From positions 1-57,044 of the forward strand of contig PAJP01000013.1 of the NCBI GenBank assembly GCA_002706095.1: a stretch of 57,044 bases of DNA, in the 5' to 3' direction. Positions within the stretch are counted from its first letter, which is position 1; each line of letters opens with the position of its first letter. Of the stretch, positions 1 through 57,044 are shown piece after piece. Source of the DNA: Methylophaga sp. (GTDB lineage Bacteria; Pseudomonadota; Gammaproteobacteria; Nitrosococcales; Methylophagaceae). Made by a program: the position numbers and the translations under genes. The notes beneath the pieces were generated by a model that was not told the origin of the DNA, did not search any database, and saw only the letters and a program-made list of their open reading frames with translations.

Positions 1-144
1 GACATTTTTGTCAGGAACAAAAATGGACAGCGATAGCTGCCCGAAGGGTGAAGTGCAGGGAGGCACTTCATCAAAGTAGGTCACCGATAACGGCTCCTGC
101 GTTATCGGCATACATCACATCCGTGTAAATAACGGCCAGGCTTT
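1..144. repeat. Long imperfect intergenic repeat, copy 1 (hairpin array)
   Basis: This copy holds three stem-loops in a row. A perfect 9-bp stem at 3-11/17-25 encloses the loop CAGGA. An 8-bp stem at 49-56/63-70 encloses AGGGAG. A perfect 9-bp stem at 84-92/100-108 encloses GCTCCTG. A short CAGC-GATA-GCTG hairpin lies at 28-39. A tail at 109-144 follows. The same order recurs about 263 bp downstream (264-407) with changed but still complementary stems. The copy may start before the window. No coding potential is convincing here. Confidence 0.75.
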
Positions 145-150
145 AATACA

Positions 151-186
151 AAAAAGCCCAGTCGACATCTGTCGTCTGGTTTTTAT
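151..186. terminator. Bidirectional rho-independent terminator between repeat copies
   Basis: Arms 158-166 and 171-179 form a 9-bp stem with one T-T mismatch and an ATCT loop. An A-run (151-155) precedes it and a T-run (180-184) follows it, so it could work in both directions. It separates the two repeat copies, which suggests that at least one array unit is transcribed, or that it ends a gene lying left of the window. Confidence 0.6.
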
Positions 187-216
187 TTATCTAATGTTTA
201 GACCGTGACCAACTTG

Positions 217-260
217 AACGAAGTGACCGCCAATCGCTCCTGCATTGGCGGCATACCGTC
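217..260. repeat. Partial hairpin repeat unit
   Basis: A stem at 227-234/244-251 (CCGCCAAT with ATTGGCGG) encloses a loop containing GCTCCTGC. This is the same loop as in the hairpins at 84-108 and 347-371, but the stem sequence is different. The flanks CGAAGTGA and GCATACCGTCC resemble the flanks of those units. A further decayed piece begins near 437 (GAACGAAGTAACAGCCAATG). Confidence 0.65.
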
Positions 261-263
261 CAT

Positions 264-407
264 AACAAAAACGTCAGGAACGTTTTTGCACGACCGCAGG
301 GAACCCGAAGAGTCAGCCACACGGAGGTGGCTGATAAAGTAGGTCACCGATAACTGCTCCTGCGTTATTGGCATACATGACATCCTTGTAAATAACCGCC
401 AGGCTTT
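264..407. repeat. Long imperfect intergenic repeat, copy 2 (hairpin array)
   Basis: The architecture of copy 1 is repeated: a perfect 9-bp stem 266-274/280-288 with loop CAGGA, an 8-bp stem 313-320/327-334 with loop ACGGAG, and stem 347-354/364-371 with loop TGCTCCTGC and one G-T wobble. The tail 372-407 matches 109-144 at nearly every position. Stems of the first two hairpins differ from copy 1 by paired changes, while loops stay the same or similar. That pattern points to selection on structure or on a mobile hairpin unit. Confidence 0.75.
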
Positions 408-605
408 TTATTATCTGCCGTTCAGACGTGTATACGTGAACGAAGTAACAGCCAATGGATTATGCATTTAAACTGAATGGGGTAGGAGCAAATTGAGACT
501 GCCCTAAATTTCATAGCCTCCCTAAAAAGTCGATATGAATGGTGTAATTCTCGACTTGTACTAACTCACAGTATTTCAGCCAAGCTATTTTGATTAGTCA
601 GTTTA

Positions 606-636
606 CTGACAGCAATAGAAAAACTGTTGGTATAAT
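606..636 (+). promoter_or_regulatory. Candidate rho promoter and long leader
   Basis: A perfect TATAAT lies at 631-636, with CTGACA at 606-611 as a weak -35 at 19 bp. Transcription from here would give a rho mRNA leader of about 165 nt. A long leader fits what is known of rho autoregulation in enterics, but no defined attenuator is recognised. The rest of 484-808 is AT-rich and shows no gene or RNA I can name. Confidence 0.4.
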
Positions 637-808
637 TAGCTTTTATTTCTAACATCGCGATATTTTGTACATAAAACTAGACGCCAGTCTTTATTACTGT
701 TATTCTTACTTGCAGTTTTTAAAACCCCCTCCAAAATTAAGTTAATTCAACTCATCAATCGATGTGTTCAAGGCATTTCTATATCAAAATCCCATTCTTA
801 GGTAATAC

Positions 809-2068
809 ATGAATCTGACAGAACTGAAAAAGCAGTCAGCTGCTGAATTAATGGAACTGGCTCTCTCCATGAATCTTGAGGGCTTAGCAAGAAACCGAAA
901 ACAAGAACTTATCTTTGCCATAGTCAAAGCGCACTCTAAACAAGGCGAAGATGTTATCACGACAGGTGTATTAGAACTCTTACCAGATGGTTTTGGTTTT
1001 TTAAGATCACCCGAAGATTCCTACGTTGCCGGTCCTGATGATGTTTATGTCTCACCTAGCCAGATTCGTCGTTTCCACCTTAGAACTGGCGACACAATAA
1101 AAGGTAAAATTCGTCCACCCAAAGATAGTGAGCGTTATTTTGCCTTGGTTAAAGTAGAAGAAATTAACTACGAAAAACCTGATAAGTCTAGAAATAAAGT
1201 CCCTTTTGAAAATCTCACGCCGCTCTTCCCCAATGAACGTTTTACATTAGAGCGGGGTAATGGAAGTACCGAAGACCTGACAGCACGTGTTATCGATCTT
1301 GCTTCACCACTAGGCAAAGGACAACGTGGTTTGATTGTTGCTCCGCCTAAATCAGGTAAGACAATGATCATGCAGTCAATCGCACAGTCAATTGCCTCTA
1401 ACTATCCCGATAGTGATCTGATTGTGTTGCTGATTGATGAGCGTCCTGAAGAAGTCACGGAAATGCAACGATCTGTCAGAGGTGAAGTCGTTTCCAGTAC
1501 GTTCGATGAGCCTGCCTCACGACACGTACAGGTTGCTGAAATGGTGATCGAGAAAGCGAAGCGCCTTGTTGAGCATAAACATGATGTGGTTATCTTACTT
1601 GACTCTATTACTAGACTTGCCCGTGCTTATAATACTGTTTCACCATCATCGGGTAAGGTTTTGACTGGTGGTGTTGATGCCAATGCCTTACAACGTCCGA
1701 AGCGTTTCTTTGGTGCTGCTAGAAATATTGAAGAAGGTGGCAGCTTGACAATCATTGCCACAGCCCTGATTGAAACTGGCTCTCGAATGGATGAAGTCAT
1801 CTTCGAAGAGTTCAAGGGTACTGGTAATATGGAAGTATTGCTCGAACGCAAACTTGCTGATCGTAGAATGTATCCTGCCATCAATGTGACACGTTCAGGC
1901 ACGCGTCGTGAAGAACTGCTGACAACAGAAGAAGATCTCCAAAAACTTTGGATCTTGAGAAAAATTATTGCTCAGATGGAACCTGTTGAAGCCATGGAAT
2001 TCTTAATGGATAGGTTAAAATCGACGAAAACAAATGTTGAGTTTTTTGATTCAATGAAACAGGGGTAA
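809..2068 (+). CDS. rho: Transcription termination factor Rho
   Basis: Rho is the hexameric RNA-dependent ATPase that ends transcription at untranslated, C-rich RNA. At 419 residues it has the same length as E. coli Rho and aligns along its whole length. The N-terminal Rho domain (about 1-50) is followed by the cold-shock-like RNA-binding domain with the DGFGFLR motif near residue 60. The RecA-like ATPase has the P-loop APPKSGKT near 180, then [13 protein letters not shown] and [13 protein letters not shown]. The ATG start is preceded by AGGT. The usual trxA neighbour is absent; miaA starts 9 bp downstream, so the two may be cotranscribed. Confidence 0.98.
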
Positions 2069-2077
2069 TCAAACTCT

Positions 2078-3022
2078 GTGCTTCCACCCGCCATATTTAT
2101 TATGGGGCCTACAGCAGCAGGAAAAACAGATATTGCTATCGCCCTTGCAAAGAAGTATCCAGTAGAGATCATCAGTGTCGATTCCGCGCTTGTCTATAAA
2201 GGCATGGATATCGGCACTGCAAAACCAAACCGTTCCGTTCTAAGCCACTATCCTCATCATTTAGTTGATATTGTCGAACCTCACGAGCCTTATTCTGCTG
2301 GTCAATTCAAAGAAGACGCCCTCAATCTGATGGCTGATATTACAGCCAGAGGTAAAGTTCCTTTATTGGTTGGCGGAACAATGCTCTATTTCAGAAGTCT
2401 TCAATATGGACTTGCTGACTTGCCTCCTGCAAATATGCTCATTAGAGAAAAGCTAAATCTGGAAATGCAGCAATTGGGCATTGAAGCCTTACACAACCGG
2501 TTAAAAGAAATCGACCCAGTCTCAGCAGCACGAATACATCTTAACGACCCACAGCGTTTACAACGTGCTCTGGAAGTATTTGAAGTATCGGGTAAAAGTC
2601 TGACTGAGTTGACTCAAGCAAACCATGAGAGTTTTGACTATAAAGTCACTAAGATCATTGTTTCACCATTTGATAGAGCCATTCTTCACAACAGAATAGC
2701 TGAGCGATACCAGACAATGATGAATGCAGGCTTTATTGAAGAAGTGAAAACATTATTTAATCGAAATGACTGTCATGCGAACTTACCATCAATACGTGCA
2801 GTCGGTTACCGGCAGGCATGGTCATATCTTGAAGGTAAGTACGATTATGATGAATTTGTTTATCGTGCAATTGTTGCCACACGTCAGATGGCGAAACGCC
2901 AGCTAACCTGGTTACGATCCCAGAATGATGGAATCTGGTTTGATAGTGGTTTAGCCTTGCCTATCAATGATGTAGAACGATACTTAACAGAGCAAGTACC
3001 CGAGTTGACGAATAATGCTTGA
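2078..3022 (+). CDS. miaA: tRNA dimethylallyltransferase MiaA
   Basis: MiaA transfers a dimethylallyl group from dimethylallyl diphosphate to A37 of tRNAs reading codons that start with U. The 314-residue protein has the P-loop GPTAAGKT at 10-17, the SVDSALVYKGMDIGTAKP segment and the family motif IRAVGYRQ near residue 245. The start is GTG at 2078, with AGGGG about 13 nt upstream at the rho stop. An ATG eight codons later would leave only one residue before the P-loop. It heads the conserved miaA-hfq-hflX-hflK-hflC series. Confidence 0.96.
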   Translation: MLPPAIFIMGPTAAGKTDIAIALAKKYPVEIISVDSALVYKGMDIGTAKPNRSVLSHYPHHLVDIVEPHEPYSAGQFKEDALNLMADITARGKVPLLVGGTMLYFRSLQYGLADLPPANMLIREKLNLEMQQLGIEALHNRLKEIDPVSAARIHLNDPQRLQRALEVFEVSGKSLTELTQANHESFDYKVTKIIVSPFDRAILHNRIAERYQTMMNAGFIEEVKTLFNRNDCHANLPSIRAVGYRQAWSYLEGKYDYDEFVYRAIVATRQMAKRQLTWLRSQNDGIWFDSGLALPINDVERYLTEQVPELTNNA

Positions 3023-3091
3023 CGATTCTGTTAAGGCTTTTAGAATGAGATATTAAACAGTCAAAAATAATAACAATATATGGAGTGAAAG

Positions 3092-3316
3092 ATGGCAAAA
3101 GCACAGACTCTTCAGGACCCTTTCTTGAATGCTTTAAGAAAAGAAAATATTCCAGTTTCTATTTATTTAGTAAACGGTATCAAACTTCAAGGTCAGATTG
3201 ATTCCTTCGATCAGTTTGTCATCTTACTTAAAAACTCTGTCAATCAAATGGTATACAAGCATGCTATATCAACTATCGTGCCTGCACGTAATGTTAATGT
3301 TAACCAAGAAGAATAG
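3092..3316 (+). CDS. hfq: RNA chaperone Hfq
   Basis: Hfq is a hexameric Sm-like RNA chaperone that pairs small RNAs with mRNAs. The 74-residue protein has the Sm1 core near 8-50 and the Sm2 motif with YKHAIS near 55-60. It keeps Q8, F42 and the KH pair used in RNA binding. The C-terminal tail is very short compared with the 102-residue E. coli protein, as in Pseudomonas. A GGAGTGAAAG ribosome site precedes the ATG. The neighbours miaA and hflX are standard. Confidence 0.97.
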
Positions 3317-3326
3317 GAGTATTTGA

Positions 3327-4472
3327 TTGTTCGACAGACCGGATATTCAAACAGCTTTCGATGATGCGTCAGAGAAAGAAGCTGTTGTCTTGGTTCATCT
3401 GAATTTTAATGATCCAGATTACGATGATTCTCAACAAGAGTTTATTGAATTAGTTGGCTCAACAGGTGCAGCGATTGCAGCGATTATTCAAGGAAAACGT
3501 CATCGCCCCGATCCTAAATTTTTTGCTGGTAGTGGTAAAGTTGATGAAATTGCAGAGCATGTACATGCCTCGCATGCAGCCTTAGTCATTTTTAACCATG
3601 AGTTGTCACCTAGTCAGGAAAGAAATCTTGAGCAGAAACTCAAATGCAGGGTGCTGGGCAGAACAGGTCTGATATTGGATATTTTTGCCAGAAGAGCACG
3701 TTCTCATGAAGGTAAACTCCAAGTTGAACTAGCCCAACTTCAGCATTTATCAACGCGACTAGTTCGAGGCTGGACTCACCTTGAGCGGCAAAAAGGTGGT
3801 ATCGGACTACGTGGACCTGGTGAAACTCAGCTGGAGACAGACCGACGCTTACTAGGCCAACGTATCAAGTCACTTAAGAAGCGTTTGGGTAAAGTTCAGT
3901 CACAACGGGAGCAAGGCCGACGTTCACGACAGCGAGGCGGTGTACCTGTTGTGTCTCTGGTTGGTTACACAAACGTAGGCAAGTCCACATTATTTAACAA
4001 AATGACGTCAGCTAAAGTTTATGCTGATGACCGATTATTTGCGACATTAGACCCTACTTTAAGAAGAGTTAAGCTACAAGCAACTGAACTTCTCATCATG
4101 GCAGACACGGTCGGTTTTATACGTGACTTACCTCATGATCTCGTCGAGTCATTTAGTTCGACACTTGAAGAGACACGTGATGCTGAACTGTTGCTACACG
4201 TCGTTGATTGTGGCGCGAATGATCGTGATGATCTTATTCATCATGTGAATGAGGTTTTAAAACAAATCGAAGCTGATGAAGTCCGCCAGGTAATTATTTA
4301 TAACAAAATAGATAAGGTCGATGATATTTCACCGCGTATCGACAGAGATGATGAGGGTAATATTAACCGTATTTGGTTGTCGGCAAGAACAGGTGCAGGG
4401 CTGGAATTGTTACGAGAAGCCCTACATGAATATTTTCCAGAAGAATCACTTTCTGAATATGTTGATGCCTAG
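3327..4472 (+). CDS. hflX: Ribosome-associated GTPase HflX
   Basis: HflX is a GTPase that splits stalled 70S ribosomes, especially under heat stress. The 381-residue protein has the HflX N-terminal domain with the RHRPDPKFFAGSGKVDEI stretch, then GGIGLRGPGETQLETDRR. The G domain has GYTNVGKST near 212, DTVGFIRDLP and NKID. The start is TTG at 3327, six bases after a clear AGGAG and 10 bp after the hfq stop. The rare start may lower its yield relative to hfq. Confidence 0.95.
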   Translation: MFDRPDIQTAFDDASEKEAVVLVHLNFNDPDYDDSQQEFIELVGSTGAAIAAIIQGKRHRPDPKFFAGSGKVDEIAEHVHASHAALVIFNHELSPSQERNLEQKLKCRVLGRTGLILDIFARRARSHEGKLQVELAQLQHLSTRLVRGWTHLERQKGGIGLRGPGETQLETDRRLLGQRIKSLKKRLGKVQSQREQGRRSRQRGGVPVVSLVGYTNVGKSTLFNKMTSAKVYADDRLFATLDPTLRRVKLQATELLIMADTVGFIRDLPHDLVESFSSTLEETRDAELLLHVVDCGANDRDDLIHHVNEVLKQIEADEVRQVIIYNKIDKVDDISPRIDRDDEGNINRIWLSARTGAGLELLREALHEYFPEESLSEYVDA

Positions 4473-4559
4473 ATACGGTTTTGGTTGCTTATAGTGACCA
4501 TGTCCGTAAAATAGGCGTGTTTGAAATAAATTCTCTGTTTTTTCAATTTGGAGAGCTAC

Positions 4560-5756
4560 ATGGCTTGGAATGAACCCGGAAACGGTGGTAAAGACCCGTG
4601 GGGTAATCGTGGCAATGATGGGCCACCTGATTTAGACGAAGTTATCCAGAATATGCAACGTAAGCTTGGTGGCATTTTTGGTGGTAAAGGTAATAATAAC
4701 AATAACAACTCATCAGGTCGGGGCGGTTTCTTTGGTTTTGGTTTGATTGCCATAATTGCTTTTCTGGTGTGGATCGCCTCAGGGATATACATAGTCGACC
4801 CAGCTGAGCGTGGCGTTGTTCTTCGTTTTGGTCAATATGCCACTACAACTATGCCTGGACCACATTGGCATCTGCCGAGCCCAATTGAAAAAGTAGAAGT
4901 GGTCAACGTTGAAGAAATTCGTACAGCTGAGATTGGTTACAGAAGCGGTGGTAGTCGAGGTGGTGGCACCATTCACTCTGAGTCACTGATGTTAACTAAA
5001 GACGAAAATATTATTGATCTCAAGATTGCCGTACAGTACAGAGTACAAGATGCACCGGCGTATCTTTTCAACGTCAGAAATCCTGATGTTATTTTGCGTC
5101 AAATGATGGAAAGTGCAGTACGTGAAACAGTAGGACGTTCAAATATGGACTTCGTCTTAACTGAAGGTAGAAGCGCGATCGCTAACAGTACTGAGCAACT
5201 CTTACAGACAATGCTTGATTCGCATGAAATGGGCTTGTTAGTCACAAGTGTGAATATGCAAGATGTTCAGCCACCCGAGCAAGTTCAAGCAGCATTTGCT
5301 GACGTAGTAAAAGCGCGCGAAGATGAAGTTCGTCAAAAGAATCAGGCAGAAGCCTATTCAAATGATATATTGCCGAAAGCCAGAGGTAGAGCGTTTAGAA
5401 TTGTTCAAGAAGCTGAAGCATATAAGAGTCAAGTTATTGCAAAAGCAGAGGGTGATGCGAGCCGTTTCACGCAAGTCATGACGGAGTTTAATAAAGCACC
5501 CGACATTACAGCTGAGAGACTATACCTTGATACAATGGAATCCGTGTTTTCCAAGAGCCAAAAAGTGATGGTTGATATGGAAAATGGCGGTAGTAATGTA
5601 CTTTATCTACCATTAGACCGCATGAATCGTCGTAACAGCAGTCCAACACAACTGGATTTAGATAGCTTTAATTATCCGTCATCTACGTCGGCTAATACTT
5701 CATCTTCAAACAAAAGCTCATCAAGCGATGATGCTCGTAGCAGAGGAGGTCGCTAA
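4560..5756 (+). CDS. hflK: FtsH protease modulator HflK
   Basis: HflK is an SPFH/band-7 membrane protein that forms a periplasmic cage with HflC around the FtsH protease. The 398 residues comprise a Gly- and Asn-rich cytoplasmic N-terminus with a run of six Asn, one membrane helix near 62-82, the SPFH domain, a coiled region and a Ser-rich tail. The ATG at 4560 follows GGAG by six bases and gives MAWNEPGN, as in E. coli. A TTG at 4548 overlaps the ribosome site and is rejected. The hflC ATG follows the stop directly. Confidence 0.95.
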   Translation: MAWNEPGNGGKDPWGNRGNDGPPDLDEVIQNMQRKLGGIFGGKGNNNNNNSSGRGGFFGFGLIAIIAFLVWIASGIYIVDPAERGVVLRFGQYATTTMPGPHWHLPSPIEKVEVVNVEEIRTAEIGYRSGGSRGGGTIHSESLMLTKDENIIDLKIAVQYRVQDAPAYLFNVRNPDVILRQMMESAVRETVGRSNMDFVLTEGRSAIANSTEQLLQTMLDSHEMGLLVTSVNMQDVQPPEQVQAAFADVVKAREDEVRQKNQAEAYSNDILPKARGRAFRIVQEAEAYKSQVIAKAEGDASRFTQVMTEFNKAPDITAERLYLDTMESVFSKSQKVMVDMENGGSNVLYLPLDRMNRRNSSPTQLDLDSFNYPSSTSANTSSSNKSSSSDDARSRGGR

Positions 5757-6629
5757 ATGAGTTCCCGTTTGACACTGATTTTAATTTTACTGGCACTAGC
5801 TGTCATCACTTTATCATCATCTATTTTTGTTGTTGATGAGCGTCAAAAAGTACTTCTGCTCAGATTAGGTCAGATTGAAAAGGCTGACTTTAAGCCTGGT
5901 ATTCATTTCAAAACACCTTTTGTCACAGATGTTCGTAAGTTTGATGCTCGTGAAATGGCACTCGATGCACAACCTGCTAGATACCTGACAGGTGAGAAAA
6001 AGAATGTCATAGTCGACTCTTTCATCATTTGGCGTATCAGCGATGTGGCGACCTATTTCAGATCCATGAGTGGTGACGAAGACCGTGCGGCATCGCGATT
6101 ATCGCAAATCATCAAGGATGGTTTACGTGCAGAGTTTGGACGTAAGACAATTCAAGAAGTCGTGTCTGGTGACCGTGTGGCAATGGTTCAGGATATTCTG
6201 ACAGAAGCTAACCGTGTAGCGGAAGGCTTTGGTATTTCTATCTCAAATGTGCGTATAAAACGTATTGATTTGCCTTCTGAAGTCAGTACATCTGTTTATA
6301 CACGTATGGAAGCTGAGCGTGAACGTGTTGCAAAAGAGCTGCGTTCACAAGGTGCTGAAGAAGCGGAAAAAATTCGTTCAGATGCTGATCGTCAGCGTGC
6401 CGTTATTATTGCCGAAGCAAGACGTCAAGCAGAAGAGTTACGTGGTGAAGGTGACGCCAAAGCCACGGATATCTATGCTAGAGCGTTCGGTGAAAATGAA
6501 GAGTTCTATTCCTTATATCGTCGACTATCAGCATATAAAAATGTGTTTAATGGTGACGACATGCTGGTCATTGAACCCAAAGGTGACTTCTTCAAACGTT
6601 TTAACGATGCTGAACTTCCTGTGAAGTGA
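5757..6629 (+). CDS. hflC: FtsH protease modulator HflC
   Basis: HflC is the partner of HflK in the membrane complex that regulates FtsH. The 290-residue protein has an N-terminal membrane helix (about 5-23), then an SPFH domain with VDERQKVLLLRLGQ and the conserved pair IISNVRIKRIDLP-like strand near residue 165 and the ERERVAKELRSQG coiled segment. AGGAGG lies 10 bp before the ATG, inside the hflK end. Its TGA stop overlaps the GTG start of the next gene. Confidence 0.95.
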   Translation: MSSRLTLILILLALAVITLSSSIFVVDERQKVLLLRLGQIEKADFKPGIHFKTPFVTDVRKFDAREMALDAQPARYLTGEKKNVIVDSFIIWRISDVATYFRSMSGDEDRAASRLSQIIKDGLRAEFGRKTIQEVVSGDRVAMVQDILTEANRVAEGFGISISNVRIKRIDLPSEVSTSVYTRMEAERERVAKELRSQGAEEAEKIRSDADRQRAVIIAEARRQAEELRGEGDAKATDIYARAFGENEEFYSLYRRLSAYKNVFNGDDMLVIEPKGDFFKRFNDAELPVK

Positions 6630-6823
6630 GCGGAGAATTAGGCCATAGTCTTCTCGTAGCAACGGCATTAGTACTGATTATCGAAGGTATAATGCCGTTT
6701 CTCAATCCGACTATGTTTAAACGCGCTTTACTACAAACGGCAAGCATGAGCGATACTCAAACTAGACTAACTGGTTTGATATGCATGCTTGTCGGCTTGA
6801 TTTTTTTGTACTGGATAAATTAA
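6626..6823 (+). CDS. yjeT: DUF2065 small membrane protein YjeT
   Basis: This 65-residue protein has two membrane helices (about 8-27 and 46-63) and the DUF2065 signature EGIMPFLNPTMFKR between them. Its function is not known. In E. coli yjeT sits between hflC and purA, and the position here is equivalent. The GTG start overlaps the hflC stop (GTGA), with no separate ribosome site, so translational coupling is likely. Confidence 0.85.
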   Translation: MSGELGHSLLVATALVLIIEGIMPFLNPTMFKRALLQTASMSDTQTRLTGLICMLVGLIFLYWIN

Positions 6824-6829
6824 CTCATA

Positions 6830-9308
<2,479 letters not shown>

Positions 9309-9314
9309 ACTTAT

Positions 9315-9343
9315 AAAAAGCCCTCAAATGAGGGCTTTTTTTA
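9315..9343. terminator. Bidirectional terminator between purA and the convergent dehydrogenase
   Basis: GCCCTCA at 9320-9326 pairs with TGAGGGC at 9329-9335, flanked by five A and seven T. It can end purA on plus and the dehydrogenase gene on minus. Confidence 0.9.
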
Positions 9344-10204
9344 TGACTCTTTGGGGGAAACAGCCGCCATCAATGCTGAATAATCAGTGTTATCAAGTCC
9401 CATATCCAGCGTTTTCTGTAGCAGTAGCTCAATGCCTTTGAGTGCACTTGTGTCCAGGCCTAGTTCGTTGGCAACGGTTAAGAAGAGGCGAGTGTCTTTT
9501 GCGAGATGTTTGGTTGGGAAGTTGGGTGCCGAGAAATCCCTATCCACCATTCGAGTCAGTTTTTTATCAAAAGTGGGTGCATATAGGGCACTATCACGCA
9601 CAATTTTCATAAACTGTTCAGTGGCAATGCCTTCTTTTTCAACTAAGGCCAAACTCAATGCAAAGCTGGCTGTCAGGCCTGCGATTAACTGATTCATAGC
9701 GAGTTTGACAGTCGCTCCTTGTCCAATCTCACCTATGTATTGTGGTTCATGGCCAATCAACTCAAGTAATGGCAATGCCGTATTAAAGTCAGATTTTTCA
9801 CCTGCAGCCATTAAAATTAATTTGCCACTGCCTGCCTCAGGTAAACTGCCAAGTACAGGACACTCAAGATATCGACCGCCTGCCGTTTTTACACGACTGG
9901 CAAGTGCACGTGACTCTTCAGGTGCGATTGTGCCCATCTGTATAATCAGACAGTTTTTAAACGTCTCAGTGTTGATATCGTCCAGTACAGAGCTGATGGC
10001 TTTTGCATCACTTAAAAAAAGTAAACAAATATCACACTGCTCAACTAGAGCTTGCGCAGATGTCGCTACAGCAGCGCCTCGAGCCTTTAACTCATCACAC
10101 TTTTCAAGGCTGCGATTAAACACGACCAGAGGTTGATTCTCAGCTAATAAATGATGTGATAAGGCTTGCCCCATCAGGCCTGTTCCAATTAATCCTATTT
10201 TCAT
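9341..10204 (-). CDS. Beta-hydroxyacid dehydrogenase (glyoxylate/succinic semialdehyde reductase-like)
   Basis: The 287-residue protein belongs to the 3-hydroxyisobutyrate dehydrogenase family. The Rossmann motif GLIGTGLMG is at 4-12, the substrate loop ECPVLGS near 117, and the catalytic Lys lies in GQGATVKLAMNQ near 168. Family members reduce glyoxylate, succinic semialdehyde or tartronate semialdehyde, or oxidise 3-hydroxyisobutyrate; the substrate cannot be fixed from sequence. It is a single gene, divergent from glyA and convergent with purA. Confidence 0.85.
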   Translation of the reverse strand: MKIGLIGTGLMGQALSHHLLAENQPLVVFNRSLEKCDELKARGAAVATSAQALVEQCDICLLFLSDAKAISSVLDDINTETFKNCLIIQMGTIAPEESRALASRVKTAGGRYLECPVLGSLPEAGSGKLILMAAGEKSDFNTALPLLELIGHEPQYIGEIGQGATVKLAMNQLIAGLTASFALSLALVEKEGIATEQFMKIVRDSALYAPTFDKKLTRMVDRDFSAPNFPTKHLAKDTRLFLTVANELGLDTSALKGIELLLQKTLDMGLDNTDYSALMAAVSPKES

Positions 10205-10313
10205 AAGCTATGATTTAATCCTTATGCGAATAAAACTGTCACTATGCCATAGATGCCAGCGACGTTGTGAGATAGAATAATGTCCCATTTTACAGTAGAT
10301 ACAGGGGAATACT

Positions 10314-11567
10314 GTGTACAAGAAAAACATGACCATCGCTGGCTTTGACGATGACGTGTTCAATGCAATCGCTGCGGAAGATAAACGTCAAGAAGATCAC
10401 ATCGAACTGATCGCTTCAGAAAACTACACGAGCCCTCGTGTAATGGAAGCTCAGGGCTCATCTTTAACCAATAAATATGCTGAAGGGTATCCCGGCAAAC
10501 GTTATTATGGTGGTTGTGAACATGTTGACACAGTAGAAGCTATTGCCATTGAACGTGCGAAAGCCTTGTTTGGTGCTGATTATGCTAACGTTCAGCCACA
10601 CTCTGGTTCACAAGCTAATGCTGCAGTTTATCTCGCTTTATTACAAGCTGGTGATACCATTTTAGGCATGAGTCTGGCACATGGTGGCCATCTGACACAT
10701 GGTGCTAAAGTCAGTGCTTCAGGAAAAATCTACAATTCAGTTTCATATGGCTTGAATGCTGAAACCGGCGAAATTGATTATGATGAAGTCGAGCGTTTAG
10801 CAAAAGAACATCAACCAAAAATGATCGTAGCTGGTTTTTCTGCCTACTCTCGTGTAGTGGATTGGCAACGTTTTCGTGATATCGCTGATGCAGTCGGCGC
10901 TTATTTACTAGTTGATATGGCCCACGTAGCAGGGCTGGTTGCCGCAGGTTTATATCCTAACCCGGTGCAAATTGCTGATGTCACAACGACAACAACGCAT
11001 AAAACATTACGTGGTCCACGTGGTGGTTTGATTCTGGCAAAAGCCAACCCTGAGATCGAGAAAAAACTTAACTCGGCTGTTTTCCCTGGTTTCCAAGGTG
11101 GTCCTTTAATGCATGTGATTGCAGCTAAAGCAATTGCCTTCAAAGAAGCCATGCTGCCTGAGTTCAAAACCTATCAGGATCAGGTCATCAAAAATGCACG
11201 TGTGATGGCTGATGTGTTTATGACACGTGGTTATGACGTTGTCTCAAATGGTACTGATGACCATTTATTCCTAGTCAGTTTTATAGAAGCTGGCCTGACA
11301 GGTAAAGATGTCGATGCCTGGTTAGGCGCTGCTCATATCACGGTCAATAAAAATGCGGTTCCAAATGACCCACAATCACCTTTTGTGACATCAGGTATCC
11401 GTGTTGGTACACCGGCTGTGACGACTCGCGGTTTTAAAGAAGAAGAGTGTCGCGATCTGGCAAACTGGATGTGTGATGTCATTGACGCAGCGGGAAGTGA
11501 ACAGGTGATTAACGATGTGAAGAGTAAAGTAAAAGCGGTTTGTGATCGTTTGCCTGTTTACTCATAA
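10314..11567 (+). CDS. glyA: Serine hydroxymethyltransferase
   Basis: GlyA interconverts serine and glycine with tetrahydrofolate and supplies one-carbon units. It has 417 residues, with the PLP lysine in [14 protein letters not shown] near 229 and SNEYTSPRV-type active-site segment [10 protein letters not shown] near 35. The GTG start at 10314 aligns with the E. coli N-terminus, and AGGGGA lies about 6 nt upstream. A TAGAAT-like -10 at 10273-10278 is possible. It is followed by nrdR and the riboflavin genes, as in many gammaproteobacteria. Confidence 0.97.
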
Positions 11568-11586
11568 ATAACCTCACGGAAACACT

Positions 11587-12060
11587 ATGCGCTGTCCATT
11601 TTGTGGTGCAGATGACTCAAAAGTTGTGGACTCACGACTGTCGGCGGAAGGTGATGCCATCCGCCGACGTCGTATGTGCGTCGAGTGTAATGAACGCTTT
11701 ACCACGTACGAAACGGCTGAATTAAGTCTGCCAAGATTGATTAAACGTGATCGCTCACGTGAGTTATTTGATGAAAATAAATTACGTGCCGGATTTATGC
11801 GAGCACTGGAAAAAAGGCCCGTCAGTATTGATGCCGTCGATACAGCCGTCAAAACTATTACTCGGCGACTGTGGGCAACGGGTGAGCGTGAAGTCGATAG
11901 TCGCTTGGTTGGCGACTGGGTGATGGATGCACTTCGTGAATTAGATGAAGTCGCGTACGTGCGCTTCGCCTCTGTCTACCGAAGTTTTCAGGATGTGAAT
12001 GCCTTTCGTGAAGAAATTGAACGAATGGAAAATAAATCAGAACCGGACGATAAAAAATAA
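11587..12060 (+). CDS. nrdR: Ribonucleotide reductase repressor NrdR
   Basis: NrdR senses ATP/dATP through an ATP-cone and represses ribonucleotide reductase operons. The 157-residue protein has a zinc ribbon with C3, C6, C31 and C34, followed by the ATP-cone (about 47-137), including LIKRD near the cone start. It lies 19 bp after glyA and 105 bp before ribD. I did not find an NrdR-box pair in its own upstream gap. Confidence 0.96.
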
Positions 12061-12165
12061 AGATGTTTATCTGCACTGATATCATGCTCTTACTGATAGT
12101 CAGTGTTTTATATCTTGTTGTATTCGATGTGAATACATTGTTATTTCATTTTAAGAGAAATGATC

Positions 12166-13272
12166 ATGGCTTCTGCTGAATTTTATATGGCAAGAGCCAT
12201 TGAGCTTGCCAAAAATGGACTATACACGACTGACCCTAACCCTCGGGTTGGCTGTGTCATTGTGAGAGATAATCAGATTGTTGGTGAAGGCTGGCATCAG
12301 CGGGCAGGAGAGAGTCACGCTGAAGTAAACGCTCTACACCAAGCGGGTGAGCAGGCTAGAGGGGCGGACTGTTACGTCACGCTTGAACCCTGTAGCCATT
12401 ATGGACGTACACCACCTTGCGCTGATGCTCTGGTTAATGCTGGTGTGAAACGCGTCTTTATAGCGATGACTGATCCAAATCCCGTTGTTTCAGGTTCAGG
12501 CATACATCGCCTGAGAGAGGCGGGGATAGAGGTCCACACCAAACTGTTGAGCTCTGAATCAGAGAAGTTGAATCCTGGTTTTGCCTATCGTATGCGTCAT
12601 GGTCGACCTTATATCAGAAGTAAAGTCGCCATGAGCCTTGATGGTCGAACAGCTATGGCATCGGGTGAGAGTAAGTGGATAACCGGTCCTGAAGCCAGAC
12701 AGGATGTACAAAAGCTGCGCGCGCGCAGCTCAGCCATTATGACTGGAATTGGTACGATACTCGCGGACGATCCGCAGTTAAATGTCCGTTTTTCTGCAGA
12801 TCATGATAATTGGTACCCTTCTGGTCAGAAGATCAGACAACCGCTCAAAATCATTGTGGATAGTGATGGACGATTGCCTGCGAGTGCTCAAATTCTCAAA
12901 GAGGGTAAAGTACTGGTGATTACGGCCAATGATATTACTATCGCGGAACCAGCCGAATGTTTAGTTTTGCCCTCTGTAGACCAGAATATCGATCTGAATG
13001 CGTTGATGGCGGTACTGGCACAACGTGAAATCAATGAGTTGATGATTGAAGCAGGTGGCGTCTTGAATGGGGCGTTGTTAAAAGCAGGTTTAATCGATGA
13101 ATTAGTCATATACATGGCACCCAAAATTATGGGCGATATGGCACGTGGTGTGTTTCATTTACCTGAGATGATGACAATGTCTCAGAATATTTCCCTAACA
13201 ATTGATGATATCCGAGCAGTAGGTAAGGATTGGCGTATCACTGCAAGACCAATATATAACGAGGAATCTTAA
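12166..13272 (+). CDS. ribD: Bifunctional riboflavin deaminase/reductase RibD
   Basis: RibD performs two steps of riboflavin synthesis: deamination of the pyrimidine, then reduction of the ribosyl side chain. The N-terminal deaminase has the zinc ligands ESHAEVNAL and CSHYGRTPPC. The C-terminal reductase begins near residue 145 with KVAMSLDGRTAMASGESKWIT-like sequence. ATG codons occur at 12160 and 12166; AAGAGA at 12153-12158 is 2 nt from the first and 7 nt from the second, so I prefer 12166. The 105-bp gap upstream has no FMN riboswitch consensus. Confidence 0.94.
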   Translation: MASAEFYMARAIELAKNGLYTTDPNPRVGCVIVRDNQIVGEGWHQRAGESHAEVNALHQAGEQARGADCYVTLEPCSHYGRTPPCADALVNAGVKRVFIAMTDPNPVVSGSGIHRLREAGIEVHTKLLSSESEKLNPGFAYRMRHGRPYIRSKVAMSLDGRTAMASGESKWITGPEARQDVQKLRARSSAIMTGIGTILADDPQLNVRFSADHDNWYPSGQKIRQPLKIIVDSDGRLPASAQILKEGKVLVITANDITIAEPAECLVLPSVDQNIDLNALMAVLAQREINELMIEAGGVLNGALLKAGLIDELVIYMAPKIMGDMARGVFHLPEMMTMSQNISLTIDDIRAVGKDWRITARPIYNEES

Positions 13273-13275
13273 TTC

Positions 13276-13914
13276 ATGTTTACAGGCATTATTGCAGCCA
13301 TGGGACAGGTAACGTCTATCACCCCAAGTGGTGGCGATATGAGATTGAAAGTGGCGACCCAAAAATTAGACTTATCTGATGTCAGTCTTGGCGATAGCAT
13401 TGCTATTAATGGTGTCTGTCTGACTGTGGTTGAACTTGATCAGTCTCATGTGAGTTTTGATGTATCAAAAGAGAGTCTCGAGCGAACTGCACTTTCACAG
13501 ATTACTGAAGGCTCACCCGTTAATCTTGAAAAAGCGCTTGCTGTAGGTGATCGTCTCGGTGGACATATGGTGAGTGGCCATGTTGATGGTCTTGGTAAAG
13601 TGTTAGAGATGACACCGTCTGCGCGCTCAGTACAGTTTCGAATGGAAGTACCCGCCAATTTGGAACGCTATATCGCTAAAAAAGGTTCTGTGACGATTGA
13701 TGGTGTGAGTCTTACGGTGAATGAGGTTGGAGCAGGCTGGTTTGAAATCAATATCATTCCCCACACTATGCAGGAAACTATCATTAAAGAATATAAAGTG
13801 GGTACGGTTGTGAATTTGGAAGTCGACTTGATTGCTCGATATCTTGAGCGTTTGTTACCTGGACTCGACCCTGCAGACGCCAGAGAAACATTGTCAGGAA
13901 ACAGTGATACTTAA
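13276..13914 (+). CDS. ribE: Riboflavin synthase alpha subunit
   Basis: This enzyme disproportionates two dimethylribityl-lumazines to riboflavin and the pyrimidine. It has 212 residues, with two lumazine-binding repeats (about 1-97 and 98-196), N-terminal MFTGII, and paired motifs GVCLTV and GVSLTV. It sits 3 bp after ribD and 1 bp before ribBA, clearly in one operon. The gene is called ribC in E. coli. Confidence 0.94.
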
Positions 13915-13915
13915 T

Positions 13916-15037
13916 ATGCAACTCAACAGCACAGAAGAGATTATTGACGATCTCAGACAGGGAAAAATGGTCATCATTATGGATGATGAAGATCGTGAAA
14001 ATGAGGGTGACCTCATTATGGCTGCAGAAAAAGTCACACCAGATGCCATTAATTTTATGGCACGGTTTGGGCGTGGTTTGATTTGTCTGACGCTAACGGA
14101 AAATCGTTGTCGTGAATTACGATTACCACTGATGGTCAGTGACAATCAGACGCCTTATTCCACTAACTTCACTGTCTCCATTGAAGCGGCAGAAGGAGTG
14201 ACGACTGGTATTTCAGCGGCCGACCGTGCTTTAACCGTGCAAGTCGCAGTTGATCCTGATTCACGACCTGAGGATTTGGTTCAACCAGGCCATATTTTCC
14301 CCTTAAAAGCACAGCCGGGTGGGGTGTTAACACGAGCTGGTCACACGGAAGCTGGCTGTGATCTCGCTCAGCTTGCCGGCTTATCTCCAGCAGCTGTCAT
14401 TGTTGAAATTTTAAATGATGATGGCAGTATGGCCAGGCGCCCAGACTTGGAAACCTTTGCACAAAAACATGATCTGAAAATTGGTACGATTGCTGACCTG
14501 ATAAGTTATCGACTTGAAAATGAAATGACAGTCGAAAAATTATCTCAATGTCAGTTTCCTACTGAGTATGGTGATTTTCAGCTATACAGCTTTCAGGATT
14601 CAGTCAATTCTCAGGTCCATCTAGCCCTCACCTATGGTGATATTACTCCTGATGAAGAAACGTTAGTTCGCGTGCATATGGCGGACCCACTCAGTGATAT
14701 TTTAGGCTCGGTCAGGGAGCCGACACATTGGCCAGTTCCTCAAGTGCTGAAACAAATTCAACAAGCGGGTAAAGGTATTCTGGTTGTTTTGAGGTTACCG
14801 GCTCAGAATAAACAGTTAGCGGCCAAAATTGCACGTTATGAACGAGAAGACCGTGATGAGAGCCCTTTACCTGTTAAGGGGGGCTGGGATCTTCGTACAT
14901 TTGGTGTTGGTGCACAAATTTTGTCAGCATTAGGCGTGAAAAAAATGCGCGTGATGGGGACACCCACGAAGTTGACTGGTGTTTCAGGGTTTGGACTGGA
15001 GTTAGTGGGTTATCTGGAAGCTGACGAGACTGAGTAA
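13916..15037 (+). CDS. ribBA: 3,4-dihydroxy-2-butanone-4-phosphate synthase with degenerate GTP cyclohydrolase II domain
   Basis: The N-terminal RibB domain (about 1-200) makes the four-carbon unit for lumazine; it has [11 protein letters not shown] and [11 protein letters not shown]. The C-terminal half (about 207-373) resembles RibA in fold-level sequence but lacks the zinc-binding SECLTGD and RCDCG cysteines: RVH is followed by MADPLSD and SVREPTHW. It is therefore probably inactive as a cyclohydrolase, as in the RibB hybrids of pseudomonads, and an active ribA must lie elsewhere. The ATG at 13916 follows the ribE stop by one base; the frame is open 28 codons further upstream but lies inside ribE. 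Confidence 0.9.
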
Positions 15038-15039
15038 GC

Positions 15040-16182
15040 ATGCCTAAATTATTTGTCGTGGCGGGTGAGGCTTCTGGTGATGCCCATGCCGGCAGAATGC
15101 TAAAAGCCTTAAAACAACACCGGCCGGATATTTCTGTTTCCGGTATCGGTGGTGAGACCATGCGTGAAGCGGGTGTGGATATTATCACCGATTTTGCTGA
15201 GCTTGCTGTCATGGGCCTGGTTGAGGTCATTAAACGCTACTCTCATATCAAAGCTGTTTTTGATAAAACCGTTGAACATTTAGCTTCAAGTAAACCTGAC
15301 GCATTAATATTAGTCGATTACCCTGGGTTTAATCTAAAGCTAGCTAAAAAAGCGCATGAATTGGGTATTCCGGTTATTTACTATATCAGCCCTAAAATAT
15401 GGGCCTGGCGGGCTGGGCGAATCAAAGCCATAAAGCGTTATGTTGATCTGATGCTGGTGTTGTTTCCATTTGAACAGTCGCTTTATGAAAAAGCCGATGT
15501 GGCTGTGAAATGTGTGGGTCATCCCTTAGTTGATGCAGTACATTCAGACTGGACTTCTGAACAGGCCAAGTCGCATTTTTCCCTTGATACGAAAGCGCCT
15601 GTCTTAGGCTTGTTTCCTGGCAGTCGTCGGAGTGAGGTGGAAGCATTATTGCCAGTGATGTTAGCGACCGCCGAGCATATTCAACAACGTGATAATTCTG
15701 TGCAGGTTATTTTACCCTTAGCACCTGGGCTAGATCGGACGTTAATTGAGCCATATTTATCAGAAACGGCGGTGAAAGTGGAGGTCATTTCTGGTGAGTT
15801 TTATGATGTCGTTCGTAGCTGTGATGCCATTGTGGCGGCATCGGGCACTGTCACTCTGGAAATTGCTTTGTTAGGTGTACCGCATTTAATTACTTACCGG
15901 GTTGCGCCACTGACTTACCAGATTCTCAAACGACTGGTAAAAATTCCTTACGTGGGTTTATGTAATATTGTGACCGGAAAAAATGTCGTCACTGAGTTAT
16001 TACAGAGCCAGGTGTCGGTAGCTGAGTTAGCGCCACGGTTATTATATTTTCTGACCGCGGCAGAAGCCCAACAACAGGCCCATACTGTTCAAGAACAAGT
16101 GCTTAAAGCGCTCGGGCCCAGCGGTGGCGCTGACAACGCAGCCAGAGCCGTTATTTCTTTTATTGATACTCATCATTCATGA
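15040..16182 (+). CDS. lpxB: Lipid-A-disaccharide synthase LpxB
   Basis: LpxB joins UDP-diacylglucosamine and lipid X to form the lipid A disaccharide on the inner membrane. The 380-residue protein has the N-terminal [15 protein letters not shown], the [14 protein letters not shown] segment near 110, FPGSRRSEV near 190 and AASGTVTLE near 267. It starts 2 bp after ribBA, where ribH and nusB would be expected. It overlaps rnhB by 4 bp (ATGA). Confidence 0.96.
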
Positions 16183-16754
16183 CAAATACGCTTATTATCG
16201 CCGGCGTTGATGAAGTTGGACGTGGCCCATTAGCCGGGCCCGTAGTGACTGCTGCTGTCATACTGAATCCTGATAACCCAATTGCAGGCTTGGCTGATTC
16301 AAAAAAACTCACTGAAAAACGAAGAGAGAGTCTGGTACCTCTAATCAAAGAGCATGCTTTAGCCTGGGCAATGGGGCGAGCTGAGCCAGATGAAATAGAC
16401 GAGCTAAATATTCTTCAGGCCAGTTTACTTGCGATGAAAAGAGCCGTTGAAGCCTTATCTATAGTCCCAGAACACGTGCTCGTTGATGGTATACATGCCC
16501 CTAAGCTTAATTGTCCCGTCACCACCATTATTAAAGGTGATCAATCTGAGCCCGCTATTGCGGCCGCTTCAATCTTAGCTAAAGTCGCACGTGACCAAGA
16601 AATGATTGCACTGGAGGAACAGTATCCAGGCTATGGTTTTGCCAAGCATAAAGGCTATCCAACCAAGCAACATCAGCAAGCACTTCTAACGCTAGGGGTA
16701 ACGGATATTCATAGACGTTCATTCGGCCCTGTTCATAAGGCATTATCACTGTAA
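16179..16754 (+). CDS. rnhB: Ribonuclease HII
   Basis: RNase HII cleaves RNA in RNA-DNA hybrids and removes single ribonucleotides from DNA. The 191-residue protein has the catalytic [14 protein letters not shown] motif (D11, E12), the central VDG motif and [12 protein letters not shown] with a further acidic residue. Its start overlaps the lpxB stop, the usual lpxB-rnhB pairing. Confidence 0.96.
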
Positions 16755-16807
16755 TGCCATTATATAAATCATAGAAAAACTGATGAGCGTGGTATTATTC
16801 AAGACTT

Positions 16808-18172
16808 ATGCTGTCGTTAAATAAAATTTTCAACAAATTGGTTAGAGGCAAAAACGGTCAACATCCGCAACAAGGACGTGAACCGTTAATTATCCCTCGC
16901 AGTGAACACACCATATCGCGTAAACAGATTAGTCAACATGCACTCAAAGTGCTGTATACCTTGAAAGAGGGCGGCTATGATGCTTATCTCGTCGGTGGGT
17001 GTGTACGCGATCTTTTGCTAGGTTATGAACCAAAAGACTTTGATGTAGCCACCAATGCCTCGCCAGAACAAGTGCATGCGCTATTCAAGCGCAGCCAGTT
17101 GATCGGACGACGATTTAAGCTGGTTCATGTTCGGTTTGGACGTGACGTTATAGAAGTCGCTACTTTCCGTGCGCCACCTGAGGCTAAACAACATGTTGAT
17201 ACTCAGGGCCGCATTATGCAGGACAATGTGTTTGGCACTTTAGAACAAGATGCCTGGCGACGTGATTTTACGATCAATGCGCTCTATTACAATATCAAAG
17301 ATTTTTCTATCATCGATTACACCGGTGGAATGGCCGATCTCAATGCGGGCCTTATCCGTTTAATTGGTGATGTTGAAACACGTTATCGTGAAGATCCTGT
17401 TCGCATGTTAAGAGCCTGTCGCTTTTTAGCTAAGCTTGGCTTAAAGCTGGATAAAGAGACAGAGCAAGGCATTTTTGATTGGGCACATTTGATTCGAGAT
17501 ATCCCGCCGGCAAGGCTGTTTGATGAAACACTAAAACTGTATCTGAGTGGCCAGGCTGCCATGACACATGAATTACTCTGTCATTACGGTCTGTTTGAGC
17601 ATCTCTACCCACAAACCGCTGCGTTGTTGCATGAAGAACAAGACGGTTATCCAAGAACGATGTTGATGAAGGCATTAGAAAATACGGATATTCGTATCGC
17701 AGCCGGTAAGCCAGTGACACCAGCGTTTTTGTTTGCAGCAATATTATGGGAGCCAGTGCGGCAGCGTACGGTTTTATTGATGACTAATGGCATGCCAGAA
17801 ATTCCAGCGATGCAGCGTGCATCATCTGAAATTATTGGAGAACAGATCCAACGTGTTGCTGTTCCCAAGCGTTATAGTCTGGTCACCCGAGATATTTGGA
17901 CTTTGCAGCCCCGCCTATTGAAGCGTCAGGGAAAAAGAGCATTCAAAACATTATTGCATCCCAAGTTTCGTGCTGGATATGACTTTTTAGCATTAAGAGC
18001 TCAAGCTGGTGAACCGTTGAGTGAAACGGTAGATTGGTGGACAAAATTTCAGACAGAAACAGTGAAACAACAACAGTCCATGGTCGATGCTCTGGGCAAA
18101 GAGGGCAGCGTCAAAAAGCCTCGCCGTAGACGCCGTAGACGACCCGCAGCGAAAAAGTCGGAACAAAATTGA
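16808..18172 (+). CDS. pcnB: Poly(A) polymerase I PcnB
   Basis: PcnB adds 3' poly(A) tails that mark RNA for decay. It has 454 residues, with the nucleotidyltransferase motif VGGCVRDLLLGYEPKDFDVAT near 60, the RRDFTINALYYN segment and RMLRACRF. The Arg- and Lys-rich C-terminus (a run of Arg near 438) is typical for the family and likely contacts RNA. A CCA-adding enzyme is less likely because of the long basic N- and C-terminal extensions. Its stop overlaps folK. Confidence 0.93.
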   Translation: MLSLNKIFNKLVRGKNGQHPQQGREPLIIPRSEHTISRKQISQHALKVLYTLKEGGYDAYLVGGCVRDLLLGYEPKDFDVATNASPEQVHALFKRSQLIGRRFKLVHVRFGRDVIEVATFRAPPEAKQHVDTQGRIMQDNVFGTLEQDAWRRDFTINALYYNIKDFSIIDYTGGMADLNAGLIRLIGDVETRYREDPVRMLRACRFLAKLGLKLDKETEQGIFDWAHLIRDIPPARLFDETLKLYLSGQAAMTHELLCHYGLFEHLYPQTAALLHEEQDGYPRTMLMKALENTDIRIAAGKPVTPAFLFAAILWEPVRQRTVLLMTNGMPEIPAMQRASSEIIGEQIQRVAVPKRYSLVTRDIWTLQPRLLKRQGKRAFKTLLHPKFRAGYDFLALRAQAGEPLSETVDWWTKFQTETVKQQQSMVDALGKEGSVKKPRRRRRRRPAAKKSEQN

Positions 18173-18657
18173 TGCAGGTTTTTATTGGATTGGGAAGTAA
18201 TTTAGACGACCCGCAGACACAAATTTTGACAGCAATAGAAGATATAAAAAATCTCGAAGATACACGTCTTTTACATCAATCATCGCTTTATCATAGCCCG
18301 CCAATGGGGCCTCAGGATCAGCCGGATTATGTGAATGCGGTTGTCGAGGTGGATACAGCATTGCCGCCACATGTATTGCTTGATAACCTGCAACAACTTG
18401 AACAGAAACATGGCCGGGTGAAGAAACGCCATTGGGGCGAACGCACGTTGGATCTCGATATCTTGGTGTATTCCGATTATGTTATTGATGATGACAGACT
18501 CAAGGTGCCTCATCCAGGCTTAAGCGAACGGGCTTTTGTTGTCTATCCATTAGCCGAAATTGTTGCTGACTTAACTATTCCTGGACAAGGTAAGCTATCA
18601 GTAATCAAGCAAAACTGTCCTTTAGATGGCTTGAGAAAAGTGGAAACGCATACATAA
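18172..18657 (+). CDS. folK: HPPK, dihydropterin pyrophosphokinase FolK
   Basis: FolK transfers pyrophosphate from ATP to hydroxymethyl-dihydropterin in folate synthesis. It has 161 residues, with N-terminal FIGLGSNL, the signature RTLDLDIL near 93 and PHPGLSERAFVVYPL. The ATG at 18172 shares its first base with the pcnB stop (TGATG); a TTG one codon earlier is less likely. It overlaps the next gene by one base. Confidence 0.95.
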   Translation: MQVFIGLGSNLDDPQTQILTAIEDIKNLEDTRLLHQSSLYHSPPMGPQDQPDYVNAVVEVDTALPPHVLLDNLQQLEQKHGRVKKRHWGERTLDLDILVYSDYVIDDDRLKVPHPGLSERAFVVYPLAEIVADLTIPGQGKLSVIKQNCPLDGLRKVETHT

Positions 18658-19316
18658 TGAATCACTCACTATCACATCGTTATATTGTGGTTGAAGGACC
18701 TATCGGCGTAGGTAAAACGCATCTGGTAAAACGTCTGGCTGAGAGTTTTTCCGGCTCTGTTCTACTCGAACAGCCAGAACAAAATCCTTTTCTGGAAAAA
18801 TTTTACCTTTATCCCAAACAATCCGCTCTTCCAACACAGCTCAGTTTTTTAATGCAGCGCGTTAAGTTGGGTAAAACACTCAATCAAGATGACTTATTCA
18901 ACGACTTGCATATCGCTGATTTCATGGTAGAAAAAGATAAGTTATTTGCTCAAATTTCCTTAGATGACGATGAGTTAGCGCTCTATAATATGGTTTATGA
19001 TAATTTAACGTTACACCATAGAACCCCTGATTTAGTCATCTATCTGCAAGCATCATTGCCAGTGTTGAAATCGCGTATTGCTCAACGTGGTATTAGCTAT
19101 GAGCAACACGTGGAAGAGGGCTACCTGAAACGGTTAGCTGATACGTACGCGGACTTTTTCCACTATTACGATGCCTCGCCGTTGTTGATTGTGAATGCTG
19201 AACAAATTGATCTAGTGAATGGTGATCAAGATTATCTGCAATTACTTGAACAAATCTGCAGTATTCAAAGTGGTCGTCATTATTACAATCCATTGCCCGT
19301 CTCAGAGAAGAAATAA
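18657..19316 (+). CDS. Deoxynucleoside kinase family protein
   Basis: The 219-residue protein belongs to the deoxynucleoside kinase (dNK) family, which phosphorylates salvage deoxynucleosides such as dA or dG. The P-loop GPIGVGKT is at 14-21, the YLQASLP segment near 122 and the LID-type RIAQRG near 134. Substrate specificity cannot be read from the sequence. It lies between folK and panB with overlapping or near-touching ends, an arrangement also seen in other gammaproteobacteria. Confidence 0.82.
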   Translation: MNHSLSHRYIVVEGPIGVGKTHLVKRLAESFSGSVLLEQPEQNPFLEKFYLYPKQSALPTQLSFLMQRVKLGKTLNQDDLFNDLHIADFMVEKDKLFAQISLDDDELALYNMVYDNLTLHHRTPDLVIYLQASLPVLKSRIAQRGISYEQHVEEGYLKRLADTYADFFHYYDASPLLIVNAEQIDLVNGDQDYLQLLEQICSIQSGRHYYNPLPVSEKK

Positions 19317-19318
19317 TC

Positions 19319-20113
19319 ATGAGCCGTATTAGTCTTAAACATCTGCGTCAAATGAAAACGGCGCAAGAAAAAATTGCTGTACTCACTGCGTATGATGCGA
19401 GCTTTAGTTACGCACTTGAGCAAGCCGGTGTGGATGTTCTACTAGTAGGTGATTCTTTGGGAATGGTTATCCAGGGACAAGAGAGTACAGTTCCTGTAAG
19501 TGTTGACGATATGATTTATCACACGGCTAATGTGATCCGCGGTAGTGATAAGTTATTTGTCATCGCTGATATGCCGTTTATGAGTTATGCCAACACTGAA
19601 CAAGCTATCAAAAACGCTGCTCGCCTGATGGCTGAAGGCGGCGCTCAAATGGTCAAACTGGAAGGTGGCGCCGTCATCACCGATACAGTTAAACAGCTAA
19701 CTGCACGTGGCATACCCGTATGTGGACATTTAGGGTTATTACCTCAGTCAGTTCATCGGTTAGGTGGTTACATCGTGCAGGGTCGTGAAACACAGGCCGC
19801 AGAAGAATTGATTGCCGATGCCATCAGTCTGCAAGAAGCTGGTGCAGATATGCTGGTATTGGAATGCGTACCGGCAACCTTAGGAGCCGTCGTATCCAAA
19901 CAGTTGGATATTCCTGTGATAGGTATTGGTGCTGGTAGCGACTGTGATGGGCAGGTGTTGGTGGTGTATGACATGTTGGGCTTAACGCCTGGCCGAAGAC
20001 CACGCTTCAGTCACGACTTTTTAGCGGATACCGGCTCAATACAAGCCGCTCTGACAAACTATGTACAATCGGTGAAATCAGGTGCATTTCCTAATGCGGA
20101 GCAGCAGTTCTAA
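19319..20113 (+). CDS. panB: 3-methyl-2-oxobutanoate hydroxymethyltransferase PanB
   Basis: PanB makes ketopantoate from alpha-ketoisovalerate and methylene-tetrahydrofolate. The 264-residue protein has TAYDASF near 22, GDSLGMV near 44, KLEGG near 114 and the catalytic Glu region VLECVP near 180. It is the first of three pantothenate genes in a row and shares its last base with the panC start (TAATG). Confidence 0.97.
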   Translation: MSRISLKHLRQMKTAQEKIAVLTAYDASFSYALEQAGVDVLLVGDSLGMVIQGQESTVPVSVDDMIYHTANVIRGSDKLFVIADMPFMSYANTEQAIKNAARLMAEGGAQMVKLEGGAVITDTVKQLTARGIPVCGHLGLLPQSVHRLGGYIVQGRETQAAEELIADAISLQEAGADMLVLECVPATLGAVVSKQLDIPVIGIGAGSDCDGQVLVVYDMLGLTPGRRPRFSHDFLADTGSIQAALTNYVQSVKSGAFPNAEQQF

Positions 20114-20967
20114 TGGCGATAGCAGAAAACTTGGGAGCATTACGAACCCGCATCAAAAGTTGGCGTCAACAGAATGAAGTGATTGCATTTGTACCGACAA
20201 TGGGCAACCTGCATGAAGGTCATCTCTCTTTAGTACAAAAAGCGCGTGAGCTGGCGGATCGCGTTGTCGTCAGCATTTTTGTGAATCCGCTGCAGTTCAA
20301 TGATAAACAGGATCTTTCTGATTATCCCCGAACATTGAATGAAGATATCCAGTTATTGAGTGAACTCGATTGTGAGCTGATTTTTACGCCGACTGAGGAA
20401 ATGATTTATCCGAATGGTATGGCATCGTTAACCAAAGTCATTGTTCCTGGTGTCGATGATAAGCTCTGCGGCAAAGGTCGCCCTGGCCACTTTGATGGCG
20501 TCGCTACCGTTGTAACAAAACTATTCAATATGGTGCAGCCTGATATTGCCATTTTTGGTGAGAAAGATTATCAGCAATTAATGTTAATCAAGAAACTGGT
20601 GGCAGACTTAAATTTGTCGGTAGATGTGATTGGCGTGCCAACAAAGAGGCATGAGAGTGGGCTGGCCATGAGTTCCAGAAACAGCTTATTGAACCAAAAA
20701 CAATTAGTTCAAGCGCCGTTGATCTATAAAACACTGCTGTCAATGAAGCAAGCTATTGAAGAAGATGGCCTTACTGACTTCCATCAACTTTGTGCGACGG
20801 CGAAAGAAGAGTTACAAAAAGCGGGACTGGAACCTGAGTATGTCGATATTCGTCGCGCAAATGATCTGGAACTGGCTAATGCCAATGACAAACACATTCG
20901 TATTTTTGTGGCTGCAAGGCTGGGAAGCGTAAGATTAATAGATAATATTGCCTGTGACCTTGCCTGA
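20113..20967 (+). CDS. panC: Pantothenate synthetase PanC
   Basis: PanC condenses pantoate and beta-alanine with ATP. The 284-residue protein has the HIGH-like PTMGNLHEGHLSLV near 29-42, FVNPLQF, GEKDYQQL near 148 and the MSSRN motif near 184. It follows panB with a one-base overlap. Confidence 0.97.
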   Translation: MAIAENLGALRTRIKSWRQQNEVIAFVPTMGNLHEGHLSLVQKARELADRVVVSIFVNPLQFNDKQDLSDYPRTLNEDIQLLSELDCELIFTPTEEMIYPNGMASLTKVIVPGVDDKLCGKGRPGHFDGVATVVTKLFNMVQPDIAIFGEKDYQQLMLIKKLVADLNLSVDVIGVPTKRHESGLAMSSRNSLLNQKQLVQAPLIYKTLLSMKQAIEEDGLTDFHQLCATAKEELQKAGLEPEYVDIRRANDLELANANDKHIRIFVAARLGSVRLIDNIACDLA

Positions 20968-21018
20968 TATTTGTTAAAAAGCGATAATATTGGGCTATTT
21001 CATAAGAACATTCTGGCT

Positions 21019-21399
21019 ATGCAACTGACCTTTTTAAAAGCAAAATTACATCGTGCTTGTGTGACTCATTCCGAGTTGGAGTATGAAGGCTCGTGTGCAA
21101 TTGACGGTAAGTTACTGGAAGCCGCTGGTATTCATGAATATGAGCAAATCCAGATTTACAATGTCGCCAACGGCGAACGTTTTACTACCTACGCTATTCG
21201 CGCAGAAGATGGTTCAAATATCATTTCGGTCAATGGTGCAGCTGCCCATAAAGCTTCCCCAGGCGATCGTTTAATTATTTGTGCATTCGCAACACTTGAT
21301 GCCAAAGAAGTCGAAAACTTTAAGCCAACACTGGTGTATCTCGACGAAAAAAACGATATCACACACATGCGTCACGCTATTCCTGTTCAAGCTGCATAA
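21019..21399 (+). CDS. panD: Aspartate 1-decarboxylase PanD
   Basis: PanD makes beta-alanine from aspartate. It is made as a proenzyme and cleaves itself between Gly24 and Ser25 (YEGS), turning Ser25 into the pyruvoyl cofactor. The 126-residue length fits the family. The frame is open from a TTG at 20971, but the ATG at 21019 gives the family N-terminus [13 protein letters not shown], so I use it. The ribosome site is weak. It completes a panBCD set. Confidence 0.95.
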
Positions 21400-21420
21400 A
21401 AAGAAACGAGTACTAAATCA

Positions 21421-21933
21421 ATGGAAAGATTGTTTGAAAAAGCGCTCTGGAATAGTCGTTTTGTTGTACTCATAGCCGTTATCGCCAGCCTGGTTACCGC
21501 ATTAGCCATGTTTTATATGGCAACGGTTGATGTCTATTATTTACTTTCTCATCTTGGCGAATACATGTCACCTGATTTGATTGGTGATGCCAGAAAGGAT
21601 TTTCGTGCTGAAACCGTGGCACACGTCGTTGAGGTGATTGATGGCTATTTGCTGGCGACCGTACTGTTTATCTTCTCTCTTGGCTTGTATGAGCTGTTTA
21701 TCAGTAAAATCGAAGAAGCAGAAGAGAGTGAGAACTCGAAAGTATTAGCTATTCACAGTTTGGATGATCTAAAAGCACGTTTAGGCCGTGTTGTTTTGAT
21801 GATTCTGATTGTTAACTTTTTCGAACATGCCATTAGCATGGACTTTCACGGTCCGCTTGATTTGCTGGCGCTTGCTGGTGGTATTGGCCTTATCGCACTG
21901 GCTTTATACTTCTCCCACGCTGACGACCACTAA
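21421..21933 (+). CDS. yqhA: UPF0114 family membrane protein YqhA
   Basis: The 170-residue inner-membrane protein has four likely helices (about 13-35, 70-92, 115-135 and 143-162). It matches the UPF0114/YqhA family by its N-terminal LFEKALWNSRF, the central EVIDGYLLA and the LKARLGRV segment. The function of the family is not established. It lies 21 bp after panD and may be cotranscribed. Confidence 0.8.
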   Translation: MERLFEKALWNSRFVVLIAVIASLVTALAMFYMATVDVYYLLSHLGEYMSPDLIGDARKDFRAETVAHVVEVIDGYLLATVLFIFSLGLYELFISKIEEAEESENSKVLAIHSLDDLKARLGRVVLMILIVNFFEHAISMDFHGPLDLLALAGGIGLIALALYFSHADDH

Positions 21934-21934
21934 T

Positions 21935-21989
21935 CGTCACAAAAACGTCATTAAAACGTTATAAGGCTGTCATATCTTCTCTCTATGCT
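21935..21989 (+). promoter_or_regulatory. Pho box (four 11-bp PhoB half-sites) and promoter of the ornithine-lipid gene
   Basis: Cores CGTCA, CGTCA, CGTTA and TGTCA begin at 21935, 21946, 21957 and 21968, exactly 11 bp apart, each followed by AT-rich bases. That is the PhoB direct-repeat pattern (TGTCA-N6). The last half-site takes the place of a -35. TATGCT at 21984-21989 begins 16 bp after it, the same distance as in E. coli phoA. Inference: olsF is induced by phosphate starvation. Confidence 0.75.
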
Positions 21990-22016
21990 TGCAAGCTGTC
22001 TGCAAGCATAGAGAGA
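21978..22016 (+). promoter_or_regulatory. Perfect 16-bp inverted repeat before olsF
   Basis: Arms 21978-21993 and 22001-22016 are exact reverse complements around a 7-bp centre. The left arm covers the predicted -10; the right arm covers the likely ribosome site (GAGAGA at 22011-22016), 4 bp before the ATG. If transcription starts upstream, the mRNA hairpin would hide the ribosome site. If it starts at the Pho promoter, only the right arm is transcribed, and the palindrome would act as a DNA operator. Confidence 0.7.
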
Positions 22017-22020
22017 AAAC

Positions 22021-23739
22021 ATGCTCAATATCGAACAAGCCGTTCAACAAAAATTTCCTAAATTCGAACGCTCCCGTCCTTGGATAAAAAAATCGACGAT
22101 TAGCTTTCTGCGTAAAATTACACACGAGCAGGAAGTGAATCGATTCCTTGAGTTGCATCAGGATTTAAAAGGCTTCGATTTTATTGAGCAGGTGCTGGAT
22201 TATTTCAATTTCAGTTACAGCATTAGCCACCGTGATCGCAATAATATTCCGGCAACAGGACGGGTGGTCATTGTTGCTAATCATCCACTGGGTGCGCTGG
22301 ATGGTTTGTCATTATTAAAATTGGTTGGTGAAGTCCGCCGTGATGTCAAAATCGTCGCAAACGATATGTTAATGAATTTTAACGCGGTCGACTCTTTGTT
22401 CTTACCTGTCGATAATTTATCGAAATCCACACGCAAAAGTAGTATTTCTCGCATTATTGATTCTCTGAATAATGAAGAAGCAGTGATTGTTTTCCCGGCG
22501 GGTGAAGTATCGCGCATTCGTCCTAGTGGTGTACGCGATGGTAAATGGAATACCGGTTTTCTGAATTTTGCCAAGAAAACCAACTCACCTATTCTGCCTA
22601 TCTATGTCGGTGCCAGAAACTCTTCCTTGTTCTACAGTGCATCCATGGTCTATAAACCACTTTCTGGCATGATGTTGGCGCATGAGATGTTTAATAAAAA
22701 CTCAAAGAACATCACCATGCGTGTTGGCGAACCTATTCCTTATAAACAAGTTGACCAACTGCCATTGGTGAAAGCAGAAAAGGCTAAACTATTACGCCGC
22801 CACCTCTATCGGATGGCAAAAGGTAAAAAACCGTTATTTGTTACAGAGCAAACTATAGCTCACCCACAGGACCGTCGTAATATTAAACGTGAGTTGCAAT
22901 TGGCGGAGTTATTAGGCCAGACAGCAGATAATAAAAAGATCTATTTATTTGACTATCAACCTGATTCAGCTGTGATGCATGAAGTCGGCCGTTTACGTGA
23001 GTTTACGTTTAGGCAGGTCGGAGAGGGGACAGGGAAAAGGCGCGATATCGATCGTTATGATCGTGATTATCGTCATCTGATCTTATGGGATGAAAACGAA
23101 TTAGAAATTGCTGGCGCTTATCGGATCGGTGAAGTGAATAACATACTGTCACAACCTGGCAGTCGTGGAATTTATAGTCAGGAGTTATTTTCTTACGATC
23201 CGGATGCGATGCAACCCTATTTTGAAAAGGGTATTGAGCTAGGCAGAAGCTTTGTCAGCCCGAAATATTGGGGCCGACGCAGTCTGGATTATTTATGGTA
23301 TGGCATAGGCGCTTATCTGAAACGATACCCTGATATCCGCTATCTATTTGGGCCTGTTAGTTTATCAAACAGTTATCCTGATTTCGCTAAGGCGTTAATC
23401 GTTGGTTATTATCAACACTATTTTCCAGATGATAAACACTTAGCAATAGCGAAAAATCCATATATTGCTGAGCGAAGTCTGCAACAACAAGTGTTGCAAA
23501 CCTATTGTGGCACCGATGCCGAGGCTGATTTTACTGCCATGCGTGAGCAGTTAACGCATATGAATGTGACTGTGCCTACCTTATATAAACAATATGCCGA
23601 TGTCTGTGAAGAGGGTGGTGTTCGGTTCATCGACTTCAATATCGACGCTGATTTTGGTCATTGTATTGACGGTCTGGTGATGGTCGATTTGGATAAATTA
23701 AAACCGGCTAAGAGAAAACGTTATCTGGGTGATGATTAA
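22021..23739 (+). CDS. olsF: Bifunctional ornithine-lipid synthase, OlsF type (acyltransferase plus GNAT-like N-acyltransferase)
   Basis: The 572-residue protein has a PlsC-like acyltransferase domain (about 60-275) with the NHPLGALDG motif near 87 and FPAGEVSR near 160. A second half (about 300-560) resembles OlsB/hemolysin-type N-acyltransferases, with SQELFSYD and GRSFVSPKYWGRRSLDYLW. That order is the one of OlsF, which N-acylates ornithine with the C-terminal and O-acylates with the N-terminal domain, giving a phosphorus-free membrane lipid. The Pho box upstream supports this role. Specificity for ornithine is inferred. Confidence 0.8.
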   Translation: MLNIEQAVQQKFPKFERSRPWIKKSTISFLRKITHEQEVNRFLELHQDLKGFDFIEQVLDYFNFSYSISHRDRNNIPATGRVVIVANHPLGALDGLSLLKLVGEVRRDVKIVANDMLMNFNAVDSLFLPVDNLSKSTRKSSISRIIDSLNNEEAVIVFPAGEVSRIRPSGVRDGKWNTGFLNFAKKTNSPILPIYVGARNSSLFYSASMVYKPLSGMMLAHEMFNKNSKNITMRVGEPIPYKQVDQLPLVKAEKAKLLRRHLYRMAKGKKPLFVTEQTIAHPQDRRNIKRELQLAELLGQTADNKKIYLFDYQPDSAVMHEVGRLREFTFRQVGEGTGKRRDIDRYDRDYRHLILWDENELEIAGAYRIGEVNNILSQPGSRGIYSQELFSYDPDAMQPYFEKGIELGRSFVSPKYWGRRSLDYLWYGIGAYLKRYPDIRYLFGPVSLSNSYPDFAKALIVGYYQHYFPDDKHLAIAKNPYIAERSLQQQVLQTYCGTDAEADFTAMREQLTHMNVTVPTLYKQYADVCEEGGVRFIDFNIDADFGHCIDGLVMVDLDKLKPAKRKRYLGDD

Positions 23740-24194
23740 CCGTGACAACGTTTTAGTTTTTTGCCACTGCCGCAGAAACAGGGATCATTTCTGCCCAGTT
23801 TGACGGCTGGCAGAATAATGCCATCATGATAGAACCATTCACCACTTTCGCAGGTAAAACGTGAGCGTTCGTGGAGTTGACCTATCGGGTTGTTCTCATA
23901 AAACGCAACAAACTCCACTTCGGCCAGTTCATTTTTTTGTTGGTGATCCAAAATACGTAATCCCAACCATTTTGTTGTGTTAACCGTATTTTGCAATAAC
24001 TTTCGTTCATCTAATCGACGTTTCGATGGATGCAGTGTCGCGATTAAATAGTCTATCTCACCCAAATAAAATGCACTGTAACGCGAGCGCATCAGTTGCC
24101 CAGCATTTTCTGCACGTTGTTGTTTTTTATGAAGCGGCTCGCAACATTCGACGTAAGTAAGCTGGCTGAGACAGGGACATAAGTGATTATTCAT
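23736..24194 (-). CDS. ychJ: YchJ family protein with two SEC-C-type zinc motifs
   Basis: The 152-residue protein has an N-terminal CPCLSQLTYVECC motif, the YchJ core with LMRSRYSAF near 36, and a C-terminal SEC-C motif GRNDPCFCGSGKKLKRCHG. SEC-C motifs bind zinc, and in SecA bind SecB; the cellular role of YchJ is unknown. I use the ATG at 24194, inside the end of the upstream gene; a GTG two codons earlier is possible. Its stop overlaps the olsF stop by 4 bp on the other strand. Confidence 0.88.
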   Translation of the reverse strand: MNNHLCPCLSQLTYVECCEPLHKKQQRAENAGQLMRSRYSAFYLGEIDYLIATLHPSKRRLDERKLLQNTVNTTKWLGLRILDHQQKNELAEVEFVAFYENNPIGQLHERSRFTCESGEWFYHDGIILPAVKLGRNDPCFCGSGKKLKRCHG

Positions 24195-24972
24195 AAGCAC
24201 TAGCGGGAATAGACATTAAATCTGGATACTGAAACTGATAGGACAGTAATGTTTTCACTTTATCGTTGCTGACGATTTTATAGGAAGCTGCATTATCCTG
24301 ATTAAAGTCTGGTACAGGCTGATTCATTAGCTCAGCTGCATGGCGGTAAAATTGTTTTTTGCTTGGATGTGTGTCTGCACAGCCATTAAGTACCTCTCCC
24401 CAGACGTGTTGCTCCAATAGCTGTTCAATGATGCCGATGCAATCATCAAGGTGAATTAAATTTACCGGGGCATCCGCCTGTTTTACTTGCTTGCCATTTC
24501 TGAAAAAACGGCCTGGATGACGTTGTGGGCCTATCAAGCCACTGAAGCGAATAATGCTAGTGGAAAACTCCGAAGACTGCCTAAACAGGGATTCTATTTG
24601 CCACAGAATACTCTCTTCGTTTTCATATTGACGTTCTTCTCTAACCCAGTCATTGGTATTTTGGTAAACAGAACTGGAGCTGATAAATAACACCTGTTTA
24701 ATCGGGCTTTGTTCAATCTGTTTGATCAGCTGCTCATATGCCATTTTATTTTTATTGGTGATATTGATAATTAATGTGTCAGCGTCCAGAAACTGACTAA
24801 AGTCAGCTGGTGTTTCAATATCGATTTGGTAGGCATCAAAGCCTTGTTTAACCAATAAAGACTGTTTTTCTGAGTCACGTGTCGAGAGTTTAATCTCGGT
24901 ATTAGCTCTCTGTAACTGTCTTGCTAAGCGTAAGCCTAACCAACCACTACCAAGAATACTGATGGTATTAAT
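24187..24972 (-). CDS. NAD(P)-binding SDR/epimerase family protein, apparent ATT start
   Basis: Extended SDR-like protein of about 261 residues related to YeeZ. The Rossmann motif ILGSGWLG is near residues 6-13, followed by FISSSSVY near 96 and IIRFSGLIGP near 142. From the first usual start (TTG at 24855) the motif would be lost. The frame is open back to a TAG at 24984-24982, with no ATG, GTG or TTG before the motif. ATT at 24972 lies five bases after GAGGT and gives MNTISILGSGWLG. Function beyond nucleotide binding is unknown. The start overlaps no other gene. Confidence 0.78.
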   Translation of the reverse strand: MNTISILGSGWLGLRLARQLQRANTEIKLSTRDSEKQSLLVKQGFDAYQIDIETPADFSQFLDADTLIINITNKNKMAYEQLIKQIEQSPIKQVLFISSSSVYQNTNDWVREERQYENEESILWQIESLFRQSSEFSTSIIRFSGLIGPQRHPGRFFRNGKQVKQADAPVNLIHLDDCIGIIEQLLEQHVWGEVLNGCADTHPSKKQFYRHAAELMNQPVPDFNQDNAASYKIVSNDKVKTLLSYQFQYPDLMSIPASAYE

Positions 24973-25078
24973 GACACACCTCTAATTGAATTATTCAGAT
25001 GGCGACACCATATCAAGCATTAGTCTTATTGTCATGGTTGTTTATACTATGGCGACAAATATAAGGGGAAGAGCAGGT

Positions 25079-25603
25079 ATGAGTGCACCTGATATATCAA
25101 AATTATTTTCCGGCAATATTGTCACCATATTGTTCTGGCTGTTCTTAATGGGGTCACTTACCTTATTCTTTAATGGCTATATTCAGCAGCGTGACAATCC
25201 GAATCAGGCTTTGATGTCCGCAAATTCAGGCACCGGAGAAGTCACATTAAAACGTAACCGTGATGGCCATTATCTGGCCCCTGGCTATATCAACGGTCAC
25301 CCTGTTAATTTCTTACTGGATACAGGTGCTACTAATGTCAGTATTCCTGCTGCTATCGCAGAAGCGGCGGGATTAAAAAAAGGCGCTACATCGATGGTCT
25401 CGACAGCTAATGGTGTGGTGCCAGTATTTCAGACCGATGTCGACACGGTTCGTCTTGGTGGCATTACCTTAGAGCATGTCGATGCGAGTATTAATCCGCA
25501 TATGAGTGATGGTGTGGTTTTATTAGGTATGAGTTTTATGAAGCATCTCGATATTACTCAGCGTAATGGTGTGATGACGCTACGTGTACCAGTGTCAGGA
25601 TAA
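25079..25603 (+). CDS. Membrane-anchored retropepsin-like aspartic protease
   Basis: The 174-residue protein has an N-terminal membrane helix (about 13-35) and a periplasmic retroviral-type aspartic protease domain, with FLLDTGATNVSIP near 75-87 carrying the catalytic D-T-G. It fits the clan AA family of small bacterial single-DTG proteases, which should act as dimers. The frame is open back to 24986, but ATG 25079 with AGGGGA about 10 nt upstream puts the helix at the N-terminus. Its end overlaps the convergent gene by 9 bp. Confidence 0.82.
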   Translation: MSAPDISKLFSGNIVTILFWLFLMGSLTLFFNGYIQQRDNPNQALMSANSGTGEVTLKRNRDGHYLAPGYINGHPVNFLLDTGATNVSIPAAIAEAAGLKKGATSMVSTANGVVPVFQTDVDTVRLGGITLEHVDASINPHMSDGVVLLGMSFMKHLDITQRNGVMTLRVPVSG

Positions 25604-25873
25604 GGCAATCTTAACTACTTTCATATATTCGAAAGTCATGCGGGCAATCACTTCTTTATCTGGGTAATAGACGATATCTACCCGCGCGCCATTCAATGAT
25701 TTATATCGGCGTCGGCGTTTGTATTTAAAGGGGATATCCTGACCTTCTAATGTAATGGTATTCAATACCCACTCCCCTTCTTCACGCTGAACATGTGAAG
25801 CCACTTTTTGCATGGTGGCGTGGATTAAATGGTCATTTTCAGCCAGCCATTTTTTTGTTTTTCTAACTTTCAT
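25595..25873 (-). CDS. Conserved small protein of unknown function
   Basis: A 92-residue basic protein without signal peptide or membrane helix. It has a cluster of basic residues (KYKRRRRYKS near 51-60) followed by strand-like sequence (ARVDIVYYPDKEVIARMTFEYMKVV in parts). I do not recognise the family. The start overlaps the end of the lytic transglycosylase gene by 11 bp, which supports real coupled translation. Confidence 0.55.
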   Translation of the reverse strand: MKVRKTKKWLAENDHLIHATMQKVASHVQREEGEWVLNTITLEGQDIPFKYKRRRRYKSLNGARVDIVYYPDKEVIARMTFEYMKVVKIALS

Positions 25874-26537
25874 GTTGATAACGTTGATGCAAAATGCTCA
25901 CACGTTCTACATAAACTTTAGTCTCGGAGTATGGTGGAACATCGTTATATTTTTTCACGGCATTGGGTCCTGCGTTATAAGCAGCTGTGGCGAGGCGAGT
26001 ATTGCCTTTGAATAAAGATAGCAGCTCCGCCAGATATTTAACACCGCCTTCTATGTTTTGGTCGACATTAAAAGGCTTATCCACACCTAAGTCTTTGGCT
26101 GTACCTGGCATTAATTGCATCAGGCCCTGAGCGCCAGTTCTGGAAATAGCTTTCTTATTGAACGCTGACTCCGCATGAATAACGGCTCTGACCAAGGCGG
26201 CATCCACGTTATATTTCTTGGCATAGCGTTTTACTTCGTCAGCATAGGATGAAAAATCCAGTTTAATGGTATGCCAGTTTATTTTTGATGAGGGATTACA
26301 GGCATAACAGCTGTATTTTAAAATTTCGAAATGACCATGTGCAGGTTTTTGATCTGAAAAAACAAACCCTTCACCTGTTTGTGATTTGTATATGACAGTC
26401 TGTGATGTGGCTTGCCTAACATTACTGAACTCAACGGAACCATCCGGGTTTTGAATACGCTGAATGGTATCTGCCACAGTCAGCTGACTTGAAAACACCA
26501 TCAGACTGAGCAGGGACCATTTCATCAGCTTATTCAT
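25863..26537 (-). CDS. Periplasmic lytic murein transglycosylase (SLT domain)
   Basis: The 224-residue protein has a signal peptide (about 1-22, ending LTVA-D). A short DUF4124-like segment (IQNPDGSVEFSNV) follows, then a SCYAC pair, then an SLT goose-lysozyme-like domain from about 95. The catalytic Glu is in HAESAFN; GAQGLMQLMPGTA and AAYNAGP are the usual motifs. It cleaves peptidoglycan strands to anhydromuropeptides. The ATG at 26537 lies 2 bp after the upstream stop; the open frame from 26549 is not needed. Confidence 0.88.
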   Translation of the reverse strand: MNKLMKWSLLSLMVFSSQLTVADTIQRIQNPDGSVEFSNVRQATSQTVIYKSQTGEGFVFSDQKPAHGHFEILKYSCYACNPSSKINWHTIKLDFSSYADEVKRYAKKYNVDAALVRAVIHAESAFNKKAISRTGAQGLMQLMPGTAKDLGVDKPFNVDQNIEGGVKYLAELLSLFKGNTRLATAAYNAGPNAVKKYNDVPPYSETKVYVERVSILHQRYQHES

Positions 26538-26539
26538 GT

Positions 26540-27004
26540 CTAAAACCAATAACGTCCAGAACTGGCTATCAGAATAGTGATAATACCTAAGATCAGGTTG
26601 AGCAGAACCAGTTTGCGTATTTGCGTTAAGGCTGTAGCGCCTGCAATCCAGTCATGCTCTACTACTGCCCATTTCAGCTTTTTGAATGGATTAAAAAATA
26701 CATGCATAAAAATGAGCATCATAAAGATGCCAATCAATAACATGATGTGAACATGAATGCCGACTCCATCAACGCCGCCCATGCCACCTAGTAGAGAAAT
26801 CATCCACACGCCAGTAAGCAATAGGGTTGCTATAGCCAACCAGACCCAATTGAAAAATGTTTTTAAGACACCTGCCCACAGAGGCAGACGCTGTTCCTGA
26901 GTGAGTAATTCAACTGCTGCAGGACGAAGGGCGGTGTAGGCAAAAAACATACCCCCCACCCAAATCACGGCAGCTAACAGGTGTAAAGGTAAGGCAATTA
27001 TCAT
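26540..27004 (-). CDS. CopD-like four-helix membrane protein
   Basis: The 154-residue protein has four membrane helices (about 4-25, 50-72, 82-104 and 130-149) and matches the CopD copper-resistance domain family by its first helix LHLLAAVIWVGGMFF and His residues in the first and third helices (HVHIM, FMHVFF). Family members are linked to copper uptake or heme/cytochrome assembly. A stand-alone CopD without CopC cannot be assigned a substrate. It precedes the transglycosylase gene in the same direction. Confidence 0.72.
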   Translation of the reverse strand: MIIALPLHLLAAVIWVGGMFFAYTALRPAAVELLTQEQRLPLWAGVLKTFFNWVWLAIATLLLTGVWMISLLGGMGGVDGVGIHVHIMLLIGIFMMLIFMHVFFNPFKKLKWAVVEHDWIAGATALTQIRKLVLLNLILGIITILIASSGRYWF

Positions 27005-27029
27005 AAGTGGGCTCTCTTTATATGTTTTG

Positions 27030-28553
27030 TTAATTCGTGTTTATAGGTATATCGGCAATGTTAATTTTCCACTCACTTGGACCTGTTTTATGTACCGAAT
27101 GACCTTCACTATCGACAGCCACAGTGACGGGCATATTTTCTACATAAAATTCGCGGATAGCTTCCATACCCAGTTCTTCGAATGCCACCATACGTGATGA
27201 TTTAATAGCTTTTGACACTAAATACGCTGCGCCACCAATGGCAATCAGGTAAACCGAATGATGTTGTTTTATTGATGCGACTGTTTCATCACCACGTTCC
27301 GCTTTACCAATCATGCCTAACAAACCGGTCTGTTCCAGCATCATATCTGTGAATTTGTCCATTCGAGTTGCTGTTGTTGGACCTGCAGGACCGACAATCT
27401 CACCTTTAACCGGATCGACAGGACCTACGTAATAGATAAAGCGATTATTGAAATCAAGCCCGTCAGGTAACGACTGACCATTATTCAGTAAATCGGCAAT
27501 TTTTTTGTGCGCCGCATCACGTCCTGTTAACAAATGGCCTGACAACAAGAGCGTTTCACCAGGCTGCCATTCAGCGATGTCATCTGCTGATATATTGTCC
27601 AAATCAACATGACGAGTATTTTCTGCGGCTTCCCAGGTAATATCTGGCCAGTCATCCATGGAGGGTGGTTCAAACTCAGCGGGACCAGACCCATCTAGAG
27701 TGAAGTGGATATGACGGCTGGCGGCACAATTTGGAATCATGGCGACAGGTAATGAGGCAGCATGCGTTGGATAATCACTGATTTTGACATCCAGTACCGT
27801 GGTTAACCCACCCAGTCCTTGCGCACCAATCCCCAGTTGATTAACCTTTTCATACAATTCGATACGTAGCTTTTCAGCCGCCGTTTCTGCACCGCGATCC
27901 ATTAATTCTTGGATATCGATGGGATGCATTAACGACTCTTTTGCCATCAGCATCGCTTTTTCTGCTGTACCACCAATACCAATACCTAACATACCTGGAG
28001 GGCACCAGCCTGCGCCCATGGTGGGTACGGTTTTTAATACCCAATCAACCAGGTTGTCGCTAGGATTCAGAATGGTAAATTTGGCTTTGTTTTCTGAGCC
28101 ACCACCTTTGGCTGCAATGAGAACGTCGACTTGATTACCCACAACCAGTTCAGTGTGAATAACGGCCGGGGTATTGTCGCCAGTATTTTTTCGTTGACCG
28201 ATGGGATCAGCCACAATCGACGCCCGTAACACATTATCAGGATGAAGATAGGCGCGACGCACACCTTCATTCACCATATCATCAAGACTTTTAGTGGTTT
28301 CCCACTTCACATCCATGCCGACTTTGACAAAGACATTAACAATGCCTGTGTCCTGACAAATAGGGCGATTGTTTTCGGCACACATTCTGGAGTTCACCAG
28401 AATCTGTGCGATAGCATCTTTTGCCGCAACGGATTGTTCGCGCTCGTAAGCGGCCGTCATTGCCTGAATAAAATCTTTTGGATGATAACAGGCAATAAAT
28501 TGCAGTGCGTCTGCAATACTGTCGATAAAGTCAGTCTCTTTAATGACTGTCAT
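27030..28553 (-). CDS. fumA: Class I fumarate hydratase
   Basis: Iron-sulfur fumarase that hydrates fumarate to malate in the TCA cycle. At 507 residues it has both halves of the class I enzyme fused: an N-terminal alpha domain with ICQDTGIVNVFV near 65 and GAGWCPPGMLGIGIGG near 195, and a C-terminal beta domain with GPTTATRMD. Cysteines C58-region, GWCPPG and NCAASRH probably hold the 4Fe-4S cluster. The symbol stands for the class; E. coli fumA and fumB are not distinguished. Confidence 0.92.
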   Translation of the reverse strand: MTVIKETDFIDSIADALQFIACYHPKDFIQAMTAAYEREQSVAAKDAIAQILVNSRMCAENNRPICQDTGIVNVFVKVGMDVKWETTKSLDDMVNEGVRRAYLHPDNVLRASIVADPIGQRKNTGDNTPAVIHTELVVGNQVDVLIAAKGGGSENKAKFTILNPSDNLVDWVLKTVPTMGAGWCPPGMLGIGIGGTAEKAMLMAKESLMHPIDIQELMDRGAETAAEKLRIELYEKVNQLGIGAQGLGGLTTVLDVKISDYPTHAASLPVAMIPNCAASRHIHFTLDGSGPAEFEPPSMDDWPDITWEAAENTRHVDLDNISADDIAEWQPGETLLLSGHLLTGRDAAHKKIADLLNNGQSLPDGLDFNNRFIYYVGPVDPVKGEIVGPAGPTTATRMDKFTDMMLEQTGLLGMIGKAERGDETVASIKQHHSVYLIAIGGAAYLVSKAIKSSRMVAFEELGMEAIREFYVENMPVTVAVDSEGHSVHKTGPSEWKINIADIPINTN

Positions 28554-28563
28554 GTATTCAACC

Positions 28564-30273
28564 TCAGCTCAATTTTTGTTTGATGATGCTGACCACATCC
28601 TCAATCGCAAACTCTTCGCCATCACCGCTACGACGGTTTTTGTATTCGATCATGCCATTATCCAATCCGCGTTCGCCTAAAATTAATCGATGTGGAATAC
28701 CAATCAATTCCATATCAGTAAAGGCAACGCCTGGACGCAGACCACGATCATCAAGTAATACGTCGACACCAGCATCAAGCAACTGTTGATAGACTTCTTC
28801 AGCTTTTTCTTTAACCCGTACTGATTTATGTGCGTTAACAGGCACTAAAACCACTTGGAAAGGCGCAATCGATTCTGGCCAGATAATGCCGCGATCATCA
28901 TGATTTTGTTCAATTGCAGCAGCGACAACACGAGACACACCAATGCCATAACAACCCATGGTAATCACTTGTGATTTGCCGGATTCTGTCAACACAACCG
29001 CATTTAATTTGCTGCTGTAATTTTCACCAAGCTGGAATATATGACCCACTTCAATACCGCGTGCGATTTCTAATGTGCCTTCGCCATCTGGGCTTGGGTC
29101 ACCCGCCACCACTTTACGCAAGTCTGCTGTTTCAGGTTCAGCTAAATCACGCCCCCAGTTCACGCCAGTTAAATGTTTATCATCCAGATTGGCGCCACAG
29201 ACAAAGTCAGTGACAAACGCGGCTGCATAATCAACGATAACAGGGATGGTTAAACCAACAGGCCCAACCGAACCGATATTGGCATGACTGATTTCAAGTA
29301 CTTTTTCTGGGGTAACAAAGGTGAGTGGTGCGGCGACCAGAGGGTGTTTTTCAGCTTTAATCTCATTGAGTTCATGATCACCACGAACAATCAGAGCGAC
29401 AACCGAACCTTCTTCAGCGCCTTCAACTAATAAGGTCTTCAGGCATTGTGAAGCGGGTTTATCAAGGTACTGACTGACATCATCAATAGTGTGCTGAGCA
29501 GGTGTTTCAACTACAGTCATGGTTTCAACTGCCGCTGCACGTTCACCTTGTGGTTTTAAAGCTTCAGCTAATTCAACATTAGCGGCATAATCACTTTTAT
29601 CACTAAAGGCGATAGCATCTTCACCGGAACTGGCTAATACATGAAACTCATGTGAAGCATTACCACCAATACTGCCGGTATCAGCCTGAACAGCACGGAA
29701 TTCCAAACCAATACGGTTGAAAATGCGTGTGTAAGTTGCGTACATATTGTCATAGGTTTCCTGCAAGGAAGCCTGATCCAAATGGAAGGAATAGGCATCT
29801 TTCATCAGAAACTCACGGGCACGCATTAAACCAAAGCGTGGACGAATTTCATCACGAAATTTAGTCTGGATTTGATAAAAATTGACCGGTAATTGTTTGT
29901 AACTGCGAATTTCCTGGCGCACCAGATCGGTGATCACTTCTTCATGGGTCGGTCCATAGCAGAACTCACGCTGATGACGATCGGTAATGCGTAATAATTC
30001 GGGTCCATATTTTTCCCAGCGTTGGCTTTCTTGCCAGAGTTCTGCAGGTTGAACTGAAGGCATTAACACTTCCTGCGCGCCGGCTTTATCCATTTCTTCG
30101 CGGACAATGGCTTCGGTTTTTCTGAGTATTTTCAATCCCATTGGCAACCATGTGTATAAGCCTGATGCCAGACGACGAATTAGTCCGGCACGGAGCATTA
30201 ATTGATGGCTGACAATTTCTGCGTCTGCTGGTGTTTCTTTTAATGTGGAAATAAGCAGGTTTGAGGCGCGCAT
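28564..30273 (-). CDS. proS: Prolyl-tRNA synthetase
   Basis: ProS charges tRNA-Pro. The 569-residue protein is of the bacterial type, with class II motifs ([15 protein letters not shown] near 38, [21 protein letters not shown] near 138), an inserted editing domain (about 225-400), motif 3 with GCYGIGVSR near 440 and the C-terminal anticodon domain. It begins with the conserved [13 protein letters not shown]. fumA follows after 10 bp. Confidence 0.97.
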
Positions 30274-30335
30274 GTGTTTTTATTTTTCCTGTAATAATAA
30301 TGGTTTAGCCCTAGGGCTGTGAGTGTTCTAAAACG

Positions 30336-30671
30336 TTAGAAGGTGCTGTGATTCCAACCCCAGTTTTGTCGTTCTGAATCAGTCATGCTGATATAGATAC
30401 GACCACCGTCAACGTTTAGATTATCGCTAATGAATGTGCATAAAGTATCTGAGAAGGCTTGGCGATCCCCGGGTAGCCCAAGTGCTCGATAATCAAGCAT
30501 AGCTGCAGGTGCATCGCTGCCAGCAAATGACATATCGGCGTTGTCATTCAGCACAATCATCACATAGCTTTCAGGCTTACCCGACGCTTTTGCAACGGTT
30601 TCACTAGCTTGTTTAATGAATGATGACTTATCGTTAACTTGTTTATTAGTGTTGATATTAAGGTATGGCAT
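30336..30671 (-). CDS. MIF/phenylpyruvate tautomerase-like protein
   Basis: The 111-residue protein belongs to the macrophage migration inhibitory factor family. Choosing ATG 30671 puts Pro directly after Met, and this N-terminal Pro is the catalytic base of the tautomerases. AAGGAG lies 8 bases upstream. The longer frame from 30692 would bury the Pro and is rejected. Other family features are SYVMIVLND near 37 and GGRIYISMTD near 88. The physiological substrate in bacteria is not known. Confidence 0.8.
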   Translation of the reverse strand: MPYLNINTNKQVNDKSSFIKQASETVAKASGKPESYVMIVLNDNADMSFAGSDAPAAMLDYRALGLPGDRQAFSDTLCTFISDNLNVDGGRIYISMTDSERQNWGWNHSTF

Positions 30672-30682
30672 AACGCTTCTCC

Positions 30683-31135
30683 TTATTGACAATGTTGTTT
30701 TATATTGTTGCTCAGTTCTTGTATTTTCTGCTGGCGCTCTTCTTCTTTAATACGCTGTAAATTGCCATTTTCATCATAAAAGCGCCCACCCGGATGGTTT
30801 TGATAGGCGGTAAGGGCGTCTTTGGCATCCTGACATTGTTGTTCAAGCTTAGCTTCTTGTGCCGCTTGTTGCTCTGCCTGTTGTTGTACTTCTTGCCTTT
30901 CTTGTTCAGCGGCTTCTTGCTGAGCAATCAAGGCATCGATTTCTCTTTGGGCTTTAGCGGGATCAACAGGTGGTGGCGGTGTTTTGATTAATTCTGCGGG
31001 AGCTGACTCGGGCGCTTGTTGGCTGTAATGCACTTGTCCCTGGTCATCGACCCATTTGTAGATATCGGCGCTGGCGGTGCCGGTAAACGTCACAGACAGT
31101 ATAATCAGACTGAATTTGAGATTATCTCTTAACAT
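30683..31135 (-). CDS. Exported DUF4124 domain protein with coiled coil
   Basis: The 150-residue protein has a signal peptide (about 1-23, ending TASA), then a DUF4124 domain with DIYKWVDDQGQVHYSQQAP, a Pro-rich stretch and a Gln/Glu/Ala-rich coiled coil (about 60-110). DUF4124 proteins are periplasmic and their role is unknown. I start at ATG 31135 because that gives a normal signal peptide; the frame is open four codons further. The MIF-like gene follows after 11 bp. Confidence 0.78.
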   Translation of the reverse strand: MLRDNLKFSLIILSVTFTGTASADIYKWVDDQGQVHYSQQAPESAPAELIKTPPPPVDPAKAQREIDALIAQQEAAEQERQEVQQQAEQQAAQEAKLEQQCQDAKDALTAYQNHPGGRFYDENGNLQRIKEEERQQKIQELSNNIKQHCQ

Positions 31136-31192
31136 TACATACACCAAAGCACTAAACTACGTTAATTCTACGCCAAAGCCAGCCATCATAAA

Positions 31193-32032
31193 ATGTCTTA
31201 TCACACAGACCGTTTTGAAATTCATTTACCTATTGAAAAATCAGGTGCTAATGCCGTTGATTTGCTTGCCGATGCCTGTGAGCTTTCTAAGCAACATCTA
31301 AAACGCATCATGCTCAAAGGTGCAGTTTGGGTGAGTGTCGGAAAAAAAACACAGCGACTGCGCCGAGCCAAGCGCTTATTAAAAGCTGGTGAAACCTTGC
31401 ACCTTTATTATGACAAAACAGTGTTAGAGCGCGAAACGTCCGAGCCAGAACTGATTGCCGATTACGTTCACTATAGTGTGTGGAACAAACCATACGGCGT
31501 ATTATCTCAGGGCTCAAAATGGGGCGATCATTGCACGGTAACCCGTTGGGCAGAACAACAGCTTAAACCTCAAAGAAATGCTTTTGTTGTGCATAGACTT
31601 GATCGTGCAGCTAATGGCTTGATTGTGATTGCCCACGAAAAACAGGCAGCAGCAAAATTATCAGCCTTGTTTCAACAACGCGATATCGATAAACGCTATC
31701 GAATCTGGGTTGAGGGTGAATTTTCAGACAAGGCAACCCAAGACGCCCCGATCAGCGTTGATGAACCGATTGATGGTCGACATGCTCGCAGTCATTTTGT
31801 ATTTCTGGAATATGACTCAATACAGCAGCAGACGCTGTTAGACGTATCGATTGAAACAGGGCGGAAACATCAGATCCGCCGGCATGCTGCCAGTCTCGGA
31901 TTTCCTGTGATAGGTGACAGACTTTATGGTCAGCGTAAAACCAATGAAAACTTGCAGTTAAGTGCCTACTATTTAGCTTTCACCTGTCCGTTTACACAAC
32001 AGCATAGAGAATTTAATTTGTTAGCTAGTTAG
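31193..32032 (+). CDS. RluA-family pseudouridine synthase
   Basis: The 279-residue protein converts uridine to pseudouridine in rRNA or tRNA. It has an N-terminal S4-like segment (about 25-75), the catalytic motif VHRLDRAANGLIV near 130 with the active Asp, and the C-terminal ETGRKHQIRRH near 222. The RNA target is not predictable from this. It diverges from the DUF4124 gene across 57 bp and its end overlaps the MATE gene on the other strand by 4 bp. Confidence 0.86.
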   Translation: MSYHTDRFEIHLPIEKSGANAVDLLADACELSKQHLKRIMLKGAVWVSVGKKTQRLRRAKRLLKAGETLHLYYDKTVLERETSEPELIADYVHYSVWNKPYGVLSQGSKWGDHCTVTRWAEQQLKPQRNAFVVHRLDRAANGLIVIAHEKQAAAKLSALFQQRDIDKRYRIWVEGEFSDKATQDAPISVDEPIDGRHARSHFVFLEYDSIQQQTLLDVSIETGRKHQIRRHAASLGFPVIGDRLYGQRKTNENLQLSAYYLAFTCPFTQQHREFNLLAS

Positions 32033-33387
32033 CCTCTTTTTTTCTGTGTGGCCATGTTTTTAAATATGCTTGGTAGATAAGCTGCTTGAGATACCGCTCT
32101 TGCAATGAACAGTGCCATTAACGCCGCCCATAAGCCATGATTTTCATAGCCTCGCAATAGATACCAGGCTGGCAGGTAACAAATAAACACGGAGAACATC
32201 ATGGCGTTTCTCATTTCTTTACCAAGCGTTGCTCCTACAAACAAACCATCAAACAAATACGACCAAACAGCGAGTAATGGTGCAATAACTATCCAGATAC
32301 TATACTGCTCAGCAAAAGTGGCCACAGCCGGTATATCCGTCAACATACTTATGATGTTTTGGTGGAATACGCTATAAACAAGACTGAATAAAGCAGCGAC
32401 GGCTAAAGCCCATTGTCCATTCATAATAAGGCTGGCTTTCAGCATGGCTTTATCTTTGCGCCCGATAGCTTTACCCGTCATCACTTCCGTGGCATTGGCA
32501 AATCCATCTAAAACATAAGCCATAAAAGTAATAAAATTCAGTAGCACCATGTTCGCAGCCAGAACCACATCACCATGCTGAGCACCCTGATTAGTGAAAA
32601 AAGCAAAACTGAAGATCAGGCATAAGGTTCTCAGCATAAAATTGCCGTGAATGGCTAATTGATGCCGTTGTTTTACAAACTGTTGAATGGCCTGTGGGAG
32701 ATGCACTGTCCGCCATTGAAAGTCTCGTTTACTCAATAGATAAATGGCAAATATCAAGCCGGTTAACTCAGCAATCACAGAGGCTAAAGCCACACCGCTG
32801 GCTTTCATTTCGAAGCCATTAACAAATAACAGGTCAAATGCAATATTGGTGAGATTAATCACAATGGCCATAGCTAACGCTGAACGCGCCGCACTATTGC
32901 CAATTAACCACCCCATAATCGCGTAGTTGAGTAATGTGGCCGGCGCGCTCCAGATTCGAACATAAAAATACTGTTCTGCCTGCGATAACACATCAGCACT
33001 GCCATCTATTAAGCTGAAAGCCATCTTCGCAATGGGCCATTGCAGCAAAAGCAATACCACAGCAATGCCTGATGCCAAAAGTGCCGATTGGATTAACACT
33101 GACTCAGTTTGCTGTTGATTTCCATGCTCACTGACTTGTGATGTCAGGCCGGTTGTCACCATCCGCAGAAAACCAAAACCCCAGAACAGGAACGTGAATA
33201 TCATGCTACCCAGCGCTACAGCACCCAGGTAGATGGGCGAATTCAGGTGCCCCATGACGGCGGTATCGACCAATCCCAGAATTGGTGTTGATAAATTTGC
33301 CAGAATCATGGGGCCGGCAATGGCCCAAATTTGTTGATGTGAGAGTGTCTTTTTCAATCGTGTATCCAGAAAATAAAAAGGCCACAT
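32029..33387 (-). CDS. dinF: MATE family efflux pump, DinF subfamily
   Basis: The 452-residue inner-membrane protein has about 12 helices and the DinF-type signature with AGPMILANLSTPILGLVDTAVMG near 25-48. MATE pumps export cationic drugs or metabolites using Na+ or H+. The start is unusual: ATG 33387 (TTG 33390 is one codon further) lies in the 3' arm of the hairpin that forms the hppA terminator. There is no in-frame ATG before residue 27, in the first helix. Confidence 0.87.
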   Translation of the reverse strand: MWPFYFLDTRLKKTLSHQQIWAIAGPMILANLSTPILGLVDTAVMGHLNSPIYLGAVALGSMIFTFLFWGFGFLRMVTTGLTSQVSEHGNQQQTESVLIQSALLASGIAVVLLLLQWPIAKMAFSLIDGSADVLSQAEQYFYVRIWSAPATLLNYAIMGWLIGNSAARSALAMAIVINLTNIAFDLLFVNGFEMKASGVALASVIAELTGLIFAIYLLSKRDFQWRTVHLPQAIQQFVKQRHQLAIHGNFMLRTLCLIFSFAFFTNQGAQHGDVVLAANMVLLNFITFMAYVLDGFANATEVMTGKAIGRKDKAMLKASLIMNGQWALAVAALFSLVYSVFHQNIISMLTDIPAVATFAEQYSIWIVIAPLLAVWSYLFDGLFVGATLGKEMRNAMMFSVFICYLPAWYLLRGYENHGLWAALMALFIARAVSQAAYLPSIFKNMATQKKRG

Positions 33388-33400
33388 CAAGGTGGCCTTT
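33370..33400 (-). terminator. Terminator of hppA overlapping the dinF start
   Basis: AAAGGCCAC at 33377-33385 pairs with GTGGCCTTT at 33392-33400 around a 6-nt loop. On minus the stem is followed by TTTTTATTTT. The hairpin ends hppA and includes the dinF start codon, so readthrough transcripts would carry the dinF start inside a stem. Confidence 0.7.
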
Positions 33401-33423
33401 GTAGCGTTTTTTTGTATCTGAGC

Positions 33424-35433
33424 TCAGAGAAGCGGAGCAATAACCAAACTCACTATTGCCATCACATTGATTAAAATGTTCATGGCTGGACCCGAGGTAT
33501 CTTTCAGTGGATCTCCTACCGTATCACCGACTACAGCGGCTTTATGTATATCAGAACCTTTGCCGCCATGGTGACCTTTCTCTATATACTTTTTAGCATT
33601 ATCCCATGCACCTCCGGCGTTAGCCATCATCAAAGCCATCATAACGCAACAGATCAGTGCGCCGGCTAACATGCCTCCCAATGCTTGAGGGCCTAAACCA
33701 AAACCAACCACAACAGGAGCTAACACCGCTAATAAACCAGGCAATACCATTTTATTCAAAGCCGCTTTAGTGGCAATATCCACACAACGTGCCGTGTCTG
33801 GTTTAGCCGTTCCCTCTAATAAGCCAGGAATTTCCTTAAACTGACGACGAATTTCGTGAATCATATCAAATGCCGCATCACCGACCGCTGTCATAGTGAG
33901 GGCGCTGACAAGAAAGGGAAATATGCCCCCCAGGAACATGCCCATCAGCACCAGCGGATTGTTGAGTAGTAATACAAAGCTGGTATCACCATGACTGATG
34001 GTTTCGATATAGGCACTGATAATGGCTAATGCCGCCAGAGCTGCGGCCCCAATGGCAAAGCCCTTACCAATAGCGGCGGTGGTATTACCTAATTCATCAA
34101 GTGAGTCAGTGATATCGCGGGTTTGTTTACCCATTTCTGCCATTTCAGCGATGCCTCCGGCATTATCGGCAACAGGACCATAGGCATCAATAGCCATGGT
34201 AATACCGACTGTTGCCAGCATGCCTACTGCTGCGATAGCGACACCATAAAGTCCTGCAACATAACTGGCAGAAAAGATAATGGCCGCGATGGTGACAACC
34301 GGTATGGCAACAGATTGCATGCCTAAAGCGAGTCCTGAAATCATTATTGTGGCAGGCCCTGTTTCACCGCTTGCTGCCAGTTTTTTTATGGGTGAACCGC
34401 CGGTGTAGTATTCGGTAACCAGGCCAATAATAATACCGCCTAAGGCACCTGATAATACCGCAACCCACAATTCACCGGCGCCACCCATCAGGCTAATCAT
34501 CAACCAGGCAGTGAATATAAAAAGCACTGATGCACCAATGGTGCCGATTCTTAATGCCACACTCGGAGCTTGTTGTGAAAACAGTTTGACACTGAGAATG
34601 CCTAAGATGGAGCAAATAAGGCCTGTAGAGGCGAGGGCCAGGGGCAGAAACATCAATGTTGACTGACTGTCAGCGAGTGACTTGATAGTAACTAGTCCCA
34701 TTGTTGAGGCAATGGTGATACTGGCAATGATGGCGCCGCAGTAAGATTCAAAAATATCAGACCCCATACCCGCAACATCACCGACATTGTCTCCCACGTT
34801 GTCGGCGATAACACCTGGGTTACGTGGATCATCTTCAGGTATACCGGCTTCGACCTTTCCCACTAAATCCGCCCCAACATCAGCTGATTTGGTGTAGATT
34901 CCACCACCCACTCTTGAAAATAAGGCGACCGACGAAGCACCCATGCCGAAGCCGTGAATAATATGTGTGGTTTGAGGATCATGGCCGTAGAGTAGGTAAA
35001 GAAAGCCTAACCCTAATAACCCCATGGCGGCGACGGTAAGTCCCATAATCGAACCACCGGAAAAGGCGACGGACAACGCTTGTGCTGTTCCTTGATTCTG
35101 TGCGGCGACGGCTGTTCTGACATTGGCTTTGGTTGAGGCATACATGCCAATGAAGCCTGCACAAGCAGAGCAGATAGCACCAATAAAGAAAGATAGGGCA
35201 CTTGGCCAACCTAAATTCGAAAATCCCAGCGCCAAGATGCACAACAAGCAGAAAATGGCTAAGCGCGAATACTCAGCTTTCATAAACACCATCGCACCGA
35301 GATGAATTTGATCGCCTATATCAACGACCTTGCCTGTGCCTGCTGGTTTTTTGAGGATCGATATATAAAGGAGAAACGCGCAAAATAAACCGAAAACACC
35401 AAGAATGATTGGAACATAACTGAGCGATGCCAT
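33424..35433 (-). CDS. hppA: Membrane-bound ion-pumping pyrophosphatase (K+-dependent type, possibly Na+-pumping)
   Basis: HppA couples pyrophosphate hydrolysis to cation pumping across the inner membrane. The 669-residue protein has about 16 helices and the catalytic [19 protein letters not shown] segment near 210. [12 protein letters not shown] has Ala at the position that is Lys in K+-independent enzymes, so K+ dependence is expected. Glu in [10 protein letters not shown] is placed as in Na+-PPases, which hints at Na+ transport; this is less certain. ATG 35433 has GAGGGAA upstream; the longer frame to 35490 is rejected. Confidence 0.93.
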
Positions 35434-35489
35434 AGAATTCCCTCTCTTTTTATGAATTGTAGGTGGAACGTTTCTTATGGTTTCTTCCA

Positions 35490-35518
35490 CTTATACTCGC
35501 CTGATATATCCAAGTAAA
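35490..35518 (-). promoter_or_regulatory. Candidate hppA promoter
   Basis: On minus, TTTACT (35518-35513) and TATAAG (35495-35490) are separated by 17 bp and lie 57 bp before the hppA ATG. The site is in the 122-bp gap shared with the divergent transporter gene. Confidence 0.4.
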
Positions 35519-35555
35519 GTCAGAGACTTACCATTGAATCGAAATACAGAGTGAC

Positions 35556-36350
35556 ATGATGTTGGAATGGACTGCTTATCTGATTGCAGGATTGGTATCT
35601 GGCTTATTGGCCGGGTTATTTGGCATTGGTGGTGGGCTGATTATTGTGCCTATTCTGATGCTGGTGTTTGGTTGGCAAGGTATGTCATCCAATATAGCGA
35701 TTCATGTGGCTATTGCCACTTCATTAATGACGATTAGTGTTACCTCTCTTTCGTCCATGCTGGCACATCATAAATTCGAAACCACTCAATGGCATTTGGT
35801 AAAGAAGCTAGCACCAAGTCTGGTTTTGGGGAGTTTTGCTGGGGCCTATATCGCTAGCTCCATGTCTAGCGATACTTTAAAGGTTTGGTTTGGTGTGTTC
35901 GCACTGTTGGTGGCTATAAAAATGTGGTTGCCACCACCTAAATCTGTCTCCTCTCAGTTTTTAGCCGCACCGAGTATTTTTTCTGCGGGTTTAGTTACGG
36001 GGATTGTCTCAGCCATGGTAGGAATTGGCGGCGGTTCGCTGGTTGTTCCTTATTTGGTCATGAGTGGACTTTCCATGCAACGAGCCGTTGGTACGGCTGC
36101 TGCCTGTGGTTTACCCATTGCGCTAAGTGGTGCAGTGGCTTATATGCTCATTGGTACACAACTGGAACAAGTGGACGGGCAATGGCAAAGTGGATTCGTT
36201 CATTGGCAAGCTTTTTTGGGCATCATTGCTACCAGCATCTGGGTTGCTCCTATTGGCGCAAAATTAGCCAAGACACTACCCAGTCAGCTTCTAAGTCGTT
36301 TATTCTCAGTGTTTCTGCTTGGGTTAGGTATGGTCTTTCTCTTTCGCTAG
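35556..36350 (+). CDS. TauE/SafE family sulfite/anion exporter
   Basis: The 264-residue membrane protein has about eight helices in two related halves, each opening with the family motif: GLVSGLLAGLFGIGGGLI near 12-29 and GLVTGIVSAMVGIGGGSLVVP near 143. TauE/SafE proteins are thought to export sulfite, sulfoacetate or related anions. No sulfur genes are adjacent, so the substrate is open. It diverges from hppA and precedes ppa. Confidence 0.82.
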   Translation: MMLEWTAYLIAGLVSGLLAGLFGIGGGLIIVPILMLVFGWQGMSSNIAIHVAIATSLMTISVTSLSSMLAHHKFETTQWHLVKKLAPSLVLGSFAGAYIASSMSSDTLKVWFGVFALLVAIKMWLPPPKSVSSQFLAAPSIFSAGLVTGIVSAMVGIGGGSLVVPYLVMSGLSMQRAVGTAAACGLPIALSGAVAYMLIGTQLEQVDGQWQSGFVHWQAFLGIIATSIWVAPIGAKLAKTLPSQLLSRLFSVFLLGLGMVFLFR

Positions 36351-36448
36351 GCCAAGGATTTAGTCGTTTATTGCATCTTGATTTCGCGCATAAGGCCGCG
36401 CCAAGCTGGTGACGTCATCAAAGGAGACTACCTATTTATCGGTGGGAG

Positions 36449-36477
36449 TTTAACCTGAAGACCTTTTCTTCTATAAT
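36449..36477 (+). promoter_or_regulatory. Candidate ppa promoter
   Basis: A perfect TATAAT at 36472-36477 has TTTAAC at 36449-36454 with a 17-bp spacer, 38 bp before the ppa ATG. The 165-bp gap after the transporter shows nothing else recognised. Confidence 0.45.
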
Positions 36478-36515
36478 CAGCGACTTTGTTTATCTGCTAT
36501 CTGGAGCATAACCCT

Positions 36516-37055
36516 ATGAATCTCGACCGTGTTGGTTCAGGCAAAAATTTGCCGACAGACATCAATGTCATTATTGAAATCCCTTCACATTCTGACCCTG
36601 TCAAATATGAAGTGGATAAAGAAACTGGAGCGCTTTTTGTTGATCGTTTCATGAACACAGCGATGTTCTACCCATGCAATTATGGTTATGTTCCACACAC
36701 TTTATCTGACGACGGTGACCCGGTTGATGTGCTGGTGGTCAGTCCATATGCTCTAATCAGTGGTTCAGTCGTGAGCTGTCGTCCAGTGGGCATGTTAAAA
36801 ATGACAGATGAGTCTGGCGAAGATGCCAAAATCATCGCCGTACCACACGATAAAATGTACGATGATGTTAACGATATTAACGATTTACCAGAGCGTTTGT
36901 TGAACCAACTTTCGCACTTCTTTGAACATTACAAAGATCTCGAAAAAAACAAATGGGTCAAAGTTGAAGGTTGGGTAGGTAAAGCTGAAGCGGAAACTGA
37001 AATTGTAGCCAGCGTTGAGCGTTTCAAATCAGCTCCTGTTAAACCACAATTTTAA
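36516..37055 (+). CDS. ppa: Soluble inorganic pyrophosphatase
   Basis: Family I pyrophosphatase that hydrolyses pyrophosphate from biosynthesis in the cytoplasm. The 179-residue protein has [19 protein letters not shown] near 52-70 with the metal-binding Asp residues. ATG 36516 is nine bases after GGAG and gives the usual MNLDRVGSG; the frame is open to 36486. Having this and the membrane pyrophosphatase about 1 kb apart is notable. A strong terminator follows. Confidence 0.96.
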
Positions 37056-37077
37056 ATCTGACTGATTTACAATGATT

Positions 37078-37111
37078 CGGCGAGCTGATTAATCAGCTCG
37101 CCGTTTTTTTA
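37078..37111 (+). terminator. Terminator of ppa
   Basis: A perfect 26-bp palindrome (37078-37103, arms CGGCGAGCTGATT) is followed by seven T. The two arms meet with no extra loop bases, so a few central pairs must open to form the hairpin. Confidence 0.85.
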
Positions 37112-37128
37112 TCTAGTGCGGAAACATC

Positions 37129-37974
37129 ATGACAACACTGGTACTTCAAGGCATCACTCTCACTCGCGAACTGGCTGAACAGATCGCTCATCAATATTCA
37201 GGTCAGCTTAATTGGTACAAGCATTATGTGACGATCATTCAGGCAACAGATATTAACTCTGAAACCGTTACGCATCTTCGTCAGCAATACGACTTCGATA
37301 TTAATGCATTGCCAGAGGCATTTGATCCTACAACGGCTAAATTGCTCGTTACAGATATGGACTCCACGCTGATTACCATTGAGTGCATTGATGAAATTGC
37401 TGATTTTATGAACTTAAAACCACAAGTCGCAGCGATTACCGAATCAGCCATGCGGGGCGAAATAGACTTTGAAACTTCACTTCGTCAGCGAGTGTCGTTA
37501 TTAAAAGGCCTTGATGTAGCTGTACTCGAACGTGTCTATGAAGAACGTTTGCAGCTCAGTCCCGGTGCTGAGCTAATGGTCTCTACACTAAAAAAACAAG
37601 GCTATAGTTTAGCGTTAGTATCAGGTGGTTTTACTTTCTTTACTGATCGATTGCAGCAGCGTTTAGGCCTTGATTTTACTCAGGCCAATAAACTGGCTGA
37701 GAAGGATGGCAAACTGACTGGAGAGGTAGATGGTGATATCTGTGGCGCACAAACAAAAGCAGATTTCCTACTTTCATGTTGTGAAAAAATGACTATTTCC
37801 GCACAGCAAACAATAGCGGTAGGGGATGGCGCTAACGATTTATTGATGATGGCTCCGGCCGGTTTGAGTGTGGCTTATCATGCCAAGCCCAAAGTGCAGC
37901 AACAAGCGGCGACGGCGATAAATCATAATGGGTTGGATGCTATTCTCGGCTTATTGCAGCTTGAATATAACTAG
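37129..37974 (+). CDS. serB: Phosphoserine phosphatase SerB
   Basis: SerB removes phosphate from phosphoserine, the last step of serine synthesis. The 281-residue HAD-family protein has an ACT-like N-terminal region (about 1-65), the nucleophile motif TDMDSTLITIE near 75, SGGFTFF near 165 and GDGANDLLMM near 232. It supplies serine used by GlyA, encoded elsewhere in the window. Confidence 0.95.
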   Translation: MTTLVLQGITLTRELAEQIAHQYSGQLNWYKHYVTIIQATDINSETVTHLRQQYDFDINALPEAFDPTTAKLLVTDMDSTLITIECIDEIADFMNLKPQVAAITESAMRGEIDFETSLRQRVSLLKGLDVAVLERVYEERLQLSPGAELMVSTLKKQGYSLALVSGGFTFFTDRLQQRLGLDFTQANKLAEKDGKLTGEVDGDICGAQTKADFLLSCCEKMTISAQQTIAVGDGANDLLMMAPAGLSVAYHAKPKVQQQAATAINHNGLDAILGLLQLEYN

Positions 37975-38049
37975 CCTAAGCTTGAAATTATAAAAAGCAT
38001 CCCCATCTCAACAGACATAATAAAACTCCAAAACTACGAGGATTAAATA

Positions 38050-38361
38050 ATGGACGTAATGGACAAAATTAAACAGGCGATTGAATCAAACTCTGTGATC
38101 TTATTTATGAAAGGCACGCCTGAGTTTCCACAATGTGGTTTTTCAAGCCGCGCCTCTCAAGCTGTCTCTGCCTGTGGTGCAGAATTTGCTTACGTCAATG
38201 TATTAGCTGAGCCAGATGTACGTGAAAACTTGCATCGTTATGCAGATTGGCCAACCTTCCCACAGTTGTATATCAACGGTGAATTAGTCGGTGGCTGTGA
38301 CATCATCATGGAAATGTATGAGAACGGCGACTTGAAAAAAATGATTGATGAAGTGAGCTAA
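38050..38361 (+). CDS. grxD: Monothiol glutaredoxin (Grx4 type)
   Basis: The 103-residue protein has the CGFS active site at C29-S32 and the [19 protein letters not shown] stretch that binds glutathione. Proteins of this type carry 2Fe-2S clusters with BolA partners and deliver them to targets. It lies 8 bp before clpS, so the three genes grxD-clpS-clpA may be one unit. Confidence 0.94.
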
Positions 38362-38369
38362 AAAAGGGC

Positions 38370-38696
38370 ATGAGTCAGGAAAATGATCACGAATGGAACA
38401 ACGACAACGATTATGCCGTTGCGCCAGCCAAGCCAGACTTGAAGCAGCCGCCCAAGTATAGGGTGATTATGCTTAATGATGACTACACGCCGATGGATTT
38501 TGTGATTGAAGTCCTGGAAAACCTTTTTGGCATGGGGCGTGAGCGTGCTACACGCACCATGCTTCAAGTGCATACCGAAGGTAGTGCCTTATGTGGTATT
38601 TTTACCTATGAGATAGCTGAAGCGAAAGTCGAACAGGTCAACAGCTATTCTCAAAGCCACGGTCATCCATTGCAGTGTACGATGGAAGAGGAATGA
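38370..38696 (+). CDS. clpS: ClpA adaptor ClpS
   Basis: ClpS hands N-degron proteins to ClpAP. The 108-residue protein has a flexible N-terminal tail (about 1-28), then [20 protein letters not shown] with the N-degron pocket residues and the LQVHTEG stretch. It precedes clpA by 37 bp, the conserved order. Confidence 0.95.
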
Positions 38697-38733
38697 CCTA
38701 GTTCGATATCCAACCAACAAGGTGGAACGTAAC

Positions 38734-40998
38734 ATGTTAAGTAAAGAGCTCGAACAAACCCTCAGTCAGGCGTTTAATTATGCCCGCCAACGTGCTCATG
38801 AATTTCTTACCGTTGAGCATCTTCTGTTAGCGTTGCTGGAAAATGGCCAGGCATTAGCTGTGTTGAAAGCATGCGAAGTGGATATCACTGCTCTACGACA
38901 GGAATTAAGTGATTTTCTCGCTGATAATTTGCCGACACTTGCCGAAGACAGTGAACGTGAAACTCAACCGACATTGGCTTTTCAGCGTATTTTACAACGT
39001 GCCGTCATGCATGTTCAGTCTTCGGGTGGCACAGAGGTGACGGGGGCCAATGTTCTGGTATCCATCTTTTCTGAACAGCAGTCACAGGCTGTTTATCTGC
39101 TTCAGAAACAGGATGTTACTCGTCTGGATGTCGTTAATGCTATCAGTCATGGCGAAGTTGAAGATTCTGCCATGCACTCTGAGTCTGAAACCAAAGTAGA
39201 TAGCGACGAGGTGTCTGATGAAGATAAAAGTCCTTTAACGCTATATGCAGAAAATCTGAATGCTGCCGCCATCAAAGGTAAGATTGATCCCCTTGTTGGA
39301 CGTGCACATGAGTTAGAACGGACGCTACAAATCCTCTGTCGCCGCCGTAAAAACAATCCTCTATTCGTGGGTGAAGCTGGTGTCGGTAAAACAGCCCTTG
39401 CTGAAGGTCTGGCAAGACGGATTGTACATGGTGATGTGCCTGAAGTATTAGCTGAAACCACCATCTATTCATTAGACATGGGGGCGCTGGTCGCTGGTAC
39501 AAAATATCGTGGTGATTTTGAGAAACGCTTGAAAGCCTTGCTGCGTGAATTGAAAAAACAACCACATGCGATTTTGTTTATCGATGAAATCCATACCATG
39601 ATTGGTGCAGGCAGTGCGGGTAATAGCACGATGGATGCAGCGAACTTATTAAAACCACTATTAGCCAGTGGTGAACTGAAGTGTATTGGTTCGACAACCT
39701 ATCAGGAATATCGCGGTATTTTTGAGCATGATCGTGCTTTGGCTCGTCGTTTCCAGAAGATTGACTTGCCTGAGCCAAGTGTCTCCGAAACCATTGAAAT
39801 TCTTAAAGGGCTTAAACCTGGTCTGGAAGAACATCATAATGTTCGTTACTCCAATGCGGCTATTGAACAAGCCGCTGAGTTGGCTCATCGTCATATCAAT
39901 GATCGCTTCCTGCCAGACAAAGCCATTGATGTTTTAGATGAAGTGGGCGCTGCGCAACGTATTGCGCCAAAATCAAAACGTAAAAAATTGATTGGTGTGA
40001 ATGATGTGCAGGCTATTGTGGCTAAAATTGCCCGTATTCCTGCCAAAACGGTGTCCAATGCTGATAAAGATAATCTACGTAAGCTGGACGAAAACCTTAA
40101 ACGCGTTATCTTCGGACAGGATGAAGCGATTTCTGCTCTGGGTTCTGCGATTAAAATGGCCCGCTCAGGATTGGGGCATCCAGAAAAACCGACAGGTGCT
40201 TTCTTGTTTGCTGGTCCAACGGGTGTGGGTAAAACCGAAGTCACTCGTCAGTTAGCTCATAATCTGGGTGTGGATCTGATTCGTTTTGATATGTCGGAAT
40301 ATATGGAAAGTCATACTGTTTCCAGACTGATTGGTGCACCGCCTGGTTATGTCGGTTTTGATCAGGGGGGGCTGTTAACGGATGCCATCATCAAACAACC
40401 TCACGCAGTGCTGTTGTTGGATGAAATTGAGAAAGCGCATCCAGATGTGTTTAATCTGTTACTTCAAGTGATGGATCACGGCACGCTGACTGATAACAAT
40501 GGTCGTAAAGCGGATTTCCGTCACGTCGTATTAGTGATGACCAGTAATGCCGGTGCCGCTGAGATGAGTAAACCTTCCATTGGTTTCACCAAACAGGACA
40601 ATTTAACTTCTGACGGTAATGAAGCCCTGAAACGAACCTTCACGCCTGAGTTCCGTAACCGTCTTGATGGCATTATTCAATTCAAACCACTGGATAAAGA
40701 TGCCATTCTTCGAGTAGCTGATAAAGCGGTATTAGAGCTTGAAATGTTACTTGAAGATAAAAACGTCACTATCGAGGTGGATGATGCGGCTCGCCAATGG
40801 CTGGCTGACCATGGTTACGATGTTCAAATGGGGGCTCGTCCTATGGCCAGACTGGTTCAGGAGAAAATCAAACGACCACTGGCTGATGAATTGCTATTTG
40901 GACAACTAAGTCAGGGTGGGGGACATGTTCGTGTCACCCTAAAAGATGAAGATATTCATCTGGAAATGGACAGTGCAGCGGAGGCTGTCAAATCCTGA
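38734..40998 (+). CDS. clpA: ATP-dependent Clp protease ATPase subunit ClpA
   Basis: ClpA is the hexameric unfoldase of ClpAP. The 754 residues comprise the double Clp N domain (about 1-145), AAA-1 with GEAGVGKTAL near 213, and AAA-2 with GPTGVGKTEV near 493 and LLDEIEKAHPDV. The IGF tripeptide near residue 620 is the ClpP-docking loop. ATG 38734 is eight bases after AAGGTGG; a GTG at 38722 lies in the ribosome site. It lacks the ClpB middle domain. Confidence 0.97.
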   Translation: MLSKELEQTLSQAFNYARQRAHEFLTVEHLLLALLENGQALAVLKACEVDITALRQELSDFLADNLPTLAEDSERETQPTLAFQRILQRAVMHVQSSGGTEVTGANVLVSIFSEQQSQAVYLLQKQDVTRLDVVNAISHGEVEDSAMHSESETKVDSDEVSDEDKSPLTLYAENLNAAAIKGKIDPLVGRAHELERTLQILCRRRKNNPLFVGEAGVGKTALAEGLARRIVHGDVPEVLAETTIYSLDMGALVAGTKYRGDFEKRLKALLRELKKQPHAILFIDEIHTMIGAGSAGNSTMDAANLLKPLLASGELKCIGSTTYQEYRGIFEHDRALARRFQKIDLPEPSVSETIEILKGLKPGLEEHHNVRYSNAAIEQAAELAHRHINDRFLPDKAIDVLDEVGAAQRIAPKSKRKKLIGVNDVQAIVAKIARIPAKTVSNADKDNLRKLDENLKRVIFGQDEAISALGSAIKMARSGLGHPEKPTGAFLFAGPTGVGKTEVTRQLAHNLGVDLIRFDMSEYMESHTVSRLIGAPPGYVGFDQGGLLTDAIIKQPHAVLLLDEIEKAHPDVFNLLLQVMDHGTLTDNNGRKADFRHVVLVMTSNAGAAEMSKPSIGFTKQDNLTSDGNEALKRTFTPEFRNRLDGIIQFKPLDKDAILRVADKAVLELEMLLEDKNVTIEVDDAARQWLADHGYDVQMGARPMARLVQEKIKRPLADELLFGQLSQGGGHVRVTLKDEDIHLEMDSAAEAVKS

Positions 40999-41021
40999 TT
41001 GATCCGTTCAAAATAGTGAAA

Positions 41022-41060
41022 TAAAAAAAGCCCGGTAGTGTTCACTACCGGGCTTTTTGT
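41022..41060. terminator. Bidirectional terminator after clpA
   Basis: AGCCCGGTAGTG at 41029-41040 pairs with CACTACCGGGCT at 41043-41054 around TT, flanked by an A-run and a T-run. It ends clpA and can also end the minus-strand B12 operon 282 bp further along its direction. Confidence 0.9.
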
Positions 41061-41096
41061 TTTGTACTGGTCATTACTCTATGTCAACACTTTTCT

Positions 41097-41310
41097 ACAG
41101 AGTTATACACTTGTCTTTTTTCTGTCATGCTTTTATTAAAAAGTTCCCCTAAGCGACTGATTTTTAATGCAGGCTTTATAACTTACTGATTTTAAAAGAT
41201 AAAATTATATGGTTATTTTTTAACCATTTCGAGAAGAGCCCTTGTACGAGAGGCACTTAGAGAGTAACTCCAAACTTAATCACAGAGTTATCCACAGAAA
41301 ATGTGAGTAA
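41097..41310. other. DnaA-box-like repeats flanking an AT-rich core
   Basis: The 14-mer ACAGAGTTAT(A/C)CAC occurs at 41097-41110 and 41282-41295. It holds a perfect DnaA box TTATCCACA at 41288-41296 and TTATACACT at 41103-41111, one base off TTATACACA. A weaker inverted box lies at 41302-41310. Between them, 41186-41225 is extremely AT-rich, and AATCACAGAGTTA at 41277-41289 is close to an IHF site. The gap lies between convergent gene ends, where no promoter is needed. No gene is seen. Confidence 0.5.
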
Positions 41311-41342
41311 CTTTACAGTTATATGACAGCACAAAAAGGTGC

Positions 41343-41951
41343 TTATAACTCGATACCTTTCTGTGCTTTTATACCGGCCCGAAATGCATGTTTAACATCC
41401 TCAATACGACTCACGGTATCGGCGGCTTCTATGACACTGTCAGGAGCACCTCTGCCCGTAATAATGACATGTTGCATGTCAGGTCGTTGTGCAATGTCAT
41501 TCAACACTGTTTCTGCATTGAGATATTTCATTTTTAAGACGATGTTCAATTCATCTAATAACACCACATCAATGTCTGGATCGTTGAGCATGGCTTTGCA
41601 GACTTCCCAGCCTTTTTCTGCAGATGCAATGTCTTGCTCAAGGTTTTGGGTTTCCCAGGTAAACCCATCACCGACCACATGGTAGGACACTTCTTCAGGA
41701 AAACGACGAAAAAAGGATTCTTCGCCTGTGCTGAATGCACCTTTGATAAACTGAACTACGCCGACTTTCATATTATGACCGAGCGCTCTTGCCACCATAC
41801 CAAAGCCTGATGAGCTCTTACCTTTACCGTTACCCGTAATAACTAATAACAGGCCTTTGTCTTTTTCTGCTTTTTGAATTTTTTCATCGACCACACTTTT
41901 ATGGCGTTGCATACGTTTTTTATGACGTTCACTTTTTTCAGTATCAGACAT
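41343..41951 (-). CDS. cobO: Cob(I)yrinic acid a,c-diamide adenosyltransferase
   Basis: CobO (BtuR/CobA type) attaches the adenosyl group to cobalt of the corrin ring. The 202-residue protein has the P-loop ITGNGKGKSSSGFG near 38-51, VQFIKG near 67 and DELNIVLK near 132. It is the last gene of the ten-gene B12 operon; cobS ends 9 bp upstream. The basic N-terminus (RHKKRMQRHK) is normal for the family. Confidence 0.94.
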   Translation of the reverse strand: MSDTEKSERHKKRMQRHKSVVDEKIQKAEKDKGLLLVITGNGKGKSSSGFGMVARALGHNMKVGVVQFIKGAFSTGEESFFRRFPEEVSYHVVGDGFTWETQNLEQDIASAEKGWEVCKAMLNDPDIDVVLLDELNIVLKMKYLNAETVLNDIAQRPDMQHVIITGRGAPDSVIEAADTVSRIEDVKHAFRAGIKAQKGIEL

Positions 41952-41960
41952 TGGACGTTC

Positions 41961-42683
41961 CTAAAACACAATTAAAAAGAATAGAAAGCTGATTTCCAGC
42001 AATTCGACCATCGCGCCGGCAGTATCACCAGTAAAGCCATCCAAACGATGCTCCATCGCGTATCGAAGTAATAAGAATACGATCAAACCCAGTAACAGCG
42101 GCGTGAAACCAAGACAGAAAAAAGCAATGAGGGTAGTGATTCCCAGCATCCACTTCACTTGATTTACAGGTAGATAGTGTTTTAATACTGCACCGATGCC
42201 GTTGGGTCTGACGTAGTCAGTCGTGAGAAATAATAAAGGCATCGCTGTTCTAGCGAGGATAATGCTCCAGATTAATGCATGAATTTGGCCTGAAGAAATA
42301 ACGATTTCCAACAAGGCCAGTTTGAGTAATAAGGTTAATCCCAGGACCACCACGGCAATCGGACCGGCTGCAGGATCTTTCATAATCGCCAGCGTACGCT
42401 GTTTGCTGCCGATACCACCCAGCCAGGCATCAGCTGAGTCAGCAAGACCATCTATATGTAAACCGCCCGTCAACAATACCCAGACGGTCAGTAATAAAGC
42501 GGCGCTGAGTAAACTATAGGAAACGGGTAAAACAGATACGACAGCAGATAAAATGAATCCGATAATCAAGCCAACTAGCGGATAAAAAACTAAAGAGCGA
42601 CCAAGCTGTTGTTTAGTTGCGTTCGTATAACTGACAGGAATAATGGTGAGAAATTGTAGGGCTATTTGAAACGATAACCACAT
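41961..42683 (-). CDS. cobS: Adenosylcobinamide-GDP ribazoletransferase CobS
   Basis: CobS joins adenosylcobinamide-GDP and alpha-ribazole to form the nucleotide loop. The 240-residue inner-membrane protein has about six helices, with the family segment GGLHIDGLADSADAW near 73-87, whose acidic residues bind Mg2+. It shares one base with the cobT stop. Confidence 0.94.
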   Translation of the reverse strand: MWLSFQIALQFLTIIPVSYTNATKQQLGRSLVFYPLVGLIIGFILSAVVSVLPVSYSLLSAALLLTVWVLLTGGLHIDGLADSADAWLGGIGSKQRTLAIMKDPAAGPIAVVVLGLTLLLKLALLEIVISSGQIHALIWSIILARTAMPLLFLTTDYVRPNGIGAVLKHYLPVNQVKWMLGITTLIAFFCLGFTPLLLGLIVFLLLRYAMEHRLDGFTGDTAGAMVELLEISFLFFLIVF

Positions 42684-43744
42684 TATTTGTCTCCTTTACT
42701 GATGTTGGCTTGTTCGAATGTGGCCATACCATTGTGTAACAGACAGGCTTGGCGAAGAAGGGGAACCACCACCGCTGCACCACTGCCTTCACCTAGACGC
42801 ATACCTAGTTTGAGTAATGGTTCAGCGTTTAAGGCCCCTAAAACAACTTGATGGCCAGGCTCAGCGCTTTGATGACTGTATATAAACCAATCTTTGCAGC
42901 CAGCTTGTATTTTCTCTGCTATTAATGCTGCCACTGTACTGATAAAACCATCTATCAGTACCGGGATACCTTGTTTAGCACACGTCAGATAGGCACCCAC
43001 CATTGCGGCGATTTCGAAACCTCCCAAGGTTTGCAATACGATTAACGCATCCTTGTCGAGCTGCGCGGTATGTTGCTCAAGTGCTCGCCGAATAACGTTT
43101 AATTTGTGTTGAACACCTTGTTGATCCAGTCCTGTGCCGGGACCGACTAAGTCTGCAGGGTCACATGCTAGTAAAACAGAGGCTAAAGCTGTGGCAGCAG
43201 TGGTATTACCAATACCCATTTCACCGGCAATGTAGATTTGCGTATTTTCAATATCACTGAATACATTATCACGGCCAATTAATAGTGCCTGCTGGCATTG
43301 CTGCTCAGTCATAGCCGAGCTCTGGCAAAAATTAGCGGTACCCGCATCGATACGTTTATCTAGTACACCTAGAATTTCTTCTAATGCTTCCACAGTACCA
43401 ACATTGATCACATCGAGCTTTGCCATCAATTCCTGAGCTAATACACTGATAGCGGCACCGCCATTGGCAAAGTTTCTGATCATCGCGGCAGTGACAGACT
43501 GAGGGAAGGCTGAAACACCTTCAGCCATGACGCCATGGTCTGCAGCATAAACAGTGATATGCACATGCGTCAGGTCAGGGATTTCACTGGCTTGTAAACT
43601 CGCTATTTTGACGGCTAAGTTTTCCAGCTGACCGAGGGAACCTGGCGGTTTAGTCAACTGCTGCTGACGTGCTAATGCTTTTTGTTCATGCGTCTTATCT
43701 ACCGCCTTAACAGGTTGTTTGAGCCATTCAGCGAAGTTGTTCAT
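42683..43744 (-). CDS. cobT: Nicotinate-nucleotide:DMB phosphoribosyltransferase CobT
   Basis: CobT activates 5,6-dimethylbenzimidazole to alpha-ribazole phosphate. The 353-residue protein has KPPGSLGQLE near 33, YAADHGV near 68, GEMGIGNTTAA near 175 and the catalytic Glu in LGEGSGAAV near 318. Its start lies 17 bp inside cobU. With bluB in the same operon, the base is made and used together. Confidence 0.95.
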   Translation of the reverse strand: MNNFAEWLKQPVKAVDKTHEQKALARQQQLTKPPGSLGQLENLAVKIASLQASEIPDLTHVHITVYAADHGVMAEGVSAFPQSVTAAMIRNFANGGAAISVLAQELMAKLDVINVGTVEALEEILGVLDKRIDAGTANFCQSSAMTEQQCQQALLIGRDNVFSDIENTQIYIAGEMGIGNTTAATALASVLLACDPADLVGPGTGLDQQGVQHKLNVIRRALEQHTAQLDKDALIVLQTLGGFEIAAMVGAYLTCAKQGIPVLIDGFISTVAALIAEKIQAGCKDWFIYSHQSAEPGHQVVLGALNAEPLLKLGMRLGEGSGAAVVVPLLRQACLLHNGMATFEQANISKGDK

Positions 43745-44258
43745 GCAGTTGTCCTTTTAAAATATGAGGTAAACCTGCCACGGTTAAGATAACGTTATCG
43801 CTGATTTTGGCGATACGTTGATGTAAAACACCGGCCTCATCACAATAACGACGCGTTAAGTCCCCCAGAGGCATCACGCCCATATTGGTTTCATTACTGA
43901 CCATAATGATGTGTTTATCAGAGGTTTGCAGCGTATCCAAAAAAGCGGATATCTGTTCTGTTAGAAGATCGTCTTCAGCTAATAAAAGATTGGTCAGCCA
44001 AAGCGTTAAACAATCTACAAGCATGACGTCAGTTGTGGCTTTTTTTATGGCATCCGCAAGATACAGCGGCTGCTCAATGGTTGGCCAGTTGTCTGGTCTT
44101 TGCTGCTGGTGCTGTTTGATCCGCTTTGCCATTTCATCATCCTGCGCCTGCGCTGTAGCAATATAGGTGACGGATTCACTTGTGGTAGCTGCCCATTGTT
44201 CCGCTAAGCGGCTTTTACCTGATTTTGTGCCACCAAGGATTAACGTCGTTGTCATCAT
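43728..44258 (-). CDS. cobU: Adenosylcobinamide kinase/guanylyltransferase CobU
   Basis: CobU phosphorylates adenosylcobinamide and then adds GMP, preparing it for CobS. The 176-residue protein has the P-loop [14 protein letters not shown] near 6-19, YIATAQ near 33, DCLTLWLTN near 82 and the [11 protein letters not shown] segment near 118. The ATG at 44258 overlaps the cobQ stop (ATGA). It is CobP in the Pseudomonas naming. Confidence 0.94.
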
Positions 44259-45718
44259 GCGCCCTCAAGTATCTGCATCAACTTATCCGTATCAATATGT
44301 GTAGCTACCATTTCTGCCAGTTTATTGATGTCATTTTCACGAAGTTGCCAATAATCAACAGATTCAACATTATCAAGACCTGCCCAACTCAATAACGCTT
44401 TTGCTGCTTCATCTTGTTCAAATAAACCATGCAGATAGGTGCCGATAATCTGTTTGTCATCACTGATGGCACCATCTGGACCATGTGACAGATGTACAAG
44501 AGGCGATTTCAATGCGTTTCCTGTGCTGATACCCGCATGTATCTCATAACCTGAAATAGTGACAGGCGCATTATTGATAAGTAATTGCCCCTGATTTTGT
44601 CGTAATGTTTTATGGCCAGCCAATGTTGTTTCCATATTCAATAGACCAAGACCATCACTGCTACCAGGCTGACTTTCAATGCCATTCGGGTCATGAATTA
44701 GTCTGCCCAACATTTGAAAACCACCACAGATACCCAACACTTTGCCACCATAACGACAGTGTTTCTGAATCGCTTCAGACCAGCCCTGAGTTATCAGCCA
44801 GTCCAAATCTGCTCTGACATGTTTGCTGCCAGGCAAAATAATTAGATCGGCTGCCGGAATAGGCTCGTCTGGTCCAATAAACTGTAAATTGACTTGTGGA
44901 TGTAATCTAAGTGGGTCGAAATCAGTGTGATTGCTGATGCGTGGTAACACGGGAACAATAATATTGAGCTGTTTTTTCGAAGACGTGATTTGCTGCGTAT
45001 TGACGGCATCTTCAGCTTCTAAATGCAGACCATGCAAATAGGGCAACACGCCTAGCACCAGTTTACCCGTTTTTTGTTCCAGCCAGTCCAGACCTGGTTG
45101 CAATAAGCTAATATCTCCGCGAAAGCGATTAATAATAAAGCCTTTAATACGTGCCTGTTCTGACTCAGATAAACACGATAATGTGCCGACCAAGTGAGCA
45201 AACACACCGCCACGATCAATATCAGCAATCAAAATGACCGGACAATCAACCGCTTCAGCAAAGCCCATATTGGCGATGTCTCGATCACGTAAATTGATCT
45301 CTGCCGGCGAACCTGCACCTTCAACCACCACCAGATCATAATTGGATTCAAGTCGGTGATGTGAGTCCAGAACGGCTTGCATCGCTATTGGCTTATAGTC
45401 ATGGTAAAAGCGCGCTTCCATATTAGCGACAGCTTTACCATGGATAATGACTTGAGCACCGGAATCACTATTAGGTTTGAGTAATACCGGGTTCATATCA
45501 ATATGCGGCGCCAGATGACAGGCTTGTGCTTGTACTGCCTGAGCCCGGCCAATCTCTCCTCCTTCAGCAGTCACCGCGCTATTGAGTGCCATATTTTGTG
45601 GTTTGAACGGTGCAACACGATAATTCTGCTGCACAAACCAACGACATAAGGCGGTGACCAACGTGCTTTTGCCTGCATCGGATGTGGTGCCCTGAATCAT
45701 CAATGTTTTCTGTTTCAT
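44255..45718 (-). CDS. cobQ: Cobyric acid synthase CobQ
   Basis: CobQ (CbiP) amidates four side chains of adenosylcobyrinate a,c-diamide. The 487-residue protein has an N-terminal P-loop-like [10 protein letters not shown] near 8-17 and a C-terminal glutamine amidotransferase domain with the nucleophile Cys in [10 protein letters not shown] near 333. ATG 45718 gives the family N-terminus and overlaps the upstream stop by 4 bp; the frame is open to 45763 inside cobC. Confidence 0.95.
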
Positions 45719-46704
45719 AACACTTCTCTCAGGGATTGCAGGGCTTTTTCCAGTTGCTGCCATTGCTGTTCATTGGCCGGTAAACCAAAACGCAAACTGG
45801 CAGGGGAGGTAAATAAGCGGGTCAGTACGGCTTGTTTTGCCAGATGTTCATGAATGTCGCTGGCGGCAGGATGCATCACCCATTGAAATAAATCAGTGCT
45901 GCCTGTGGGACTGAGCTTATAAGTGCTAAGCAACTGAGCTAAACGTTGAGACTGGTTTTGCAGTTGTTGAATGGTACGCTGCTGCCAGTCAGTATCCTTG
46001 AGTGCCTTTGTGGTGATAAAACGTGATGCAGTAGCAATGGGCCAGGGGCCAAGATGCTCTTCGACTTTATCCAGAATTGATTGTTCGGCGATTAAAAAGC
46101 CAACGCGACAACCTGCCAGACCAAAGAATTTGCCTATCGATCTCAGAATAAGTAGTCCGGGCATGGCCGGTAGGTTACAAAGACTTTTCTCGGGTGTTGT
46201 ATCAATAAAAGCTTCATCAATGACTAGCCAGCCATCACCTTGTTGTAATTGCTGATGCCAGTTTAATAGCTGTTCTTTACTATATCGTCTGCCACTTGGA
46301 TTGGTTGGGTTGATAATAATCAACACATCCGTATGGGCAATCACAGAATCAATCTCTTCATGAGCAATTGCTTGAACATCGTGCCCGGCTTTTTGCCAAC
46401 TATAGGCATGCTCTGCATAGCAAGGGTCTATCACTTTTACTCTGCATGGCCCACGTAACTGTGGTAAAAACTGTATAGCCGCCTGACTGCCGGGAAGGGC
46501 GATTAAAGATGGATTACCGTAATACTCTGCTGCCGAGTTGAGTAAATCATCATCTTGATCTGGTAAACGGGTCCAGACAGATTCGGGTAATGCCGGAATG
46601 GGCCAGCCATTGGGATTGATCCCGGTGGATAAATCCAGCCAATGCTGGTGGGCGATACCATATTTTTTAATGTAGTGATTGAGTTTGCCACCATGCTCAA
46701 GCAT
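45715..46704 (-). CDS. cobC: Threonine-phosphate decarboxylase
   Basis: This PLP enzyme makes (R)-1-amino-2-propanol phosphate, the linker of the B12 nucleotide loop. The 329-residue protein has HGG at the start, [12 protein letters not shown] near 23, INPTNPSGR near 130 and the PLP lysine in [13 protein letters not shown] near 190. The same enzyme is CobD in Salmonella. It overlaps both neighbours. Confidence 0.9.
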
Positions 46705-47605
46705 AGCTGATACCTGTAATGATAGTGATGACGGCTATCCACAACAACAGACTATCCGTGACTAGATGTAAGGCCCGAGGAATATCATCTGCATTGGCTT
46801 CGCGATTTAAGCCAAGCGTTGGACGATCGTGCCAAACACCGTGATAACGTGCCTGGCCACCCAGCTCTATTTCCAGCGCTCCGGCACCTGCCGCCATCAC
46901 CGGGCCAGCATTGGGACTATCCCATCGTTTAGCTTGCTGTCTCCAGCAATGTAGTCCAGAGCGGACATTGCCTACCAGTGCATAACTGAGCGCCGTTAAT
47001 CGTGCCGGAATATAATTCATTAGGTCGTCAATACGCGCGGCAGCACGACCGAAATAGAGATAACGGTCAGTTTTATATCCCCACATAGCATCCAATGTAT
47101 TACTCAGTCGGTAAATAACGACACCGGGAAGGCCCGCCACAATAAACCAGAACAAAGCTGAAAAAATGGCATCGGCGCCATTTTCTAATACCGATTCGAT
47201 ACTGGCTTTAGGAATATGTAATGTTTCTCTGTCACGGCTGACGATGTAACTGGTCAAGGTTTTTGCTTGTTCAATATCGCCTTGTTTTAATGAAGTGATA
47301 ATCGGTGTCACATGATCGTATAAGCTACGATGACCAATACAGAGGTAGAGTACGATAACGCTGAATATCAGGTTAAGTGATGGAATGTCACTGATACAAT
47401 AGGCGATAAAAGCAAAAGGGGCGACCAGCACTAACCAGCCTAGCAGTCCTTTAATAAACTGCTTTTTAATGCCGTCATTAGCGTTGTACAGTCTGTTTTC
47501 AATGTGTTTGGTGAGTTGACCAAAACCCACAAGCGGGTGACGACGTGTTGGTTCACCGAGTAACCAATCAAGCAATAAAGCAAGAATAATAAACAGTAAG
47601 GTCAT
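46697..47605 (-). CDS. cbiB: Adenosylcobinamide-phosphate synthase CbiB
   Basis: CbiB (CobD in Pseudomonas) is an inner-membrane enzyme that attaches aminopropanol phosphate to adenosylcobyric acid. The 302-residue protein has about five helices, the N-terminal LLDWLLGEPTRRHPLVGFG near 10-28, SRDRETL near 125 and the C-terminal GGQARYHGVWHDRPTLG. It overlaps cobC by 8 bp and bluB by 4 bp. Confidence 0.94.
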   Translation of the reverse strand: MTLLFIILALLLDWLLGEPTRRHPLVGFGQLTKHIENRLYNANDGIKKQFIKGLLGWLVLVAPFAFIAYCISDIPSLNLIFSVIVLYLCIGHRSLYDHVTPIITSLKQGDIEQAKTLTSYIVSRDRETLHIPKASIESVLENGADAIFSALFWFIVAGLPGVVIYRLSNTLDAMWGYKTDRYLYFGRAAARIDDLMNYIPARLTALSYALVGNVRSGLHCWRQQAKRWDSPNAGPVMAAGAGALEIELGGQARYHGVWHDRPTLGLNREANADDIPRALHLVTDSLLLWIAVITIITGISYA

Positions 47606-48264
47606 AAACTGGCCGGTTTATCCCAGTGGTTTTCATATAAAACAGAGTCAAGTTCAATGCCCTGGCGCCAGTTTTCCATTTGTAGCATCGGCTCTGGATA
47701 AAACTCATTAACATGACCCAGGCACAGAATGGCGACAGGGGAGGCACCTGAAGGCAGCTTGAGTAAGTCTGCCAATGCTTCTGGTTCAAAAATAGATACC
47801 CAGCCCATACCCAGACCTTCGACTCTGGCGGCCAGCCACATGTTCTGAATGGCACAGGAAACAGAGGCCAAATCCATATTCGGCATGGTTCTCCTGCCAA
47901 AGATATGTTCTTCACGTTTATCGCATAGGGCGACAACCAGGATTTCAGCACAATTATCCATGCCCTCGACTTTTAAACGCATAAACTCATCTTCACGTTC
48001 GTTCATCGCTTTGGCCGTTTCTATGCGTTCTTTTTCGACCAGGGCTTTTATCTTTTCACGAATAATGGAATCAGTAATTCGAATAATTCGCCAGGGTTGC
48101 ATCAGACCAACGCTTGGGGCTTGGTGTGCGGCCATTAATAAACGTTTTAGCTGTTCCGGTGCAACAGGATCAGGTCGAAAGTGACGCATATCCCGGCGCT
48201 CGGCTATTGCCCTGTAAACCGCTTCTTGTTCTGCTCTTGAAAATTGATGAGGGGAATCACTCAT
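47602..48264 (-). CDS. bluB: 5,6-dimethylbenzimidazole synthase BluB
   Basis: BluB cuts reduced FMN with oxygen to yield DMB, the lower ligand of B12. The 220-residue flavin-reductase-fold protein has RRDMRHF near 25, AAHQAPSVGLMQPWR near 47-61 (with the Ser typical of BluB) and GWVSIFEP near 160. ATG 48264 overlaps the cobB stop (ATGA); the frame is open four codons further. It implies aerobic DMB synthesis. Confidence 0.92.
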   Translation of the reverse strand: MSDSPHQFSRAEQEAVYRAIAERRDMRHFRPDPVAPEQLKRLLMAAHQAPSVGLMQPWRIIRITDSIIREKIKALVEKERIETAKAMNEREDEFMRLKVEGMDNCAEILVVALCDKREEHIFGRRTMPNMDLASVSCAIQNMWLAARVEGLGMGWVSIFEPEALADLLKLPSGASPVAILCLGHVNEFYPEPMLQMENWRQGIELDSVLYENHWDKPASL

Positions 48265-49550
48265 GGTGATAACCACGCTGCAATAAGATGAGGGTTAGAG
48301 TAAAAGTAAAAATGGATATAGCTGGCGGTCAGACGCTCTTGTTGATACACAGCTTCATTGACTGATTTGCCATTAGGACACTGTCCGCTTATTTCAGATA
48401 CTAATTCTGTGCTGAGTGAAGAATGATGATAAGTGTGACCTCTAATCGCTTGATTCTCAACGGTCACTTCCTGCAAACCAAGCGCGGTTAATCTGGCCTG
48501 GAGTTTCGCCTTAGCCGGCAAAATACCACACATTGTGGCGGTAACATCTCTCTTGTCTGTCAGCGTCTCGCAAAGGTATAACATGCCACCACATTCCGCG
48601 AGGATAGGTTTATTTGCCTCGTAATGTTGCTGAATAGCTTGTTGCATCGGTGTATTGGCACTTAATGCGGCCAAATGTAACTCCGGATATCCACCGGGTA
48701 AATAGAGACTATCGGTATCAGGTAGCTCGGTATCATTGAGTGGAGAGAAAAAAACAAGCTCAGCACCTAAAGCCTTCAGACAATCCAGGTTCGCCTGATA
48801 GAGAAAAGAGAAAGCGGCATCTTTGGCTATGCCAATCTTCAAACCCTGTAGTAACGGTGGAAGTCGCGGAGTATCAATAAGCGGAAAATCGATATTTGGC
48901 AAAGACACTGAATCATCAAAATCAAAAGCCTCAAGAGTATGGCTTAAACGTTGTTCTAAATCTGTAATTTCACCGGCTTGTTGTAAGCCTAAATATCGAC
49001 TGGGTAAGGCATGTTCAGTTTGTCGGTACAAGGTAGCAAGGCAGGGAAGTGTTGGAGGCAGGGCATTTTTGAGCATATCGGCATGACGTTCACTGCCGGC
49101 TTTATTCGCTATAACCGCTGCCACCTGTGTATCTTGCCGATAGTGATCCAAACCTACTGCAATCGCCGCGAAGGTTTGTGCCATGGCACTGGCATCGATA
49201 ACGGCGAGAATGGGTATACCAAAAGCTGCTGCCAGATCAGCTGTAGAAGGTTCGCCATCAAACAGTCCCATCACACCTTCAATCAGGATAATGTCAGCCT
49301 GTGCAGCGGCTTCAGCGAGTAGTTGCTGACTATGTTGTTTGCCAACCATCCAAAGATCAAGTTGATAAACAGGGTGACCTGACGCCTGCTCTAAAACCAT
49401 GGGGTCCAGAAAATCTGGACCCACTTTGAAGACTCGAACGTGTTTGTTTTGCTGCCTGTAATGTCTTGCTAGTACAGCCGTAACCGTCGTTTTACCCTGA
49501 CCAGATGCGGGTGCAGCAATGACTACAGCAGCGCATGACTGCGACTGCAT
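48261..49550 (-). CDS. cobB: Cobyrinic acid a,c-diamide synthase
   Basis: CobB (CbiA) amidates the a and c side chains of cobyrinic or hydrogenobyrinic acid. The 429-residue protein has an ATP loop PASGQGKTTV near 14-23, EGVMGLFDG near 90 and a C-terminal glutamine amidotransferase domain with the Cys in ECGGMLYLCE near 318. Its presence means the cell can use an unamidated corrin, from ring synthesis elsewhere or from uptake. It lies 7 bp after btuM. Confidence 0.93.
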   Translation of the reverse strand: MQSQSCAAVVIAAPASGQGKTTVTAVLARHYRQQNKHVRVFKVGPDFLDPMVLEQASGHPVYQLDLWMVGKQHSQQLLAEAAAQADIILIEGVMGLFDGEPSTADLAAAFGIPILAVIDASAMAQTFAAIAVGLDHYRQDTQVAAVIANKAGSERHADMLKNALPPTLPCLATLYRQTEHALPSRYLGLQQAGEITDLEQRLSHTLEAFDFDDSVSLPNIDFPLIDTPRLPPLLQGLKIGIAKDAAFSFLYQANLDCLKALGAELVFFSPLNDTELPDTDSLYLPGGYPELHLAALSANTPMQQAIQQHYEANKPILAECGGMLYLCETLTDKRDVTATMCGILPAKAKLQARLTALGLQEVTVENQAIRGHTYHHSSLSTELVSEISGQCPNGKSVNEAVYQQERLTASYIHFYFYSNPHLIAAWLSP

Positions 49551-49557
49551 TTATTAA

Positions 49558-50136
49558 CTACTTTTGATCAGCTTGATGTGTGGTTTTGGTGAAGTACATA
49601 GACACATGGCAAATCATGGCCACCACCAGATAAAAACTCATCACCGCCAGGTTTTTAGGGAAGTATTGAATAAAGCGTTGTGTGTATTCAGTGAATGTTG
49701 GATCAGGATAACGACCAGAGAAGAAGTAAAAACCACCACCACTAAATAATGTGGCTGCAGTGGCGGCTACTAATACACTGCCAACAAGAGGCAATAAGGT
49801 GGCAGCATTAAATTGGTATTTCGATGCATACCAGCGTCCAGCCATCCATAAGCTGCCATAAGCAGGAATGAGAAAACCGTAAGCAGGAGACATACAGAAA
49901 CTAGTGCTCAATTGACCACCACCCAACAACACACTGGCGATATCGAGACCAGCCGCCATCGCTAAAAACACGGGAAACCAGGCTGCTGAACTGAGGTAAA
50001 GACCTGCTAAGAAAAAGATAGCCCATGATGCACTGGGTAATGCATCGACAGAAGCAAAATGATGACCTCGGGTCATAAACATTAAAAGCGCTAAGAGACC
50101 AGCAATAATTAGTTGCTGAGAACGAGATAAGGTCAT
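49558..50136 (-). CDS. btuM: BtuM-type cobalamin transporter (ECF S-component-like)
   Basis: The 192-residue protein has about six membrane helices. It matches BtuM, a vitamin B12 transporter of the ECF S-component type, by the GHHF segment near 24, LPSASWAIFFLAG near 33-45 and SFCMSPAYGFLIPAYG near 79-94. Cys81 corresponds to the invariant Cys that binds cobalt and removes cyanide in Thiobacillus BtuM. ATG 50136 follows GGAGAA by about 7 bases. It is the first gene after the riboswitch. No ECF ATPase is in the window. Confidence 0.8.
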   Translation of the reverse strand: MTLSRSQQLIIAGLLALLMFMTRGHHFASVDALPSASWAIFFLAGLYLSSAAWFPVFLAMAAGLDIASVLLGGGQLSTSFCMSPAYGFLIPAYGSLWMAGRWYASKYQFNAATLLPLVGSVLVAATAATLFSGGGFYFFSGRYPDPTFTEYTQRFIQYFPKNLAVMSFYLVVAMICHVSMYFTKTTHQADQK

Positions 50137-50205
50137 GATGTGATTCTCCAGTGTGCCCACCCGCACACAATAGGTTTGAATTTGCCAACAGGCACGTTTT
50201 ATTTT

Positions 50206-50370
50206 CAGGCCGGTCTCCGGACTCATGAGTGTAGCCTGATAAACACCTTCCCATACAGCACTGTACAGTGGCATTAGGTTTATCTGATCTCACTTACCGT
50301 TGCGGGGGCAGTGTCGGCATTATCTATTGATGCACCGACTTCCCGTTTACTCGCGATTGCAACACCTGAA
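50206..50370 (-). promoter_or_regulatory. Cobalamin riboswitch controlling the B12 operon
   Basis: Read on minus it holds the conserved blocks AACGGGAA, GACACTGCCCCCGCAACGGT, GCCACTG, GGGAAGG and, at the end, AGTCCGGAGACCGGCCTG. These are the core and the B12-box of cobalamin riboswitches. It starts a few bases after the promoter at 50380-50409 and ends 70 bp before btuM. B12 binding should shut the operon down. Confidence 0.95.
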
Positions 50371-50379
50371 ACTCGCGAT

Positions 50380-50409
50380 AGAATAAGGATTAATACGATA
50401 TATTGTCAA
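50380..50409 (-). promoter_or_regulatory. Promoter of the B12 operon
   Basis: On minus, a perfect TTGACA (50409-50404) and TATTCT (50385-50380) are 18 bp apart. Transcription would start near 50373, right at the riboswitch. Confidence 0.7.
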
Positions 50410-50460
50410 TTTGGCGTGAAGAATAAACTCTCAACTTTAATATAAGAGGATGGCGTAGGT

Positions 50461-50489
50461 TTGACGTATGGATGCGCAGCCATTACTAT
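50461..50489 (+). promoter_or_regulatory. Promoter of btuB
   Basis: TTGACG at 50461-50466 and TACTAT at 50484-50489 are 17 bp apart. The predicted start near 50496 is just before the plus-strand riboswitch. Confidence 0.65.
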
Positions 50490-50500
50490 GCGCGGCTCTT

Positions 50501-50661
50501 CAGGTGCTCTGTTTAGGCAGAGTTAAACGGGAAGTTGGTGACAAATCCAACACTGCCCCCGCAACGGTAAGCGTTGAAAAGCACATCATTAAGCCACTGC
50601 GAATCTCGTGGGAAGGCGATGTGTCAGGCATAGCCACAACGTAAGTCCGGAGACCGGCCTG
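50501..50661 (+). promoter_or_regulatory. Cobalamin riboswitch controlling btuB
   Basis: It holds AAACGGGAA, ACACTGCCCCCGCAACGGTA, GCCACTG, GGGAAGG and AGTCCGGAGACCGGCCTG in the right order. The last block and the CCCCCGCAACGGTAAG block are the same as in the minus-strand copy; the peripheral stems differ. It ends 77 bp before btuB, room for an expression platform near the CAGGAG ribosome site. Confidence 0.95.
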
Positions 50662-50738
50662 AGGTTTCATAACAACACCATAGTGTTGTGACCCTTTTAA
50701 CCTTGGATCGCGGGTGAGCGTATCCTCAGGAGACAATT

Positions 50739-52565
50739 ATGACCTTGTTTTCAAAGGCGTTGCCTTTGCGTGCTTGCACGCGCCTTTCAGCATTTACGCT
50801 GATTTCTTCTTTACTTTCTTTACCTGCCATCGCCAGTGATGAGCTCAATTCCATTACCGTCACAGCGAATCGTATGCCTACGGAAAATGCGTTGGCGCCG
50901 ACCACGGTGATCACAGAAGCTGATATTGAAAAACTTCAGATTCAAGATTTGGCTACACTTCTGTCACGTTTTCCCGGTATTGACATGACTCAGAATGGTG
51001 GTTTGGGTAAAGCAAGTGGTATTTCAATCCGCGGAACAAACTCTGATCACGTGCTTGTTTTAGTTGATGGCGTTAAATGGTATTCAGCCACATCTGGTTC
51101 GTCAGCATTACAAGATTTTCCTGTTAGCCAAATTGAACGTATTGAAATTGTCCGCGGGCCTCGAGCCGGGCTTTATGGTTCTGAAGCCATAGGTGGTGTG
51201 ATCCAAATCTTCACTAAAAGCGGTTCAATTAGTAAACCTACGCCAAATTTTATGCTTTCTGCAGGTACCAAAAATACTCTCAGAAGCCAAGCTGGCGTAA
51301 GTGGTGGAAACGAAACGACCAAATATAATCTTAGCTATAGTTACGATACAACCAATGGTATCAATGCTAGAGAAGATCGTAACCCTGATCATGACGGCTA
51401 CCGTAATCAAAGCGTATCGTTAAAAGTCAATCAACAGTGGATAGAAAACTGGTCAACGGATGTTAACCTGCTTCGTTCAAATGCACGTAATCACTATGAT
51501 GGATTTAGTGTAAATAAAAATTACGTCACAGATACTGTTCAACAAATTCTTGGACTCAATAACAATATCTCAGTAAACGATACGTGGTCTATGAGTTTTG
51601 ACCTTTCTGAGTCGCGTGATCGTTCTCAAAATTATGTCGATGATGAGATAACCACAAATTACAATACTCGCCATCGTTATGCCGGGTGGATAAATCATCT
51701 TAGATTAAATGCTCAGCATCAATTCAATATTGGTTTAGAGTATGAGAATGACAAGATTGATAGTTCTGATACTTATGTCTCCGATTCTCGTGACAATAAA
51801 GCTGTCTTTGCTAGCTGGGAAGCTGAGATTGAGAAAAACAGCTGGCTACTAAGTGCTCGTCATGACGATAATGAATCATTCGGCCATGAAACAACAGGAA
51901 CAGCTGATTATGGTTACCAGTTGAGTGAGCAGTTAAAGTTAACCGCCAATGCCGGAACCGGCTTCAAGACTCCGACATTTAACGACCTATACTATCCATT
52001 GGATAGTTTTGGTTATGAAGGTAATCCTGATCTGAAGCCAGAAAAGTCGACCTCATATGGTATAGGAGTGGAAGGCACGCCAACTTGGGGCCACTGGGCA
52101 GTCAATACCTATAAAAATAAGATTAGAAACCTGATCGTTTGGGATACATCACCTTCTAATGTCGATGTGGCTGAGATCAAAGGTGTTGAGTTTGAAGTCA
52201 CAACAAGCTTTGCAGATTGGCAAGTGTCGGCAGATGCTTCATTTTTACAACCAGAGGATGACAAAACAGGGAATGTTTTGCCCAGAAGAGCAAAACGTTT
52301 AGCTAATCTTCACCTGGATCGTAATTGGGGTGACTGGTCTACAGGCGCAAGCTGGAAGTTAAGAGGGCATAGCTATGATGATGCCGATAATGATGAACGC
52401 CTTGGTGGTTACGGACTGTTAGATTTACGTGTTGCTTATAAAGTCGATCCGGACTGGACTGTCAGGTTAACGGGCCAAAATATGTTAAACAAGGACTATC
52501 AAACAGTCGAAGACTATTACAGCCTTGGGCGTACCGTGATGGTCTCGGTCAGTTACCAACCATAA
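50739..52565 (+). CDS. btuB: TonB-dependent vitamin B12 receptor BtuB
   Basis: BtuB carries corrinoids across the outer membrane with energy from TonB. The 608-residue protein has a signal peptide (about 1-32), a TonB box NSITVTA near 37-43, a plug domain with GISIRGTNSDHVLVLVDGV near 93-111 and EIVRGPRAGLYGSEAIGG, then a 22-strand barrel ending in the aromatic-rich MVSVSYQP. AGGAG lies 8 bases before the ATG. It diverges from the B12 operon; each arm has its own riboswitch. Confidence 0.94.
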   Translation: MTLFSKALPLRACTRLSAFTLISSLLSLPAIASDELNSITVTANRMPTENALAPTTVITEADIEKLQIQDLATLLSRFPGIDMTQNGGLGKASGISIRGTNSDHVLVLVDGVKWYSATSGSSALQDFPVSQIERIEIVRGPRAGLYGSEAIGGVIQIFTKSGSISKPTPNFMLSAGTKNTLRSQAGVSGGNETTKYNLSYSYDTTNGINAREDRNPDHDGYRNQSVSLKVNQQWIENWSTDVNLLRSNARNHYDGFSVNKNYVTDTVQQILGLNNNISVNDTWSMSFDLSESRDRSQNYVDDEITTNYNTRHRYAGWINHLRLNAQHQFNIGLEYENDKIDSSDTYVSDSRDNKAVFASWEAEIEKNSWLLSARHDDNESFGHETTGTADYGYQLSEQLKLTANAGTGFKTPTFNDLYYPLDSFGYEGNPDLKPEKSTSYGIGVEGTPTWGHWAVNTYKNKIRNLIVWDTSPSNVDVAEIKGVEFEVTTSFADWQVSADASFLQPEDDKTGNVLPRRAKRLANLHLDRNWGDWSTGASWKLRGHSYDDADNDERLGGYGLLDLRVAYKVDPDWTVRLTGQNMLNKDYQTVEDYYSLGRTVMVSVSYQP

Positions 52566-52581
52566 AACATTATCGTTCCAC

Positions 52582-52614
52582 AAAAATACCCGAACTTGTT
52601 TCGGGTATTTTTTT
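52582..52614 (+). terminator. Terminator of btuB
   Basis: AAAATACCCGAA at 52583-52594 pairs with TTCGGGTATTTT at 52600-52611 around CTTGT and is followed by more T. Confidence 0.85.
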
Positions 52615-52692
52615 GTCTGAAACTCTGGATTCATCTGGTCAGTAGCCTGCTAAAAATATAGAATTGTCACATCTTTTTTATGTTGAACTCCC

Positions 52693-53883
52693 ATGACAGA
52701 TAAATATGACAATAAAGGTTTTGCCACCAAAGCCGTTCGAGTTGGTCACAAAAGAACAGCCGAATCTGAACAGTCTGAACCTATATTCCCAACGTCCAGC
52801 TTTGTCTTCGAAAGTGCAGAGCAAGCTGCAGCACGATTTGGTGGTGATGAGCCGGGTAATATCTATTCTCGTTTTACTAATCCCACCGTTCGCACATTTG
52901 AACAGCGTTTAGCTGCTTTGGAAGGTGGTGAGTCCTGTGTTGCTACTTCATCTGGCATGTCGGCGATTTTATCGACAATGATGGCCTTATTATCAGCCGG
53001 TGATCATATCGTTTCGTCGATGAGTATTTTCGGCACTACACGCGTGTTGTTTGATAAATATTTATCCAAGTTTGGTATCAGCACCAGCTATGTGAAGCTG
53101 ATTGATTTAGATGACTGGAAAGCCGCTATTACGCCAGAAACAAAAATGCTGTTTTTAGAAACGCCTTCTAATCCAATGAATGAAATTGCAGATTTGGAAG
53201 CGCTTTCTGAGCTTGCCAAGGCCAATGATTGTTTATTGGTTGTCGATAACTGTTTCTGCACGCCGGCATTACAGCGACCGTTGGAGTTTGGCGCTGATAT
53301 CGTTGTGCATTCAGCCACAAAATACATCGATGGCCAGGGCCGTTGTATTGGTGGTGCGGTGGTTGGCGATGCTAAACGTGTTGGTGAAGACGTATATGGT
53401 TTCTTGCGTACAGCAGGACCGACGATGAGTCCATTCAATGCCTGGACCTTCCTCAAAGGTCTGGAAACATTGGATCTCAGAATGAAAGCCCATTCTGCGT
53501 CAGCACTTGAGGTAGCAAGCTGGCTGGAGTCGCAACCTTTAGTAAGCCATGTTTTTTATTCAGGCTTACCATCGCATCGACAGCACGAATTAGCTAAGAG
53601 ACAGCAGTCAGCATTTGGTGGCATTATTGCTTTTGAAATCAAAGGCGGTAAGAAGGATGCATGGTCTCTCATTAACGCTTTGGAGTGGCTGTCTATCACC
53701 GCGAACTTAGGTGATAGCAAAACGACCATCACGCATCCTGCAACAACAACACATGGACGACTAACTGAAGAAGCGCGTACTGTAGCCGGTATCACCGATG
53801 GAATGTTACGACTCTCTATCGGCCTTGAAAGTGTGGATGATATTAAAGCGGATTTAGCCCGCGGCTTTGCTGCTATTAAATAA
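52693..53883 (+). CDS. metZ: O-succinylhomoserine sulfhydrylase MetZ
   Basis: MetZ makes homocysteine directly from O-succinylhomoserine and sulfide with PLP. The 396-residue protein is in the Cys/Met metabolism PLP family, with YSRFTNPTV near 57, SSGMSAI near 87, the cofactor Asp in VVDNCFCTP near 182 and the PLP Lys in HSATKYIDGQGRCIGG near 206. It lies 127 bp after btuB, beyond the terminator, so it probably has its own promoter. Cystathionine gamma-synthase is a related alternative, but the RCIGG segment fits MetZ. Confidence 0.88.
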   Translation: MTDKYDNKGFATKAVRVGHKRTAESEQSEPIFPTSSFVFESAEQAAARFGGDEPGNIYSRFTNPTVRTFEQRLAALEGGESCVATSSGMSAILSTMMALLSAGDHIVSSMSIFGTTRVLFDKYLSKFGISTSYVKLIDLDDWKAAITPETKMLFLETPSNPMNEIADLEALSELAKANDCLLVVDNCFCTPALQRPLEFGADIVVHSATKYIDGQGRCIGGAVVGDAKRVGEDVYGFLRTAGPTMSPFNAWTFLKGLETLDLRMKAHSASALEVASWLESQPLVSHVFYSGLPSHRQHELAKRQQSAFGGIIAFEIKGGKKDAWSLINALEWLSITANLGDSKTTITHPATTTHGRLTEEARTVAGITDGMLRLSIGLESVDDIKADLARGFAAIK

Positions 53884-53991
53884 CGGCACAAAACCTGCAT
53901 GGCTCTGCCTAGATTGGAGTGGCTGTCAAAAAAATGTCTTTAAAAAGCCTAAAGACAGAAGCTGACAGCATAATGAACAAGGTAGATTGCT

Positions 53992-55787
53992 ATGTTAGAT
54001 TTCTTAAAGATCGCATTGCCATTAGCTTTGTTGGTGAGCATGCCAACAAAGCTTGCACAAGCGGCTGAAACACCCAGTAGTGATGTTCGTGTTGTGATAG
54101 ATGTCTCGGGCAGCATGAAAAAGAATGACCCCAAAAACCTGCGAGCACCTGCGCTGAGAATGTTAGTCGGGCTTATGCCAGATGACGCAAACTCTGGGGT
54201 TTGGACCTTTGCTAAGATGGTCAATATGCTGGTGCCATGGCAAAAAGTTGATGATGACTGGCGACAGAAAGCGATTGAAAAATCCTCAAAAATTCACTCC
54301 CTTGGTCTCTATACTAATATCGAGCTAGCCTTAGAAAAAGCCACAAAAACAGGCATAAAAAACGATCCTAAACAACGTCAAAGCTTGATTTTATTGTCTG
54401 ATGGTTTTGTTGATTTACAACCAGGACAAAAAGCTAGCGAAGCCTCTCGCCAGCGCATCCTCAATGCGATTGTGCCTAGACTAAAAGCGGCGAATCTCGC
54501 CGTTCACACAATTGCCCTGTCAGATAATGCCGATCATGAACTGCTGAAAGCTATCTCAATGGAAACAGATGGCTGGTATCAACAAGCCAATACGGCTGAT
54601 GATTTGCAACGTATTTTCCTTCATATGTTCGAAAAAGCCACCCAGCCAGACACTGTTCCTCTCGCTGATAATCAGTTCAAAATCGATAGCAGTGTCAATG
54701 AAATGACAGTGCTGGCTTTTCGAAAAGCAGGATCAGCAGAAACACAACTTAAAACACCTGACGGTAGAACCCTCACCGAGTTGGATCAATCAGATAAATT
54801 GCGTTGGTTACATGAAGATAGTTTTGATCTGATTACCATTGAAAACCCGGCGACGGGCGAGTGGCGAATTGATGCTCAGCTTGATCCGGATAACAGGGTA
54901 ATGGTTGTCACGGATATGAAACTGGAAACCAGTGATTTACCTAATAATGTGCTGAAAGGGGAAAAGTTCGATTTTCACGCGACATTAACTGATCACGGAA
55001 AACACATTACACGAAACGATTTTCTGGAGTTGGTTGACGGCTCACTCAAACAACATTCTGAGCTGGAAGAAAAGCAGTTGTCGATGACATTGGACCCACA
55101 AAAAAGTCAGTTTAATGCCAAATTGGGTGAAGAGTTCACCGCTGGACGTCAAGATGTGATTGTCACCTTGAAAAGTGCGACGTTTGAACGTCAGAGACGC
55201 CAAAGTATCAATGTGATAGCAGCGCCTTACTATGTTGATTCGGAACGTCTACCTGGTGATAGTCGAAGTCATCGTATACAGGTTCAGGTTGAACCAACCC
55301 TAATAAAACCAGATTCTTTGTCGATAAAAGCATTATTAAGAGAAGAAAATGGTAGCGAGTGGCCATACGAGATGCAGAAAACGGATACGAACAATTGGCA
55401 GCTGACATTAACTGAACTCACGAAAGATGCCGATTACGAATTATCGCTTCAGTTACGCGGTGAAACGCCTGAAGGACGTCCGGTTTTTTTACAGGCTGAG
55501 CCTATCACGTTGAAAGATGAATTAGCGCTTGAACCAGCTGCTGAATTATTTGATGAAGAACTTGCTCCCATTCTGGAACCGATTACAGGTGAAGATGCAG
55601 CTGACGTCGATATTATGCCCTTGGATGATGACTTGATGCTAAGCGAGGATAATGAAGAATCAGGTATCTCAATATCTGATAACACAAAACTTCTGATAGG
55701 TAATGCCATTATCTTAGCTCTACTGATAGCTGGCGTTATCTGGTGGCGAAGACAGAATGCAGCAACCGCAGCGGTGGGAGATATGCT

Positions 55788-55791
<4 letters not shown>
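53992..55791 (+). CDS. Membrane-anchored periplasmic VWA-domain protein
   Basis: The 599-residue protein has a signal peptide (about 1-24), a von Willebrand factor A domain (about 32-215) with the MIDAS motif DVSGS near 38-42 and later Thr and Asp (LYTNIE, LLSDGFVD), two beta-rich regions, an acidic linker (about 515-560) and a C-terminal membrane helix (about 564-583) followed by WWRRQ. Most of it should face the periplasm, with a short cytoplasmic tail. Function unknown. The next gene overlaps it by 4 bp. Confidence 0.8.

Positions 55792-57044
<1,253 letters not shown>

Follow-up and report, generated by a model that had tools for sequence, protein, structure and literature searches.

The window analysed here is a 57,044-nt stretch of Methylophaga DNA that carries, on its forward strand, a gene for the bifunctional ornithine lipid synthase OlsF (22021–23739; 572 amino acids). 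Its product matches NF052615 over its full length at 899.5 bits, against a cut-off of 620, and contains acyltransferase and GNAT domains (PF19576 and PF13444, both above their cut-offs), which bears out a first-pass annotation of the locus that had taken the gene for olsF from the letters alone. The nearest named OlsF relatives, at 97%, are those of M. sulfidovorans and M. aminisulfidivorans. Farther along, on the reverse strand, an open frame of 222 amino acids (24187–24855) is without a Pfam match at E 0.001. Ahead of olsF and in the same direction lie panB, panC, panD and a UPF0114 (YqhA-like) gene (19319–21933, forward strand); panB and panD were identified by family match, and panC by its place and sequence. 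Some relatives likewise have the UPF0114 gene (21421–21933 in the window) between panD and olsF; in others it has no match, and panD is the nearest pan gene. One genome of the family holds two OlsF genes (G035:C38, L010, and G035:C12, L111), each after its own pan genes, which may reflect a mixed assembly or a duplication. No terminator-like site was seen from 21856 to 22021, a span that takes in the whole gap from the UPF0114 gene to olsF. Within the UPF0114 coding region there are two weak ones (21774 and 21839), which could lessen read-through from the pan genes into olsF; over the 4-kb stretch, six such sites were counted on both strands, compared with 3.7 expected.

The UPF0114 stop codon ends 2 bp ahead of a Pho box (21936–21972, forward strand) made of four cores: GTCA at 21936–21939 and 21947–21950, GTTA at 21958–21961 and GTCA at 21969–21972. 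Re-reading the positions confirmed a spacing of exactly 11, 11 and 11 bp, as first described. The distance from the last core to the −10 element TATGCT (21984–21989, forward strand) had been given as 16 bp, a small counting slip: the gap measures 11 bp, and 15 bp separate the start of the core from the start of the hexamer. PhoB-activated promoters have tandem GTCA-type cores in 11-bp steps, and the −10 element follows the last of them at about 11 bp; the region upstream of olsF has this geometry. Four GTYA cores at 11-bp steps occur once in the window, counting both strands, and in none of 200 first-order-Markov windows of equal length.

We then compared this region across the family. A search of 57 genomes gave 37 OlsF places above the cut-off, in 36 genomes, from which we kept 34 distinct upstreams; we dropped G006, whose contig starts 10 nt ahead of the gene, G022, whose last 100 nt are those of G014, and G427, from the same species, in which the 90 nt before the gene are identical to those of the window. 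For each upstream we took the best-scoring four-core match no more than 150 nt from the olsF start, ignoring the −10 in the choice. A TANNNT hexamer nevertheless stood 11 bp after this match in 30 of 30 distinct upstreams and in all four fetched later (34/34). Core scores ranged from 31, the value in the window, down to 22, the box being weaker in some rows.

The regulator is present as well. The first-pass annotation had made its reading hang on a PhoB in the genome, and one was found at 325.8 bits (cut-off 296.2), with a PhoR-like kinase gene and transporter genes, named by eye, after it. The genome also encodes a PstS-like protein (126.6 bits to PF12849), whose gene has a four-core box of its own (L115:6626, score 28). 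Given the OlsF match, the PhoB, the PstS-like gene with its own box and the family-wide conservation of the olsF box, a Pho promoter for the OlsF gene is well supported, and it would probably be bound by PhoB. In one relative (L113, G031:C42), same-strand phoB-phoR-like genes, named by eye, lie upstream of olsF; an olsF gene so placed would link the lipid gene genetically to its presumed regulator.

Control of this kind is known from Vibrio cholerae, for which the primary paper on PhoB-dependent olsF is said to be that of Barbosa in 2018. Excerpts of two accounts state that V. cholerae olsF (VC0489) is induced in low phosphate through PhoB and that its product makes a phosphorus-free ornithine lipid (PMC12186959, PMC13157583), and an excerpt of a third describes predicted Pho boxes before olsB homologues in Burkholderia sensu lato (PMC7814305). 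The Methylophaga gene resembles VC0489 in being an OlsF gene with predicted PhoB control. As PhoB-dependent OlsF has been published for V. cholerae, the phosphate-sparing switch proposed in the first-pass annotation is not new, and a Pho box before olsF, taken alone, adds one more genus under a known control. That annotation was right to place a Pho promoter before OlsF, but in seeing a plain promoter only it overlooked a hairpin that spans the −10 and the ribosome site. The excerpts on V. cholerae mention no promoter hairpin, whereas the one in Methylophaga joins these two elements.

In the predicted fold, a 5′ arm that holds the −10 element (21977–21993) pairs with a 3′ arm that holds the ribosome site (22001–22017), giving a 17-bp stem with a 7-nt loop, both on the forward strand. 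The transcription start predicted from the −10, seven nucleotides after its end, falls at 21996, within the loop (21994–22000). All seven bases of the weak Shine–Dalgarno-like AGAGAGA (22010–22016), 4 nt before the ATG, are paired in this predicted hairpin. The 131-nt fold that contains the hairpin has a z-score of −6.5, and none of 200 shuffles was equally stable. When the same geometry of −10 and ribosome site was scored at 60 gene starts, namely those of the window and of the phoB-pst stretch, olsF had the strongest pairing (−29.8 kcal/mol; next strongest, −12.8). The arrangement recurs in the family: in 33 of 34 olsF genes the predicted start is within an apical loop or at its edge, and at least four of the seven ribosome-site bases are paired in 29 of the 30 rows in which the upstream gene is co-directional. 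A message begun at that predicted start, downstream of the arm that holds the −10, would be free of the 5′ arm.

The letters of the hairpin vary among relatives, and a stem is predicted in the same place in most of them. To compare the arms without an alignment, we paired each 5′ arm either with the 3′ arm of its own species or with that of another, using 17 cluster representatives of 30 rows. Own arms summed to −258.2, compared with −143.9 ± 12.8 for permuted arms, of which the lowest reached −208.7; none of 100,000 permutations was as low, although the 17 clusters are related to each other rather than independent. Measures on the 30-row co-directional alignment were divided. The covariation score was 0.279, compared with 0.157 ± 0.016 after shuffling and at most 0.185 after sliding (fixed columns); 65.1% of cells paired, compared with 55.9 ± 1.4%; and 67 cells had changed on both sides, compared with 35.5 ± 4.6. 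By contrast, the two measures described as least misled by relatedness showed no excess over shuffles: 10 pairs had both sides changed, compared with 10.1, and there were 38 further pair types, compared with 36.4. RNAalifold predicted no common pair in the same alignment; our reading is that the register of the helix shifts between clades in a way that a sequence alignment does not follow. Comparison of sense with antisense stability was equivocal, with P values of 0.12 and 0.08 for the 30 rows and 0.02 and 0.03 for 16 representatives.

One alternative explanation is that olsF has a plain Pho promoter over which an inverted repeat, devoid of RNA function, has been kept by template-switch repair, common descent or a chance overlap of constraints. 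Palindrome correction can transfer changes from one arm to the other, and the −10 region and the ribosome site hold fairly constant, mutually complementary letters, CTCTA and AGAGA respectively. The two of five covariation measures that lack an excess, together with the RNAalifold null, also fit such a repeat. It accounts poorly for the swap test, which demands species-specific matching beyond these common letters, and for the frequent wobble variants at certain pairs; at columns 14–43, for instance, 8 of 29 rows have UG. We consider this explanation unlikely.

A second alternative is that the repeat is a DNA operator, bound over the −10 by a second, dimeric regulator. The repeat is symmetric and does overlap the −10, but its arm letters vary widely between species while the pairing is kept, which is unlike the site of one conserved protein. 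Moreover, a covariance model of the hairpin, searched against its own genome, matched no gene start other than olsF among the 150 of 1,399 candidates that were scored, and the operator reading seems to us highly improbable. Besides the olsF site itself, hit on both strands, the search returned a single match (E = 2e-4); it runs antisense within a long open frame, and we put it down to chance.

To gauge what the hairpin might do to translation, we computed how much energy it takes to open the 18 nt that end with the start codon, either on a transcript running in from upstream or on one begun 7 nt after the −10. For the olsF of the window, the predicted cost was 20.2 kcal/mol on the long transcript and 4.6 kcal/mol on the short one, the ribosome site being predicted to be paired on the first and freed on the second. 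The extra cost on the long transcript ranged from 2.4 to 28.1 kcal/mol (median 9.2) in all 30 olsF genes whose upstream neighbour is co-directional, whereas it was −0.1 to 1.0 kcal/mol in all four that follow an opposite-strand gene, a class defined by the nearest upstream gene-sized frame lying on the other strand. Likewise, the arms paired at P < 0.05 in 25 of the 30 co-directional cases (5 missed) and in none of the four opposite-strand cases. Genes of the pan operon, ending about 85 to 320 nt upstream if the short frames in some gaps are not counted, precede 29 of the 30 co-directional olsF genes. The smallest extra cost of the 30 (2.4 kcal/mol) belongs to L035, where the upstream genes are phoBR-like (named by eye); a small cost is what would be expected there if the upstream operon were itself induced by starvation.

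The four opposite-strand cases have three different neighbours, and one of them (L038) still has pan genes farther upstream. All four fall in a single clade (support 91/84), and this natural experiment thus amounts to one event on the tree. Their ribosome sites are still paired at 5, 4, 5 and 5 of 7 bases in the minimum-energy fold, and are cheaply opened. That pairing is weak in this clade although the box and the −10 remain argues further against a plain promoter with an idle repeat.

As a control, we examined pstS promoters of the same family (29 distinct promoters among 30 loci, taken from about 47 places listed). None of the 29 paired with its ribosome-site region at P < 0.05, and three paired with the next 28 nt at that threshold. 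The extra opening cost, computed after leaving out four rows that have no GGGAG site, had a median of 1.1 kcal/mol and a maximum of 6.8. Because 7 of these 26 values exceed 2.4 kcal/mol, what sets the olsF values apart is their median and upper range, not their lower tail.

Outside Methylophagaceae, we applied a looser two-core rule to 30 OlsF upstreams, a set without L063, L064, L066 and L069 (start not fixed), L070 and L071 (no upstream) and L094–L101 (weaker class matches). Four of the 30 paired at P < 0.05 (L080, L082, L084 and L091). The strongest, L080, appears to be divergent from its methionyl-tRNA-synthetase-like neighbour (named by eye), and a strong hairpin of similar kind behind an apparently divergent gene would suit a third alternative, in which the hairpin, instead of countering read-through from the pan genes, works on a longer olsF transcript made from a different promoter or serves as a thermosensor or RNase site. 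So would L149, of the same family as L080, which folds strongly (−24.0 for 63 nt) with P = 0.32 in the fixed-arm test. Yet none of the four other OlsF genes above the cut-off in the L080 family reached P < 0.05 (for one of them, L150, the automatic −10 pick is probably wrong), and within Methylophagaceae the hairpin tracks the co-directional upstream gene. We consider a role of this other kind unlikely, and we extend no claim about the hairpin beyond Methylophagaceae.

We favour as the probable explanation that the −10 doubles as a hairpin arm and that a switch like that of T4 lysozyme silences read-through from panBCD. What the computation shows is the Pho box, the −10 at its fixed distance, arms matched within species and a difference in the predicted opening of the ribosome site. 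Under phosphate starvation, PhoB, presumably bound at the box, would draw polymerase to the olsF promoter, and the RNA would begin in the hairpin loop, at or near the position set by the −10. This message would have a leader of about 25 nt with the 3′ arm only, leaving the ribosome site free, and OlsF would be made. RNA running in from panBCD-UPF0114, if read-through occurs, would contain both arms and, once folded, conceal the ribosome site, so that it would be poorly translated. OlsF would thus be produced only when PhoB fires the promoter, even though a housekeeping operon lies close upstream and no terminator was seen between the two.

The design itself is known from phage T4, in which the leaders of soc and 49 are grouped with those of e and I-TevI. 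Excerpts of two papers describe it: longer transcripts of gene e form a structure, with lysozyme synthesis down 100-fold, whereas the late promoters directly ahead of the gene give transcripts without the 5′ part (PMC3014915), and the I-TevI leader has a similar design (PMC2988022). As in these genes, a promoter just before the ribosome site of Methylophaga olsF would remove the 5′ strand of a translation-blocking hairpin. The T4 examples use phage late promoters and their repression has been measured, whereas the Methylophaga case is a bacterial gene with a Pho promoter, conserved in a family and placed behind a housekeeping operon, and its repression is predicted. Insertion sequences offer another parallel, since fold-back in IS10 and IS50 hides the transposase ribosome site on run-in transcripts. 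The olsF ribosome site would likewise be hidden on run-in RNA, but IS10 and IS50 guard against any insertion site and olsF against a fixed chromosomal neighbour. What appears to be new is the fusion of promoter and hairpin; judged by titles and abstracts, our searches of an open-access collection turned up no earlier account of promoter-in-hairpin insulation in chromosomes, which is weak evidence of novelty.

On balance, we lean somewhat towards a broader view, in which one stretch of DNA serves a chromosomal gene both as its promoter and as an insulator of translation. The −10 region would act as the anti-Shine–Dalgarno arm, with arms that co-vary, translation would come only from transcripts of that promoter, and the device would be kept after a co-directional operon and be weak in one clade that has none. 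Our confidence is held down by the two covariation measures without excess and by the paired ribosome sites in the four exceptions. Stress genes can follow housekeeping operons with no intervening terminator. If the proposal is true, a stress promoter can be kept tight by making run-in RNA untranslatable, for which the promoter's own letters suffice. A conserved chromosomal case also offers a simple test, namely which RNA isoform is translated, and it yields a search rule: seek out −10 elements that are complementary to the ribosome site that follows them. Two distant gammaproteobacteria have olsF −10 regions complementary to the ribosome site, with TATGCTTCC matching GGAGGCATA in one (L080, G409:C6) and CTCTATC matching GATAGAG in the other (L084, G105:C5), and these are possibly independent cases.
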